This document shows, in pieces, positions 1 to 48,265 of a stretch of DNA of 48,265 bases; within the stretch, counting starts at the first letter, position 1, and each line of letters opens with the position of its first letter. Location of the stretch: positions 19,456-67,720 of the forward strand of contig JAHFEJ010000005.1 of NCBI GenBank assembly GCA_023248535.1. The letters run 5' to 3'. Source of the stretch: Nitrospinales bacterium (GTDB lineage: Bacteria; Nitrospinota_A; UBA7883; JACRGQ01). The translations under genes and the position numbers were made by a program. The notes beneath the pieces were generated by a model, which saw only the letters and a program-made list of their open reading frames with translations, was not told the origin of the DNA and searched no databases.

Positions 1-1
1 C

Positions 2-1021
2 GAGACGGTGAAACGGAGCGGCATAACCGCAACCCATTTCGGCGTGCACATCACGAAGAAACAGAAGAGCCGCGATTACGCCGTGATACGCAAACTCATC
101 GAAACAAGCACGCTGGATACGGCGGTGAAAGAAACCGCGCTTGCCATCTTTAAAAAAATCGCCGAGGCCGAGGCGAAGGTGCACAGCCAAAGCATCGAGA
201 AGGTGCACTTCCACGAGGTGGGGGCGGTGGATAGCATTGTCGATATTACAGTGGCGGCCCTCGGCTTTCACCGGCTTGGCATCACCCGCTTTGCCTGCTC
301 GCCGATCCCGACCGGCGGCGGTATGGTTGATACCATGCACGGCATGATGCCGGTGCCGGCCCCTGCCACGCTGCTGATGCTGAAAGGAATTCCATTAACG
401 CCGGACGCGGCGCCGATGGAGCTGACCACCCCCACCGGGGCGGCCATCGCATCCGTGCTTGCCGAAAACTTCGGGCCGATGCCCGTCATGAAGCCGCTGG
501 CTGTTGGTTACGGAGCCGGGACAAAAATCCGGCAGGACAGGGTGCCGAATCTTTTCCGCATTGTGTTGGGAGAACCGGCGGGACGCGCCAAACGGCTGAT
601 GGTGCTGGAAACGAACCTTGACGACGCCACGCCCGAAAGCCTCGGCTACGCCACGCTGAAAATGCTCGGCGCGGGGGCGCTCGACGTGTGGGTGGCCGGC
701 GTGACGATGAAAAAGGGGCGGCAGGCGTTTTTGCTTTCCGTGCTTTGCGATCCGCTGAAAGCGGCGGATCTTCGCAATCTGATGTTGGAGGAGACTCCCA
801 CGCTTGGCGTGCGGCAGTACGAGGTGGAACGGTTCGAGTTGGAGCGCAAGATCATCAAGGTGAAAACGAAATTCGGCGAGGTGCGGGTGAAGGAAGCGGT
901 TACCCCCGGCGGACAGCGGCGGCTGAAACCGGAGTATGATGATTGCAAAACGCTTGCGGAAAAAGCGAAAGCGCCGTTCGACGCCGTTTATCGCGCGGCT
1001 CTCAGCGTTGTGCTGAAATAA
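2..1021 (+). CDS. larC: LarC, nickel-pincer nucleotide cofactor synthesis protein (5' partial)
   Basis: LarC is the CTP-dependent nickel insertase that completes the nickel-pincer nucleotide cofactor of lactate racemase and related enzymes. The reading frame is open to the first base, so the N-terminus lies outside the window; about 340 residues remain of a protein that is usually about 400. Visible family blocks are the HFHEVGAVDSIVD segment, the PTGGGMVDTMHGMMPVPAPAT segment and ETNLDDATPE near the middle. The C-terminal CTP-binding half is fused to the N-terminal half without the programmed frameshift known from Lactobacillus. A GTG at 8 is in frame but cannot be the true start, because conserved LarC sequence normally precedes this point. 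Whether larB or larE lie upstream cannot be seen. The TonB unit begins about 120 bases after the stop. Confidence 0.9.
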   Translation, partial: ETVKRSGITATHFGVHITKKQKSRDYAVIRKLIETSTLDTAVKETALAIFKKIAEAEAKVHSQSIEKVHFHEVGAVDSIVDITVAALGFHRLGITRFACSPIPTGGGMVDTMHGMMPVPAPATLLMLKGIPLTPDAAPMELTTPTGAAIASVLAENFGPMPVMKPLAVGYGAGTKIRQDRVPNLFRIVLGEPAGRAKRLMVLETNLDDATPESLGYATLKMLGAGALDVWVAGVTMKKGRQAFLLSVLCDPLKAADLRNLMLEETPTLGVRQYEVERFELERKIIKVKTKFGEVRVKEAVTPGGQRRLKPEYDDCKTLAEKAKAPFDAVYRAALSVVLK

Positions 1022-1142
1022 CAATCGCTTTCCCTGTATTTACAAATAGCTTGTTAGGGTTATTCCATTCATCTTGGCAAACTTATATACTTTCATTACA
1101 TAACAAAACGATACGGCTAAATAGCCACGGGGGGAGTAAGTG

Positions 1143-3281
1143 ATGGTTTATGTTGTCCGCATGGGGCGGATTATTTTGTTGGCCGCACTACTGCATTTTT
1201 CATTTGTTGCCACCGCGTTTGCCGGTGATCAGATGGCTTCCAATGGTGAAGAATCGATGTACTTCACGCCCGAGGAAATGAACTCCATAAGTTCGTTCCG
1301 GCCAAAACCGGTGCCCGAATCGCCGGGGTTCATCACGGTCATCACTTCCAAAACGATTGCCGCGATGGCGGCAAAGGATTTGGCCGATGTTTTGAATACC
1401 ATTCCCGGATTTCATATCGCCCACTCCAATTCCGCGGAAACCCAGCTGGCCGTCCGCGGATTGCAGACACCCTCCGATATTTTGGTGATGATCGACGGAC
1501 ACCGTCTCAATAATTTCTATGATGGGGCCGCGTTATACGATATTCCCGTGGATGGCATCGAAAAAGTTGAGGTCATCCGCGGCCCGGGATCGGCGTTGTA
1601 TGGCACCAACGCGGTAGCGGCGGTTATCAATATCATCACGAAAAAGGCCGGTCATGGGCGCATCAAGGCCGGTGGCGGCACGTTGCATACATATAAACTG
1701 AATGCCGGTTACGGCGATGTAGGGGAAAATGACCGGGTATCCGCCTTCGCCGAGCTGTATGGCACTGGCGGCGGCGAGGCCTCCATCCCGTGGGATCGCC
1801 TTTCCAACAACACTGCTGCCGCGCCTTATTCCAAAGCCCCGGCGGCCATGAAGGGAAACCAGCGGAAGCTGATGGGGGATGTCCAGTGGGATCATGGGGA
1901 AACAAATACAAAATTCACTTTTTACAGCGATGACCGGGGGCCGGGATTTGCCTATCAGAATATCGTGGCCGATGCTTCAAAGTCGGCTTCCAGCTACTTT
2001 TCCCTTGATATTTCCCGCCCGTGGGGAAGCGAGAAAACTTTATTATTGGAACCCCGGCTGTATAGCGATGTATGGATGGTTGACAGGAAAATCCAGCTAT
2101 ATCCCGATGGCTACACCGATAATCGCGATTTGAACGGGGATGGGCAGCCGGAATATTTTCCGAACGGCATGTTGCTTCAAAAGAAATATGACGTGCTTAC
2201 CAACGGCTTTGAGTTGCGGGGCCGCTCCATGATCGGGGACGAGAATTATGTGACCGCCGGCATTGTGCTGGAAGATGCCAGCATCCGCAATCCCCAGGTG
2301 TTAACCAACTATGCCGGCGAACCGGACGTGGGGGCCGTTCCCCAGGCGTATTTATCCAACTGGAACGGCTATTCGTTCCCTTCGAGATACCGGACCATTT
2401 ATGCCGCGTACCTCCAGAATGATTGGACGCCCAGCCGGTATTTCAATCTGGTGGGCGGGATCCGGTACGATCATTACAGCGATTTCGGCGATACCGTCAA
2501 CCCGCGGGCGGCGATGGCTTTTTATCCGCTTGCCGGGCTTGATATCAAGCTGCAATACGCCACCGCCTTCCGCGCTCCGACGTTCAGGGAGCTTTATGAC
2601 GAAACCGATTTGCAGTTCGCGGGCAACTCTTCCTTGCATCCGGAAAAGATCGAGACGGTGGAAGCGGGAGCCGGTTATACCTATGGGGCGAACAGTTTTG
2701 TGCGGCTCAACGCCTACCGTGAAACGTTGACCGATTACATCACCACGCTATTCAACACCTCAATGGCATCGATCACCCGTTACCAAAACAGCGGCAAGCT
2801 GGAGATAACCGGCGCAGGGATTGAGGCGAAGCACACATTTGAAGCCGGATCGTTTTTCATGTGGAATGTTTTCCTTTTTAACGCCAAGGACGTCATTTCG
2901 GACAGCTATTTAACTCAGGTTCCGCAGTTGCGGGGGAACGTGGTTGCGGGAATGGACCTTCCTGCCGGATTTAACGGCACGCTCACCTACAATTACTATG
3001 GCACGAGCAAGGCCAATGCCCGCACTTCACAAGAGATCATCCAGGGACAAGCCAACTCGGAAGGACCATTCAACATCGTGAACCTGGCGTTATCAAAGAA
3101 GAACCTGATGCAGGGCGTCAACATCAAGATGACGGCATTTAATCTGCTCAATGCCGACTACCGGGAAATCTATTCCGACCTCCGGTACCGGTTCCCCACA
3201 GTTCCTGACAATGGAACCGGCAAGAACCACATCCAAACCAACCAGCGAATGTTCCTTTTTGAAGTGGAAAAGGAGTTTTGA
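1143..3281 (+). CDS. TonB-dependent outer-membrane receptor
   Basis: A 712-residue outer-membrane beta-barrel receptor that would import a ligand using TonB/ExbBD energy. The ATG at 1143 follows GGGGGGAG (1129-1136) at good spacing; a GTG one codon upstream is less likely. An N-terminal signal peptide (hydrophobic core about residues 9-28, AxA-like cleavage near AFAGDQ) is followed by a plug domain at roughly residues 50-165, with the typical motifs LNTIPGF, LAVRGLQ, VMIDGHR and VEVIRGPGSALYGTNAV. The rest is barrel and ends in Phe, the usual outer-membrane signature. Its overall style resembles vitamin B12/colicin-type receptors, but the ligand cannot be read from sequence. The next gene starts within a few bases of its stop, so the two are probably cotranscribed. 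A TATACT at 1086-1091 may be a -10 element, but no good -35 was found. Confidence 0.93.
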   Translation: MVYVVRMGRIILLAALLHFSFVATAFAGDQMASNGEESMYFTPEEMNSISSFRPKPVPESPGFITVITSKTIAAMAAKDLADVLNTIPGFHIAHSNSAETQLAVRGLQTPSDILVMIDGHRLNNFYDGAALYDIPVDGIEKVEVIRGPGSALYGTNAVAAVINIITKKAGHGRIKAGGGTLHTYKLNAGYGDVGENDRVSAFAELYGTGGGEASIPWDRLSNNTAAAPYSKAPAAMKGNQRKLMGDVQWDHGETNTKFTFYSDDRGPGFAYQNIVADASKSASSYFSLDISRPWGSEKTLLLEPRLYSDVWMVDRKIQLYPDGYTDNRDLNGDGQPEYFPNGMLLQKKYDVLTNGFELRGRSMIGDENYVTAGIVLEDASIRNPQVLTNYAGEPDVGAVPQAYLSNWNGYSFPSRYRTIYAAYLQNDWTPSRYFNLVGGIRYDHYSDFGDTVNPRAAMAFYPLAGLDIKLQYATAFRAPTFRELYDETDLQFAGNSSLHPEKIETVEAGAGYTYGANSFVRLNAYRETLTDYITTLFNTSMASITRYQNSGKLEITGAGIEAKHTFEAGSFFMWNVFLFNAKDVISDSYLTQVPQLRGNVVAGMDLPAGFNGTLTYNYYGTSKANARTSQEIIQGQANSEGPFNIVNLALSKKNLMQGVNIKMTAFNLLNADYREIYSDLRYRFPTVPDNGTGKNHIQTNQRMFLFEVEKEF

Positions 3282-3283
3282 CG

Positions 3284-4171
3284 GTGAACCGGAAAAACAG
3301 GGGACGAATATTTTCCGCAATGATGATGGTCCTTTTTGCCGTGCAGGGGTGCGGAGGCATGAATGTTAAAAACAACGATGAAAAATACACGCCGTATACC
3401 GATAATACCGTCATCGGGAGCACCAGAAACGGCCTTACTACGTACTATTCATATATGGCTAGCTGCCAAACGGGCCTGGGAACCCTTGTCGCTGATTCGA
3501 TGCGGTGGAAAACAGGCGCTGATTTTGCCGTGGTGAATGCGGGAACCGTCCGGTGGAATCCTCCCGACCCGGCGGGCGATACGTTGCCTTCCGGCCTCAT
3601 TACCAAGGGAAATGTAGCCCGCTTTCTCCCCTATGACAACCTCAGCGGCATTGCTCCGGCTACCCATCCGGCAACCGTTGTCACCCTGAACTTGAGTGGC
3701 GTGGTGATTAAGCAGATGTTTGAAAACAGCTTCAGCCGTATGTTGGCAAGCGGTGCGCCGGGCACCAGTTATGGAAGGTTTTTGCAGGTATCCGAAGATA
3801 TTCAGGTTTTCGCCGATGTCACACAGCCTGTCGGCTCCCGCATTACCATGATCAAAATAAAGAGTCCCTCTTCTACATCATGGGATTTGACGACGTATAC
3901 CCCGATAGATACCACCGATACCACCAAGCTGTACCGCGTGGCGGTGCTGAAAAAATATATTAAGAATACGCCCGGCTTTGCGGATTACGATAAATATTGG
4001 GATATCCTCGCTCAGGGAGCTAATGTGGTGGATACCAACATTTATCTTTACGACCTGGAGGTGGAAGTGTTTTTAACCTTTTCGCCTATTGTGATTGCAG
4101 ATTCCGGTGCCTGCGGTAATCCCGCCCTCAGCGCTGATACAAACCAAAACCTTGTCATTACCCATCAATAG
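3284..4171 (+). CDS. Lipoprotein with stand-alone 5'-nucleotidase C-terminal domain
   Basis: About 295 residues. The GTG at 3284 lies 8 bases after AGGAG (3271-3275), which ends the TonB gene; a TTG at 3278 is too close to that site. An N-terminal hydrophobic segment ends in AVQGCGG, a plausible lipobox, so the product is probably membrane-anchored in the periplasm. The body matches the C-terminal substrate-binding domain of UshA-type 5'-nucleotidases: LGTLVADSMRWKTGADFAVVNAGTV, then GLITKGNVARFLPYDN, LSGVVIKQMFENS and GRFLQVS. The N-terminal metallophosphatase domain that carries the catalytic metal ligands is absent, so hydrolysis is not expected. Inference: a nucleoside/nucleotide-binding partner of the adjacent TonB receptor. 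The domain assignment is fairly sure; the role is not. Confidence 0.78.
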   Translation: MNRKNRGRIFSAMMMVLFAVQGCGGMNVKNNDEKYTPYTDNTVIGSTRNGLTTYYSYMASCQTGLGTLVADSMRWKTGADFAVVNAGTVRWNPPDPAGDTLPSGLITKGNVARFLPYDNLSGIAPATHPATVVTLNLSGVVIKQMFENSFSRMLASGAPGTSYGRFLQVSEDIQVFADVTQPVGSRITMIKIKSPSSTSWDLTTYTPIDTTDTTKLYRVAVLKKYIKNTPGFADYDKYWDILAQGANVVDTNIYLYDLEVEVFLTFSPIVIADSGACGNPALSADTNQNLVITHQ

Positions 4172-4230
4172 GAGGTTTGTGCGAGGGGGTTCCGGAAGGT
4201 GCAGTCTTTGGCGCTTTAAAGGAGGAACGT

Positions 4231-5169
4231 TTGTCCGCTAATATGCGTTTTAGCCGCATTTTAGGGTTTGTGGCATGTTTTGCCATAACGGCCGGCGCCA
4301 CTCCCGCTTTTCCGGCGGAAATCGCCATCCTCGTTTCACAGGATATCCCGCCATACAAACAGGTGATTTCCTCGTTCACCGCCGGCGTGGGGAAGGTGCC
4401 GGTCTCCATTCATGACATGAAAGGCGATCTTGCCGATGGCAGGAATTATCTCGGAGGCGCGGCGGAGAGGGGCGCGCGGTTGATCGTGGCCGTTGGAAGC
4501 AAGGCGGTGGCCGCCGCCTCTGTTTTCGCGGATCGCCTGCCCGTAATGGCCCTGATGGCGCCGGAGCCCGCAAAGATTCTTGAATCCGCAAGAATGGGTT
4601 TTGGCATCACGCTGACTTCCAATCCATCCGATCAATTCGATTTTTTGCATGAGCTGCTCCCGGAAGCAAAAACGATCGGCGTCATATACAATTCGGAGCT
4701 GATATCGGATGAGTTAAGCGATGGCTTGACCGCGGCGCGCGCCCGGTATCGGCACCGATACCGGGTTGTGGAAGAAAAGATAACTTCGCCTGACGAGGCG
4801 CCGGGCGCCTTTCGCCGCGCGGTGGAGACCTCCGATGCGATATGGCTGGTGTTCGATGAAACGGTGGTTACGGAGCAAGCCATCAAGTACCTTTTTGAAT
4901 TGGCCTTGGGCAAAGGAATTCCGGTAATCGGTTTTTCCAAAAAAACGGTTCAAAAGGGGGCGTTGTTCACCGCATATTCCGATTATGGCGAAATTGGCCC
5001 TCAAGCCGCCAAACTTGCAAAAAAGGTGCTGGCGGGAAGCGCCCCGGCCGACATTGGATTTATGTACCCCGAAACGAACGGATACTACGTCAACCGGCGC
5101 GTTGCGGAACACCTGAGAATTCCCCTGGTCAAGCGTTTTGCGGGGATGTGGGTGGAATATTATGAGTAA
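4231..5169 (+). CDS. Periplasmic ABC-transporter-type substrate-binding protein (ABC_sub_bind family)
   Basis: A 312-residue protein of the ABC_sub_bind (PF04392-like) family. TTG at 4231 is preferred because GGAGGA (4221-4226) lies just upstream; ATG 4243 is the alternative. A signal peptide (LGFVACFAITAGATPAFPA) precedes the mature EIAILVSQDIPPYK. Two Rossmann-like lobes follow: AVGSKAVAAAS, the segment around PVMALMAPEP, TIGVIYNSE, and a second lobe with IPVIGFSKKTVQKGALFTAYSDY. Such proteins often sit beside sensor kinases without a permease. Here too there is no permease, and the kinase gene overlaps by 8 bases, which suggests translational coupling and a sensing rather than import role. 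The ligand is unknown. Confidence 0.85.
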   Translation: MSANMRFSRILGFVACFAITAGATPAFPAEIAILVSQDIPPYKQVISSFTAGVGKVPVSIHDMKGDLADGRNYLGGAAERGARLIVAVGSKAVAAASVFADRLPVMALMAPEPAKILESARMGFGITLTSNPSDQFDFLHELLPEAKTIGVIYNSELISDELSDGLTAARARYRHRYRVVEEKITSPDEAPGAFRRAVETSDAIWLVFDETVVTEQAIKYLFELALGKGIPVIGFSKKTVQKGALFTAYSDYGEIGPQAAKLAKKVLAGSAPADIGFMYPETNGYYVNRRVAEHLRIPLVKRFAGMWVEYYE

Positions 5170-6748
5170 ATCGATGAAATTTAGTCCTTACGGGCTGCGG
5201 TTTTACTTCGCCATCCGTTTGGCTCTCGTTTTCATGCTGGTGGCCACCATCATGATTTACACAGCCATGTCCTACATTTCTGCCACGATGATTGAGAATC
5301 ATTTCGAACTGGCGCAGGTATTGGCCGAAGAAATCGCCGCGAACAGCGAATACGGCTTCCTTACGGGTGACAAAGTAATTCTGGGAAAAATGCTTGAGGG
5401 GGTGAAGCGCCAAAAAGACGTTGTATATGCCGCTATCCTCGAAAAGGAAGGCGCCGATGGGATACTGTTCGAATTTTCGCGCAGTGGATATAGTCCGCGG
5501 CCCGTTGCGCCGTTGCCCGCCAGTGTTCAAAAGGAAAAATTCACTCTTGGAAAACACCACATGGTGGTCGGCGTCACATGCCCGGTATACACCACATCGG
5601 CCCCAAATGAAGCCGAGTCATTGCTGTTTGAGGGCGCGGAGGGATTGCCGGCGACGAAGAAAAAAACGTTGCATGGGGCGGTTCGGGTTTTCATTTCGCT
5701 TGACCATGAGTTGGTGGAAATCGGGCGGTTGGGCGTGCTGATAGCCAGCGGCGTCGTAGCCGGTCTTTTATTGCTGGTTTTCGTGCTTTACGCCATGTTG
5801 TCACGGCAGGTTGTTTGGCCTCTGGGCGAGTTTATCCGCGGCGTTCGCGAGATCGAAAAGGGAAACCTGGATTATCGTATCCCGCTGCTGTCCAAAAGTG
5901 AAATAAAGGAGCTGGTCGAGGCGTTCAATGATTCGGTGGAAAAACGGCAACATGTTTCAAAGGAACTGGCCCTGCATCAGGAACATCTCGAGGACTTGGT
6001 CAGAGAGAGGACGAAGGAGTTGCTGGCCGCGCGAAATCAGGCGGAGGATGCAACGCGGCTAAAAGACAAATTTGTCGCCGCCGCTTCCCACGATTTGCGC
6101 TCCCCCGTCGGCTCCTTGCAGGTGCTAATCCGGTTTATTCAAGGACGGCCCGAAATCCAGGTAAATCCGGAAACCAGCAGGTTGTTTGCAGCCGCCTATA
6201 AAAACACCCAGGGCATTTTAAAATTGATAGACAATTTGCTGGATTTAAATCGCATTCAAATGGGCAAACTCACCTATCATTATAAAAATTGCGATGTCTC
6301 CGCCATCGTCGCGGCCGCCATAGAACCGCTTCGGGCCCTCGCCGAAGCTAAAAATATCGCCATCCACGTTTCATTATCGCCGGGGACGGTCATAAAGGTG
6401 GACGAGAGCCTTATTATTCAGGCGATCCAGAACCTTATTTCCAACGCGATAAAATATTGCGGAAGCGGTGGTGAAATATCGCTAACGGAGGAAACGGCCC
6501 CTCAGGGATTTGTGTTAAAGGTTAAGGATACCGGCACCGGAATTTCGCCTGAAGTGCTGAACCGGCTCTTTACCGACAATATCCTTCAAAGCATACCGGG
6601 AACTGCGGGAGAACAGGGGAGCGGCCTGGGGCTTCAACTCTGTTATGATATCATCAAGGCGCATGGCGGAACAATAACCGCCGAAAGCATTGTGGGTGAG
6701 GGAACCACGTTCACCGTTTGTCTTCCTAATCTCGGATTCCGAAGGTAG
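5162..6748 (+). CDS. Membrane sensor histidine kinase (CHASE8-like periplasmic domain, HAMP)
   Basis: A 528-residue kinase. ATG 5162 overlaps the end of the binding-protein gene by 8 bases. Order: TM1 (about residues 14-38), a periplasmic domain of roughly 150 residues resembling CHASE8-type sensors (EEIAANSEYGFLTGDK, VYAAILEKEG), TM2 (about 191-213), HAMP, a short coiled coil, HisKA with H-box SHDLRSP (His310), then HATPase with N-box NLISNAIKY, G1 DTGTGIS and G2 GSGLGL. There is no receiver domain and no response-regulator gene nearby, so the output partner is encoded elsewhere. Its ATP lid carries a GTAGEQGSG segment that recurs in two other kinases of this window. Inference: it reports ligand bound by the upstream periplasmic protein. 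Confidence 0.92.
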   Translation: MSKSMKFSPYGLRFYFAIRLALVFMLVATIMIYTAMSYISATMIENHFELAQVLAEEIAANSEYGFLTGDKVILGKMLEGVKRQKDVVYAAILEKEGADGILFEFSRSGYSPRPVAPLPASVQKEKFTLGKHHMVVGVTCPVYTTSAPNEAESLLFEGAEGLPATKKKTLHGAVRVFISLDHELVEIGRLGVLIASGVVAGLLLLVFVLYAMLSRQVVWPLGEFIRGVREIEKGNLDYRIPLLSKSEIKELVEAFNDSVEKRQHVSKELALHQEHLEDLVRERTKELLAARNQAEDATRLKDKFVAAASHDLRSPVGSLQVLIRFIQGRPEIQVNPETSRLFAAAYKNTQGILKLIDNLLDLNRIQMGKLTYHYKNCDVSAIVAAAIEPLRALAEAKNIAIHVSLSPGTVIKVDESLIIQAIQNLISNAIKYCGSGGEISLTEETAPQGFVLKVKDTGTGISPEVLNRLFTDNILQSIPGTAGEQGSGLGLQLCYDIIKAHGGTITAESIVGEGTTFTVCLPNLGFRR

Positions 6749-6870
6749 GTGAACAGGCCGTACCGGATTAAATTTCGGGCGGCGGCGGGGAAAAACGTTA
6801 CTCTTTCCAAGCCGTCACCACCCGTTGCCAGCGGAACCGGTAGGCGTAGGCCAATTCCGGTAAAAGCCGC

Positions 6871-7182
6871 TTATACCTGCATCCTCATTACTTCCTGATA
6901 TGCGTCGAGAACTTTGTTCCGCACCTGCACCGTCATGCGGAAAGCCAGATCGGCTTTCGACAGGGCGATCATCGTTCCGTGAATGTCCTTGTTCTCCCCG
7001 CTGACCAGCGCTTCGATGGATTTGTCGGCGTCCAGCTGGAGATTGTTCACTTCGTTCATGGATTCTTTCAACGCGTCGCCAAAACTTTTTCCGGCGGAGG
7101 TCCCCGCGGCATTCGCCGTCTTGATACCGAGGTCGGCCCCCAGCGGCTTAAAATTGGTGTTCAGCGCGGATATTTTCATCAT
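6871..7182 (-). CDS. fliE: Flagellar hook-basal body protein FliE
   Basis: A 103-residue FliE, which joins the MS ring to the rod. Family features seen are SFGDALKESMNEVNNLQLDADKS in the middle and the conserved C-terminus (TMIALSKADLAFRMTVQVRNKVLDAYQEVMRMQV). Two ATGs (7182 and 7179) follow AAGGAA; either can be the start. It lies 7 bases after flgB on the same strand. The usual flgC between flgB and fliE is missing, and no fliF follows: the next gene on this side is the convergent kinase. The roughly 120 bases after the stop show no clear terminator. Confidence 0.95.
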   Translation of the reverse strand: MMKISALNTNFKPLGADLGIKTANAAGTSAGKSFGDALKESMNEVNNLQLDADKSIEALVSGENKDIHGTMIALSKADLAFRMTVQVRNKVLDAYQEVMRMQV

Positions 7183-7189
7183 CTATTCC

Positions 7190-7609
7190 TTATTTCACGT
7201 CGGTGATGGCCGACCGGAGGATGCCGGTCCGCTTGTTCATCGCAGTGATCGCCGCATCGTATGACATCTGCGTTTCGGAAAACGCCGTAACCTCTTTTTC
7301 CATGTCAACGTTGTTGCCGTCGATACGCCCTTGGGTCAAGTCGACATCGGTTACTCCCTGGATACCCTGGATATCCTGTACCGGAGAGCCGAAGTGGCCG
7401 GCGTGGGTCGCTTTTAGCGGCATGGCAGATCCATCCAATGCCCCGCGCAATATCCCTTCGAATTCAAATCGCGAAGCCTTGAATCCCGGGGTTTCGGCGT
7501 TGGCGATATTGGCGGCATGAACCGATGCTTTTTGGGCGTTGAGATCCAGCGACCTCTTCAACAGCGCCGGCGTGCGGTCGCTAAACAGTAACGAGTTAAT
7601 AAGTCCCAT
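7190..7609 (-). CDS. flgB: Flagellar basal-body rod protein FlgB
   Basis: A 139-residue proximal rod protein. ATG 7609 has AGAGG about 8 bases upstream; an in-frame start at 7633 would lie almost on the promoter. It contains the rod motif ANIANAETPGFKA near residues 30-42 and the FlgB-type C-terminus DGNNVDMEKEVTAFSETQMSYDAAITAMNKR, which separates it from FlgC. It is the first gene of a two-gene flgB-fliE unit behind a sigma-54 promoter whose predicted start leaves a leader of about 17 bases. Assembly would also require FlgC, which must be encoded elsewhere. Confidence 0.95.
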   Translation of the reverse strand: MGLINSLLFSDRTPALLKRSLDLNAQKASVHAANIANAETPGFKASRFEFEGILRGALDGSAMPLKATHAGHFGSPVQDIQGIQGVTDVDLTQGRIDGNNVDMEKEVTAFSETQMSYDAAITAMNKRTGILRSAITDVK

Positions 7610-7636
7610 GTTTTTTCCTCTTACCCATGTCAAAAT

Positions 7637-7652
7637 TGCAAGCTATGTGCCA
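7637..7652 (-). promoter_or_regulatory. Sigma-54 (-24/-12) promoter of flgB-fliE
   Basis: On the minus strand the sequence TGGCACATAGCTTGCA matches the sigma-54 consensus TGGCACGNNNNTTGCW at all but one position, with the required GG-N10-GC spacing (GG at 7651-7650, GC at 7639-7638). Transcription would start near 7626, 17 bases before the flgB ATG. This implies control by an NtrC-family flagellar activator of the FlrC/FleR/FlgR kind, which is not in this window. Confidence 0.88.
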
Positions 7653-7717
7653 TTCGACATATTTTTTGCAAGTCGTTTTATAACAGTATGATGCAGATAT
7701 GACGATTGCTAATGAAC

Positions 7718-7753
7718 CGTCAAATAGGAAGGATTTTCCCCAATTATTTGACG
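7718..7753. repeat. Inverted repeat between the DUF4403 gene and flgB
   Basis: CGTCAAATA (7718-7726) and TATTTGACG (7745-7753) are perfect 9-base inverted arms with an 18-base spacer, and an inner GGAA/TTCC pairing is possible. It lies 3' of the DUF4403 gene and about 65 bases upstream of the sigma-54 promoter. It could end DUF4403 transcription, although no T-run follows, or be an operator or activator site for flgB. Confidence 0.4.
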
Positions 7754-7774
7754 CCTTTCAAAATAAGGGAGCGT

Positions 7775-9202
7775 CTACTTCCATACCACAGAAACGGAGC
7801 CTTGGGCGACGATGTCGGCGCGGAACCCTTTTTGTCCCATATAAAATCGGCGTACGTACAACTCGTTGACTTCCGCCTGCAGGGTAGTGTGTTCATCAAG
7901 CGCGATATTGAGCGCCCGTTCGATTTTTCCTTTGGCGTCTTTCAGGCCGGTATCCATCCGCCACTGGGCCTGCTTTCGCATCTGGCCGCGGAAGTCGTCG
8001 TGAAGAAGCCATTCGGCGGCGGCCTGCAGGGCGCTTTCGGTTTCCAACGTGTAGTCGAGTTTGGCAAGATGTAAAAGTCCCTTTTCCTCATCGTAAACCG
8101 GTTCACCCGAGAAAAAAATGGCTCCGTTCACATCCCCCTTCAGTCCCAGTTGAATCACGCAACGCCCTTTCGACGAATAAACCGAGGCGCTGGTGATGAC
8201 CACCTTCCGCGTACCCAAAATCACCGGTTTTTCCGAAAGGCGGCGGAAAAGCTGTTCCGCCGCCGCATCGAAATCCAGCGCCGCTTTCAGCGCCACATTA
8301 AATCTGCCGCTTGCCTTGGGGCCTGTTTTCAATTCCGGCAGCGTTGTGGTTCCGGGAGCGGGCATTGTGCCCACCGTCATCACTGGCGTGCCCGTGATGC
8401 CGATGCCGGTCACCAATGTGTCGCCGGAGCCATCTATGGCGGTTACATGTATATCGCGCGGATTTGGCAACAGCCAGACATCCTTTTCCAGTTGCAGCGG
8501 CGTCTGTATTTTTTTCCAAGCTTCTTCAGCGGTGTTTTTGAAATCGGCCGCCGCCGGTATCCGTTCGTCAATCAACTTCGCCGCCTCCTCCAGCCGGGGG
8601 CGTATTTTGCCGTCGACCGCATGGGTGATATCGAAATTGAGCGCCGTCACCCCGCAGCGATTGGGATAGAGATTCGGCAACAGCCTCGTTTTTGAGCGAA
8701 CCTTCCAGTCCGGGGTCCAGTCCAGCGCGGTCTCCATGCTGAAGACCGCTTCCCGCGGGCCTTCGCCGCCATCGCCGCATTGGCCGAACTGCATCCACGG
8801 GGACTGGCCGCCGCCCAATATGCCCGTCTTGAGCCTATGGGCCACCGCCAGCGAATAGGAGACACGCGCGGTGATTCTCACTTTGTTGCCGGCCAGAACC
8901 GCCTGCAACGGGGCGCGCCAGACGCGGTATTTTACTCCAATGTCACCGACAGCGCTGGCGCCAACGGTTTCCCATCCGTTGCTGTTGAATTCCAGCGGGA
9001 CCTTTTCCTCCGCCTTCCGCAGAATCGGCCCCAGATGCACGGTGATCGGAATTTCAATTCCGCTCTCCTCCGGCGGGATATCCGGCTCTGGGGCCGCCGC
9101 CTCAAAGGCCGGCTTCGGCACGCCGAGTCCGCCGCCGCATCCAGCCATGCAGGCGAGCAACAGCGCCCCGATAACGGCGGGGAGGGGAAAATTGCGCTTC
9201 AT
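7775..9202 (-). CDS. DUF4403 family lipoprotein
   Basis: A 475-residue predicted lipoprotein of the DUF4403 (PF14356-like) family of unknown function. The N-terminus has a hydrophobic core and the lipobox-like CMAGCGGG (Cys about residue 22). The mature protein shows a two-fold pattern of a beta-rich YRVWRAPLQAVLAGNKVRITARVSYSL block and a later FNVALKAALDFDAAAEQLFRRL block, typical of duplicated membrane-lipid-binding-like folds. The C-terminus reads GQKGFRADIVAQGSVSVVWK. It is probably monocistronic: it converges on no gene and precedes the flgB promoter region. No function can be assigned. Confidence 0.85.
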   Translation of the reverse strand: MKRNFPLPAVIGALLLACMAGCGGGLGVPKPAFEAAAPEPDIPPEESGIEIPITVHLGPILRKAEEKVPLEFNSNGWETVGASAVGDIGVKYRVWRAPLQAVLAGNKVRITARVSYSLAVAHRLKTGILGGGQSPWMQFGQCGDGGEGPREAVFSMETALDWTPDWKVRSKTRLLPNLYPNRCGVTALNFDITHAVDGKIRPRLEEAAKLIDERIPAAADFKNTAEEAWKKIQTPLQLEKDVWLLPNPRDIHVTAIDGSGDTLVTGIGITGTPVMTVGTMPAPGTTTLPELKTGPKASGRFNVALKAALDFDAAAEQLFRRLSEKPVILGTRKVVITSASVYSSKGRCVIQLGLKGDVNGAIFFSGEPVYDEEKGLLHLAKLDYTLETESALQAAAEWLLHDDFRGQMRKQAQWRMDTGLKDAKGKIERALNIALDEHTTLQAEVNELYVRRFYMGQKGFRADIVAQGSVSVVWK

Positions 9203-9466
9203 CCAGCCGATTATACCCCGCCATCCGCCACTGCGTTTTTTGGTCTTTAACTGGCAATGGATAATGAACGAGCCACAGAGGCACCGGGAAAACTGTTTAC
9301 ATTAAAGGTACCGGCCTGAGGTTTTAATTCCGTACTTTCAATACAAAGAGACTTGTCTTGTAACTCTGTGCCTCTGCGTCTCTCGTGGTTATATTCATCT
9401 ACAGAAATGCTGGATGAGCCGGGACAAACCTTTGCGCGGGAAAACCGAAAAGTGGATAATAGGCAA
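9203..9466. other. Divergent intergenic region with CAGAGGCAC inverted repeat
   Basis: 264 bases between the divergent DUF4403 and aldehyde dehydrogenase genes. CAGAGGCAC (9276-9284) recurs inverted as GTGCCTCTG (9368-9376), each close to a CCAC/GTGG tetramer. This resembles the 'accacagaggcacagag' type of intergenic repeat found in many environmental bacterial genomes. No convincing promoter was found, and upstream in-frame starts for the dehydrogenase (9353, 9407) overlap the repeat and are not preferred. Confidence 0.5.
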
Positions 9467-10891
9467 ATGCGCGAACATCGGATTTATGTTGGGGGGCGTT
9501 TCACGGCCACTCCCCGCAAAACCGCCGTCACCGCGCCATTCAACGGCGAAACGATAGGGGAGGTTTTCCTCGCGGGCGCGGCAGAGGTGGAGTCCGCCAC
9601 CGCCGCCGCGCAGGCTTCTTTTGAAGAGACGAAAAAGCTTGCGCCGGCGGACCGTGCCGCGATTTTAATGGCGATCCATAACGGGATTGCCGCGCGCGCC
9701 GAAGAGTTGGCCCGCGTTATCGCGCGGGAAGCGGGGAAACCGGTTCTCAACGCGCGGCAGGAGGTGCAACGGAGCCTATTCACGTTTCTGACGGCGGCGG
9801 AAGAGGCGAAACGCATTTCGGGGGAAGTGCTGCCGCTTGATATCCATCCGCTGGCCAAAGGGCGGCAATGCTTTGTGAAACGCTTCCCCATCGGTCCCAT
9901 CCTTGGCATCTCGCCTTTTAATTTTCCGCTCAACCTCGTTGCCCACAAAGCCGCCCCCGCCTTGGCGGCGGGAAACCCCATTGTGATAAAACCGGCCACA
10001 CGGACGCCGTTGACCGCGCTGCTTCTGGCGGAGATTGTTGACGCATCCGGCTGGCCCAAGGGGGCGTTCTCGGTATTGCCCACCACCAATGAATTGGCGG
10101 AAACGATGGTGCGGGATGAACGGTACAAAATGGTCTCGTTCACCGGCAGTCCTGCCGTGGGGTGGATGCTGAAGAATATCGCGGGGAAAAAGAAGGTGGC
10201 GCTGGAACTGGGGGGCAACGCGGGGGTCATCGTGCATGACGATGCCGACCTCGACTACGCCGCCGGGCGGATTGTCACCGGCGGATTCAGTTATGCGGGG
10301 CAGACCTGCATTTCAGTGCAACGCGTCTTCGTACAACAAACGGTGTACGAAAAATTCAAGGCGCTTTTCATCCCGAAAGTGGCGGCCCTGAAAACCGGCG
10401 ATCCGCTGGACGAAGCGGTCAACGTCGGCCCCCTTATCTCGGCGGGCGAGGTTCAGCGCATCCTCGGCTGGATGGACGAGGCGGTGAAGGGGGGGGCGAA
10501 ACTCCTCTGCGGCGGAAAAGCGGAGGGGAACGTTCTCCAGCCGTCCGTGCTGGAGCAAACCACCCCGGAAATGAAAGTTAACTGCATGGAAGTTTTTGGA
10601 CCGGTGGTGACGCTTATCCCCTACGGCGCCATGGATGAAGCGCTGGCGCTTCTGAACGATAGCGAATTCGGCCTTCAGGCCGGCGTTTTTACCAACGATC
10701 TCCGTGGCGCGTTCGACGCGTGGGAAACGCTGGACGTGGGGGGGGTGATGATAGGGGATGTGCCGACCTTCCGCATCGATCACATGCCATACGGCGGCGT
10801 GAAAAGCTCCGGCCTCGGCCGCGAGGGGTTGCGCTGGGCCATTGAGGAAATGACCGAACCGAAATCCCTCGTCATCAACCTTCCGGGGTAG
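9467..10891 (+). CDS. NAD(P)-dependent aldehyde dehydrogenase family protein
   Basis: A 474-residue ALDH-superfamily enzyme that oxidises an aldehyde to the acid. ATG 9467 (MREHRIYVGGRF) matches the usual family N-terminus; longer in-frame starts run through non-conserved sequence. Catalytic residues are visible: Glu247 in ELGGNAG and nucleophilic Cys281 in GQTCISV. The cofactor-binding part includes SPFNFPLNLVAHKAAPALAAGNPIVIKPA and FTGSPAVGW, with the late EVFGPVV motif. The composition is closest to lactaldehyde/succinate-semialdehyde-like soluble ALDHs, but the substrate is not determined. It stands alone; the next gene is convergent. Confidence 0.93.
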   Translation: MREHRIYVGGRFTATPRKTAVTAPFNGETIGEVFLAGAAEVESATAAAQASFEETKKLAPADRAAILMAIHNGIAARAEELARVIAREAGKPVLNARQEVQRSLFTFLTAAEEAKRISGEVLPLDIHPLAKGRQCFVKRFPIGPILGISPFNFPLNLVAHKAAPALAAGNPIVIKPATRTPLTALLLAEIVDASGWPKGAFSVLPTTNELAETMVRDERYKMVSFTGSPAVGWMLKNIAGKKKVALELGGNAGVIVHDDADLDYAAGRIVTGGFSYAGQTCISVQRVFVQQTVYEKFKALFIPKVAALKTGDPLDEAVNVGPLISAGEVQRILGWMDEAVKGGAKLLCGGKAEGNVLQPSVLEQTTPEMKVNCMEVFGPVVTLIPYGAMDEALALLNDSEFGLQAGVFTNDLRGAFDAWETLDVGGVMIGDVPTFRIDHMPYGGVKSSGLGREGLRWAIEEMTEPKSLVINLPG

Positions 10892-10972
10892 GGCGCGCTT
10901 CCTGTCATTGTTCCACTAGGGGGATGAAAGGTCCGCTCTTGCCACTGTACAGGCAGGACGCCATGCGTAAAA

Positions 10973-11020
10973 GAGAGAGCTTTGAAAATATAACTGGGTG
11001 CCGTGCCCTTCAAGGGCACC
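10973..11020 (+). repeat. Interspersed intergenic repeat, copy A
   Basis: Bases 10973-11002 match 29449-29478 at 24 of 30 positions, and 10975-10991 match the minus strand of 29322-29338 at 17 of 17. Copy A ends in the near-palindrome GTGCCCTT-C-AAGGGCAC (11003-11019), just as copy C ends in a hairpin. It lies between convergent genes, so a REP-like or bidirectional terminator role is possible. Confidence 0.6.
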
Positions 11021-11128
11021 CCCGCGGCGGGTTGTGTGCGGCAGGCTCCGCAGGCTTCGCCGCCGCATGTTTATTTCCGCCGCTCCCAAGTCAAGCCCGG
11101 CATGACATAGGCAGGGGCGGAAAGGGTG

Positions 11129-13273
11129 TTATGCGGCGGCGCCGCGCGGGCCTGTGTAGCGCTTTGCCAGGATGAGCAGTTCCCTTTCGGCGTCCTGCTT
11201 TTGCAGGAAGTGATTGGCTCCCGCCCGAATGAACTTCGCTTTATCCGCCGCGTCGGTCGTGCTTCCCGCGATGATGAGCGGTGTGCGCGCATATTCATCG
11301 GATTCGCGCAGCGCGGTAAGGAAGTTCAGGGTGTTGCCGTTGCCTCCCTCATTGGCAATGATGATGAATTCCGGGGATCCCCCCCTGGCGGTGGCTTTAA
11401 TAAGCGCATAGGGCGTATCGACCTCCACCATTTCCACATCCAGATTCCTGGCGAAAAAGCTTTCAAGGCGGTATTTGAACTGGCTGTCGTCGCACATGAT
11501 GGCGGCGTAGGGGCGGCGGTACGGGAGGGTGATCGTGAATTTGCTTCCATTTCCCGGTATCGATTCCACGGTAATCGTGCCGGCATGTGCGCCGATGATG
11601 TCGGCGACCAAGGGGAGGCCCAGCCCGGTTCCCCGTTCGCCCGCGGTGCCAGCCCGGCTGGTTTTTTCCTCATGCTTGAAGACTTTTCCCAGCAGCGTTT
11701 CCGGAATGCCGATGCCGTTGTCCTTGACGGTGACGACGCCGTTCTTGCCGAATACAGTGCCCACTTCCACCCGTCCTTCGTTCTTTTTGCAGAATTTGAT
11801 GGAGTTGTTGATCAGGTTGTGGAACACCTCTTCCATCAGGTTGGGGTCGGCATAGAACCGCATGCCGGCGGGAACGGCGTTTACCAGGGTGGCCCCTTTT
11901 TCTTCGGCCTGTTGGGCCACCCGTTCGAACACCAGATCGACCGCGCGCCGTACGTCCATAAATTCGCGCTTCACCCCCAGCTTGCCGCTCTTGATGCGGT
12001 TTATGTTCAGGATTTCTTCGGTCATCCGCATCAGGTTTTCAACAATCTGGATAACCCGTGAGATGGTCGAACGGTATGCGGCGGGGGCGGATTCCGTGCC
12101 GCTTCCGGCCCGTTTCAAAAGTGAAAGGATGGTGCTGAAACCGCCGCGCAGGTCGTGTGCGACAAGTGAAAGGAGCTTGTTCTTCGTTTCCGTCGCCTTC
12201 TCGGCTTCGCTTTTTTCAATTTCCAGTTTGCCATGCGCGGCTTTCTGCCAGAGGATGAGGCCGAATACGGCCAATGCCGATAGAAACACCAGCAGATATA
12301 ATCCGGCGCGGAAGACCGCGCGGCCGCGGATCTCATTTACCCCGCCCTTGGATATTTCACCCACCGCACGGGATATTTCCAGCCCGGAATCGATGGCGTC
12401 GGTGGCTTTGGCCAGCCAGACTTCCCCGGAAAGGGAGTATGGCGCGTGCGCCGCCGATGCGGCATATACCGCTTTGCGCGTGTTTTCATAATCCGTTAAG
12501 AAGACCTTTTCAAAATGATCAATGGCCGCCCGAAGCGGCGCGGGGGTTTCCTCCAGAGCGCGCAGCTCCAGTACTTTGGCGGCGGCCTCATCCACAATGA
12601 CCCGGTAGGCTTTGAGCATCTCCCCGGTTTCCGGCGGAATGGGCCGTCCCGCCGCTATCAACCCCCCCAACAGCGCCCGCTCGCGTCCGGCGAATTCGCA
12701 CAGCTTGGCGATATTGGCGCGGATCACGATGTTGTAGTACATGATTTTTTCCCCGGTTTCGTGGGGGGCGAATACCGTATCGCGAAGGCGGAATTCGCTT
12801 TCGATATTGCCGGAAGCAACGGCTACCCATTCCCCGGATTTGATGTTATGCGCGATGATCCTTTTTCGGGCGGTATCAAGTTCCGCCAGACGCTGTTTCC
12901 ATGCGGCCTGCTGGCGCTCCACATCCCTGTCGGGTTCCAACTTCAAATGTTCGCGGAGGTCCTCCATCGCGGCGCTTGTTTCCACATCGCCTTTCCCGCC
13001 GATTTCATTGAACCGCTGGATCATCGCCGAGGTGGGGAAGTCCGTGCCGAGGATGGTGTTGCCGATCCCGCGTTCCAGCGCATGAAGGCTGGCCGCATTG
13101 TTCAGGTGCCCCGCCACCTTGTCCATCAGGCGGTAGTGTTCCGCCCGCCGCATCTCCTTGCGCTCTTCTATCATGAGCACGGCGGCAAGGCCGAGGGCGA
13201 AAAGAAAAACAAGGAACACCAGCCTTTGCATACGGAGAAAAACTTCTCTCGTGAAAACTTCTTTCGCCGGCAT
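11129..13273 (-). CDS. Membrane sensor histidine kinase with degenerate C-terminal receiver
   Basis: 714 residues from ATG 13273, which follows AGGGACGG; the longer in-frame start at 13354 overlaps the divergent pdxJ upstream region and adds non-conserved sequence. Order: TM1 (FLVFLFALGLAAVLMI), a large helical periplasmic domain, TM2 (LYLLVFLSALAVFGLILW), HisKA with H-box VAHDLRGG (His373, Pro of the usual motif replaced by Gly), and HATPase with NLINNSIKFC, DNGIGIP and GTGLGLP. The last 120 residues or so look like a receiver (IMCDDSQFKYRL, with a late Lys in HFLQKQ), but the phosphoacceptor site reads FIIIANEGG, with no Asp. Inference: a pseudo-receiver used for protein contact. It is an orphan with no regulator next to it. 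Confidence 0.9.
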   Translation of the reverse strand: MPAKEVFTREVFLRMQRLVFLVFLFALGLAAVLMIEERKEMRRAEHYRLMDKVAGHLNNAASLHALERGIGNTILGTDFPTSAMIQRFNEIGGKGDVETSAAMEDLREHLKLEPDRDVERQQAAWKQRLAELDTARKRIIAHNIKSGEWVAVASGNIESEFRLRDTVFAPHETGEKIMYYNIVIRANIAKLCEFAGRERALLGGLIAAGRPIPPETGEMLKAYRVIVDEAAAKVLELRALEETPAPLRAAIDHFEKVFLTDYENTRKAVYAASAAHAPYSLSGEVWLAKATDAIDSGLEISRAVGEISKGGVNEIRGRAVFRAGLYLLVFLSALAVFGLILWQKAAHGKLEIEKSEAEKATETKNKLLSLVAHDLRGGFSTILSLLKRAGSGTESAPAAYRSTISRVIQIVENLMRMTEEILNINRIKSGKLGVKREFMDVRRAVDLVFERVAQQAEEKGATLVNAVPAGMRFYADPNLMEEVFHNLINNSIKFCKKNEGRVEVGTVFGKNGVVTVKDNGIGIPETLLGKVFKHEEKTSRAGTAGERGTGLGLPLVADIIGAHAGTITVESIPGNGSKFTITLPYRRPYAAIMCDDSQFKYRLESFFARNLDVEMVEVDTPYALIKATARGGSPEFIIIANEGGNGNTLNFLTALRESDEYARTPLIIAGSTTDAADKAKFIRAGANHFLQKQDAERELLILAKRYTGPRGAAA

Positions 13274-13481
13274 TTCCGTCCCTATTAATCCGCCGCATTC
13301 ACGGCGCACACCCAATGCCATCTGTGAATAACAGATGGCCAGCCCCCAATTCACCCCACAGGACTATATCACAGCTAACCCTGGGGGGTTATCTGATAAA
13401 ATGCTTTTAGGCCGCTATCCGGTCGACTTGAATATCTTCAGTATTCCAACCCGGATATTTGCGGTACAATCCAAGCGGATT

Positions 13482-14225
13482 ATGGCAAAACTGGGCGTAA
13501 ACGTTGATCATGTGGCCACATTGCGCCAGGCGCGCCGCGCCGCGTATCCCGATCCGGCGGCGGCCGCGAAAATGGCGCTGGAGGAAGGGGTTTCCTGCAT
13601 CACCGTTCACCTCCGCGAAGACCGCCGCCACATCCAGGATGCCGACTTGCTCGCGATCCGCAAACTTCCCGGCTGCCGTCTGAATCTGGAGATGTCCGCC
13701 GCGGAGGATATCATCGCTATCGCCCTCAACCTCCGGCCCGAACAGGTTACCATCGTGCCGGAACGAAGGCAGGAATTGACCACCGAGGGGGGGCTGGACG
13801 TGGCGGCACGCCCGGAGTTTTACCGTGATTTAACCAAGACCTTTTCCTCCGCCGGAATCGCCCTTTCTTTTTTCATCGATCCCGACCAGCGGCAAATCGA
13901 CGCTTGTGCCGCCACCCAGGCGTTGGCCGTGGAGATCAACACCGCCGCCTACAGCGAAGCCGTGAGCGATAAGGATACCGCCAAAACCCTGCGCGAAGTG
14001 CAACGTGCGGCGTATACGGCGCGCAACCTGGGGCTGGCCGTACACGCCGGCCACGGATTGAACTACCGGAATGTCACTTCCATCGCCGCCATTGAAGGGC
14101 TGGAGGAGCTTAACATCGGCCACAGCATCGTGGCGCAGTCGGTGTATGTCGGGTTCCCTTCCGCGGTTGCCAGCATGAAAAGGCTGATCGAAGCCGCCTC
14201 CCAAAAAAAACGGGCCGCGGGGTGA
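13482..14225 (+). CDS. pdxJ: Pyridoxine 5'-phosphate synthase PdxJ
   Basis: Condenses 1-deoxyxylulose-5-phosphate with 3-amino-2-oxopropyl phosphate to give pyridoxine 5'-phosphate in the DXP-dependent vitamin B6 pathway. The start ATG 13482 gives MAKLGVNVDHVATLRQAR, the invariant N-terminus; 247 residues is normal. Further motifs are HLREDRRHIQDAD, VPERRQELTTEGGLD and HAGHGLNYRN. It is divergent from the kinase gene upstream. The Dabb gene follows 5 bases after the stop and is probably cotranscribed. Confidence 0.97.
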   Translation: MAKLGVNVDHVATLRQARRAAYPDPAAAAKMALEEGVSCITVHLREDRRHIQDADLLAIRKLPGCRLNLEMSAAEDIIAIALNLRPEQVTIVPERRQELTTEGGLDVAARPEFYRDLTKTFSSAGIALSFFIDPDQRQIDACAATQALAVEINTAAYSEAVSDKDTAKTLREVQRAAYTARNLGLAVHAGHGLNYRNVTSIAAIEGLEELNIGHSIVAQSVYVGFPSAVASMKRLIEAASQKKRAAG

Positions 14226-14230
14226 ACTAA

Positions 14231-14524
14231 GTGATCCGCCATATCGTGCTGTTCAAACTGAAAGAGGGGATCTCCGGCGCGGAGGCGAAGGAGCTGGCAA
14301 ACCAACTCGCCGCCCTGCGGCACAATACGGGCGGGTTGATGAAAGAGGCGGAAGTCGCCTTTGACGTTGTTCACGCCCATAATTCCCACGATATTGTGCT
14401 TAACTCCGTTTTTGAAGATACCGAGCGGCTGAAAGAGTACCAAATTCACCCCGAACATGTAAAAGTACTTGATTTGATTAAGAAAATCTGCTTAGCTACT
14501 GTAAAGGCAGATTACGTGATTTAA
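14231..14524 (+). CDS. Dabb (stress-responsive alpha/beta-barrel) domain protein
   Basis: A 97-residue single-domain protein of the ferredoxin-like dimeric Dabb family (PF07876). GTG 14231 is the only reasonable start. Visible features are the opening strand IRHIVLFKLKEG, the middle SHDIVLNSVFEDTERLKEYQIHPEH with the conserved YQxHPEH-type stretch, and the terminal VKADYVI strand. The biochemical function of the family is mostly unknown. It sits directly after pdxJ, so a link with B6 metabolism is possible but unproven. Confidence 0.88.
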   Translation: MIRHIVLFKLKEGISGAEAKELANQLAALRHNTGGLMKEAEVAFDVVHAHNSHDIVLNSVFEDTERLKEYQIHPEHVKVLDLIKKICLATVKADYVI

Positions 14525-14642
14525 AGAGGAGTTGGGGAAGGGCTTCCCATCGGAGCCATAATCCCCGGCATATCGTCCGGATAGGGCAGAATGCCCGTGT
14601 ATGCGGCGGTATTCGTTTTGTCTTTAGGGAGGTTGCTAGTTG

Positions 14643-16913
14643 ATGGAACAGGAAAAGATAGCCGCGCACGGAAGTGCGCAACTGACGCGGGAAGATATTA
14701 ACCGTTTTGCGGATCTGGTGAAAGAAGCCGACGCGCAGCGCAAGAGCCTCAACCTCCTCGTGGAATACATCCAGAACAACATCGAGAAGGTGAACCTGAA
14801 CGTCACCACGATGAAGAACCTCGAAAGCAAAATTCCCTTTTTCAACGAATTCGCCGAAAAGATGGGGGGGAAATTCGAGGAGCTGCGGAATCTCGAGATC
14901 CGCGTGAAAGACATCTCCGCGGGCGTGGAAGAGGGCGCCGGGCGCCTGCACGAACACCGCATGGCGGTGGACGAGGTTTCGCTGATCGCCGAACACGTGA
15001 AAAGCAAAGTGAAGGCGTTGAACCAGCAGCGGCTGGTGGTGGAAAAAGCCAACGAAGAGGCCGGCAAGCTCAACATTCTGATCTGGGACATGGAAGCCAA
15101 GGTCAAGAAGCTCACCGAAGAGAACAAGCTGGTCAAGCAGACCGAAAAGAACGTCATCCGCCTCGAGGAGATGCTGGACAAGGTCGCCGACCGGATGCAA
15201 GATATCGAAACCTTCAAGGGGTTGCTCAAAACCTCGGACGAGCAGATCGGCCGTTTGCAAGGTATCAGCCGCGAACTTGAGGATAAAATCGGCCGCATCG
15301 CCCGTCAAAAGGAAGAGATCGACGGCTACGGGAAGGACATCGAAAAGATCGGGCAGACCATCGGCCGCCTGCAGGCAAGCAGCGAGGATCTGCTGCGCCA
15401 GAATGCGCTGGTGACCCAGATGAACCGCGATGTGGCCCAACTGATCAAGGACATGAATGCGTTGCGCGTGGAAACCGGCAATATCATGATGAAAGAAGAC
15501 ATGATCAAGCGCATCAGCGGCAAGCTGAAGCAGCTTGAGGAGATGAACAGCGAGCTGGAGGTGAATATCACCCGCGTTCGCGAAGACAAGGACGTGGTGG
15601 CGGCCACCGAGGAGAAGATCAACAAGCTCAATGTGTTCCTTATCGACTCCATCGGCAACAAGATGAAGATACTCAAAGACGACATGGGCGCCGTGGAAAC
15701 CGCCCGCGAAAAAATGGCCCGCTTCCAGCAAGAGGCGGACGACCTCGAACTCAAGCTCCAGCGTTTCCGCGAAGATATCAAGATCAGCGAAGACATCGAG
15801 GTGAAGCTCAAGAAAATGGGGAGCATGCATGAAGTGCTCAACGCCCAGATCAACGACCTTTCCGCGCGCCGCAATATCGTCGACCAGGTGGAGAAAAAGG
15901 TCAATGCCCTCTCATCAACGGTCATTAATCTCGATGTGAAGATGGAAAACCAGCTCCAGCGCAAGGGGCTGGTCGAAAAGCTGGAGAAAAAGCTGGACGG
16001 CCTCGATTACTACATCGAAGACGCCACGCTGAAAGCGGACCGTATCAACAAAAAGGTCGAATTCCTCGAGAACCTCGACAAGAAGGTGGAGGACCTGCGC
16101 GAGATCACCCGCCAGGTGGAAGAAAAGATATTGGACATCACGCGCGAAAAAAGCGTCATCGACGCGCAGGAGCGCCGCCTCCAGATGCTCGGCAGCAAGC
16201 TGGTGGTCATCGAGGAAAACGTATCGGGCAAACTTGAAGAGGTGCGGGAAGGGAACAACCTCCTGCAGGGGATCATCAAGGCCAAGGAAGAGCTTATGCC
16301 GGTGGTTGACAAGGTGGATGGCCAGATAAGCGGGCTTGTGGCGCGCAGCCAGCAGCTCACCGGTTCCGAAGAGCGGCTGACCGGCGCGCAGACCCGGTTG
16401 GACGATCTGGAAAAACGGCTGGCAAATGTCCGCGACGAGGAGGAACTCCTCATCGAAACGGAAAAGCGGCTTAACATGCTGGGCAACATGATGGAAAAAA
16501 CCTCGCGCCAGGCCGACCAGATCGGCAAGGAGGAGGCGCTCATCAAGAAAGTCCAGGAAGACATTCTCGTCCTCACCTCGCAGATAGAAGACCTCCGTTC
16601 GCAGGAACGGAAGATCGCCAAGCATCAGGAATCGTTCGGGGAGATATCGGACAAGATCAGGTCCCTCTCGGCCATTATGAACGAAGCCGAAACCAAGATC
16701 GACGTGCTCAACTCCCGCATGGTGCTTATCAACCGCACCGAGCAGCGGCTCAACGACCTGAACATTCTCGCCGAAGACATCAAGACCAAGCTCAAGGTGC
16801 TTTCCTCCGAGGAAAAGATCATCGATAAGGCCGCCGGCCAAATCACCGAGCTTCGCTTCCTGTTGGGCGAAATCGAAAAAAAGATCAGCGACCAAAAGGC
16901 GGAGCGGGAATAG
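14643..16913 (+). CDS. Large cytoplasmic coiled-coil protein with internal repeats
   Basis: A 756-residue, highly charged, almost fully helical protein with no signal peptide, TM segment or catalytic motif, and essentially no Cys or Pro. ATG 14643 follows AGGGAGG (14626-14632); a TTG at 14640 is the alternative. It is built from degenerate repeats of the form [T/E]E[K/R][K/R][L/I/V]NxL. Examples are TEKNVIRLEEML, TEEKINKLNVFL, VEKKVNALSSTV, LEKKLDGLDYYI, QERRLQMLGSKL, TEKRLNMLGNMM and TEQRLNDLNILA. They are separated by variable heptad segments of about 45-100 residues. This architecture suits a filament or scaffold protein, comparable in kind to crescentin-like or spirochaete cytoplasmic filaments, but I recognise no named family. 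It is followed by mtnP about 50 bases later. Confidence 0.85.
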   Translation: MEQEKIAAHGSAQLTREDINRFADLVKEADAQRKSLNLLVEYIQNNIEKVNLNVTTMKNLESKIPFFNEFAEKMGGKFEELRNLEIRVKDISAGVEEGAGRLHEHRMAVDEVSLIAEHVKSKVKALNQQRLVVEKANEEAGKLNILIWDMEAKVKKLTEENKLVKQTEKNVIRLEEMLDKVADRMQDIETFKGLLKTSDEQIGRLQGISRELEDKIGRIARQKEEIDGYGKDIEKIGQTIGRLQASSEDLLRQNALVTQMNRDVAQLIKDMNALRVETGNIMMKEDMIKRISGKLKQLEEMNSELEVNITRVREDKDVVAATEEKINKLNVFLIDSIGNKMKILKDDMGAVETAREKMARFQQEADDLELKLQRFREDIKISEDIEVKLKKMGSMHEVLNAQINDLSARRNIVDQVEKKVNALSSTVINLDVKMENQLQRKGLVEKLEKKLDGLDYYIEDATLKADRINKKVEFLENLDKKVEDLREITRQVEEKILDITREKSVIDAQERRLQMLGSKLVVIEENVSGKLEEVREGNNLLQGIIKAKEELMPVVDKVDGQISGLVARSQQLTGSEERLTGAQTRLDDLEKRLANVRDEEELLIETEKRLNMLGNMMEKTSRQADQIGKEEALIKKVQEDILVLTSQIEDLRSQERKIAKHQESFGEISDKIRSLSAIMNEAETKIDVLNSRMVLINRTEQRLNDLNILAEDIKTKLKVLSSEEKIIDKAAGQITELRFLLGEIEKKISDQKAERE

Positions 16914-16961
16914 TCCCGCTCTTTCCCTTTTTCACAAAACCCCATTCACGGAGCGCGATAC

Positions 16962-17834
16962 ATGGCGATAGGTGTTATAGGCGGCAGCGGCCTTTACGGC
17001 ATGAAAGAGCTGAAGATAAAAAAAACCAAAAAGCTCAGGACTCCTTTCGGCAACCCCTCGGACGAATACGTTTTCGGCGAGTTGAACGGCAAGGAGCTGA
17101 TCTTTCTTCCCCGCCACGGCCGGGGGCACCGGATTCTCCCCAGCGAACTTAATTTCCGCGCCAACATCTACGGCTTCAAGATGCTGGGGGTGAAAAAAAT
17201 CCTTTCCGTCTCCGCCGTCGGCTCCCTCAAGGAGGAAATCGAGCCGGGCCATATCGTGTTTCCCGATCAGTTTATCGACCGCACGTTCGCGCGCACCAGC
17301 ACTTTTTTCGGCAACGGCGTGGTTGCCCACGTTTCCTTCGCCGATCCCGTGTGCAAGCACCTCATCGGCGTAACCTCCGCGGCGGCCAAGCGCGCCGGGG
17401 CCGTCACCCATGTTGGCGGCACATATGTCAATATGGAGGGGCCGCAGTTCTCGACCCGCGCCGAATCCCGCATGTACCGCTCGTGGGGCGCATCCGTCAT
17501 CGGCATGACCAACCTCAACGAAGCCAAGCTCGCCCGCGAGGCGGAACTCTGCTATGTCACCATTGCCCTCTCCACCGATTACGACTGCTGGTACGAAGGG
17601 CATGAAGAGGTGAGTACCGCCGCCATTCTGGAGATCATCCACAAGAATGTGGAGATGTCGCAAAAGATCATCAAGGAAGCGGTGGCGAAAATTGACGATG
17701 GCGCCGATTGCCCCGCCGGGTGCAACCATATGTTGGCGCACACCATCATGACCGACCCGAAGAAAATCCCGCCGAAGACCAAATTGGCCCTGAAGCCGAT
17801 CATCGGCAAATATTTGAACCCGAAGAAGCAGTAA
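16962..17834 (+). CDS. mtnP: S-methyl-5'-thioadenosine phosphorylase
   Basis: A 290-residue purine nucleoside phosphorylase-superfamily enzyme that splits methylthioadenosine from polyamine and SAM metabolism into adenine and methylthioribose-1-phosphate. Motifs: GVIGGSGLYG at the N-terminus, FLPRHGRGHRILPSELNFRAN (phosphate and substrate site), YVNMEGPQFSTRAES, and IGMTNLNEAKLAREAELCYVTIALSTDYDCW with the Asp residues that favour 6-aminopurines. It could instead be an inosine-preferring relative, but the TDYDCW context supports MTAP. hemL follows after 9 bases, in an apparent operon. Confidence 0.92.
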   Translation: MAIGVIGGSGLYGMKELKIKKTKKLRTPFGNPSDEYVFGELNGKELIFLPRHGRGHRILPSELNFRANIYGFKMLGVKKILSVSAVGSLKEEIEPGHIVFPDQFIDRTFARTSTFFGNGVVAHVSFADPVCKHLIGVTSAAAKRAGAVTHVGGTYVNMEGPQFSTRAESRMYRSWGASVIGMTNLNEAKLAREAELCYVTIALSTDYDCWYEGHEEVSTAAILEIIHKNVEMSQKIIKEAVAKIDDGADCPAGCNHMLAHTIMTDPKKIPPKTKLALKPIIGKYLNPKKQ

Positions 17835-17843
17835 GGAAGACGC

Positions 17844-19121
17844 ATGAGCCGCTCAAAGGAACTGTTTGAAAAAGCGAAAACCCTGATGCCCGGCGGGGTG
17901 AACAGCCCCGTCCGCGCTTTCAAAAGCGTGGGGCGTGACCCGATTTTCATCAAGCGCGCCAAAGGCAGCGCCATCACCGACGTGGACGGCCGCACGTATA
18001 TTGATTATGTGGGATCGTGGGGGCCTATGATCACCGGCCACGCCGACGAGCGCATTCTGGCCGCCATAGCCAAAGCCGCGGAGGATGGCACCAGTTTCGG
18101 CGCGCCGCACGAGCGCGAAATAGAACTGGCCCAAATGGTTATCGACGCGGTTCCCTCCATCGAGATGTGCCGCATGGTCAGCAGCGGCACCGAGGCGGTG
18201 ATGAGCGCCATCCGCCTGGCCCGCGGTTTCACCGGGCGCGACATGATCCTCAAATTTGAAGGATGCTATCACGGCCACGGCGACAGCATGTTGGTGAAAG
18301 CCGGCAGCGGCGTGGAAACGCTCGGCTTGCCGGACAGTCCCGGCGTGCCGTCCGGGATCGCGAATAACACCCTTACGGCGAAATACAACGACCTGAAGAG
18401 CGTGGAAGAGTTGTTCGCCGCGCAGCCCGGCAAGATCGCCTGCGTGATTTTGGAAGCGGTGGTCGGCAATATGGGCGTGTGGATACCGGAGCCGGGCTTC
18501 TTGCAGGGGCTTCGTGCATTGTGCGACAAGCATGGCGCATTGCTCATATTCGACGAGGTTATCACCGGCTTCCGTTTGGCCTACGGCGGCGCACAGCAGT
18601 ACTACGGCGTGAAGCCCGATCTCACCACGCTGGGCAAGATCATCGGCGGCGGCCTGCCCGTCGGCTGCTTTGGCGGGCGCAAGGATATTATGAAGATGAT
18701 GGCCCCCGAAGGGCCGGTTTACCAGGCCGGAACGCTGAGCGGCAATCCGCTGGCGATGGCCGCGGGGATCGCCACGCTTAATATCCTGAAAACGCCCGGC
18801 GTGTACGATCAGCTTGAACAGAAGAGCAGAAAACTGGCCGATGGCCTTGCGGCCGCCGCCCAAAAAGCCGGGCACAAGACCACCAGCAACCGGGTTGGGG
18901 CGATGTTCTCGCTTTTCTTTACTGATAAGAAGGTGTTCGATTATCCTTCATCAAAAACTTCAGACACGAAGAAGTTCGCCAAATACTTTGGGCTGATGCT
19001 TGAGAATGGCGTTTATCTGGCGCCTTCGCAGTTTGAAGCGGGATTCATGTCGTTGGCCCACAGCGAGGCCGATATCGCCAAGACCATCGCCGCCGCCGAG
19101 TCCGCTTTCAGCCAGCTCTGA
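17844..19121 (+). CDS. hemL: Glutamate-1-semialdehyde 2,1-aminomutase
   Basis: A PLP-dependent enzyme giving 5-aminolevulinate in the C5 tetrapyrrole pathway. It has 425 residues, the usual length. ATG 17844 follows AAGGAAG. The PLP-binding lysine is Lys265 in [14 protein letters not shown], and FDEVITGFR and [12 protein letters not shown] are typical. The N-terminus ([25 protein letters not shown]) is diagnostic of HemL rather than other class III transaminases. Probably cotranscribed with mtnP. Confidence 0.97.
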
Positions 19122-19244
19122 TACCCGTTTTCTCAACCCGCCCTCAAGGAGCATACGGCGGGTTGCATGGTAGAATGCCCGGCACAGGCATATCCAGGCT
19201 TCCGGGCGCAGTGGTTCCATGCCGGTGATGGAAAAGGGGTGACG

Positions 19245-20954
19245 ATGAAAATGGGCGAAGGCAGGCGTCTGTTCATCCTTATCAGCATTTTGTTGGTGGC
19301 GGGGTTCCTTGCAACCAGCCTTGCCAGCTATTTGATATCCAAGGCGGGGGTGCGCGAGGCAATCATCGCCCGCGAACTGCCGATCACCAGCGACAACATC
19401 TATTCGGAAATCCAGCGCGATCTTTTGCGCCCGATCTCAATTTCCTCATTCATGGCCAACGATACGTTTTTGCGCGATTGGACGTTGCGCGGCGAGCGCG
19501 AAACCGGCGAAGTGACGAGGTATCTCAAGGAAGTATCGAACAGGTATGGCGCGCTCACCTCGTTCTTCGTATCGGAAAAGACGGGCGTTTACTACCATGG
19601 GAACGGCATCCTGAAAAAAGTGCGGGAGGATGAACCGCGCGACATATGGTATTACCGTGTGCGGAACATGGCCCCGGATTATGAGATCAACGTCGATCTG
19701 GATATGGCGAACCGCGACACCATGACTATTTTCATCAACCACCGCGTGTTCGATTACAGCGGCCATTTCATCGGCGCCACCGGCGTCGGACTGGCGGTCG
19801 ATTCGGCGCGTCAGGTTATTGAAAATTATCAGAGGCGCTACGGCCGGAACATCTATTTTGTGGATCGCTCCGGGAAGGTGGTGCTGAAGGGGCGCGGCAG
19901 CACCGATTCGTACCGCACCATTCTTGAAAGGCCGGGCCTCAAGACAATCGCCCCCGCCATTCTTTCATCGGAGCAGGGGTCGTTTGAATATCGGCATCAG
20001 GGGAAGACGTTGCTGGTAAACGCCCGTTTCATAAAAGAGCTGCAATGGTATCTGATGGTTGAGCAGGATGTGGATCCCTCGCTCGCCAGTTTACGGAGAA
20101 CGCTATACGGCAATCTGGCGGTCTGCTTCGTTATCACTTTAATAGTTCTGACCGCTACCCGTTTCACTGTGGGCCGCTACCAGCGGCGCGTGGAAGAGCG
20201 CACCGAAGAGCTGCGGGTGGCGAAGGAACTGGCGGAAGACGCCACGCGCCTCAAGGACCGGTTTGTGGCGCTGGTCTCGCATAACCTCCGGGAACCGCTG
20301 GCGACGATCAAGGGGTATATCCAGCTTTCCCGCCAGGCGAATGACGGCGGCGAGGGCAATAAAACCGATTTTGGCGGTTGGCTGTCCACCTCGGAAAAGA
20401 TCGCCGATGATTTAATGGAGAGTGTTGGGAAGATACTTGATACAAGCCGGTTGCAGGCCGGCCAAATCAGTCTCAACAAAAGCCGCATTAACGTTCATGA
20501 CTTTGCGCAACGGTGGATGGACAAAGTATCCATCGCGGCGGCGCAAAAAGGGATCACGATACATAACGAAATCCCCCAAACATCCACGTTAACGGGTGAT
20601 GCCGACCTGCTTGGCGAAGTATTATTGAACCTTCTCACCAACGCCATCAAGTTCACCCGGCAGGGGGGAACCGTTACCCTTTCATCGCCCGCTCCCCATA
20701 TCCTAACCGTCAGGGATTCGGGCATCGGTGTCCACGAAGCCGTATTGCCCGATATCTTCAAGTATGAAGTGATGACCAGCACCAAAGGGACGGCCGGGGA
20801 ACGGGGAACCGGTTTTGGCCTGCCCTACTGCCAGGACATAATGAAAATCCACGGCGGCGTTTTACGGGTTGAAACATCCCCCTCGGGATCCGTTTTTTTC
20901 ATGGAATTTCCGCAAGAAAAGGCTTCCCCGCCTTCGGCCCCCTCAAACGGCTGA
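19245..20954 (+). CDS. Membrane sensor histidine kinase with Cache-type sensor domain
   Basis: 569 residues from ATG 19245, which follows AAAAGGGG; the longer frame to 19167 lacks a ribosome site. Order: TM1 (LFILISILLVAGFLATSLASYLIS), an extracytoplasmic domain of about 250 residues with a double-Cache look (ITSDNIYSEIQRDLLRPI, YGALTSFFVSEKTGVYY, SGHFIGATGVGLAVDSARQVI, IYFVDRSGKVVLKG), TM2 (LAVCFVITLIVLTATRFTVG), HisKA with SHNLREP (His346), and HATPase with LLTNAIKFT, DSGIGVHE and GTGFGLP. It has no HAMP and no receiver. The segment before HisKA (AEDATRLKDRFVA) and the lid KGTAGERGTG closely match the kinase at 5162. It is an orphan kinase; small organic ligands are common for Cache domains, but the ligand here is unknown. 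Confidence 0.92.
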   Translation: MKMGEGRRLFILISILLVAGFLATSLASYLISKAGVREAIIARELPITSDNIYSEIQRDLLRPISISSFMANDTFLRDWTLRGERETGEVTRYLKEVSNRYGALTSFFVSEKTGVYYHGNGILKKVREDEPRDIWYYRVRNMAPDYEINVDLDMANRDTMTIFINHRVFDYSGHFIGATGVGLAVDSARQVIENYQRRYGRNIYFVDRSGKVVLKGRGSTDSYRTILERPGLKTIAPAILSSEQGSFEYRHQGKTLLVNARFIKELQWYLMVEQDVDPSLASLRRTLYGNLAVCFVITLIVLTATRFTVGRYQRRVEERTEELRVAKELAEDATRLKDRFVALVSHNLREPLATIKGYIQLSRQANDGGEGNKTDFGGWLSTSEKIADDLMESVGKILDTSRLQAGQISLNKSRINVHDFAQRWMDKVSIAAAQKGITIHNEIPQTSTLTGDADLLGEVLLNLLTNAIKFTRQGGTVTLSSPAPHILTVRDSGIGVHEAVLPDIFKYEVMTSTKGTAGERGTGFGLPYCQDIMKIHGGVLRVETSPSGSVFFMEFPQEKASPPSAPSNG

Positions 20955-21499
20955 ACCTGCCGGGGTATCCCCTTTCGTCACTTAAAAAATCCATCCCCCG
21001 GAATCAAAAAGTAAAACTTTAGTTCCTGCAGTTCTTTCTTCCGTACCCCAAATAAGGCCTTATGGGAAATTTTTGCCGGGTCGATAAGTTATCTAGATAA
21101 AAGTAGAGAAGCGCCACGGGGTAAACAGCTGGCGTTTCGCAACGTAGGGTTTCAAAGGCCAGAACGCCGGGGGTACGGTGTTCCGCCGGTGGGTAACAAC
21201 CATCAACGGATACACGTCCCTCCGCCCGTTCTCCCTTAAAAAACTCCCGCCTGCGAACCGCGGCGAACGGGGCAATTCTCAAACGTAGGAACCGGATGGG
21301 GATCGACAAAACTTCATCCCAACTGCAAGGAGGAGTGCGGCCAAAAAAGAGCCTTTGAAACAGTTTCACAACATTTCCGGCTGGGGTGGCTGGAAATGCG
21401 GGCGCGCCGCCACGCGCGCCCGGCCGCCGTTTTGCGGCGGGACGCGGAAATTCCGCGATGGCAAGGCAAGGAAGCCAATTTTTCAAGGAGGATACGGTC
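20955..21499. other. Long gene-free flagellin leader region
   Basis: 545 bases without a convincing gene; a 160-codon minus-strand frame here has no family features or ribosome site and runs into the flagellin ribosome-binding site. Features seen are GTCGATAA at 21080-21087, one mismatch from a sigma-28 -10 box but without a matching -35, and three hairpins just upstream of the flagellin ribosome site, listed separately. No known riboswitch was recognised. It probably holds the flagellin promoter and a long 5' untranslated region. Confidence 0.5.
21399..21457 (+). promoter_or_regulatory. Three consecutive hairpins in the flagellin 5' leader
   Basis: Hairpin 1: CGGGCGCG (21399-21406) with CGCGCCCG (21415-21422). 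Hairpin 2: CCGCC...GGCGG around a GTTTT loop (about 21424-21440). Hairpin 3: CGCGGAA-A-TTCCGCG (21443-21457). They end about 30 bases before the AAGGAGGA ribosome site of flagellin. Inference: mRNA stabilisation, or a translational control structure such as CsrA/FliW-type regulation. The role is not demonstrated. Confidence 0.5.
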
Positions 21500-22351
21500 A
21501 TGGCTTTACGAGTTTATAACAACCTTTTCTCGGTCAACGCGCAAAGAAACCTGGCGACGAACAGCAGCAACCTGGGTTCATCGCTGGAAAAACTCTCTTC
21601 AGGTATGCGGATAAACAAGGCGGCGGACGACGCGGCCGGGTTGTCCATTTCAGAAGGTCTGCGGTCGCAGATCCGCTCGCTGAACCAGGCTACCCGCAAC
21701 GGCAATGACGGCATCAGCCTCATCAACACGGCGGAAGGGGCGCTCTCCGAGCAGTCCTCGATCCTCGTCCGTATGCGCGAACTGGCCTCGCAGGCCGCTA
21801 CCGGCACCGTCGGCAGCACCGAACGCAGAACGATTGACCGCGAATTCCAGGCGCTTAAGCAGGAAGTCGACCGTATCGCCTCGGTGACGGAATTTAACGG
21901 CCAAAAGCTGGTTGACGGTTCGCTTAGCTCCGCCGCGACTTCTTCGGTGGTTATTCAGGTCGGTATCCGCGCGACTACCAACGACCGGCTCAACCTGAAC
22001 ACCGCAGTCGACCTGACCGCCATCACCACCACCGGGCTGGCGGTACAGAACACCAACGTGCTCACCGCGCAATCCGCATTGGCTTCGCTGGGGAGCATCG
22101 ACAGCGCCATCAGCAAAGTGACGGATGGCCGCGGCCGCCTTGGCGCCGTGCAGAACCGCTTGGTGCACACGCTGGCCAACCTGTCGGTATCGGCTGAAAA
22201 CCTGACCGCCGCCGAATCGCAGATCCGCGACGCGGACTATGCGACGGAAATCTCGAAGTTCACCCGGAACCAGATACTGGTGCAGGCTTCGACTTCGATC
22301 TTGGCACAGGCGAACATGGTGCCCCAGACCGTGCTGCAGCTCCTTGGCTGA
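21500..22351 (+). CDS. fliC: Flagellin (short filament protein)
   Basis: A 283-residue flagellin consisting essentially of the D0/D1 domains with only a small central part. ATG 21500 (MALRVYNNLFSVNAQRNL) follows AAGGAGGA with ideal spacing. N-terminal D0/D1 motifs are INKAADDAAGLSISEGLRSQIR and GISLINTAEGALSE. The RMRELASQA segment corresponds to the conserved D1 helix. The C-terminus has QNRLVHTLANLSVSAENLTAAESQIRD and ends QANMVPQTVLQLLG. It is secreted by the flagellar type III system. A strong GC hairpin follows 16 bases after the stop. Confidence 0.97.
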   Translation: MALRVYNNLFSVNAQRNLATNSSNLGSSLEKLSSGMRINKAADDAAGLSISEGLRSQIRSLNQATRNGNDGISLINTAEGALSEQSSILVRMRELASQAATGTVGSTERRTIDREFQALKQEVDRIASVTEFNGQKLVDGSLSSAATSSVVIQVGIRATTNDRLNLNTAVDLTAITTTGLAVQNTNVLTAQSALASLGSIDSAISKVTDGRGRLGAVQNRLVHTLANLSVSAENLTAAESQIRDADYATEISKFTRNQILVQASTSILAQANMVPQTVLQLLG

Positions 22352-22367
22352 TTCCACAAACGCAGAC

Positions 22368-22391
22368 CGCGCCCCGCGAAAGCGGGGCGCG
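22368..22391 (+). terminator. GC-rich hairpin after flagellin
   Basis: CGCGCCCCGC (22368-22377), GAAA tetraloop, GCGGGGCGCG (22382-22391): a perfect 10-bp stem between the convergent flagellin and ispD genes. There is no T-run on either side, so it could be a bidirectional transcription brake or mRNA 3'-end stabiliser rather than a classic terminator. Confidence 0.65.
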
Positions 22392-22420
22392 TAACGGCGC
22401 GCCCTAAACAGGGAGGCTTT

Positions 22421-23134
22421 CTAAATGCGGGCGGGGCCCTTCACAAAAGGGCTCCGCTCCGCTATTACCTGCGCCAGCCGGAAATCGTCCGGCATGGTGA
22501 TCTTCATATTCGCGATTTCGCCCGGAACCCACGCGACCTTTATCCCGGCCTGCTGCAGTAGCGAGGTTTCGTCGGTCCATTCCTTCCCTTCGTTCTTCAG
22601 CCGCTCGTGTGCGGTGATGATGTCCGCCGCGCGGAAGACTTGCGGTGTCTGAATGAGCAGCGCCGCGGCGCGGTCGAGCGGTTGTCCCAAAAAATCGCCG
22701 TCGCGCATTTTCAGCGTGTCATACACGGGCAGGGCGGCGGTGGCGGCGCCGTGCCGCAGCGCGGCTTCGATGGTGCGGCGCACCAGCGTGGGAGTGACGA
22801 ATGGGCGCGCCGCATCGTGCGCCAAAATCCATTCGGTGCCAGCGGCCCGCACCCCGTTATAAACCGAATTGGCGCGTGTGGCGCCCCCCGCGGCAACGCG
22901 GGATACTTTCGGCCAGCGGGGATTTCCCACGTATTTTTCGGTCATGCGCGCCACATCATCCGGCGGAGCCACCAGGATGATGGATGTTATTTCCGCGGCG
23001 TGGGAAATGGCGGCAAGCGTCCAATCGAGAAGGGGATGCCCATTCAGCTCCATAAACTGTTTGGGAACGGCGGAGGCCATGCGGCTGCCGGATCCGGCGG
23101 CGGGGATTACCGCCGTGACGGGGGGGGGGCCCAC
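22421..23134 (-). CDS. ispD: 2-C-methyl-D-erythritol 4-phosphate cytidylyltransferase IspD
   Basis: The third step of the MEP isoprenoid pathway: CTP plus MEP gives CDP-ME. About 237 residues. Motifs: VIPAAGSGSRM (CTP loop), KQFMELNGHPLLDWTL, GGATRANSVYNG, LAHDAARPFV and TDETSLLQQAG. The start is probably GTG 23134, 7 bases after the PIN/TRAM gene. The first codons contain a run of ten G on the plus strand (C on the coding strand, encoding Pro-Pro-Pro), so the exact start could be affected by slippage or sequencing error. IspF is not adjacent. Confidence 0.94.
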   Translation of the reverse strand: MGPPPVTAVIPAAGSGSRMASAVPKQFMELNGHPLLDWTLAAISHAAEITSIILVAPPDDVARMTEKYVGNPRWPKVSRVAAGGATRANSVYNGVRAAGTEWILAHDAARPFVTPTLVRRTIEAALRHGAATAALPVYDTLKMRDGDFLGQPLDRAAALLIQTPQVFRAADIITAHERLKNEGKEWTDETSLLQQAGIKVAWVPGEIANMKITMPDDFRLAQVIAERSPFVKGPARI

Positions 23135-23141
23135 AGCGAAC

Positions 23142-24188
23142 TTATTCCCTTTCAGCGGCGCTGGCCACGCCGGGTTCCGAAAGGAATTTCGCGAATATCA
23201 TCCGTCCCGTGGGGGTTTGCAGCACGGAGGTTACCTGCACATTCACCTTGTGGCCGATCCGCTTGCGGGCGTTATCCACCACCACCATGGTGCCGTCTTC
23301 CAGATAGGCAAGCCCCTGGCCCGGCTCTTTGCCTTCCTTCACCACCAACATGGAGGGGAGTTCTTCGCCCGGCAACAGCAGCGGCCGGGTGGAGGTGGCG
23401 AGAAGATTGAGGTTCACCACGCCGACGTTGTGCAGTTCGGCGAGTTTGTTAAGGTTGAAATCGTTGGTGACTATTTTGCCGTCGATCTTTTTGCACAGCT
23501 CTATCAGTTTGTGATCCACTTCTTTGATACGCGGGAAATCCTCGTTCACTATCCGCACGTCGAACTGGGCGTTCTGCTGGAGGCGGTGCACCACTTCAAT
23601 TCCGCGCCGGCCACGGGTTTTTTTCAGTTCATCGTCCGAGTCTGCGATCTGGTGCAGCTCGGCCAGCACGAACGCGGGAACCACAATGGTTCCATCCATA
23701 AAACCGGTTTCCGCCACGTCGGCGATCCGTCCATCAATAAGCACACTGGTATCCAGCACTTTCGGCAAAAGGCCGAAATCCGATTTTCCCCTGATGATCT
23801 TGCCGATGATGGTAAGGTCCACCTCCTCAATGATACGCAGGCCGATGGAGGCGCCGATGAACGCGGCGGTGAGATTCACCATGAGGATGAGGGTGCGGTT
23901 TCCCGTGGAAGGGGTGAGCGAAAGGCCGGTCAGCGCGTAGGTCAGGAGGTTGGCCAGGATGAGCGCCGTGAATATGCCGAACGCCGCTCCGGCGATGGAC
24001 CGGAGTTTCAGCGTGCGGAGCTTCATTTCCACGGCCACCGCCAGTCCGGCTATCACAATGCCAAAAACCGCCCCTTCGGCGATGGAGAGGATGCGAAGGG
24101 TGTAATAAACGCCGCTGGCCCCCAAGTGGCCGATAAAGCCGCCAAGAACGGCCCCGACAAGGATGAAGAGCAGGCGGAACATCAACAT
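23142..24188 (-). CDS. PIN/TRAM domain membrane protein (YacL-like)
   Basis: A 348-residue protein: an N-terminal membrane part with about four TM helices (residues 5-120), a PIN nuclease-like domain (about 140-260) with LDTSVLIDGRI, VLAELHQIAD and KIVTNDFNLNKLAE carrying the acidic metal ligands, and a C-terminal TRAM domain (GKEPGQGLAYLEDGTMVVVDNARKRIGHKV) for RNA binding. It matches the YacL family, which in many bacteria sits next to ispD/ispF and carD, exactly the context seen here (carD-yacL-ispD). The function is presumed to be a membrane-associated RNase; the substrate is unknown. Confidence 0.9.
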   Translation of the reverse strand: MLMFRLLFILVGAVLGGFIGHLGASGVYYTLRILSIAEGAVFGIVIAGLAVAVEMKLRTLKLRSIAGAAFGIFTALILANLLTYALTGLSLTPSTGNRTLILMVNLTAAFIGASIGLRIIEEVDLTIIGKIIRGKSDFGLLPKVLDTSVLIDGRIADVAETGFMDGTIVVPAFVLAELHQIADSDDELKKTRGRRGIEVVHRLQQNAQFDVRIVNEDFPRIKEVDHKLIELCKKIDGKIVTNDFNLNKLAELHNVGVVNLNLLATSTRPLLLPGEELPSMLVVKEGKEPGQGLAYLEDGTMVVVDNARKRIGHKVNVQVTSVLQTPTGRMIFAKFLSEPGVASAAERE

Positions 24189-24213
24189 CGGGATGCCTTA
24201 CCCGCGGATTTCG

Positions 24214-24717
24214 TCAGGCGGTGAACGCCTTATCGAGCAATTTGGCGGCGGCGTCCTTCTCGATTCCCTTTGCCTCGGCAATTTCCATCACCATAAGCTG
24301 CCGGACATTGTCGTACATCCGCTGCTCGCCGAAGGAAAGTTCCTTCTTTGCCTGGATGAGGGTAAGCTCACGCAGTATCTCCGCCAGTTCCAGAACCGAG
24401 CCGGATTTAATGCGGTCGATGTAGCTTTTTTGCCGCTTGTGCCAGTTTACGCCGTTGGCAACTTTTCCTTTTTCGCGCAACAGCTTAAGAACTTTACGCA
24501 CTTCCCCTTCGGACATCACGTTGCGGATGCCGACCTGCTGGGCGCGGGAGGAGGGAACGCGGATCGTCATGCCCGATTCGTCAATTCTGATCGTATAAAA
24601 CTGAACCGCCGCGCCGTTCGTTTTTATTTTCTCGATCTTCTCGATTATGCCAACGCCATGCGCGGGATAAACAACGCGCGCGCCTCTTTTCAGTTCCGAA
24701 AACTCTTTCTCTTCCAA
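24214..24717 (-). CDS. carD: CarD family transcriptional regulator
   Basis: An RNA polymerase-binding regulator that stabilises open complexes. The start is taken as TTG 24717, after AGAGAGGTGG, giving about 167 residues, the normal family length. An in-frame ATG at 24792 lies upstream of the predicted transcription start and is rejected. The N-terminal RNAP-interacting Tudor-like domain is ELKRGARVVYPAHGVGIIEKIE. The helical C-terminal domain has VRKVLKLLREKGKVANGVNWHKRQKSYIDRIKSGSVLELAEILREL, with the conserved W contacting promoter DNA. First gene of a carD-yacL-ispD unit. Confidence 0.92.
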   Translation of the reverse strand: MEEKEFSELKRGARVVYPAHGVGIIEKIEKIKTNGAAVQFYTIRIDESGMTIRVPSSRAQQVGIRNVMSEGEVRKVLKLLREKGKVANGVNWHKRQKSYIDRIKSGSVLELAEILRELTLIQAKKELSFGEQRMYDNVRQLMVMEIAEAKGIEKDAAAKLLDKAFTA

Positions 24718-24771
24718 CTGCTGCCACCTCTCTGGAATCGTGAATTGACGCGGTAAGATATTGTGGAAATG

Positions 24772-24800
24772 ATAATAACACCAACTTAACATTAAGTCAA
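24772..24800 (-). promoter_or_regulatory. Sigma-70 type promoter of carD
   Basis: On the minus strand TTGACT (24800-24795), a 17-base spacer and TATTAT (24777-24772): five of six matches in both boxes with ideal spacing. Transcription would begin near 24765, about 48 bases upstream of the TTG start chosen for carD. Confidence 0.75.
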
Positions 24801-25063
24801 TGAAATGTGGTGTCAGGGGGCGCTATCGCATGAAACTTGCTATGGACACTAGGTAGCTATAAACAATTAGATAGGCGCAATATCATAATAACTCACAATA
24901 ATTATGGAATAATACATAGTCGGCTGTCTTGGCGTATCTCTTTGTTTCTACGAGGTTTATATTTATGTGCCGATTTTTCCCCCCTTTTTGGGGGTTATTC
25001 TAAAAATAGTTGATTTTTAATGTGATAAGCGGGTAAAGTTATTCCATTGCGAAAAATTGAAAT
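24801..25063. other. AT-rich divergent promoter region carD / tyrA
   Basis: With the carD promoter included, about 345 bases separate the carD and tyrA coding regions. It is clearly more AT-rich than its neighbours and has no gene. For tyrA, TTGATT (25010-25015), an 18-base spacer and TAAAGT (25034-25039) form a plausible promoter. A CCCCC-TTTTT-GGGGG hairpin flanked by ATTTTT/AAAAAT lies near 24973-25008. No ribosome-binding site is obvious before the tyrA ATG. Confidence 0.45.
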
Positions 25064-25930
25064 ATGATTGAAAAACCATTATTTAAAACCGCTGTTATCA
25101 TCGGTGTGGGGCTTATCGGCGGATCGATAGCTCGGGTTTTGAAAAATCGCGGGGTGGCCAAGCGGGTAATTGGTGTGGGACGGAGCGAGGCGAACCTGAA
25201 GGCCGCCCTCGACCTTGGCATTATCGATGCCGCGCTTCCCGCCGCCGAGGCGGTAAAGGAAGCCGATTTTATCGTGCTCTGCGTTCCGGTACTTTCCATT
25301 ATCCCAACCCTTGAAGCGATTGCGCCGCACATTAAAAACGGGGCGCTGGTCTCCGATGGCGGTTCCACAAAGAAAGAGATCGTGGAACGCGGAGAGAAGA
25401 TCGCCGACGGACGGTTTGTGTTTATCGGCTCGCATCCGGTCGCCGGCACCGAAAAGTCGGGGGCCGCGTCATCGTTTGAAACGCTTTTTGACAACCATCT
25501 CTGTATAATCACCCCCACCCCGAACACGCCCGCCGAACCGCTGGAAAAACTGACGGCTTTCTGGCATGCGGCGGGAATGAAGACTGTCCGGATGGATCCC
25601 TCCAGGCACGATACCGTTATGGGGGCGGTGAGCCACCTGCCGCATCTGGTAGCGTTTGCGCTGACGAACACCGTAAGCCAATTCGACGAAGGGGAGAACC
25701 TTCTGGGTTTCGCCGCCGGAGGATTCCGCGATACCACCCGCATCGCCAGCTCGCCTCCCGATATGTGGGCCGATATCGCGCTGGCGAACAGAGCCGAGAT
25801 GATGAAGATGTCCGCCACCATGCGGAAAAACCTCGCCGCCATCGAAAGCGCGATCCAATCGGGCGACCGCGAAGCGCTTATGCGGATGTTCAAGCAGGCG
25901 AACGAATTCAGGGAAAAACTGAAAAAGTGA
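25064..25930 (+). CDS. tyrA: Prephenate (or arogenate) dehydrogenase
   Basis: Oxidative decarboxylation of prephenate or arogenate in tyrosine synthesis. 288 residues, single domain without chorismate mutase or ACT fusion. NAD-binding motif GVGLIGGSIARVL at residues 13-25; FIVLCVPV; the substrate and catalytic region SHPVAGTEKSG and the late MGAVSHLPHLVAFAL with its conserved His. The stop overlaps the cmk start by 4 bases (GTGA), so this is one operon with cmk and probably rpsA. Confidence 0.94.
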   Translation: MIEKPLFKTAVIIGVGLIGGSIARVLKNRGVAKRVIGVGRSEANLKAALDLGIIDAALPAAEAVKEADFIVLCVPVLSIIPTLEAIAPHIKNGALVSDGGSTKKEIVERGEKIADGRFVFIGSHPVAGTEKSGAASSFETLFDNHLCIITPTPNTPAEPLEKLTAFWHAAGMKTVRMDPSRHDTVMGAVSHLPHLVAFALTNTVSQFDEGENLLGFAAGGFRDTTRIASSPPDMWADIALANRAEMMKMSATMRKNLAAIESAIQSGDREALMRMFKQANEFREKLKK

Positions 25931-26574
25931 TCATCACGCTTGATGGGCCGGCGGGAAGCGGAAAGAGCACCACCGCGCGCGCATTGGCGAAAAAACTGGG
26001 GGGGGTCTATCTGGATACCGGGGCTATGTACCGCTCGGTGACGTTGATAGCCCTTGAAAGCAAAATAAATCTTGCCGACGCGGTGAAAGTGGACGCCATT
26101 GCCCGCTCGATCGCCATCGATTTTAAGGAATCGGAGAACGGCCAAAAAGTGTTCATCAACGGACGCGATGTCACCGCCGCCATCCGCGCTCCGGAAGTCG
26201 ATGCCAGCGTGTCCACCGTCTCGGCGCACCCCGGCGTCCGGGAAAAAATGGTGGCCCAGCAGCGCAGTATCGCGCAAAAACACAAAACGGTTATTGTGGA
26301 AGGGCGCGACACCGGAAGCGTCGTTTTCCCGAATGCCGACCATAAATTCTTTCTCAACGCCAATCCATCCGAGCGGGGCAAACGGCGGGCTTTGCAGACG
26401 GGGCAAGCTGTAGACAAGGTGCAAGACATTGCAAAACAGATAGTTGAGCGTGATTCCAAGGATTCCAGCCGGTTAGTCTCTCCGCTGGTGGTTCCGTCCG
26501 GCGCGGTTGAAATAGATAATTCCCAATTAAGCCTTGACGAGACTCTACAAAAAATCTTACAATTTCTCGCTTAA
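25927..26574 (+). CDS. cmk: Cytidylate kinase
   Basis: Phosphorylates CMP/dCMP. 215 residues from GTG 25927, which overlaps the tyrA stop. P-loop ITLDGPAGSGKST at the very N-terminus; YLDTGAMYRSVT and the CMP-binding insert with VEGRDTGSVVFPNAD follow, and the lid region has GKRRALQTGQ. The cmk-rpsA pairing is conserved in many bacteria and is seen here with a 46-base gap. Confidence 0.95.
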   Translation: MIITLDGPAGSGKSTTARALAKKLGGVYLDTGAMYRSVTLIALESKINLADAVKVDAIARSIAIDFKESENGQKVFINGRDVTAAIRAPEVDASVSTVSAHPGVREKMVAQQRSIAQKHKTVIVEGRDTGSVVFPNADHKFFLNANPSERGKRRALQTGQAVDKVQDIAKQIVERDSKDSSRLVSPLVVPSGAVEIDNSQLSLDETLQKILQFLA

Positions 26575-26620
26575 TGCGGCAGGCGCCGCAAATATTCAAT
26601 AACAGGAGGTTCTAAACGTA

Positions 26621-28294
<1,674 letters not shown>

Positions 28295-28306
28295 CCGAAC
28301 TGAATA

Positions 28307-29227
28307 ATGGAAAACCCGGCCACTAGCTCCAATAAAAAAGGGCTGCTGGCCGGGTTTATTCTTTTAATAGCCCTTTCCGCGGGCTTCATAGCCCTCATCT
28401 CCATCCTTCCTTTCGGCGGTGGCGGCAGTGAAAAAATCGCTTCCATCGGCAAGGATAAGATCGGCGTGGTCGAAGTCTTCGGCGCCATTATGACCGCCGA
28501 AGAGACCGTGAAGCAGATCAAGGAATACGCCAACGACAAGTCGATCAAGGCCATCATCATCCGCATCGATTCCCCCGGCGGGGCCGTCGCCCCCTCGCAG
28601 GAGATTCACGACGCCATCATCGCCGCGCGGCAGAAGAAAAAAGTGGTCGCCAGCATGGCCACCCTCGGCGCGTCCGGCGGCTATTACATCGCCGTGGCGG
28701 CCGATAAGATCATCTGCAACCCCGGCACGCTCACCGGCTCCATCGGCGTCATCATGAACCTGATGAACGTGCAGGAACTGATGGGGAAGATCGGCGTTCA
28801 GCCGATGGTGGTGAAAAGCGGCGAGTTCAAGGATACCGGCTCCGCCTTCCGCCCAATGACCGACCGCGAAAAGAAGGTGGTGCAGGATATGATCGACGAC
28901 GTGTACGGCCAGTTCGTAGCCGCCGTCGCCAAAGGGCGCAACATGCCCGAAGCGAAGGTGCGCGAGCTTGCCGACGGACGGGTGTATACCGGCAACCAGG
29001 CGAAGAACAACGGCATGGTGGACGCCCTGGGCGGCATGGAAGAGGCGGTGAAACTCACCGCGCAGCTTGCCGGTATCAGCGGCGAACCGGCGCTGGTGCG
29101 CCACGAGGAGAAAATGCTCTGGCTGAAAGAGCTGATGAGCGAAAAAATGGCCGGCAAATTCGATTGGCTGCTCAATGAAGTCGCCGTCCACAAGCCGGGC
29201 GTCTACTACCTCTGGTCGATGAACTGA
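28307..29227 (+). CDS. sppA: Signal peptide peptidase SppA (short form)
   Basis: A membrane-anchored serine protease that degrades cleaved signal peptides. 306 residues, single-domain 36K type. One N-terminal TM (LLAGFILLIALSAGFIALISI). Catalytic dyad Ser123 in GASGGYY and Lys175 in SGEFKDTGS; the 52-residue spacing equals that of the Bacillus enzyme. DSPGGAVAPSQEI is the conserved oxyanion region. In operon with rpsA. Confidence 0.94.
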   Translation: MENPATSSNKKGLLAGFILLIALSAGFIALISILPFGGGGSEKIASIGKDKIGVVEVFGAIMTAEETVKQIKEYANDKSIKAIIIRIDSPGGAVAPSQEIHDAIIAARQKKKVVASMATLGASGGYYIAVAADKIICNPGTLTGSIGVIMNLMNVQELMGKIGVQPMVVKSGEFKDTGSAFRPMTDREKKVVQDMIDDVYGQFVAAVAKGRNMPEAKVRELADGRVYTGNQAKNNGMVDALGGMEEAVKLTAQLAGISGEPALVRHEEKMLWLKELMSEKMAGKFDWLLNEVAVHKPGVYYLWSMN

Positions 29228-29246
29228 CCTCAATCTTTCTTGGTGA

Positions 29247-29292
29247 GTACATGCTCACAGCATGTACATTGGCGCAAAGCGCCGATTGCTTG
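29247..29292 (+). repeat. Two-hairpin repeat unit 1
   Basis: Stem I GTACATGCT-cac-AGCATGTAC (29247-29267), linker ATT, stem II GGCGC-AAA-GCGCC (29271-29283), then GATTGCTTG. It is a direct repeat of unit 2 with compensatory stem changes (see findings). Confidence 0.8.
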
Positions 29293-29321
29293 TCATCCCG
29301 CACTTGATGCAGGATCCAGAC

Positions 29322-29338
29322 ATATTTTCAAAGCTCTC
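29322..29338 (-). repeat. Interspersed intergenic repeat, copy B
   Basis: On the minus strand this 17-base block is identical to 10975-10991 of copy A. It is flanked by CATCCCGCACTTGATG, a sequence style common in bacterial intergenic repeats. Confidence 0.55.
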
Positions 29339-29354
29339 TTATTCCACTTAGTGG

Positions 29355-29401
29355 GTACCCAATTTATTGGGTACATTGGCCCAAAGGGCCGACTTCTCTT
29401 G
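29355..29401 (+). repeat. Two-hairpin repeat unit 2
   Basis: Stem I GTACCCAA-ttta-TTGGGTAC (29355-29374), linker ATT, stem II GGCCC-AAA-GGGCC (29378-29390), then GACTTCTCTTG. Same layout as unit 1 with different stem bases. Bases 29360-29380 also form perfect 21-base inverted arms with 29411-29431. Confidence 0.8.
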
Positions 29402-29435
29402 GCGCTGCACGCCAATGTACCCAATAAATTGTGTA
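29402..29435 (-). repeat. Two-hairpin repeat unit 3, inverted and degenerate
   Basis: On the minus strand a degraded stem I (TACACAA-ttta-TTGGGTA) is followed by ATT and GGCG-tgcag-CGCC. It is the inverted partner of unit 2, which makes the whole 29355-29435 block a potential cruciform. Confidence 0.6.
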
Positions 29436-29448
29436 TTCACCTATATTG

Positions 29449-29494
29449 AAGAAAGTTTTGATAATATTTCTGGGTGCCGGGTTATAAACCCGGC
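29449..29494 (+). repeat. Interspersed intergenic repeat, copy C
   Basis: Bases 29449-29478 match copy A at 24 of 30 positions. It ends in the perfect hairpin GCCGGGTT-ATA-AACCCGGC (29476-29494), in the same place where copy A has its near-palindrome. With units 1-3 it fills most of the 323-base gap between sppA and the deacetylase gene; no gene was seen in that gap. Confidence 0.6.
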
Positions 29495-29550
29495 GCGACA
29501 TCCATAACCAAAGGGTTGGCAAAGGGGCGGCACATACCTATAATCCCCAC

Positions 29551-30471
29551 ATGGGGGTTTGGTATTTCTTTTCGCCGCTATTCCTGGAGCACGATACGGG
29601 GAATCACCCGGAGAACCCGGAGCGGTTACGCGTCATCAACCGTGAGATCGAAAAGCTGATCCCGGTCGAGCAATGGATCGAGCCTGCGGACGCCACCATA
29701 GACCAGATAGCGGCCATTCACGACCGCGAATATATACAGGACGTAGAAAAAGCGTGCGCACTGGGGGCTGATGCGTTGGATATCGACACCCCCATCTGCC
29801 CAAAAAGTTACGCCGCCGCCCTGCGCGCCGCCGGGGCGGCCTGCAACGCGGTGGAGGCCGTTCTTGCGGGGAAAACCAAACACGCATTCTGCGCCGTCCG
29901 CCCGCCGGGGCACCACGCCGAGCAGGCCATCGGCATGGGCTTTTGCCTTTTCAACAACGTCGCTATCGCGGCGCGTTACGCGCAATCGCTTGGGGCGAAC
30001 AAAATAGCCATCGTCGATTGGGACGTTCACCACGGCAACGGTACCCAGCACTCGTTCGAGCGCGACCCATCGGTTCTTTTTATCTCCATCCACCATTGGG
30101 GCATCTATCCCGGAACCGGACACGACCACGAGATCGGCAAGGAGGAGGGGACCGGTTACTCGTTGAATTACCCGTTGCCCGCGTATTCCGGCGACAGCAC
30201 CTATCTCACGCTTTTCGAGCACTCCCTCATTCCGCAGATAAAGAAATTCCACCCCGACCTCATCCTTATTTCCGCGGGGTTCGACGCACACGAAAGCGAT
30301 CCGCTCGGCGGCATGAAAGTCACCGATGACGGTTTTGCCGCCATGACGAAAATGCTGGTCGATGCCGCGGACGAAACGTGCGGCGGAAAGATCGTATCGC
30401 TGCTCGAAGGGGGCTATAATCTGAACACGCTGGGGGCCACGGTGGCCCGCCATGTGAAGGAGCTTATGTAA
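29551..30471 (+). CDS. Histone deacetylase-like / acetoin utilization family deacetylase
   Basis: A 306-residue zinc-dependent amidohydrolase of the arginase/deacetylase fold (class II HDAC-like). Catalytic and zinc motifs: RPPGHHAE (His121-His122), [11 protein letters not shown] (Asp158 and His160 as likely Zn ligands) and [15 protein letters not shown], with a C-terminal LEGGYNL. Bacterial members act on acetyl-lysine, acetylpolyamines or other small amides; the substrate here is unknown. ATG 29551 has no good ribosome site. The stop overlaps the next ATG by one base. Confidence 0.92.
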
Positions 30472-31472
30472 TGCCGCAACAGCCGCTGCTTTCGGTTCAG
30501 AACCTCACGATACAGTTCCGCACGGACGATGGATTGGGCAAAGCGGTCGACGGCGTATCGTTCGACCTTTATCCCAACGAAACGCTCGGCATCGTGGGGG
30601 AGAGCGGCTGCGGCAAGACGGTGACCGCCCTTTCCATCCTGCGGCTTATCCAAAGCCCCCCCGGCGAGATTTCATCGGGCAAGATACTGTTTGACGGCAC
30701 GGACATTCTCACGCTGAACGAAAACGAGCTGCGCGCCATACGGGGCAACCGCATAGCGATGGTCTTTCAGGAGCCGATGACCGCCCTCAATCCCGTCTTC
30801 ACCATCGGCGATCAGATAGGTGAGGTGTTCCGCATTCATCAAAAATCATCGAAGGCCGAGGCGCGTGCCAAGTCAATCGAGATGCTCCGCCAGGTGGGCA
30901 TCCCCGACCCGGAAAAGCGGGTGGACGAATACCCGCATCAGTTGAGCGGCGGCATGCGGCAGCGCGCCATGATAGCGATGGCGCTTGGCTGCAAGCCGGT
31001 CATTTTGATAGCCGACGAGCCGACAACCGCGCTGGATGTCACCATTCAGGCGCAGATACTCGACCTGATGGACGAGTTGAAGCGGAAATTTGACGCGTCG
31101 ATCATCCTCATCACGCACGATTTAGGGGTGGTGGCGAATTACGCTCAGCGGATCGCGGTGATGTACGCCGGGAAGATCGTGGAAAGCTGCACGGTATCGC
31201 AGATTTTTTCCAACCCGAAACATCCCTACACGGTCGGGCTGATGGAATCGATCCCCGCCATTCAGGATGAGGGGGACAAGCCGGTGCGGCTGCGCGAGAT
31301 AAAGGGGATTGTGCCGCCGTTGCACGACATGCCGCCAGGGTGCCCCTTTCACCCGCGTTGCCACAGAAGATTCGAGCCTTGCGATAAAGAAACGCCGCAG
31401 CTGCTGGAGGTGGGCGCCGGCCACTTGTGCGCATGCCATCTCCACATCGGTTGTGTAAAGCCGCCTGCCTGA
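30471..31472 (+). CDS. Oligopeptide/dipeptide ABC transporter ATP-binding protein (OppD-like)
   Basis: A 333-residue ABC ATPase with Walker [10 protein letters not shown]-loop [12 protein letters not shown], signature LSGGMRQR, Walker [13 protein letters not shown] and switch ITHDLG. The C-terminal Cys-rich extension ([21 protein letters not shown]) is typical of the Opp/Dpp subfamily and may bind an Fe-S cluster. It overlaps the deacetylase stop by one base. No permease, OppF or binding protein follows; the next gene is convergent, so the rest of the transporter must be elsewhere. Confidence 0.93.
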
Positions 31473-31499
31473 TATTCTTCTTTCCGCATCCCGTGGACA

Positions 31500-32381
31500 T
31501 TACAGGGTAACGGTCGCCAGCACCTCGTTCCCTTTTCCCAGATATTCAAGGCGGTCGAAACTCATCATGCGGGACATGGCAATCCCGCGTCCATGGCTGT
31601 CGCAGGCCCGTTCCGAACTGATCTCAAGGTATGAACGCCAATCGAACCCCCTTCCCTCATCCCTGATAAGAAACCGTATCTCGCCGATTTTCTTTTCGTA
31701 TTCCAGCCTGACCTTCTTTCCGGCATTTTCGGGCAATGTGGCCCGGCGGTCTAATTCCTTCCGATAGCTGTCGGCCGCGATCAACTTCGATTTTTCGTTG
31801 TAACTCATGCCGAGACTGCCATATTCGACAGCGTTCAACAGAAGTTCCGACAGCCCGACCGCGACCATAGCCGGATTGGGACAGTTCTGGGCCAACAGGC
31901 TGGATAATATCCGCGTTTCGTCGACGGTGCGGATGCCAAACCGGCCGTTCTCGATATAGGTGACAAAAGCCGCAATTTCACGGGCCTCATGTTTTACCGC
32001 GCTGTACCGCGAATAATCGTTAACCGCGGTTTTCACTATGGCAAGCAGGGTTTCTTGCAAAAACGGTTTCGTAAGATAGTAGTAGGCGCCCGCTTTAAGT
32101 CCTTCAAGAATCTCTTCCCTGGAGTCTTTGGCCGTCTCCATGATTACCGGCAAGGTTTGCAAAGCGGCGTCGCTTTTAATGTGTTTGAGGACTTCCAGCC
32201 CTTCCATACGCGGCATCGCGCGGTCAAGGATAATGGCGTGGAATTGGTCGGGATTTGCACGCAGGGCGGTTAATGCATCCAGGCCATTGTTGTATGATTC
32301 CGTTTTGTAATCGGCGGCGGTCAACGTTTTTTCGATCCGGAGCCGAGTTGTGTCATCGTCCTCTGCTATCAGTATTTTCAT
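31500..32381 (-). CDS. Response regulator with anti-sigma-type ATPase output domain
   Basis: A 293-residue protein: a receiver domain (residues 1-120) with AEDDD at the acidic pocket, phosphoacceptor Asp53 in IILDRAMPRMEG, Thr in METAKDS and Lys in YYLTKPF. A C-terminal HATPase_c_2/RsbW-like domain follows (VGLSELLLNAVEYGSLGM, IRDEGRGFDW, HGRGIAMSRMM). Such outputs act as anti-sigma or serine kinases rather than DNA-binding regulators. The ATG overlaps the stop of the hybrid kinase by 4 bases (ATGA), so the kinase is its probable phosphodonor. Confidence 0.92.
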   Translation of the reverse strand: MKILIAEDDDTTRLRIEKTLTAADYKTESYNNGLDALTALRANPDQFHAIILDRAMPRMEGLEVLKHIKSDAALQTLPVIMETAKDSREEILEGLKAGAYYYLTKPFLQETLLAIVKTAVNDYSRYSAVKHEAREIAAFVTYIENGRFGIRTVDETRILSSLLAQNCPNPAMVAVGLSELLLNAVEYGSLGMSYNEKSKLIAADSYRKELDRRATLPENAGKKVRLEYEKKIGEIRFLIRDEGRGFDWRSYLEISSERACDSHGRGIAMSRMMSFDRLEYLGKGNEVLATVTL

Positions 32382-35300
32382 TTCATCCCCCTTCCCGAAA
32401 TACCGGCTAAGACCGTTTTCAGTTTTTCAATTTCTTTTTCCAGGATGTTATACGGTACGGCCGCTTCTTTGCAACGCCCATTCAAGGCTTCAATCTCAAG
32501 CCGGGCGGAAACCGTGTATGCGCTGTTGGGGCCGAAATTGGAGAGCGCCCCTTTAAGCTTGTGGGCGGCGGCGGATAGCATTTCCATATCATTCCGCCTG
32601 ACGCCTTCCCGCACGGCGTCCATGTAGGTATCAACGCCGGTCAAAAACGACGCGGCCACATACTTCAATAATTCTTCGTCCCCGCTGAGTTGGTCGAGCG
32701 CCATTTTCCGGAACCCCTCAAAATCGGTTTCAGTCCCGCTTGGCCGGCCGGCATCAAGCTCCCTGCGGATTGGTTGTCCTCCGCCCGCGATATTATCGAT
32801 GGCATCCCGCAGGTCTCTCCCCTTTACCGGCTTGGAGATATAGGAATCCATACCGACACTTAAACATTTATCCTTGTCCTTTTTGAATGCGAGGGCCGTA
32901 AGGCCGATGATGGGAATATGCGCACCCGTTTTTTTCTCCATTTCCCGTATCGCCGCCGTTGCCTGGAATCCGTCCATCTCCGGCATGTTGACGTCCATCA
33001 GAATCAATCCAAAGGCTTTTCCGGAATACATATCCACCGCTTCTTTGCCGTTGTTGGCGATGGTGACTTCGTGCCCGAAACCTTCCAGCATTTTTACCGC
33101 CACTTTCTGGTTTATCGGGTCGTCTTCGACAAGGAGTATTTTCAGGGACACCGCCGACTTCCCCTTAACCGGGGCATCCTCCGATTTGCGCGGCATCGGG
33201 GCAGACAAGGCATCGTTCTTTATAGTTCCTTTTTCAACAAGCACTTTAATGATTTTGTTATAAAGAGCCGATCTTTTGACCGGTTTTACCAGGTAATGGC
33301 TTATTCCCACTTCTTTGCTTTGTGCAATATGTCCATCGCGGTTATCGGAGGTAAGCATCATGATGGATACCCCAGCCAACGCGGGATTTGCCCGCACCCG
33401 CCGGGCGACCTCAAAACCGTCCATCTCCGGCATGCGGCAATCGAGGAGTATCAAATCGAATGGGGCCGCCGCGGTTTTGGGACTGCCGAGCAGCGATAAT
33501 GCGCCCTTTCCGCCGGATGCCTCGAAAACCACCGTTCCCCAACTGCCAAGTGCTTCCCGCAGGATCAACCGGTTGGTTGCATTGTCATCCACTATCAGCA
33601 CCTTTAGGCCGAACAAGGCCGACGCATTCGCCGCCACATGTTCTCCGGTCTTTTCCTTTTCCGCCCCGATGTTAAATTGAGCGGTGAAATTAAATGTGCT
33701 TCCTTTTCCCAGGGAGCTTTCCACCCACATTCTGCCCCCCATTTTTTCGGCCAGCTTTTTCGATATGGTCAGGCCAAGGCCCGTCCCGCCGTATTTCCGG
33801 GTTGTGGACGAATCGGCCTGGGTGAAATCCTCAAAAATGGTTTCCTGTTTGCTTTTATCGATTCCTATTCCGGTATCCATCACGGAAAACAGCAGCGTGG
33901 CGCTATTGGCTCGTTTTTCATGCAACCCGACTTCAATGAAGACTTCCCCCCCTTCGGTGAACTTGACCGCGTTCCCCATAAGGTTGACCAGTATCTGCCG
34001 CAGCCGGTTCGGATCTCCGATAAGGTTTACCGGGACTTCGTCCCACACATGGCAATTCAGCTCAAGTTTTTTGGAGTGCGCCCGGATGGCCATTATTTCG
34101 CATACCCTGTCAATAAGGTCTTGCAGGTCAAATTCCATATTCTCAAGCTCAAGATGCCCCGCTTCGATTTTGGAAAGATCCAATATGTCATCTATAAGCC
34201 GTAACAGGTTATCCCCGGCGTTTTGGAATATCCCCACATATTCTTCCTGTTCCCGGGTAAGGTTGGTCTGTTTTAAAAGGTCCGCCATTCCGATAATGGC
34301 ATTCATCGGCGTCCGTATTTCATGGCTCATCGAAGCCAGAAATTCGCTCTTGGCCTGGTTGGCAAGTTCCGCCCCCTCTTTTGCGACGCGAAGCATCTCT
34401 TCCGCCTGTTTCCTTTCGGAAATATCGCTCACCACGGATACGAATTGAATAATGTTGCCCGCCTCATCCCTTACGGCGCTGATGGAAGTGTCTTGCGCGT
34501 ATAAACCGCCGTCCTTGCGTTTGTTCCATATTTCACCTCTCCATAATCCTTCCTTAAGAAGGCCGGCCCACATCCCTTGATAAAATGCCTGATCATGTTT
34601 TCCCGATTTCAGGATGCTGGGATTTTGCCCGATAACTTCGCTGGCGCTATAGCCGGTAATTTTCTCAAAAGCCTTGTTGACCGATTGTATCAAGCCGGAC
34701 TCATCCGCGATGATGATGCCTTCCGCGGTGTTATCAAACACCGTGGTATGGAGCTTTAACTTCTCTTCCATTTTCTTCCGGCTGGAAATATCGCGCGCGA
34801 AGGAGATAACGGTATTCCCGCCGTTGAGCGTAAAAAGGTTGGCGTTGACCTCCACCGGTATTTCCCGTCCGTCTTTGGTGACATGAACACTTTCAACCAG
34901 CAGGGTTTTTTTTGCCATGAGCGTTTTGAGGAGGCCGGGAAGATTCACGCCCGCCTTCGAGTCCCTTTTGGTGAGGGCTTTTGGGGAAATGTGGCTGAAC
35001 TCTTCCCTGGAATACCCGTATCTGCGGCAGGCAATATCGTTGACTTCGATAAAATTGCCGAATACGCCGTTATCGCCGATTGGCGAAACCAATATGGCGT
35101 CGTTGGCGCTTTCAAAAAACGAGCGGTAGCGCTTTTCGTTTTCATACTTCGCCTCTTCGGCTTCTTTCCGCTCTTTGTCCGCCTTTATTAATTCGTCCAT
35201 CGTTGCTTCCAGCCGCTGGTTTGTGATCTGCACCTCCCGTGTGCGGCGTTGCAACTGGTATACAAGCATGTTGATAATGCCCGCCGAAAACAGGAAAATC

Positions 35301-35620
35301 GTGAGGATGGGAAGGTGGATAAGCGGGGATTTCAGCGTCCAAAACGGCGGCATAAATATGTAATGTCCCGTGATGAGGCTCATCGCCACCACCAGAATTC
35401 CCGGCCCCACGCCGCAGAAGTAGGCCGTAATCGCCATGGCCGGATAAAAAGTCAGAAACGCCAGGCCATCTTCCACCGGGAACATGAGAAGACGGATGGC
35501 CAAAGAAACGGCGAATATCATTGCCGCCAACAGGTATCGCATCCACGGTTTCATGGACTGAAACGGTTTGAACATACCGCTAACCGGCATTTTATCCGAC
35601 ATTTCCCGGATGGCAACCAT
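32378..35620 (-). CDS. Hybrid sensor histidine kinase (DUF4118-PAS-PAS-HisKA-HATPase-REC-REC-HPt)
   Basis: A 1080-residue membrane phosphorelay kinase. ATG 35620 lies 7 bases after AAGGA. Order: a DUF4118/KdpD-like membrane region (YLLAAMIFAVSLAIRLLMF to about residue 115), coiled coil, two PAS domains (about 160-410), HisKA with SHEIRTP (His433), HATPase (NLMGNAVKFT, DTGIGI, GGTGLGL), receiver 1 (LLDCRMPEMDG, Asp727), receiver 2 (LMDVNMPEMDG, Asp876) and an HPt domain with AHKLKGAL (His1020). All phosphotransfer residues are intact. Paired with the overlapping anti-sigma-type response regulator, it looks like a complete relay toward a sigma-factor switch. Confidence 0.94.
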   Translation of the reverse strand: MVAIREMSDKMPVSGMFKPFQSMKPWMRYLLAAMIFAVSLAIRLLMFPVEDGLAFLTFYPAMAITAYFCGVGPGILVVAMSLITGHYIFMPPFWTLKSPLIHLPILTIFLFSAGIINMLVYQLQRRTREVQITNQRLEATMDELIKADKERKEAEEAKYENEKRYRSFFESANDAILVSPIGDNGVFGNFIEVNDIACRRYGYSREEFSHISPKALTKRDSKAGVNLPGLLKTLMAKKTLLVESVHVTKDGREIPVEVNANLFTLNGGNTVISFARDISSRKKMEEKLKLHTTVFDNTAEGIIIADESGLIQSVNKAFEKITGYSASEVIGQNPSILKSGKHDQAFYQGMWAGLLKEGLWRGEIWNKRKDGGLYAQDTSISAVRDEAGNIIQFVSVVSDISERKQAEEMLRVAKEGAELANQAKSEFLASMSHEIRTPMNAIIGMADLLKQTNLTREQEEYVGIFQNAGDNLLRLIDDILDLSKIEAGHLELENMEFDLQDLIDRVCEIMAIRAHSKKLELNCHVWDEVPVNLIGDPNRLRQILVNLMGNAVKFTEGGEVFIEVGLHEKRANSATLLFSVMDTGIGIDKSKQETIFEDFTQADSSTTRKYGGTGLGLTISKKLAEKMGGRMWVESSLGKGSTFNFTAQFNIGAEKEKTGEHVAANASALFGLKVLIVDDNATNRLILREALGSWGTVVFEASGGKGALSLLGSPKTAAAPFDLILLDCRMPEMDGFEVARRVRANPALAGVSIMMLTSDNRDGHIAQSKEVGISHYLVKPVKRSALYNKIIKVLVEKGTIKNDALSAPMPRKSEDAPVKGKSAVSLKILLVEDDPINQKVAVKMLEGFGHEVTIANNGKEAVDMYSGKAFGLILMDVNMPEMDGFQATAAIREMEKKTGAHIPIIGLTALAFKKDKDKCLSVGMDSYISKPVKGRDLRDAIDNIAGGGQPIRRELDAGRPSGTETDFEGFRKMALDQLSGDEELLKYVAASFLTGVDTYMDAVREGVRRNDMEMLSAAAHKLKGALSNFGPNSAYTVSARLEIEALNGRCKEAAVPYNILEKEIEKLKTVLAGISGRGMK

Positions 35621-35733
35621 GTTCAATTCCTTGGCTGAAGGACCGGCCCGCTATCACCGTTCCGGCCTATTCCGTCAATGACGGGGGACGGGAAAGCGGC
35701 TCCTTTGAAACCGCCGGGTGTCGGGCGCCGCCA

Positions 35734-36852
35734 TCAGCGGCCGGGCGGGTCGGGAATGGTTTTGAGGAACTCCAGATTGCTCTTGGCCTGGCCGAATTTT
35801 TCAAGGAACATCTTGTATTTTTCGCCGCGGCGGTCGTCCAGCAGGGCGCGCCGCAGCATGGCGGATTTGCGCAACACTTCGGACGACAGCAGTTTTTCCT
35901 CTTTGCGGGTGCCCGACTTCTGGAAGTCGATGGCGGGGAATATCCGCTGGTCGGCAAAATTGCGATCCAGCACGATTTCGCTATTGCCGGTCCCCTTGAA
36001 TTCCTGGAATATCAGTTCATCCATCCGGCTACCGGTGTCAACAAGGATGCTGGCGATGATGGTCAGGCTGCCGCCGTGCTCGATGTTCCGGGCGGAACCG
36101 TAGAATTTGCGCGGGAATTCCAGCGCGCCGGCGGAAAGGCCGCCGGACATCGTTTTGCCCCGGCTGTCGAAATCGCGGTTAAAGGCTCGTCCCATGCGGG
36201 TAAGCGAGTCGATCATAAGCACCACGTCGCGTCCCGCTTCAACCAGGCTTTTGGCCCGTTCAAAGACCATGTACGACGCGCGGATATGTTCTTTCTGGGG
36301 CTGGTCGAAATCGGTCGCCACCACTTCGCCGCCCACGGCGCGGCGGAAGTGGGTGCTTTCCTCGGGGCGTTCATCGATAAGGAAAATGATCAGGTGCGCG
36401 TCCGGGTTGTTCGTTTTGATCCCCTTGCTGATGTTTTCGATGATGGTGGTTTTTCCGCTCTTGGGAGGGGCCACGATCAGCATCCGCTGTCCTTTGCCGA
36501 CGGGGATGAACATGTCGATGATGCGGGTGTCCAGCGGCTGCTGGCCGGTTTCCAGCCGGAACTGGTCAAGCGGGTCGATGGCGGTGAGCCGCGCGAAGGG
36601 GATGCGCCCCGCCGCGTCCTGCGGATCCCGCCCGTCGATCAGGTCGACCTTTTCGATGGATATGTTCGGCTGGTTTTTTAGCGCTTTGCCGCTGCCGGTG
36701 ATATGCATGCCGGTTTTCAGGCGCAACTGCTGCACCAGTTTGGGCGAAATGTACGGATCCTGCGGCGAAATCCGGAACCCGCTTTCGATGTCGCGCAGGA
36801 AGCCGTAGCCTTTTTGAACTATTTCAAGTACACCCGATACGGAATTTTCCAC
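35734..36852 (-). CDS. rho: Transcription termination factor Rho, short form
   Basis: A 372-residue hexameric RNA helicase. GTG 36852 is the likely start because a TAA lies in frame just upstream. The protein begins at the cold-shock-like RNA-binding domain (GVLEIVQKGYGFLRD, QDPYISPKLVQQLRLKTGM) and lacks the roughly 45-residue Rho_N helical domain of the E. coli protein. Walker A is APPKSGKTT, with FLIDERPEE and LMIDSLTRMGRAFN. The secondary RNA-site loops are diverged: the Q-loop/R-loop region reads RGKTMSGGLSAGALEFPRKFYGSARN where E. coli has [24 protein letters not shown]. It could be the sole Rho or a paralogue. It follows fliN after a terminator. Confidence 0.93.
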   Translation of the reverse strand: MENSVSGVLEIVQKGYGFLRDIESGFRISPQDPYISPKLVQQLRLKTGMHITGSGKALKNQPNISIEKVDLIDGRDPQDAAGRIPFARLTAIDPLDQFRLETGQQPLDTRIIDMFIPVGKGQRMLIVAPPKSGKTTIIENISKGIKTNNPDAHLIIFLIDERPEESTHFRRAVGGEVVATDFDQPQKEHIRASYMVFERAKSLVEAGRDVVLMIDSLTRMGRAFNRDFDSRGKTMSGGLSAGALEFPRKFYGSARNIEHGGSLTIIASILVDTGSRMDELIFQEFKGTGNSEIVLDRNFADQRIFPAIDFQKSGTRKEEKLLSSEVLRKSAMLRRALLDDRRGEKYKMFLEKFGQAKSNLEFLKTIPDPPGR

Positions 36853-36916
36853 GTGAATAAAGCCTTTTTATATAAAAACGTTCTCAAGTTTGCGCGCATT
36901 TTCAGGGCGCGCGGTA

Positions 36917-36939
36917 AAATGCGGGGCGCCACGCCCCGC
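36917..36939 (-). terminator. Rho-independent terminator after fliN
   Basis: On the minus strand GCGGGGCG-TGG-CGCCCCGC is followed by ATTTTACC: an 8-bp GC stem with a short T-run, 16 bases after the fliN stop. It separates fliLMN from rho. Confidence 0.72.
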
Positions 36940-36955
36940 GTTATGGGAAGAGCCC

Positions 36956-37387
36956 TTACGAGCCCATCGATTGTATGCGGTCAGCGGGACTTATCACCTC
37001 GGTAAGCCGGATGCCGAATTTTTCATTGTTCACGACAACGACTTCCCCCCGGGCAATCAGTTTTTCGTTGACGAAAACATCCAGCGGTTCTCCCACCAGC
37101 TTGGTCAATTCTATAACAGAACCCTGTCCAAGTTGAAGCAGATCGTTTATAAGCATTTTCGAGCGTCCCATTTCCACCGACAGGCTTAACGGGATGTCGA
37201 GGATCATCTCGAGCTTTTTGTCGTCCACGCTCGTCATTGACGAGGGCCGCCCGGCCGCCACGGCCGTTGCCGCCGGCGCGGCCGCCGCGGGTTCCTCCTT
37301 CGGCTTCTGCGCCTCGGTGCGCAGCATTTTCCGCTGCTCTTCGAGGTCTTCGGCCGCCGCCGCCCAGAGGTCTTCTTCGTTGCTCAA
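36956..37387 (-). CDS. fliN: Flagellar motor switch protein FliN
   Basis: A 143-residue C-ring protein. The N-terminal half is a charged and Ala-rich extension; the SpoA domain (about residues 55-135) reads LEMILDIPLSLSVEMGRSKMLINDLLQLGQGSVIELTKLVGEPLDVFVNEKLIARGEVVVVNNEKFGIRLTEV, the classic FliN pattern. It lacks the CheC-like domain of Bacillus FliY. Last gene of fliL-fliM-fliN, 29 bases after fliM. Confidence 0.96.
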   Translation of the reverse strand: MSNEEDLWAAAAEDLEEQRKMLRTEAQKPKEEPAAAAPAATAVAAGRPSSMTSVDDKKLEMILDIPLSLSVEMGRSKMLINDLLQLGQGSVIELTKLVGEPLDVFVNEKLIARGEVVVVNNEKFGIRLTEVISPADRIQSMGS

Positions 37388-37416
37388 ATCTTCGTCCTTC
37401 GCTTTGCTATTTTATA

Positions 37417-38397
37417 TCAGGTTTCACGCTTCATTACCCGCGTGATTTTTATCGCCTTGTTGCCGCGCACCACGCCGGGCACCCCCATGTATTTCGGCAC
37501 GCCCCCCACGGTGACCATCAACTCGTCGGAAATGTCCGTTCCCAGGGTAAGCACATCCCCGGCTTTAATGTTGACGAAATCGCGGGAGGTAACGGTCGCC
37601 TCGCCCAACTTCACCCGGCACTCCACCTCCGCCATCGCCAGGCGTTCGCGCAGCCGCCGCACCCAGGCAAGGTCCACTTCCAACTGGTCGCTCTGAAAGC
37701 CGGCCTTCAGCTTGCCGATGATCGGTTCGATGGTCGAATACGGCAGGCATACGGTCAGGGTTCCGCTGAACTGGTCCATCTCGACTTCATACAGGATAAC
37801 CACCACCACATCGGTCGGCGGAACGATCGCGGCGAATTGCGGGTTGACCTCGGAGCGGACGAAGGCCATCTCCACCGGATGAACCGGCATCCATGCCTTT
37901 TGCAGGTCGGCCAGCGCCATGATGATGACGTTTTTGATGATCCGCTGTTCGATGGTGGTGAAATCGCGCCCTTCGATCTTCATCTTCGCTTCCCCGCTGC
38001 CGCCGAAGAAGCTGTCCACCAGCGCAAAAACCATTTTCGATTCCGCTACCAGCAGCGCGAAACCCCGCAACGGGATCATCCTGAAAATGTGCAGCGAGGC
38101 GGGCACCGGCAGCGATTTGATGAATTCGCCGAATTTCACCGTATCGGTGGAAACCGCGCTCACATCCAGCACTTTGCGCAGCGCCGAGGAAAGCGAATTG
38201 CGGAACAGCCGCGAGAAACGCTGGTTGATGATGTCCAGCGTCGGCATTCTGCCGCGTATGATCCGTTCCTGGCTGGTAAGGTCGTACGCAACAACGCCGC
38301 TTTCGTCGCCGAGGTCTTCCGCCTCGGTTTCGATCTCTCCGTCGCTGACGCCGCGTAACAGCGCGTCGACTTCTTCCTGCGATAATATTTGGCTCAT
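37417..38397 (-). CDS. fliM: Flagellar motor switch protein FliM
   Basis: 326 residues. The N-terminal CheY-P binding motif LSQEEVDALL is at residues 4-13, followed by a middle CheC-like domain (with TVSFGEFI-type TVKFGEFIKSLPVP, and MVFALVDSFFGGSGE) and the C-terminal SpoA domain (VECRVKLGEATVTSRDFVNIKAGDVLTLGTDISDELMVTVGG). All domains are present, so rotor switching by CheY is expected. Second gene of the fliLMN operon. Confidence 0.97.
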   Translation of the reverse strand: MSQILSQEEVDALLRGVSDGEIETEAEDLGDESGVVAYDLTSQERIIRGRMPTLDIINQRFSRLFRNSLSSALRKVLDVSAVSTDTVKFGEFIKSLPVPASLHIFRMIPLRGFALLVAESKMVFALVDSFFGGSGEAKMKIEGRDFTTIEQRIIKNVIIMALADLQKAWMPVHPVEMAFVRSEVNPQFAAIVPPTDVVVVILYEVEMDQFSGTLTVCLPYSTIEPIIGKLKAGFQSDQLEVDLAWVRRLRERLAMAEVECRVKLGEATVTSRDFVNIKAGDVLTLGTDISDELMVTVGGVPKYMGVPGVVRGNKAIKITRVMKRET

Positions 38398-38443
38398 GGC
38401 CGGTGCACATTACTCCCTGTTGCCGGCGGCGGCGCCGCCAGGG

Positions 38444-39028
38444 TCATTGTATGACGAATTCCACGAAAAAGATGTTTTTTACCACCCCGTTGGTGAGGGT
38501 GTTGTTGATCCGCGTGAGCACCTGCTCTTTCAGGCGGAATTTACCTTCAATGGTCAGCAGATCCTCGGCCGATTTGGAAGAGAGCACGGTTATGACCGCG
38601 TCCTTTATCTGCGGCATCCGGTTGGTCACTTCGGCCGTCATGTCCGGCCGCGCCAGTTCCAGCTGCATGGTTATTTTCAGATAGCGTTTGCCCGCGTCCG
38701 AGGCGAGGTTGACAATGAAGGGATCAAGCGAGACGAATACCCCCATCTTTCCTTCGCCGCCCGCTTCACCGCCGCCGCCGCCACCGCCGCCGTGTTCGCC
38801 GCCCTTCGCTTCGCCGCCGCCCGCTTCACCTTCGGCCGCCGGAGCGCCATGTTCCGCGCCCCCTTTGGCGGCTTTTTTGCCTCCAAGCATGGTGACGGCC
38901 AGATAGCCCCCCACGCCGATAAGCCCCACCAGCAATACACCGATGATAATGATAAGCGCCAGCTTGCTCTTGGCCTTTTTTGGCGCGGACGGCGCGTCGC
39001 CGCCTTCAGGCGCCTCTTCAATCGCCAT
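38444..39028 (-). CDS. fliL: Flagellar basal body-associated protein FliL
   Basis: A 194-residue single-TM protein of the motor (TM about 23-45, LALIIIIGVLLVGLIGVGGYL). A low-complexity Gly/Glu/Ala/His-rich linker (residues about 52-95, including an eight-Gly run) leads to the periplasmic FliL domain (FVSLDPFIVNLAS, YLKITMQLELA, IKDAVITVLSSKSAEDL, NIFFVEFVIQ). ATG 39028 follows AGGAGG. The linker is longer and more Gly-rich than usual. Heads fliL-fliM-fliN. Confidence 0.95.
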   Translation of the reverse strand: MAIEEAPEGGDAPSAPKKAKSKLALIIIIGVLLVGLIGVGGYLAVTMLGGKKAAKGGAEHGAPAAEGEAGGGEAKGGEHGGGGGGGGEAGGEGKMGVFVSLDPFIVNLASDAGKRYLKITMQLELARPDMTAEVTNRMPQIKDAVITVLSSKSAEDLLTIEGKFRLKEQVLTRINNTLTNGVVKNIFFVEFVIQ

Positions 39029-39362
39029 TTAAGTACCTCCTAAATCGGTTTTGTGGCGGGTTGTTTGCTGACATGTTCAACCCCGCGGCCGCGTGTGCGG
39101 CATTCTTTGCTGATATTTTTGCCTTGGCGCCGCGGCGGCAATCCCCTTTGGCCTGTTTTCGCGTTCACCAATAATCTGCCCGTATGCCCTACCATTATGA
39201 TTTGATTATGTGAAAAAGCAAGTATTTCCGTGAATTTCAACCCGGCCGCTCCAATTCCCCGGCCTTGCCGCCGCCGCTTTTCACATGGTTGTCCAATCAC
39301 TTATCGGATGTGGAAGCCGATAACCTGAGGGGGGGGGTGGCAAGCCTTGCCTCCAGGAAATT
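39029..39362. other. Intergenic region upstream of fliL
   Basis: 334 bases between the antiporter stop and fliL, both minus strand. An 86-codon frame at 39040-39300 has no recognisable features and is not called. Features are perfect TTATCGG (39301-39307) / CCGATAA (39317-39323) arms, a run of ten G near 39329-39338 and an AT-rich tract near 39195-39230 that could hold the fliL promoter. No clear sigma-54 or sigma-28 promoter was found. Confidence 0.4.
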
Positions 39363-40706
39363 TTAATGGGACGGGGGAGGGGGCACAAAACCGCGCCGAA
39401 GGGTTGATTCTTCCTGTTTAAATGCCTCCCCGGCCTGAATCAAGGCCCTCTTGAAGACAATTGGGCCGATGATTTCGCAGATGGTTATCTCGGCAATGAT
39501 GAGGGTGGCCAGCGTTTCACCCCACCCGGGAATCCGATCACGGACAATGAGTGCAAGCCCCAGCGAGACCCCCGCCTGGGAAACAAAACCCCTCCAAAGC
39601 AGCCGCCGCAGAAGGGGGGAAGCGTCCAACAGCCGCGTGGCGAAAGCGGTCGCCGCGTACATCAGCATTACCCGCACCACGAAATAGATCAGCGCCACCG
39701 CCCACATTTGCCGCAGGGCCTCGGTATTGAGGGATGCACCCGTGAGGGAAAAGAAAACGATGAAGATCGGCAATGCCCCCTTTTCCACGGCGCGGACGAA
39801 TTTGTGCCCCTCGGCGCTGAAGTTGCGCACCACAAATCCGGTGGTGACGCACAGCAACAGCACGTTGAGGTGCATCAGCGTGCTGAGCGCGCCGGAGATG
39901 ACCGCCACGCCGAAGCTGAAAAGGAGCATCAGGTTGCCCATCGTCTTGAGATAGAACGCCACGAACGCCCCCAGCAACGCTCCGGCAAGCAGTGAAAAGC
40001 CCGTTTCCGCAATGATGGCATGGAGCACTTCATCGACCGGAAGCGGCTCGCCTTGGCCGCCGCCGCGGATCCAGGCCAGGATCATCGTGAACAGGGCAAT
40101 CACGAGAATATCCTTGATGACGACGATGCCGAGCGTATTTTCGGTCAGCTCTCCCCTTGCGCGTGTTTCGTTCACGATGGCTCCCGTGGCGGCGGGAGAG
40201 GAGGTGGCCCCGATCGCCGCCATGATAAGCGCGGCCCCCACGGCCGCACCCAACGGCACAGACGAAAATCCGGGGAAGCCGAAATGAATAAGCGGGTAGA
40301 ACACCATCAGGATGCCGGTGAAAACGATAAAAACGTTGACCATGCCGATGCCCAGCATTTTCTTTCCCTGCCGCTTGAGGAAATCCCATTCGATCTCGGC
40401 CCCGACCGAAAGGGCGATGTAGGCGAAGGCAAGCGTGTTGATGAGGGAAAATTCGGCGATGCGGGGCCGCTCGATGATGTTAAGCGCGGCGGGCCCCGCC
40501 AGCACGCCGAATAAAAGGTAGCCCGTGAGCAGGGGCAGCGCCATCCGTTCCGCAAGTTTGGAGACGAAAAAACCCCCCAGCAAGATGAAGCCGAGCGTGA
40601 TGGTGACCGCGGAAGCGCCGGTGAAGCTTTTTCCCCCGAGGAAGAAGGAGAGGTTCCCCATGATGACAAAGATGATCGTCAGCGCCAGTACCTGCCGTTT
40701 GATCAT
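39363..40706 (-). CDS. CPA-type Na+/H+ or K+/H+ antiporter (second of pair)
   Basis: A 447-residue polytopic membrane protein with about 12 TM helices, of the cation:proton antiporter (Na_H_Exchanger) fold. Visible motifs: LAERMALPLLTGYLLFGVLAGP near the N-terminus, LSVGAEIEWDFLKRQGKK, the core helix GATSSPAATGAIVNETRARGELTENTLGIVVIKDILVI with SSP in place of the ND/DD ion site, and a C-terminal RGFVSQAGVSLGLALIVRD. No TrkA-N domain is attached. The start overlaps the stop of the first antiporter by 4 bases (ATGA), so the two are coexpressed and may form a heteromer. Confidence 0.88.
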   Translation of the reverse strand: MIKRQVLALTIIFVIMGNLSFFLGGKSFTGASAVTITLGFILLGGFFVSKLAERMALPLLTGYLLFGVLAGPAALNIIERPRIAEFSLINTLAFAYIALSVGAEIEWDFLKRQGKKMLGIGMVNVFIVFTGILMVFYPLIHFGFPGFSSVPLGAAVGAALIMAAIGATSSPAATGAIVNETRARGELTENTLGIVVIKDILVIALFTMILAWIRGGGQGEPLPVDEVLHAIIAETGFSLLAGALLGAFVAFYLKTMGNLMLLFSFGVAVISGALSTLMHLNVLLLCVTTGFVVRNFSAEGHKFVRAVEKGALPIFIVFFSLTGASLNTEALRQMWAVALIYFVVRVMLMYAATAFATRLLDASPLLRRLLWRGFVSQAGVSLGLALIVRDRIPGWGETLATLIIAEITICEIIGPIVFKRALIQAGEAFKQEESTLRRGFVPPPPSH

Positions 40707-41884
40707 TGCTTCGCCGCCAGAACACGGCCAATGAGAAATGGCGCGGCAATTTCATTAAATATGACGCAAAGGGCGATGATGGAAAAAACGCCCCGGCCCA
40801 TGCCGCCGTTTTCGACCGAGAGATAGGCGAACCCGATGACCAGCGCCATCGCCCCCTGCGATGCCAGCGCCAGCCCCCCGTTTTTGGGGAAAGGGGAGGG
40901 CGCGGCGCCGCGGCCCATCAGCCAGTTAAGCGAATACTGTTTTCCCAAAAGCCGCACCGGCGCCACCACGAAGGCAATGGCAAAGGTTATGGGCGAGGGG
41001 ACGAACATGAGTCCGGCCAGCAGGAGCATGATGATGTAAAAAGGGCGCTCCGTATTGGAAGCCGCGCGGTAAAGCGGGTCGTCCGGACGCAGCGTATTGG
41101 CCAGAAACACCCCGGCGATAAAGCTGATGACCAGCGGCGACACCGACAGCACCCCCCCGACCCCCGCGGTGAAAAAAACAAAGCCGATCATCAGCACCAG
41201 TTGTTCTTTGTCTTTCAGTTTTTCGCGCGGCAGGTGGCGGAAGAAAAAGCCCAGCAGCAGGCCGGTGCCGGCGGCTTGCGCCAGATACTTAAGGCCGAGC
41301 GTGAAGGAAACCAGGCCGTGACGGAGCAGGGTCAGGGAAAGCGCCATCAGCACAACCGCCACCATCGCATCAAGGCCGGAGATGACATTGAGAAGCTGGC
41401 GGACCGATGCTTCAAAGCGCCGCTCTTTTCCCAGCAGCGCCAGGACGGTGGGGGACGAAACCGCCGCCGCGGCGGCCAGCACCGCCGCGGCCACCACGGC
41501 TTCCCCGGCGCCCCATCGGTAGAGATAATGAAGCGGCAGATAGGCCGCCAGCATCACCAAAAGACCGCAAAAGAGGGCCTGATAGAGGGTGACCCGCAAT
41601 TGCCAGCGTTCCACGCGGGCCAAGTCGGTCAGCCGCATTTGGGCGCCGACCAGCAACCCCACCCAGCCAAGCCCCAGGTGAATGACCGGCTCAAGTTCGC
41701 GCAAAAGAAATTCAGGAAAAAAATCGAGCACGGAGGGGCCGATGATAATGCCGATAAGCATGAATTCCCAGCCGGTATAAAATAGGTACCGGATGAGGGG
41801 GGGGAGCTTTTCCTTGGAAAAGATATGAAGGGAGCCGGCATAGGCTACCGCCGAAAGCAGGATCAGGCCGAGGATGGCGCTCAT
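40703..41884 (-). CDS. CPA-type antiporter-like membrane protein (first of pair)
   Basis: A 393-residue polytopic protein with about 11-12 TM helices and the same fold as its downstream partner but low similarity. Features are YLFYTGWEFMLIGIIIGP, HLGLGWVGLLVGAQMRLTDLARV, AAAAAVSSPTVLALLGKERRFEASVRQLLNVISGLDAMVAVVLMAL, and a terminal GGLALASQGAMALVIGFAYLS. The SSP core motif is again present. It lies 21 bases after the PII-like gene. The transported ion is unknown. Confidence 0.86.
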   Translation of the reverse strand: MSAILGLILLSAVAYAGSLHIFSKEKLPPLIRYLFYTGWEFMLIGIIIGPSVLDFFPEFLLRELEPVIHLGLGWVGLLVGAQMRLTDLARVERWQLRVTLYQALFCGLLVMLAAYLPLHYLYRWGAGEAVVAAAVLAAAAAVSSPTVLALLGKERRFEASVRQLLNVISGLDAMVAVVLMALSLTLLRHGLVSFTLGLKYLAQAAGTGLLLGFFFRHLPREKLKDKEQLVLMIGFVFFTAGVGGVLSVSPLVISFIAGVFLANTLRPDDPLYRAASNTERPFYIIMLLLAGLMFVPSPITFAIAFVVAPVRLLGKQYSLNWLMGRGAAPSPFPKNGGLALASQGAMALVIGFAYLSVENGGMGRGVFSIIALCVIFNEIAAPFLIGRVLAAKQ

Positions 41885-41905
41885 GCCGCCCCCCGCGCCG
41901 CCCCG

Positions 41906-42241
41906 CTATTGCGGCTTGGGGTCGTAATAATGGGTGACGGGGAGGGTGAAAAAAATGCCGGCGTCGTGTTCTTCCATGCCGGAAAAAATTTCTTTGACGA
42001 TCTTAATGGCATCTTCAAGCGTTTTTGTATCCTGTATTACCGAAAAAACCGTGTAGTTCGATTCGCGCACGCCGTTGAAAAGATTTTTAAAACCGGAAAA
42101 AATCGGAACCTCGTTGGCGATAATGGTTCCCATTCCCTTGCTGTCGATAACGGTGCAGCCGCTAACGCCAACCTCGATAAAACCCGCGAGAACATCTTCA
42201 AGGAGTTTCGGCTTGTTAATGACACAAACCAGAAGTTCCAC
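41906..42241 (-). CDS. PII-like signalling protein
   Basis: A 111-residue small protein with the ferredoxin-like PII/CutA fold pattern: MELLVCVINKPKLLEDVLAGFIEVGVSGCTVIDSKGMG at the N-terminus, strongly like PII proteins, and a second beta-alpha-beta half around NYTVFSVIQDTKTLEDAIKIVKEIF. The T-loop Tyr51 region of GlnB/GlnK is absent, so it is a PII-like rather than a classic nitrogen PII protein. GTG 42241 directly follows the EIIA stop (TGA-GTG). In this context it is a candidate nucleotide sensor for the two antiporters. Confidence 0.78.
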   Translation of the reverse strand: MELLVCVINKPKLLEDVLAGFIEVGVSGCTVIDSKGMGTIIANEVPIFSGFKNLFNGVRESNYTVFSVIQDTKTLEDAIKIVKEIFSGMEEHDAGIFFTLPVTHYYDPKPQ

Positions 42242-42703
42242 TCAGTTATCCACCTGACGGATGGCCTCCAACGCTTCCAGGGGAGTGGATGCCATCTGCA
42301 CTTTCTTGATCAGCTCCTTGTTGCGGCAGAGGCGGACGATCCGGGCGAGGATCTGGATATGAAGGCGCGGCACCGCCTGGGATCCGATGATCATGAATAC
42401 CACCTTGACCGGCTGGCCGTCCACCGACGAGAAATCGACCCCCTCCGGGAGCACGCCGATGAGTATGACCGTTTCGCTGAACCCTTCAAGGGATGCGTGT
42501 GGAATGGCGATTGATTCGCCCACGCCGGTGGTGCTCAGTTTTTCGCGTTCCTCCAGCTTGCGGATGAGCACTTCGGCGTTCGCCTTGTCGAGCAGGCCGG
42601 TGGATTCCAGGCAACCGGTAAGCTCCGCGAATACGTCGTGCCGGGTCTGCGCCTTCATATTGAGCGCCACATATTCAGGCTTTATATAGTCACCGATGCT
42701 CAT
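42242..42703 (-). CDS. PTS EIIA-type protein (fructose/nitrogen family)
   Basis: A 153-residue EIIA-Ntr/EIIA-Fru domain. The phosphorylatable His is His69 in GESIAIPHAS; preceding REKLSTTGVG and later VFMIIG and HIQILARIVRLC are family features. There are no EIIB/EIIC genes nearby and no rpoN/hpf context, so this is a regulatory rather than a transport EIIA. By analogy with EIIA-Ntr control of K+ transport in E. coli, it may regulate the adjacent antiporters. ATG 42703 lies inside the end of the upstream small gene. Confidence 0.9.
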   Translation of the reverse strand: MSIGDYIKPEYVALNMKAQTRHDVFAELTGCLESTGLLDKANAEVLIRKLEEREKLSTTGVGESIAIPHASLEGFSETVILIGVLPEGVDFSSVDGQPVKVVFMIIGSQAVPRLHIQILARIVRLCRNKELIKKVQMASTPLEALEAIRQVDN

Positions 42704-42842
42704 CGTCTATTTCTCCCTTTTCCCCATGTTCCCTGTTTTCACCGGTGGAGCTTTTTTTCATTTGCATCATCAAGTGGAAACCGTGCCCCAGCAGCCAGAT
42801 AATAATTACGAAGATCAGTCCGGCTGCTACCCATCCAAACAT
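42690..42842 (-). CDS. Small single-TM membrane protein (50 aa)
   Basis: A short reading frame: MFGWVAAGLIFVIIIWLLGH is an N-terminal TM segment, then a charged cytoplasmic-type tail rich in Lys/Glu/His (KKSSTGENREHGEKGEIDDEHR). It starts 3 bases after the dapB stop, and its last 14 bases overlap the EIIA start, the tight packing expected of a translationally coupled operon member. No family is recognised and the ribosome site is weak. Possibly a small regulatory subunit of the antiporter module. Confidence 0.55.
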   Translation of the reverse strand: MFGWVAAGLIFVIIIWLLGHGFHLMMQMKKSSTGENREHGEKGEIDDEHR

Positions 42843-42845
42843 CGC

Positions 42846-43655
42846 CTATTTCAGGCCCAACACGTCCTGCATATCATACAGGCCGTTTTTTTGCCCCGCC
42901 AGCCACTCCGCGGCCCGTACCGCCCCGGCGGCGAAATTGCGGCGGCTGGTGGCCTTGTGGGTTAACTCCACCCGCTCCCCCTGCCCGGCGAAATATACCG
43001 TGTGTTCCCCGACAACATCCCCCATCCGCAACGCCATGACGGCGATCTCGTCTTTTGTCCGTTCGCCGGTGATGCCGTGGCGGCCGTAAACGCCAACCTT
43101 GCCGAGGTCGCGCCCCGTTTCGCGGGCGCATATCTCGGCCAGCCGCATCGCCGTGCCGGAAGGGGAGTCTTTTTTCAGGTTGTGGTGAATTTCCATGATC
43201 TCGATGTCATAACTCTTTCCCAGGATGCGGGCGGTGTCCGCCAGCACCTTGAACAGCACGTTCACGCCGATGCTCATGTTCGGCGCGCGCACGCAGCGGA
43301 TGGCGGCGCGGTGCGAATCCATCTCTTTCACCTGTCCGGCGGAAAAGCCGGTGGTGCCGATGACGATCCCTTTGCCCGCCGCGCGGCAGATGGCAAAGTG
43401 TTCCATGGTCGCTTCGGGGGTGGAGAAGTCGATGATCACATCGACATCGTTGATGATCTCTTTGAGGTGGGCGGCGATTTTTGGCCCGCCCGCGCCGCGG
43501 CCCAACGGCCCGAAGGCGTCAGCGCCGATCAGCGCATGGCCGGGGCGTTCCGTCCCTCCGCCCAGACGCAGACCGGGGTTCTCAAGAATACAATTGGCGA
43601 TCTCCCGCCCCATCCGGCCCGCTATGCCGGTAACGCCAACCCTGACAATGCCCAC
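42846..43655 (-). CDS. dapB: 4-Hydroxy-tetrahydrodipicolinate reductase
   Basis: The NAD(P)H-dependent second committed step of DAP/lysine synthesis. 269 residues from GTG 43655, preceded by GGAAGTGGGG; longer frames add non-conserved residues. Motifs: VGVTGIAGRMGREI (dinucleotide loop), DFSTPEAT, IGTTGFS, and the catalytic EIHHNLKKDSPSGTA. 269 residues is the normal length. It starts the dapB-microTM-EIIA-PII-antiporter string. Confidence 0.96.
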   Translation of the reverse strand: MGIVRVGVTGIAGRMGREIANCILENPGLRLGGGTERPGHALIGADAFGPLGRGAGGPKIAAHLKEIINDVDVIIDFSTPEATMEHFAICRAAGKGIVIGTTGFSAGQVKEMDSHRAAIRCVRAPNMSIGVNVLFKVLADTARILGKSYDIEIMEIHHNLKKDSPSGTAMRLAEICARETGRDLGKVGVYGRHGITGERTKDEIAVMALRMGDVVGEHTVYFAGQGERVELTHKATSRRNFAAGAVRAAEWLAGQKNGLYDMQDVLGLK

Positions 43656-43733
43656 TGTTACCCCACTTCCATTAAAACGAAGCCTTGATTGTACCCCCAA
43701 GCTACATTTCGTCAACAGCTAAAAAGGCCTGAT

Positions 43734-44516
43734 TCAACACTCCAGCAGTTTCAGCAAGTTAGCGTGGATGCCCGGTGTGGCGGCGCAGATATGTTTCCCC
43801 AGCAGGTCGAGTTTGTTCCCTTTCATGTCGGTGATCACTCCTCCCGCCTCGGTTACCATCAGCGCGCCGGCCGCCATATCCCACGCGTAGAGGTACTGTT
43901 CCCAAAAACCGTCAAAGCGGCCCCGCGCGGTCCATGCCAGGTCGATGGCGGCGGCGCCGCACCGCCGGATCGCGCGGCATTGGGGCGCCACGCGGTTGAA
44001 ATTTTCCATGTTGTTGGCTTTCAGCGTTTTGATTTCGTATGGAAACCCGGTGGCCAACACCGCCCCTTCAAGACGCGCGGTGGCAGAGACTTTCATCCGT
44101 TTACCGTTGAGGTAGGCGCCTTCACCTTTGACGGCGCTGAACATCTCGTCGCGCATCGGATCGTACACCGCGCCGGCCAGCGGCTCGCCGTCTTTCACCA
44201 GCGCGATGGAGGGGCCGAAGACCGGCACGCCGTGGGCGTAGTTGGTGGTGCCGTCCAGCGGATCGACGTACCAGGTATAGCCGCTGCCGGTGCTGGTGTC
44301 GGTACCTTCTTCGGCCACCACGTTGTGTTCGGGAAATTCGCCGCGCAGCGCGGCGGTGATGAGCCGCTCGCATTCAACATCCACCTCGGTCACAAGGTTG
44401 ATGCTCCCCTTCAGCTCCACCTTTACGTTCGTTTCGTATTTCGCGCGCTGAATCTCCCCCGCCGCGCGGGCCAGCCTTATGGCGGCTTCCGCGGCTTTGC
44501 CGATATCAAATTTCAT
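43734..44516 (-). CDS. suhB: Inositol monophosphatase family protein (SuhB-like)
   Basis: 260 residues, Mg-dependent phosphatase. Metal-site motifs: EEGTDT (motif with Glu), WYVDPLDGTTNYAHG and the C-terminal WDMAAGALMVTEAGG. It could hydrolyse inositol-1-phosphate or related sugar phosphates, or serve as an SuhB-type RNA polymerase accessory factor. The start directly abuts the mnmA stop (TAA-ATG), so it is cotranscribed with mnmA. Confidence 0.93.
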   Translation of the reverse strand: MKFDIGKAAEAAIRLARAAGEIQRAKYETNVKVELKGSINLVTEVDVECERLITAALRGEFPEHNVVAEEGTDTSTGSGYTWYVDPLDGTTNYAHGVPVFGPSIALVKDGEPLAGAVYDPMRDEMFSAVKGEGAYLNGKRMKVSATARLEGAVLATGFPYEIKTLKANNMENFNRVAPQCRAIRRCGAAAIDLAWTARGRFDGFWEQYLYAWDMAAGALMVTEAGGVITDMKGNKLDLLGKHICAATPGIHANLLKLLEC

Positions 44517-45596
44517 TTATGCTCCGTTGTCTGCCATTGAAAAACGTTCTATCCATCCGCCTCCCGTCACGATGTTGTCACGGTAAAAAACCGCCGCCTG
44601 CCCCGGGGCCACCGCCCGTTCCGGCTTGTCAAACCGCACTTCCGCCACGCCTTCCGGCGTGAAGTGGATCATGCCTTTGACCGGCGCGCGCCGGTGCCGC
44701 AGCTGTACCGCCACCGGGCCGTCGCGCAACTCCTCGTGCAGCGTCAGGTTTTTTATTTCCATCGATCCGGCGAGAAGCTCGTCTTCCGGGCCGAGGGTGA
44801 TGGCGTTTTTTTCCGCGTTGAGGTTGGTGACGTACAGGCGGCCTTCCGCCGCCACTCCCAACCCCCGGCGCTGCCCCACGGTGTAAAAGGGGATTCCCTT
44901 GTGCGCGCCGAGCCTCTTTCCCGCTTTGTCCACGAAGTCGCCGGGGGGGATGTTGAGCTCGAGGCTGGCGATGAATTTCTGGTAATCATCGTCCGGCACG
45001 AAGCATATTTCCTGGCTGTCCGGCTTTTGCGCCGTCTTGAGCTTGTGCCGGGCCGCCACCGCGCGGGTTTCATCTTTGGTCAGTTCCCCCACCGGGAAGA
45101 GGACGTGTTCCAGTATTTCGGGCGGCACGTCAAACAGAAAGTAGCTCTGGTCTTTTTCGGGGTCGCGTCCGCGCGCGAGGCGCTTGCGCCCGTCGATCTC
45201 CACAAGGCGGGCGTAGTGGCCGGTCGCCAGTTTGGCGCAGCCGAGCTGGTGCGCTTTTTTAAGGAGCAGCCCGAACTTCAGCACCCGGTTGCAGGCGATG
45301 CAGGGGTTGGGGGTGCGGCCCGACACATACTCGTCCACGAAATAATCGACGACGTTTTTTTTAAATTCCTCTTTCATGTTGAGCGTGTAGTGGGGGATGC
45401 CGAGCTGGTCGGCCACGCGGCGGGCGTCGTTCACGTCGTCCAGCGAGCAGCACGATTGCCTTTCGGCGTCGGCGGGGGCGTCCCATAGGCGCATGGTGAC
45501 GCCCATGACCCCATAGCCCCGTTCCAGCAGCAGGGCCGCCGCGGCCGAACTGTCCACACCGCCGCTCATGGCGACAAGCACATTTTCTTTAGTCAT
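44517..45596 (-). CDS. mnmA: tRNA-specific 2-thiouridylase MnmA
   Basis: Thiolates U34 of tRNA Lys, Glu and Gln. 359 residues. PP-loop VAMSGGVDSSAAAALL at residues 7-22, CCSLDDVNDARRVADQLGIPHYTLN, catalytic Cys in TPNPCIACNRVLKF, second Cys in SQEICFVPDDDY, and the C-terminal beta-barrel with FYRDNIVTGGGWIE. ATG 45596. First gene of the mnmA-suhB pair. Confidence 0.97.
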   Translation of the reverse strand: MTKENVLVAMSGGVDSSAAAALLLERGYGVMGVTMRLWDAPADAERQSCCSLDDVNDARRVADQLGIPHYTLNMKEEFKKNVVDYFVDEYVSGRTPNPCIACNRVLKFGLLLKKAHQLGCAKLATGHYARLVEIDGRKRLARGRDPEKDQSYFLFDVPPEILEHVLFPVGELTKDETRAVAARHKLKTAQKPDSQEICFVPDDDYQKFIASLELNIPPGDFVDKAGKRLGAHKGIPFYTVGQRRGLGVAAEGRLYVTNLNAEKNAITLGPEDELLAGSMEIKNLTLHEELRDGPVAVQLRHRRAPVKGMIHFTPEGVAEVRFDKPERAVAPGQAAVFYRDNIVTGGGWIERFSMADNGA

Positions 45597-45769
45597 AGTT
45601 TATTGGGCCGAATAAGCGGCGATTGTACCGTATTTCCCCCGGCGGCGGGGGATGAAGTGGGGATGAAATGGGAGCAAAAAAAATACGCGGAAAACCGGAC
45701 GGGATAACGGCATGTCGCCCACCCCGGCGGAGAGGCGCGGCGTTGGACCGCGCGACTCCGCTTTCCGCG

Positions 45770-46048
45770 CTATTTGTTCCAGCCCTTCGCTCCGTGGCGT
45801 CCCCTCTCCAGCCGGTGCATCGGTGTGTGCTTCTGGCAGGGACGGGGAGCCATCATGAACATGTGGTGCTGTCCCATCATCATGCCCGGCATAAACGGCC
45901 GCATCGCGGGGGGCATCCGCATACTCTTCATCCCCGGCATTCCCATCTCGCGCATCATGAACGGGGATGTCATGGCATCGCCCATAGATTCGCGCGCCAC
46001 GGCCAAAGAGCCTTTCGAGGCTGTTTTAATCGACTCCCAGATATTCAT
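45770..46048 (-). CDS. Methionine-rich small protein
   Basis: A 92-residue protein with 19 Met (about 21%), concentrated in residues 22-66 (MREMGMPGMKSMRMPPAM, then MPGMMMGQHHMFMM), plus several His and one Cys. ATG 46048 has the extended ribosome site AGGTGATC six bases upstream, the same type as the two microprotein genes nearby. A TATAAT is present on the minus strand at 46133-46128. No signal peptide or TM is seen. Met/His clusters suggest Cu(I)/Ag(I) binding, but no family is recognised and the frame could be spurious. Confidence 0.5.
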   Translation of the reverse strand: MNIWESIKTASKGSLAVARESMGDAMTSPFMMREMGMPGMKSMRMPPAMRPFMPGMMMGQHHMFMMAPRPCQKHTPMHRLERGRHGAKGWNK

Positions 46049-46237
46049 CAATCAGATCACCTGCCTTTCCGATAACTCGTTCAGGCCGTTGAGGGGAGGA
46101 TGATCCGTCCACCCCTTTCCTGACTACATTATACTCCGCGCGGGCACCGGCAATGGTTTAAATGAGCGGAGAAAAATACGTTAAAAAAGGGCGTATCGTT
46201 GTAATGAGATAAATAAGGTAGACTTTGTGCGAAAATG

Positions 46238-46246
46238 TGGTATTAT
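46238..46246 (+). promoter_or_regulatory. Extended -10 promoter of microprotein gene 1
   Basis: TGGTATTAT fits the extended -10 form TGnTAtaaT; TAGACT at 46219-46224 may be a weak -35. The same kind of element precedes the second copy. Confidence 0.55.
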
Positions 46247-46279
46247 GTACTCAGAGAAAAAGAAAGAAGGTGATGAGTT

Positions 46280-46420
46280 ATGAGGCACCTCACTTACATG
46301 AATGATCTCATTTGCTACGGCACGCACTGCGAAACGAAAGGAAACGTCGTTTCCTACATCTGGCTGGGCGCCTTCGCCGCTCTTTTCGCGCTCCCCATCG
46401 TTTTCTATGCCCTGCTCTAA
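46280..46420 (+). CDS. Microprotein copy 1 (46 aa, Cys-x4-Cys, single TM)
   Basis: Begins MRHLTYMNDLI, then the core CYGTHCETKGNVVSY (residues 12-26) and a C-terminal TM segment of about 20 residues (WLGAFAALFALPIVFYALL). The ribosome site AAGAAGGTGAT precedes ATG 46280. It is 31/46 identical to copy 2. In the 15-codon core all 8 codon differences between the copies are synonymous, which shows selection on the protein. Cys12 and Cys17 could bind a metal or cofactor or form a disulfide near the membrane. No known family is recognised. Confidence 0.85.
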   Translation: MRHLTYMNDLICYGTHCETKGNVVSYIWLGAFAALFALPIVFYALL

Positions 46421-46429
46421 GAAAGATTT

Positions 46430-46472
46430 GCGGGCAGGGCGGAAACTGTAGCAGGGTTTCCGTCCTGTCCGC
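46430..46472 (+). terminator. Hairpin after microprotein gene 1
   Basis: Arms 46430-46446 and 46456-46472 pair over 17 bp with two G-T wobbles and a 9-base loop, starting 10 bases after the stop. Only a weak T-containing tail follows. A hairpin with the same GGAAAC/GTTTCC heart follows copy 2. Confidence 0.65.
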
Positions 46473-46503
46473 TTCTCCCCCCACCGCATAAATCGTCTCT
46501 GCG

Positions 46504-46512
46504 TGATATAAT
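46504..46512 (+). promoter_or_regulatory. Extended -10 promoter of microprotein gene 2
   Basis: TGATATAAT is a perfect extended -10 (TGnTATAAT); no -35 is evident, as is usual for this promoter class. It lies about 34 bases before ATG 46546. Confidence 0.65.
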
Positions 46513-46545
46513 ATTATCCAGGTAAAAGGAAAGAGGTGATCAGTT

Positions 46546-46686
46546 ATGCAACACCTTACTTACCGCGACAACATGGTCTGCTATGGCACACACTGCGAGA
46601 CCAAGGGCAACGTCGTTTCATATGTCTGGATGATCGGATTACTGGCTCTTTTCGCGCTCCCGATCCTGTTCATGGCGCTCATGTGA
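46546..46686 (+). CDS. Microprotein copy 2 (46 aa, Cys-x4-Cys, single TM)
   Basis: A tandem paralogue of the gene at 46280: begins MQHLTYRDNMV, then the identical CYGTHCETKGNVVSY core and a TM tail (WMIGLLALFALPILFMALM). The ribosome site AAAGAGGTGATC is a near-full complement to the 16S 3' end, which implies strong translation. The whole cassette (promoter, ribosome site, frame, hairpin) is duplicated. Changes in the TM part are conservative hydrophobic swaps. Confidence 0.86.
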   Translation: MQHLTYRDNMVCYGTHCETKGNVVSYVWMIGLLALFALPILFMALM

Positions 46687-46702
46687 TCTGCATCCCGCGT
46701 GT

Positions 46703-46733
46703 GGGGCGAAAACCCCGATAGGGTTTCCGCCCC
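46703..46733 (+). terminator. Hairpin after microprotein gene 2
   Basis: GGGGCGAAAACCC (46703-46715) pairs with GGGTTTCCGCCCC (46721-46733) at 12 of 13 positions around a 5-base loop, 16 bases after the stop. It is followed by GCGTGCATCTTT, not a strong T-run. Confidence 0.62.
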
Positions 46734-46790
46734 GCGTGCATCTTTCCACTGTATCAATTCCCCCAACATACCAACCTTTCATGGGCAAAA

Positions 46791-46934
46791 ATGGTGAGAC
46801 CACGCATTTGGCCAGATAGAGGCAACGATGGTACGATTAAAATCGGAGAAATGGTAGAGTGGCAATATAAAAGCGATCGCGATGCTGGGCTTCAACCGCC
46901 GCACTCCTGCGAATGTGGCAAAAATTCTCCCTAG
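46791..46934 (+). CDS. Possible small protein (47 aa)
   Basis: A frame starting MVRPRIWPDRGNDGTIKIGE and ending HSCECGKNSP, with a CxC pair near the C-terminus. There is no good ribosome site and no recognised family. It lies in the roughly 300-base space between microprotein 2 and the next hypothetical gene, in the same direction. It may be real or a chance frame. Confidence 0.3.
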   Translation: MVRPRIWPDRGNDGTIKIGEMVEWQYKSDRDAGLQPPHSCECGKNSP

Positions 46935-46982
46935 AGTGAAGGATGTAGGTGCTGCGCAACAGAAATAAAATATGGGGGCAAA

Positions 46983-47288
46983 ATGAGGTTGTCAGCTGAA
47001 GAAGAGGCTCGAAGGAAAGCAGACGTACTTGGTTTTTTGCATGAGAATGTATTCGACCCAATATTAAATTCACCCAATGCTTCTTCAGAGTTGAAACAAG
47101 GTGTCCGGCTTACCATCATGAGGATGAAGGAAAGGGACTCCGCCGGCATTGTTTCATATTACTGGTCGGCAATTGTTGGAACGGAAAAAAGTGAAAAGTT
47201 TGCGCGACAAATGCGGCAAGAAGGGTTTACCCGATTTGAAGAAATTATTGATGATTTTCGTGATCGTTTCAGCAGGTGGTCCAGTTAG
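46983..47288 (+). CDS. Hypothetical helical protein (101 aa)
   Basis: ATG 46983 follows GGGGG at 5 bases. A soluble, mostly helical, charged protein (EEEARRKADVLGFLHENVFDPIL; LTIMRMKERDSAGIVSYYWSAIVGTEKS; FEEIIDDFRDRF). No signal, TM or known domain is recognised. The base composition is lower in GC than the core genes, which fits the accessory character of this end of the window. Confidence 0.65.
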   Translation: MRLSAEEEARRKADVLGFLHENVFDPILNSPNASSELKQGVRLTIMRMKERDSAGIVSYYWSAIVGTEKSEKFARQMRQEGFTRFEEIIDDFRDRFSRWSS

Positions 47289-47385
47289 TTAAAATGGGGA
47301 CAAATTTGATCGTTGCGAAAAAGGTAAAAGACTGCTAAGCGATGTAGTCCTTTTAGTGGGATTCATGCTTTCTTGTTCTCCCTTC

Positions 47386-47799
47386 TCAAGGATGCGTTTC
47401 CTTCGGCAGCCGACCCAGCACCGCTTTATACACGTTGTCGGCGATATGTATTGCTTCATCAGCTTCACTTACCGGCGGCACTTCCATTTCACCGGGATAC
47501 CGGTATTTCCATGCATACTCCGTAAGGCCGGCCGCGTTTTTGAGCAACGGCTCAAGGGTGCCGTCTATCGTTGCGCACAGCTCGCCAACTTCAATAAGAT
47601 TATGCGTTTTTCGGAAAGGCACGTCGTGCCAGCAAAGGAACGCCTTCAGGCTTTTTTCCACAAGTTGCTGTGCATGAAAGACAATATCCTCGGTTATCGG
47701 CGGTTTTGCCGTACGGTCGTGTTTCGCGGCGCGTAAATCGACGGTGGCTTTTGCCAGCCACGCCTTGACATCGGCCACGCGGGCCGGATCATGCGGCAT
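47386..47799 (-). CDS. HEPN domain protein (toxin-like partner of MNT)
   Basis: A 137-residue HEPN-domain (PF05168-like) protein: helical ADVKAWLAKATVDLRAA, HAQQLVEKSLKAFLCWHDVPFRKTHNLIEVG and the late EYAWKYRYPGE segment. In MNT/HEPN modules this partner acts as an RNase-type toxin or RNA-binding subunit. The canonical Rx4-6H catalytic motif is not obvious here (RKTH is present), so activity is uncertain. The start overlaps the end of the upstream MNT gene by 11 bases. Confidence 0.85.
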   Translation of the reverse strand: MPHDPARVADVKAWLAKATVDLRAAKHDRTAKPPITEDIVFHAQQLVEKSLKAFLCWHDVPFRKTHNLIEVGELCATIDGTLEPLLKNAAGLTEYAWKYRYPGEMEVPPVSEADEAIHIADNVYKAVLGRLPKETHP

Positions 47800-48121
47800 A
47801 CAGCAGCTTGCCTTCCCGCTGTATGGCGCTGGGAAAAGAGGCTTTTAAATGCAGGCGCGAATCGAAGGACGACTTTGTCCAGACAAGCACATCCACCGCC
47901 GCGCCGATGCCCCATAAATTCTCATAGGCCAGCCGTGTTTTTTTCCTCTCCGGCGGGGCGTCATCCGGCACGATGATCATGAGGTCGTAATCGCTGTCCG
48001 CGCCAGCTTCGCCACGTGCAACGGAGCCAAACAGAAAAACCCTTTCGGGGCGGTAGAGTTCCACCAAACGGCGGACTATCTCATTCAGCACCGGATTGTT
48101 GATGGAATAAGCTGTTTCCAT
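47789..48121 (-). CDS. Minimal nucleotidyltransferase (MNT antitoxin, MntA-like)
   Basis: 110 residues from ATG 48121; longer frames add atypical sequence. The pol-beta-type signature GSVARGEAGADSDYDLMI fits GSx10DxD, and a third acidic site is in AVDVLVW. MNT proteins of this kind AMPylate the partner HEPN toxin (type VII toxin-antitoxin systems). The HEPN gene overlaps its 3' end, the standard order. There is no strong ribosome site. Confidence 0.88.
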   Translation of the reverse strand: METAYSINNPVLNEIVRRLVELYRPERVFLFGSVARGEAGADSDYDLMIIVPDDAPPERKKTRLAYENLWGIGAAVDVLVWTKSSFDSRLHLKASFPSAIQREGKLLYAA

Positions 48122-48215
48122 ACGATTTAATCTATCATAACCGGGTTCAATTACACGCTCCCAATGGAAAAGAGCGGTCTTTGCACGGGGGGCGGATTCT
48201 AGTATCCTTACGCGG

Positions 48216-48265
48216 ATGGAACAGCCGCAAAACCCCGCCTTCAACTACCGTTGGGCCGCCCCCGG
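48216..48265 (+). CDS. Possible start of a new gene (3' partial)
   Basis: ATG 48216 opens MEQPQNPAFNYRWAAP and runs off the window end. It is divergent from the MNT gene. Too short to identify, and no clear ribosome site. Confidence 0.3.
   Translation, partial: MEQPQNPAFNYRWAAP

Follow-up and report, generated by a model that had tools for sequence, protein, structure and literature searches.

Paired hairpins in a Nitrospinota genome belong to a family of short intergenic repeats almost certainly spread by RAYT transposases

Known REP systems and the repeat mosaic of the window

GTAG REPs are short, dispersed and mainly intergenic palindromes of one hairpin and about 20–65 nt, with the tag placed 0–2 nt before the hairpin. 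Earlier studies have established the GTAG tag, the formation of dimers, the REPtron layout and the rule that each RAYT has a single REP family (PMC2817692, PMC6006769, PMC8266576). According to a further study, REPs lie predominantly downstream of coding regions, heterodimers and stem-loops in the spacers of REPs have already been noted, and no transposase is known for the CGTC superfamily (PMC3733652). The repeats described here share several features with the GTAG REP/RAYT systems, REPINs and BIMEs: a hairpin preceded by GT(A/G)G, copies scattered between genes, dimers arranged head-to-head, and RAYT genes flanked by REPs of their own family, the REPtron (PMC2817692, PMC3116915, PMC3733652, PMC6006769, PMC8266576). 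What is unusual against those accounts is that each REP has two tandem hairpins, that pairs combine two arm types (GGCGC with GGCCC or CATGCC), and that the types of the second stem are common to several first-stem families. In E. coli, the Y and Z REPs of the BIME are likewise two different types joined head-to-head, whereas the REPs themselves are single bulged hairpins with GTAG (PMC8266576). The dimers of A. tumefaciens CGTC-3 carry two extra stem-loops between their outer REP hairpins, as do the 91-bp pairs found here, but they are CGTC-tagged and without a known transposase, while our repeats are tagged GT(A/G)G, are found next to RAYT genes and exist as lone two-hairpin units too (PMC3733652). 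Double palindromes flank a RAYT-like gene in the TIRYT/TIRtron as well; the TIRs are described as unrelated to GTAG repeats, whereas here the tag is present and the copies are numerous (PMC3733652). In the passages of the REP/RAYT literature that we consulted, no GTAG REP is described as having two hairpins in tandem.

The window, which is the whole stretch of 48,265 nucleotides from a Nitrospinales bacterium that was analysed, contains a REP mosaic, in which a unit on its own is followed by a CGTC-type REP and then by two units arranged head-to-head (a REPIN). The upstream gene (28307–29227, plus strand) encodes an S49 peptidase of the SppA/protease IV type (Pfam PF01343), and its stop codon is followed after 15 bp by the start of the elements. 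The downstream gene (29551–30471, plus strand) encodes a histone-deacetylase-family protein (Pfam PF00850), with a sigma-70-like promoter at 29516–29544 between the elements and the gene. Unit 1 occupies 29243–29292 on the plus strand (49.3 bits with the covariance model R1 introduced below) and comprises the degenerate tag GTGA (29243–29246), stem I GTACATGCT-CAC-AGCATGTAC (29247–29267), the spacer ATT, stem II GGCGC-AAA-GCGCC (29271–29283) and a tail. Unit 2 occupies 29351–29398 on the same strand (62.7 bits) with tag GTGG (29351–29354), stem I GTACCCAA-TTTA-TTGGGTAC (29355–29374), ATT and stem II GGCCC-AAA-GGGCC (29378–29390). The original prediction had described the shared layout of these two units and the perfect pairing of all their named arms in spite of differing stems, and both were found as described; the units start 4 nt earlier than it had placed them, at their tags, and the tail GAYTKCTTG that it gave to both does not hold for unit 2, which continues GACTTCTCTTGG. 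Unit 3 is inverted and lies at 29393–29440 on the minus strand (37.1 bits), with a degenerate tag GTGA at 29437–29440, an imperfect stem I at 29417–29436 and stem II within 29399–29415. The DNA fold recovered the perfect arms of 21 bp that it forms with unit 2, which had also been predicted. Units 2 and 3 together form the head-to-head pair (29351–29440, 90 bp), one arm of which is of the GGCCC type and the other of the GGCGC type.

Between units 1 and 2 there is a CGTC-type REP-like repeat (29291–29340, plus strand) made of TGTCATCCCGCACTTGATGCAGGATCCAGA and the conserved tail ACATATTTTCAAAGCTCTCTT, which recurs at many loci of the genome and is present at the orthologous place in the relative G002. 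Judged by eye, TGTCATCCCGCACTTGATGCAGGATCCAG fits the description of the CGTC superfamily, namely a CGTC/TGTC tag, a stem of 8–9 bp beginning with AT pairs and a loop of 4–5 nt (PMC3733652). This repeat is regularly joined to two-hairpin units elsewhere in the genome, forming a larger mosaic, and a second CGTC-type REP-like repeat is located at 29472–29502.

The repeat family and the pairing of its stems

The original prediction depended on further copies and on conserved pairing, and both exist. A 206-base stretch of the window gave 105 BLAST matches in the genome from which it comes (2.87 Mb, 132 contigs), and R1, a covariance model built from units of that genome, gave at least 149. A two-hairpin scan that is blind to sequence, run over about 160 kb of loci enriched for matches, returned 140 raw hits compared with 3 in a Markov-shuffled control, and a stricter pass left 81 separate units. 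In 69 of these 81 units, chosen by geometry in a scan blind to the tag, GTAG or GTGG stands directly 5' of stem I. A strict scan of the named genomes with one degenerate DNA pattern gave no match, and a search for tRNAs found none.

An intact unit consists of GT(A/G)G, stem I of 8–9 bp, A or G, and stem II of 7–8 bp, thus two adjacent hairpins in about 46 nt, a length within the range of GTAG REPs. Stem I occurs in more than ten sequences (GTACCCAA, GTACACAA, GTACCCAT, GTACACGT, GTACATGC, GTACAGGC, GTGCGACA, GACGGACA, GTCACACA and others) and is nearly always paired. Stem II is of few types (TTGGCGC, TCGGCCC, TCATGCC and TTGGGCGC), of which the common ones span many stem I types, and it is usually two pairs longer than in the window (TTGGCGC..GCGCCAA, TCGGCCC..GGGCCGA); units 1 and 2 of the window each retain a single one of these two extra pairs, in the form T-G. 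Because of these T-G pairs, the GTGA tags and the imperfect stem I of unit 3, the window copies look degenerate and the locus may be dead.

The location of the units bears on whether they act as DNA or as RNA. With ORFs used in place of gene calls, 54 of the 69 tagged units are intergenic although ORFs make up 75% of the DNA, and the 3' end of a gene adjoins 52 of the 54. This position would suit structured RNA, the alternative that the original prediction had offered, in which the hairpins would work at the transcript level, by stabilising 3'-UTRs, ending transcription or serving as small RNAs, with their pairing kept for that purpose; the hairpins fold well, and one terminator-like match lies inside unit 2. 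On the other hand, the units favour neither strand with respect to the adjoining upstream gene (27/52), which weighs against a strand-specific RNA, Rfam yielded no match at the gathering score and only sub-threshold miRNA and CRISPR-repeat hits, and such an RNA would leave both the GT(A/G)G tag and the association with RAYT genes unexplained. We therefore regard structured RNA as a very improbable main explanation; the units may have a secondary RNA effect. Two further candidates were dropped, a CRISPR repeat (a sub-threshold hit and no regular array) and integron attC-like sites, which were considered informally.

Pairing was evaluated on sites picked by the tag and a GTAC left arm, with the variable bases of the right arm ignored; 71 of 92 such sites had a GTAC right end in range. 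In this unbiased test the five variable positions of stem I were paired in 96% of cases, compared with a mean of 64% and a maximum of 73% when the right arms were reshuffled in 2000 trials. A set of 34 units, which had been chosen as paired so that the GTAC test is the fairer one, showed 97.5% of cells paired and two-sided change in 12 of 14 pairs, with slid controls at 28–45%. The original prediction had read the compensatory differences between units 1 and 2 as covariation under selection on structure. Pairing is indeed kept across units, but these 'compensatory changes' are mainly differences between two adjacent, co-resident RAYT/REP families and not change within one lineage; the stem I difference arises chiefly because two RAYT families are involved. 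Among orthologous REP pairs in three species, next to the RAYT gene C47a, there is one compensatory change from T-A to C-G in stem II (in G002).

Twenty-four distinct head-to-head pairs were collected from the genome, each of two REPs in inverted orientation as in a REPIN or BIME, and nearly all measure 89–94 bp, typically about 91 bp. One GGCGC arm is combined with one GGCCC or CATGCC arm in 22 of the 23 typed pairs (50% under random pairing, p = 3e-6), and stem I of the GTACAC.. kind goes with the GGCGC arm in 18 of 21 cases and other stem I with the second arm in 19 of 25 (p = 3e-5), p-values that overstate independence in that copies share ancestry. The sole exception is the window pair itself, which was typed A/A by a tie, TTGGCCC being one change from either type, and is really GGCCC with GGCGC. 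In calculated folds of single-stranded DNA, four small hairpins are the preferred structure of two canonical pairs, while the C17 pair and the window pair prefer long hairpins, the latter folding into one (z −7.3). The resemblance of the 91-bp pairs to short inverted-repeat elements raises the question of an ordinary MITE, with terminal inverted repeats served by a DDE transposase and hairpins that are incidental. Since single units also occur alone with their tag, internal hairpins covary, and the genes flanked by units are RAYTs, we consider a MITE scarcely credible.

RAYT genes, relatives and an orthologous site

The Pfam domain Y1_Tnp is found at eight places in the genome, six of which are close RAYT paralogues; the other five are 52–57% identical to the C17 protein. 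The three RAYTs tested score at or above the cut-off of NCBIfam NF047646 (REP_Tyr_transpos) and below that of the IS200 model, which places them with RAYTs and not with the IS200 subfamily, and the best PDB match is 4er8, TnpArep (E. coli TnpA-REP relatives). All 16 RAYT sequences keep the HUH histidines H70 and H72 and, in the KYxYI motif, the tyrosine Y135 without exception.

Two-hairpin units lie within a few hundred bases of all six close RAYT genes, and each gene type has its own stem I: GTGCGACA at C17, GTCACAC at both C91b and C47b, GTACACAA/GTACCCAA at C125, CACGGACA at C91a, and GTACAGGC at C47a, where GTATATGC, a variant of GTACATGC, is also present. The window units can be placed within this scheme. 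Stem I of unit 1, GTACATGCT, belongs to the GTACATGC lineage and is the stem I that stands on the left in the REP pairs at C47a and its orthologues L090 and L102, whereas units 2 and 3 belong to the stem I family of the C125 RAYT. The C91b and C47b RAYT genes (L073/L076) overlap the REP that follows them, their stop codon TAG falling within its GTAG tag (..GATGGTAGGTCACAC..). Further dispersed hairpins, of which GTAGGGGCGGGTTTAAAACCCGCCCCTAC is an example, stand beside a distant Y1 transposase ORF at L072 (G000 C99) and elsewhere.

The named relatives are Nitrospinota/Nitrospinales MAGs, several of them from groundwater. In most of these relatives the RAYT genes are likewise flanked by two-hairpin units; the RAYTs L086, L087, L088 and L089 have single-hairpin REPs, and therefore the second hairpin is not required across the whole RAYT family. 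In the RAYT tree, an orthologue group of C47a, L102 and L090 and a group of C17, L086 and L088 are supported, and most deep forks are unresolved. RAYT orthologues in three species retain orthologous REP pairs. The two-hairpin repeats are restricted to one family of RAYT-bearing genomes: R1 gave 73, 24, 117, 2, 47, 1, 12, 22, 0 and 134 matches in the relatives G001–G010, the first three being congeners, while genomes outside the family gave 0–5 weak matches. G009, with 0 matches, is the only family relative without a RAYT match.

RAYT domains also occur inside other genes. Four MAGs of Verrucomicrobia have a RAYT gene in frame within alaS, with double hairpins on its flanks (L122 145–3480, L123 82–3480, L125 82–3480, L127 148–3480); the open frame exceeds 1100 aa, continues past the end of the fetched stretch and reads alanyl-tRNA synthetase, Y1 transposase, alanyl-tRNA synthetase (domains shown for L122). 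Our literature search found no description of a RAYT inside alaS. Similarly, a RAYT domain lies in frame inside recG in a Verrucomicrobia MAG (L126 19–3072) and inside a Ham1/RdgB-type gene in a Cyanobacteria MAG (L121 979–2232).

The gap between the sppA and deacetylase genes could be compared with its orthologue in one relative, G002, where two-hairpin units are absent and the CGTC repeat is accompanied by an unlike GTAG REP (GGTAGCGGCGGCACTCTTGCCGCCG); since the gap there is otherwise rearranged and has an extra ORF, it cannot be taken as a clean empty site. This comparison touches on the idea that the units are palindromes with a host function (protein binding, supercoiling or chromosome organisation) kept by selection on the cell. 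The copies are numerous, and REPs elsewhere are bound by IHF, Pol I and gyrase (PMC6006769). Yet the sppA–deacetylase site differs in G002, and copy number broadly tracks the presence of RAYTs in the family. A host function is thus most unlikely to be the principal explanation, and could be a secondary use of the units.

The original prediction of a REP-type element moved by a trans-acting transposase is supported by the GT(A/G)G tag, the dispersed intergenic copies, the head-to-head pairs and the RAYT genes flanked by such units in this genome and in its relatives. The paired hairpins of the window are members of a family of short intergenic repeats, over 100 in number, that has almost certainly been spread by RAYTs, small transposases of single-stranded DNA, encoded elsewhere in the same Nitrospinota genome. 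We conclude, with a probability of roughly 0.93, that the units are non-autonomous mobile REP DNA, recognised and moved by cognate RAYTs, the cleavage and the movement being what the sequences lead us to infer.

A possible role for the second hairpin

Movement might proceed as follows. When the strand becomes single, for example as lagging-strand template in replication, GT(A/G)G and the hairpins would fold, and the cognate RAYT, an IS200/IS605-like HUH enzyme with one catalytic tyrosine, would recognise the tag together with the folded hairpins. By cutting and rejoining the strand it would copy or move the unit to other intergenic sites. In such a scheme the tag would serve as the guide, stem I as the hairpin that varies from RAYT to RAYT, and stem II as an accessory hairpin common to the stem I families of one genome; pairing would presumably be kept because the transposase requires it. 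Tentatively, and at somewhat less than even odds, we suggest that the Nitrospinota RAYT lineage, perhaps with that of Verrucomicrobia, uses a two-hairpin REP in which stem I identifies the RAYT and stem II is exchangeable and common to most of a genome's families, and in which pairs must combine two different types of arm, a rule that might favour four small hairpins over one long cruciform.

The first hairpin with its tag alone fits the usual description of a single-hairpin GTAG REP, and searches for single hairpins would describe such units only in part. With this family, REP/RAYT biology now reaches groundwater Nitrospinota, an under-studied phylum. The presence of six RAYTs in one genome, whose REP families differ mainly in one stem, constitutes a natural experiment on the co-evolution of HUH transposases and DNA hairpins, and it bears on what a second hairpin determines, be it specificity or how the two ends are paired.

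Follow-up and report, generated by a model that had tools for sequence, protein, structure and literature searches.

A conserved EIIA–PII-like–antiporter gene unit and a candidate heterodimeric cation/proton antiporter under proposed two-protein control

Why should an orphan EIIA and a PII-like protein be encoded in one tight run with two different antiporters? The run lies in a 48,265-nucleotide stretch of DNA (the window) from a Nitrospinales genome that is 98% complete with 0.2% contamination, and whose close relatives are mostly Nitrospinota MAGs. An ORF check of the window confirmed five tightly packed ORFs on the minus strand downstream of dapB, as the preliminary description had them. 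The first encodes microTM, a 50-aa single-TM protein (42690..42842) that lies 3 bp from dapB (42846..43655) and overlaps by 14 bp an orphan EIIA of 153 aa (42242..42703). A PII-like protein of 111 aa (41906..42241) abuts the EIIA and is followed after 21 bp by CPAa, a cation/proton antiporter-fold protein of 393 aa (40703..41884), which shares 4 bp (ATGA) with the 447-aa cation/proton antiporter CPAb (39363..40706). Both members of this overlapping pair match Pfam Na_H_Exchanger over the cut-off (1.9e-25 for CPAb and 2.6e-15 for CPAa) and were thus correctly named as CPA-type. We read the operon as a regulated monovalent-cation/proton antiporter, in which a CPAb/CPAa heterodimer would be controlled by the EIIA and the PII-like protein, and we give this reading, drawn from sequence comparison, a probability of roughly 0.55.

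The EIIA–PII-like–CPAa–CPAb core is a real, conserved unit. Each of the 12 further Nitrospinota genomes in which the PII-like gene occurs has EIIA, PII-like and CPAa as neighbours in this order, and CPAb comes next wherever the contig extends far enough; a myxococcal MAG has EIIA-PII-CPAa-CPAb in the identical order. The PII-like family was found in 70 of the 385 genomes searched. A second survey took in 65 PII-like genes, of which a few come from Nitrospinota: 44 have an EIIA within their gene run or fused to them, 38 have a CPA, 33 have both and 15 have neither. Since ORFs were called in a simple way and antiporters were recognised with models of the families found in the window, these counts miss some CPAs and may misassign some neighbours. 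Around the PII-like gene, EIIA genes account for 35/426 within four positions versus 1/345 farther away and CPA genes for 51/426 versus 1/345, although kin genomes were counted separately, so that Fisher p-values on these figures overstate independence. Gene orders vary (EIIA-PII-CPA-CPA, CPA-CPA-EIIA-PII, EIIA-CPA-PII, PII-EIIA-MrpE, and a CPA beside an EIIA–PII fusion), a variety that speaks for the association itself being under selection and against descent of a single block. In variant modules an Mrp subunit gene accompanies the EIIA and PII regulators; two related genomes have another gene downstream of the regulators, which is CLC-family in the one scanned. Many modules outside the window's group have a single DD-type antiporter; a heterodimer is therefore not essential to the theme. 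The PII-like gene was absent from G001, G005 and G010, which are of the same genus or family, in the 385-genome search, suggesting that the module is dispensable. At the sequence level, EIIA, PII-like and CPAa are under purifying selection, with dN/dS against a same-genus genome of ~0.1 for the EIIA and ~0.2 for the other two. The preliminary description had set its own test, that the neighbourhood should be conserved beyond this genome, and its proposal of a cation/proton exchange module linked to EIIA and PII-like proteins came through it with strong support from the conservation, the rearranged orders and the EIIA-PII fusions far outside the genome; two parts of that interpretation, the "five families" and the reading of "nucleotide state", are not supported as stated, and the "one complex" stays a prediction.

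The EIIA is a clear member of its family (PTS_EIIA_2, 8.8e-31), and the phosphoacceptor His69 previously assigned to it is present in the motif AIPH (codon 42497-42499). The histidine is kept in 56/57 scorable module EIIAs. The sole exception, L115, comes from G241, an 86% complete genome, and has Asn in its place. A family search found neither HPr nor EI in G241; the joint loss of the histidine and of HPr/EI is a single event. The same search detected HPr in 36/39 genomes, a few of the matches being weak, and EI in 35/39, in a set consisting mostly of genomes with the module, to which four Nitrospinota lacking the PII-like gene were added. It gave no convincing HPr or EI in G004, whose EIIA (L031) nonetheless keeps its His, and the correlation between histidine and phosphorelay is thus imperfect. 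The window EIIA is not the PtsN of its genome: it scores 61.9 bits against a cut-off of 138.7 for the PtsN equivalog (NCBIfam TIGR01419), and contig C128 carries another EIIA gene, the one linked to rpoN. There, RpoN, HPF, PtsN, an EIIA-Man-like protein, HPr and EI are encoded together, with PtsN, HPr and EI placed by family search and the remaining genes by reading translations. The window EIIA is therefore a second, dedicated EIIA in a phosphorelay-bearing genome.

The PII-like protein has the PII fold and little of the canonical PII chemistry. Its Pfam P-II match is marginal (26.3 bits against a curated cut-off of 25; 9.9e-06) and by far the weakest of the five in the genome. Its AF2 model (pLDDT 81) matches a solved PII with a Z of 12.8 and an rmsd of 1.8 over 84 residues, which together with the Pfam match places it in the P-II family. 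The protein had been described as lacking the classic T-loop; the canonical T-loop sequence is indeed gone, but the segment itself is present at about the same length, replaced by the strongly conserved, unrelated GMGKxxxQxxPIFxGFxxLFxGARESN, a region in which the model has low confidence. The replaced segment contains no conserved Tyr equivalent to the uridylylated Tyr51. The ATP-contact Lys of the B-loop TGxxGDGKIF is also absent (GxxF without Lys), and the C-terminus differs, without the canonical RxR. Two classical PII proteins of the same genome (L001 and L004), translated as comparators, keep both the GDGK Lys and RxR. On these loop residues we rejected a classical GlnK identity. Since the ATP-binding and uridylylation residues of GlnK are lost, the ligand of the PII-like protein is not predictable from canonical PII, and the earlier claim that the complex reads nucleotide state is, with the lysine, the tyrosine and the RxR absent, not supported as stated. 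A further lead, a Borrelia PII-like protein, was set aside as a different family, since the report concerns a DUF2179 membrane protein (PMC6516651).

The two antiporters differ from each other at the transport site. In a maximum-likelihood tree CPAa and CPAb form separate clades, each with 100/100 support and with similar branching, and distances in the one correlate with those in the other (r 0.77, n=18), a result that is supportive only, as such a correlation is expected for any co-inherited genes. In NapA, D157 is essential and D156 forms a salt bridge with K305. A profile alignment places D172 (41369-41371), Ala173 (41366-41368) and K315 (40940-40942) of CPAa on D156, D157 and K305 of NapA; CPAa thus keeps the first aspartate and the lysine, with the second TM5 Asp replaced by alanine. 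Across the clade the first TM5 Asp and the TM10 Lys are each kept in 16/18 CPAa proteins and the second Asp is lost in 16/18, and this loss is mostly repeated in further CPAa proteins elsewhere in PII-like-carrying genomes. CPAb shows the complementary pattern: its K198 (40113-40115) and D199 (40110-40112) align to the N/D of NHE6, the second Asp (D199) is invariant (20/20), a Lys mostly precedes it, and the TM10 Lys is lost. Neither protein therefore has the TM5 Asp-Asp and TM10 Lys of the CPA2 DD type, CPAa being D-A with Lys and CPAb K-D without Lys. Single antiporters of related modules have D-D in TM5 and the TM10 Lys, although the 29 proteins of that group were collected by this very motif, so that the D-D column itself is no test; membership of the CPAa and CPAb sets was taken from the tree. 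Both proteins belong to the CPA superfamily (PF00999), and the AF2 model of CPAa (pLDDT 83) has the whole antiporter fold, with a Z of 33 to MjNhaP1. In each, the membrane domain is the only Pfam match above cut-off and ends near the C-terminus, and the Pfam scan detected no RCK/CorC-type C-terminal cytosolic regulatory region. In two genomes (L134/L135) a 341-aa relative of CPAa occupies the CPAa position, and it has no TM5 site that can be aligned. A CPAa match above 180 bits occurs in 25 genomes, every one of which has the PII-like gene too, although 13 of them are Nitrospinota and hence not independent events. CPAa-CPAb pairs away from EIIA-PII exist as well, once (G058) in a genome where the search found no PII-like gene. 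Neither the usual loss of the CPAa TM5 aspartate nor the two mirrored clades figured in the preliminary description.

Each part belongs to a known family, and comparison with known systems suggests, provisionally, that what is new is how the parts are combined and how widely, together with the EIIA–PII fusions and the unequal pair of antiporters. NapA, NhaP and KefC, which to our knowledge act as homodimers, have in common with the window antiporters the fold and the TM5/TM10 site architecture, whereas here a paired gene set has unequal site residues. Among transporter-associated PII proteins, GlnK acts on AmtB by direct binding. SbtB, a PII-like regulator of the bicarbonate transporter SbtA, appears as a cited example in PMC10710835. 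The likeness to both is a PII-fold protein associated with a transporter, here through gene neighbourhood; the transporter family is a different one, and the PII-like protein lacks the T-loop Tyr and B-loop GDGK of GlnK and is coupled to an EIIA. Kef regulation involves glutathione and KefF/KefG (PMC11808508). The closest parallel is in E. coli, where YcgO, a K+/H+ antiporter (CPA1), is bound and inhibited by PtsN in its unphosphorylated form; the contact is the CorC domain of YcgO, in the C-terminal RCK/CorC region (PMC11808508). Here too an EIIA of the same Pfam family is joined to a cation/proton antiporter, with control by phosphorylation state established for PtsN-YcgO and proposed for the window module. 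In contrast to the single CPA1 protein with its C-terminal RCK/CorC region, the module has two antiporters without such a region and a PII-like gene, in a genome with a separate canonical PtsN beside RpoN. Because the CorC domain is absent, the contact between EIIA and antiporter must differ from that of PtsN-YcgO. In the open-licence PMC literature searched we found no description of the EIIA, PII-like and CPA combination; an earlier description elsewhere is possible.

The usual loss of the CPAa TM5 Asp, taken with the mirrored clades, suggests a heterodimer in which one protomer has degenerated. CPAb and CPAa would pair in the manner of the NapA/NhaP dimer, with CPAb as the transporting protomer that retains the essential TM5 aspartate. 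CPAa, having lost the ion/proton-binding aspartate but kept the fold and the D156-K305-type pair, would be the partner and probable docking subunit. Neither antiporter has a C-terminal cytosolic regulatory domain; control would be exerted in trans. His69 of the EIIA would be phosphorylated by the HPr/EI relay of the genome, and the EIIA would bind the antiporter according to its phosphorylation state, by analogy with PtsN and YcgO. The PII-like protein would be trimeric if it resembles other PII proteins, and it may bind through its replaced T-loop and supply a second input from a putative ligand. Gene content, conservation, the presence of phosphorelay genes, the residue pattern and the model folds of the PII-like protein and CPAa were observed directly; from these we infer complex formation, the heterodimer, the ion (K+ or Na+) and the sign of regulation. 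More tentatively, with the odds somewhat against it, the module may represent a two-input class, namely a heterodimeric CPA with a non-transporting regulatory protomer, whose gating would depend jointly on the phosphorylation of EIIA and on a PII-like sensor for a new ligand, and which would belong to a broad family of proton-coupled transporters under EIIA-PII control (CPA, Mrp and possibly CLC).

CPAa and CPAb could instead each form a homodimer and function independently, as antiporters that differ in ion specificity but are both under EIIA and PII-like regulation, with CPAa working through a single TM5 Asp. CPAa does retain the full antiporter fold, D172 and K315, and it exists without an adjacent CPAb (L150-L152). 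We nevertheless consider this unlikely, as most CPAa proteins lack the essential second Asp, those of L114 and L117 have lost both TM5 acids, and the mirrored trees with the conserved 4-bp overlap suggest obligate CPAa/CPAb pairing. Somewhat less likely again is that EIIA and PII-like have become constitutive structural subunits of the antiporter that no longer signal. Loss of the canonical nucleotide-loop residues, the one EIIA without its His and the retention of EIIA in G004 would fit such a role; the near-universal histidine, with HPr and EI in nearly all genomes tested, speaks against it.

The two regulators might also act on targets other than the antiporter, such as another enzyme or gene expression, and merely be co-expressed with it. 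EIIA-PII pairs without an adjoining CPA (L093, L099, L103, L120) are compatible with this, yet the partners recur across lineages as transporters of the proton-coupled or related kinds (CPA, Mrp, a CLC-family protein), and the near/far enrichment of EIIA and CPA around the PII-like gene makes such targets improbable. Chance or lineage-specific packing of functionally unlinked genes, to which the seemingly lineage-specific dapB and microTM in the same run might lend some colour, is very remote; it is already contradicted by an association kept across many families, in varied orders and as fusions.

The regulated CPAb/CPAa heterodimer, if correct, would generalise the PtsN–YcgO link, with PEP/PTS state and a PII-fold sensor setting cation/pH balance directly at the antiporter. 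It would also explain what orphan EIIA proteins do in HPr/EI-bearing genomes and define an antiporter-regulating branch of the PII superfamily. We know of no other natural CPA heterodimer with an inactive protomer; CPAa/CPAb would be the first, and a tool for asking whether CPA protomers act independently. Recurring in many unrelated bacterial lineages, the module looks like a widespread, apparently undescribed tie of ion/pH balance to metabolic state.

The remaining genes of the run, dapB (TIGR00036, 7.6e-86; true start probably near 43655) and microTM, are by sequence comparison lineage-specific neighbours, and the five co-occurring families originally envisaged do not include them. A promoter scan gave one good sigma-70-like site near the dapB start (43715-43688, 10/12) and a second, weaker minus-strand promoter-like site within the module; as both are consensus matches only, a single transcription unit stays a candidate reading. 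We rejected both genes as module parts, since dapB adjoins the module only within the window's own family and microTM occurs in part of that family. MicroTM has no Pfam match above cut-off, and no counterpart was found in two other genomes compared. It is 78% identical in two same-genus genomes and has short counterparts in two further same-family genomes, with a dN/dS of 0.3 in one comparison and ~1.1 in another.

At several loci in other genomes (L043, L126, L136–L138, L140, L141 and L144), EIIA and the PII-like protein are fused into a single protein of ~275 aa, and a CPA antiporter adjoins the fusion. Some runs of the order CPA–CPA–EIIA–PII carry additional domains or genes, with CBS domains fused to EIIA within the run in L111 (8314–9288) and a PAS histidine kinase with a receiver domain following it in L121 (8041–11634; domain scan of L121 only), a position held by genes of similar size in L042 and L122. 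Downstream of EIIA–PII-like in L096, a CLC-family chloride transporter (5416–7224) replaces the CPA antiporter, and a domain scan of L096 only identified Voltage_CLC and CBS domains in this gene; the gene downstream of EIIA–PII-like in L098 is similar in size. In L039, L091 and L092 an Mrp antiporter subunit E gene directly follows either PII-like alone or PII-like together with EIIA. Gemmatimonadota loci L055, L056 and L057 encode a PII-like relative with similar-looking gene neighbours at all three, and neither EIIA nor an antiporter was detected in the stretch around it.

In the window, the dapB ORF upstream of the module is listed as beginning with TTG at 43715, by which lies a promoter-like site (43715–43688). 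This listed start is too early; a same-genus relative suggests ~43655 instead.

Follow-up and report, generated by a model that had tools for sequence, protein, structure and literature searches.

A family of predicted small bitopic membrane proteins with an invariant C-x4-C pair in Nitrospinota

Tandem frames and their expression signals

The window, a stretch of 48,265 nucleotides from a Nitrospinales bacterium, contains two tandem frames of 46 amino acids, each starting with ATG and accompanied by its own candidate expression signals. The following features were found, in order of position.

46219-46224, forward strand: -35-like TAGACT of copy 1, weak, upstream of the extended -10
46238-46246, forward strand: extended -10 of copy 1, TGG TATTAT; TGn-TAnnAT aligned in 6/6 genus copies
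46267-46273, forward strand: Shine-Dalgarno box of copy 1, AAGGTGA, 6 nt ahead of ATG
46280-46420, forward strand: microprotein copy 1, 46 aa, MRHLTYMNDLICYGTHCETKGNVVSYIWLGAFAALFALPIVFYALL; homologues in relatives
46430-46472, forward strand: 3' hairpin of copy 1, from folding; aligned within the genus
46504-46512, forward strand: extended -10 of copy 2, TGA TATAAT; aligned within the genus
46533-46539, forward strand: Shine-Dalgarno box of copy 2, GAGGTGA, 6 nt ahead of ATG
46546-46686, forward strand: microprotein copy 2, 46 aa, MQHLTYRDNMVCYGTHCETKGNVVSYVWMIGLLALFALPILFMALM; homologues in relatives
46697-46739, forward strand: 3' hairpin of copy 2, from folding; aligned within the genus

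The sequence-only reading of the window had described tandem frames of equal length with an invariant core and exclusively synonymous changes within it, and all of this was reproduced. The copies are identical at 31 of 46 residues, and the core CYGTHCETKGNVVSY is invariant. Codons 12-26 contain eight differences, all of them synonymous (Sd 8.0, Nd 0). In the DNA alignment of the two copies, the Shine-Dalgarno boxes, frames and 3' hairpins are similar, and the regions upstream of the -10 boxes are dissimilar. The assignment of an extended -10, a Shine-Dalgarno box and a 3' hairpin to each copy was confirmed as well, and these signals are conserved in the genus: TGn-TAnnAT, the GGTGA box and the ATG align in all six genus copies.

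A 3' hairpin is present in every homologue. Its strength is variable, and a clear T-run follows only in some cases. The hairpins of the window are strong and have no clear T-run, and thus they are not textbook intrinsic terminators. A repeated terminator element was considered and rejected, as within the window strong hairpins with GTTTCCGYCCY are confined to the 3' sides of the two microgenes. A search of the window against Rfam produced no RNA family, and no tRNA was found either.

The 5' leader is 25-30 nt long and has a good Shine-Dalgarno box. The latter is partly paired with the early coding region, where codons 3-4 contain a complementary CACCT. However, its accessibility is ordinary when compared with synonymous recodings, and as a regulatory feature sequestration of the box does not exceed expectation. 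The same comparison leaves the earlier description of the microprotein as highly translated unsupported.

At 47386-48244, on the reverse strand, the window encodes a HEPN-domain protein (PF05168) adjoining a nucleotidyltransferase-like frame, GSVARGEAGADSDYD; together they are a probable HEPN/MNT toxin-antitoxin pair.

Homologues, selection and genomic sites

A single-sequence search of relatives gave full-length copies in each of the genus's other three genomes: G001 and G003 have one apiece, and G002 has a tandem pair. Close relatives are present in two public MAG records (L032, L033), one of them Nitrospinales bacterium isolate nzgw267. Homologues in G004, G006 and G007, which represent three additional genera of the family, were also first seen in the single-sequence search. 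A profile was then built from nine sequences including these three, which it scores by construction; it identified a new homologue in another family of the class, in G012 (E 9e-8 prior to inclusion). With one exception considered below, the homologues outside the genus are intact and equally short (43-48 aa), with a good Shine-Dalgarno box in front of the start. The search for frame-keeping homologues thus found intact frames in the genus, in three more genera and in G012, and their occurrence in all four genus genomes and, more distantly, in other genera rules out chance.

All intact homologues share one layout. Firstly, there are two cysteines exactly four residues apart, mostly in the form C-x-G-x-x-C. 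Secondly, a polar linker follows, so that the helix starts 6-11 residues after the second cysteine. Finally, the C-terminus is a transmembrane helix with ALPI or a similar motif. Both cysteines and P39-I40 are invariant in 10 of the 10 intact homologues (five genera, two families). The Cys pair, earlier placed next to the membrane, does lie N-terminal of the transmembrane helix, but the linker sets the second cysteine apart from it.

A sample of 361 genomes from other phyla yielded just five chance-level matches and no credible homologue, and viral, plasmid and phage collections yielded none at all. Searches of Pfam, NCBIfam, PHROGs and PDB gave no convincing match for any member, the best E-values being 0.008 (an NCBIfam histidine-kinase model, for two of the 11 members) and 0.025 (PHROG). 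By these searches, the family is not covered by existing models and is previously unmodelled. The genome sample has one genome per species and covers about half of GTDB species; the genomes of the phylum are MAGs, 73-100% complete, and thus single absences are weak evidence. Among the genomes sampled, the microprotein family is, as far as similarity searches can tell, one of a single bacterial family plus one other family of the same class.

Selection was analysed using the six genus copies from four genomes, in 15 pairwise comparisons. The pooled pN/pS is 0.23 for the whole frame, 0.31 for the N-terminal part, 0.38 for the transmembrane part and zero for core codons 12-26, where pS is 0.68 and no amino-acid change occurs in any of the 15 pairs; as the pairs are non-independent and synonymous sites are near saturation, these values are qualitative, but the pattern of a fixed core and looser flanks is clear. 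The synonymous-only core explains why selection was visible from two copies alone. The frames are coding, and the homologues, the core and the conserved promoter, Shine-Dalgarno box and hairpin all support the claim of a real family under purifying selection whose members have a membrane helix and an invariant C-x4-C.

The duplication is real in the genome of the window (G000) and in G002, with two copies each, whereas all other carriers have a single copy. Support in the gene tree is 27-72, copies a of G000 and G002 being split from the rest at 72. With such weak support, a duplication preceding the split of G000 and G002 cannot be separated from an older one followed by losses.

In the genus, the microgene lies beyond mnmA, on the reverse strand, and a divergent gene for a Met/His-rich protein of 92-93 aa. 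Outside the genus it is solitary, with a different site in each of the genomes compared and no shared neighbours. In G005, it is situated between relA and a SecA-like gene. In G010, from the genus of G005, and in G009, relA adjoins the SecA-like gene and the microgene is missing there; in G008, this interval is occupied by a different small gene. Such differing and empty sites mean that the microgene stands alone and was gained, lost or moved several times, and without a conserved neighbour outside the genus no partner is indicated.

The Met/His-rich gene (window 45770-46051, reverse strand; MNIWESIKTASKGSLAVAR...GMMMGQHHMFMM...HTPMHRLERGR) is kept in four of four genus genomes with pN/pS of 0.30-0.43. 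It has no Pfam match, and its product could bind metal. It was rejected as a general partner, since it was not found outside the genus. In G007, the microgene is flanked by genes for a ZIP-like protein that ends in a cupredoxin domain and a Fe/Mn superoxide dismutase (L063 3005-4090 and 4905-5480). These neighbours are suggestive of metal or oxygen stress, in one genome only.

Scattered sites, empty in relatives, would also fit a type I toxin-like peptide, whose synthesis is held back by an RNA and harms the membrane when it occurs. Such membrane toxins, among them Hok, ZorO, Ibs and Ldr, are small, have one helix and are sometimes tandem; ZorO, whose ribosome-binding site is sequestered, was discovered by looking for small hydrophobic proteins in tandem duplicates (PMC8309996). 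The microprotein is similarly small, with one transmembrane helix and tandem copies in G000 and G002, and its Shine-Dalgarno box is able to pair with the CACCT of its own early codons. However, no sigma-70-like promoter, this being the type sought, was found on the minus strand in 46050-46990, and the good Shine-Dalgarno box on its short leader is partly paired, though not beyond the level of synonymous recodings. The strongest conservation is in the polar Cys core and not in the helix. Moreover, the membrane type I toxins described come from Proteobacteria and Firmicutes (PMC8309996). A toxin-like peptide is unlikely here, but together with the structural subunit considered below it is one of the two main alternatives to the reading that we favour.

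An in-frame TGA at the first cysteine position

The homologue of G005 reads MYLTHDHYPV-TGA-FGHSCMSDESFLSIVIAMVVGILFALPILLALS, with an in-frame TGA exactly at the position of the first cysteine (L040 1519-1521, contig C122). This is the sole in-frame stop in any homologue. A TGA at a Cys position looks like an exchange of selenocysteine and cysteine, and therefore the selenocysteine machinery was searched for in the 11 genomes of the family f1 (G000-G010, G005 included). SelA was found in none of them. Candidates for SelB were only elongation-factor-type proteins below the cut-off. Typing covered the tRNA-Sec-like matches above the cut-off, which were tRNA-Ser, and the top match of G004, which was tRNA-Trp; G005 itself has matches below the cut-off. 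The whole family f1 seems to lack SelA, SelB and tRNA-Sec. Most other families of the class carry true tRNA-Sec, SelB and SelA. G012 has the machinery, yet its homologue uses cysteine.

If the family consisted of selenoproteins with selenocysteine mostly replaced by cysteine, the TGA of G005 would be a true selenocysteine codon, in agreement with its position and with the small hairpin right behind it, where a bacterial SECIS element would lie (z -2.3 for 37 nt). However, with longer stretches in the folding this hairpin becomes unremarkable (z -1.5 for 47 nt, -0.6 for 71 nt). The other species of this genus has no copy at all, which fits decay. Given also the machinery not found in f1 and the cysteine of G012, selenocysteine at this TGA was set aside as extremely unlikely. 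Decay by a third-position change from TGY to TGA is the simpler and likelier reading; an assembly error is also possible. One could further imagine a lineage-specific redox or metal sensor made of one 46-residue membrane protein, its reactive thiol replaced in one relative by a UGA-encoded residue despite the failure to find the known selenocysteine machinery in that relative, but this is highly improbable.

Predicted structure and possible role

The AlphaFold2 model based on the family alignment has strands at residues 5-7, 10-13 and 16-19 and a helix at residues 20-45 (mean pLDDT 78.6, pTM 0.41), the hairpin being of moderate confidence. By the model, the two cysteines would be near each other across a turn, which would suit a disulfide or a metal site, and we infer that the pair may bind metal, haem or a redox partner, as the sequence-only reading had suggested, although neither a partner gene nor a known family was found. 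Every member has a hydrophobic 19-mer at its C-terminus (mean Kyte-Doolittle 1.8-3.0). With a size below about 60 aa and one transmembrane helix, these are predicted small bitopic membrane proteins. The N-terminal charge ranges from +3 to -3 across the homologues, only one of which has a charged C-tail. As the helix ends the protein and the N-terminal charge is variable, the topology is ambiguous.

Nothing significant was found by Foldseek. The top match, to pediocin PA-1 (E 5.4, probability 0.13), is at most an analogy. The N-terminal sheet of pediocin PA-1 also carries a C-x4-C disulfide, and in class IIa bacteriocins a Cx4C-bearing strand element at the N-terminus precedes a hydrophobic or helical part. 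However, it is very improbable that the microprotein is a secreted, leaderless peptide akin to bacteriocins, with a hairpin of the pediocin type. Neither sequence nor structure gives a significant match, Pfam included, and the YGNGV motif and leader that mark class IIa bacteriocins are absent from the family sequences. No immunity gene or exporter was seen among the neighbours, and the C-terminus is fully hydrophobic and of the transmembrane type.

We tentatively favour, at somewhat less than an even chance, a bitopic protein that assists or regulates a larger membrane protein, with the Cx4C hairpin acting as a redox or metal switch in a manner similar to MgrB. Each copy would be a stand-alone gene for such a protein. 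About 25 residues would form a short N-terminal domain, with beta strands modelled around Cys12 and Cys17, and a single transmembrane helix would then extend to the C-terminus. The helix may dock onto a larger membrane protein, such as a respiratory protein, a transporter or a sensor kinase. The C-x4-C hairpin might serve as a reversible disulfide or metal-binding switch tuning this partner; the side of the membrane that the cysteines would face we can likewise only infer. This interpretation draws on the fixed core, the invariant cysteines, the C-terminal helix, the modelled Cys hairpin, the own promoter, Shine-Dalgarno box and 3' hairpin, and the precedents of MgrB, CydX, CcoQ and CcoS. It is weakened by the lack of a conserved neighbour outside the genus, by distributions that do not track oxidases or hydrogenase, and by the ambiguous topology.

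In MgrB, the two conserved periplasmic cysteines are essential, and a disulfide and redox sensing have been proposed (PMC10576120). The likeness to this enterobacterial PhoQ inhibitor is in the proposed regulation of a membrane partner by a Cys pair. MgrB has a cytosolic N-terminus, and its C28 and C39 are in the periplasmic C-terminal part, 10 residues apart. In contrast, the microprotein has its cysteines ahead of a C-terminal helix, with four residues between them, and it has no known partner. As no member matches Pfam or NCBIfam, there is no family model shared with MgrB, the comparison being via models only.

Another possibility is that the microprotein is permanently part of a membrane complex as a structural subunit, in which the Cys pair would staple the N-terminal hairpin by a disulfide or hold a fixed cofactor, with no switching. 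The invariant cysteines and core and the strong-looking own promoter and Shine-Dalgarno box are consistent with this. Small accessory subunits are common in respiratory complexes, CydX, CcoQ and CcoS being tiny proteins with a single transmembrane segment (PMC10903887). The microprotein is like them in size and in its one helix; however, it does not share an operon with an oxidase, has no match to Pfam or NCBIfam, and has an invariant Cys pair. It is not linked to the operon of any complex in any genome, and it does not co-occur with the three respiratory families tested, as within the phylum neither COX1 nor the bd-like oxidase nor NiFe hydrogenase follows the distribution of the microgene. 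A structural subunit is thus possible, if somewhat unlikely. A trace similar to that of the accessory protein or regulator that we favour could also be left by a disulfide with a purely structural role or by a peptide active on membranes.

Independently of the microgene, G010 has no haem-copper oxidase above the cut-off and no match to the bd-like oxidase, unlike its relatives; either the organism is anaerobic or the MAG is incomplete.

Small bitopic proteins with conserved cysteines are of a known kind, and in principle the family holds no surprise. The invariant Cys pair makes a functional test simple. An undescribed and clearly selected family is added to the poorly known set of small membrane proteins of uncultured Nitrospinota, and its stand-alone microgene is retained across much of a bacterial family at changing genomic sites.
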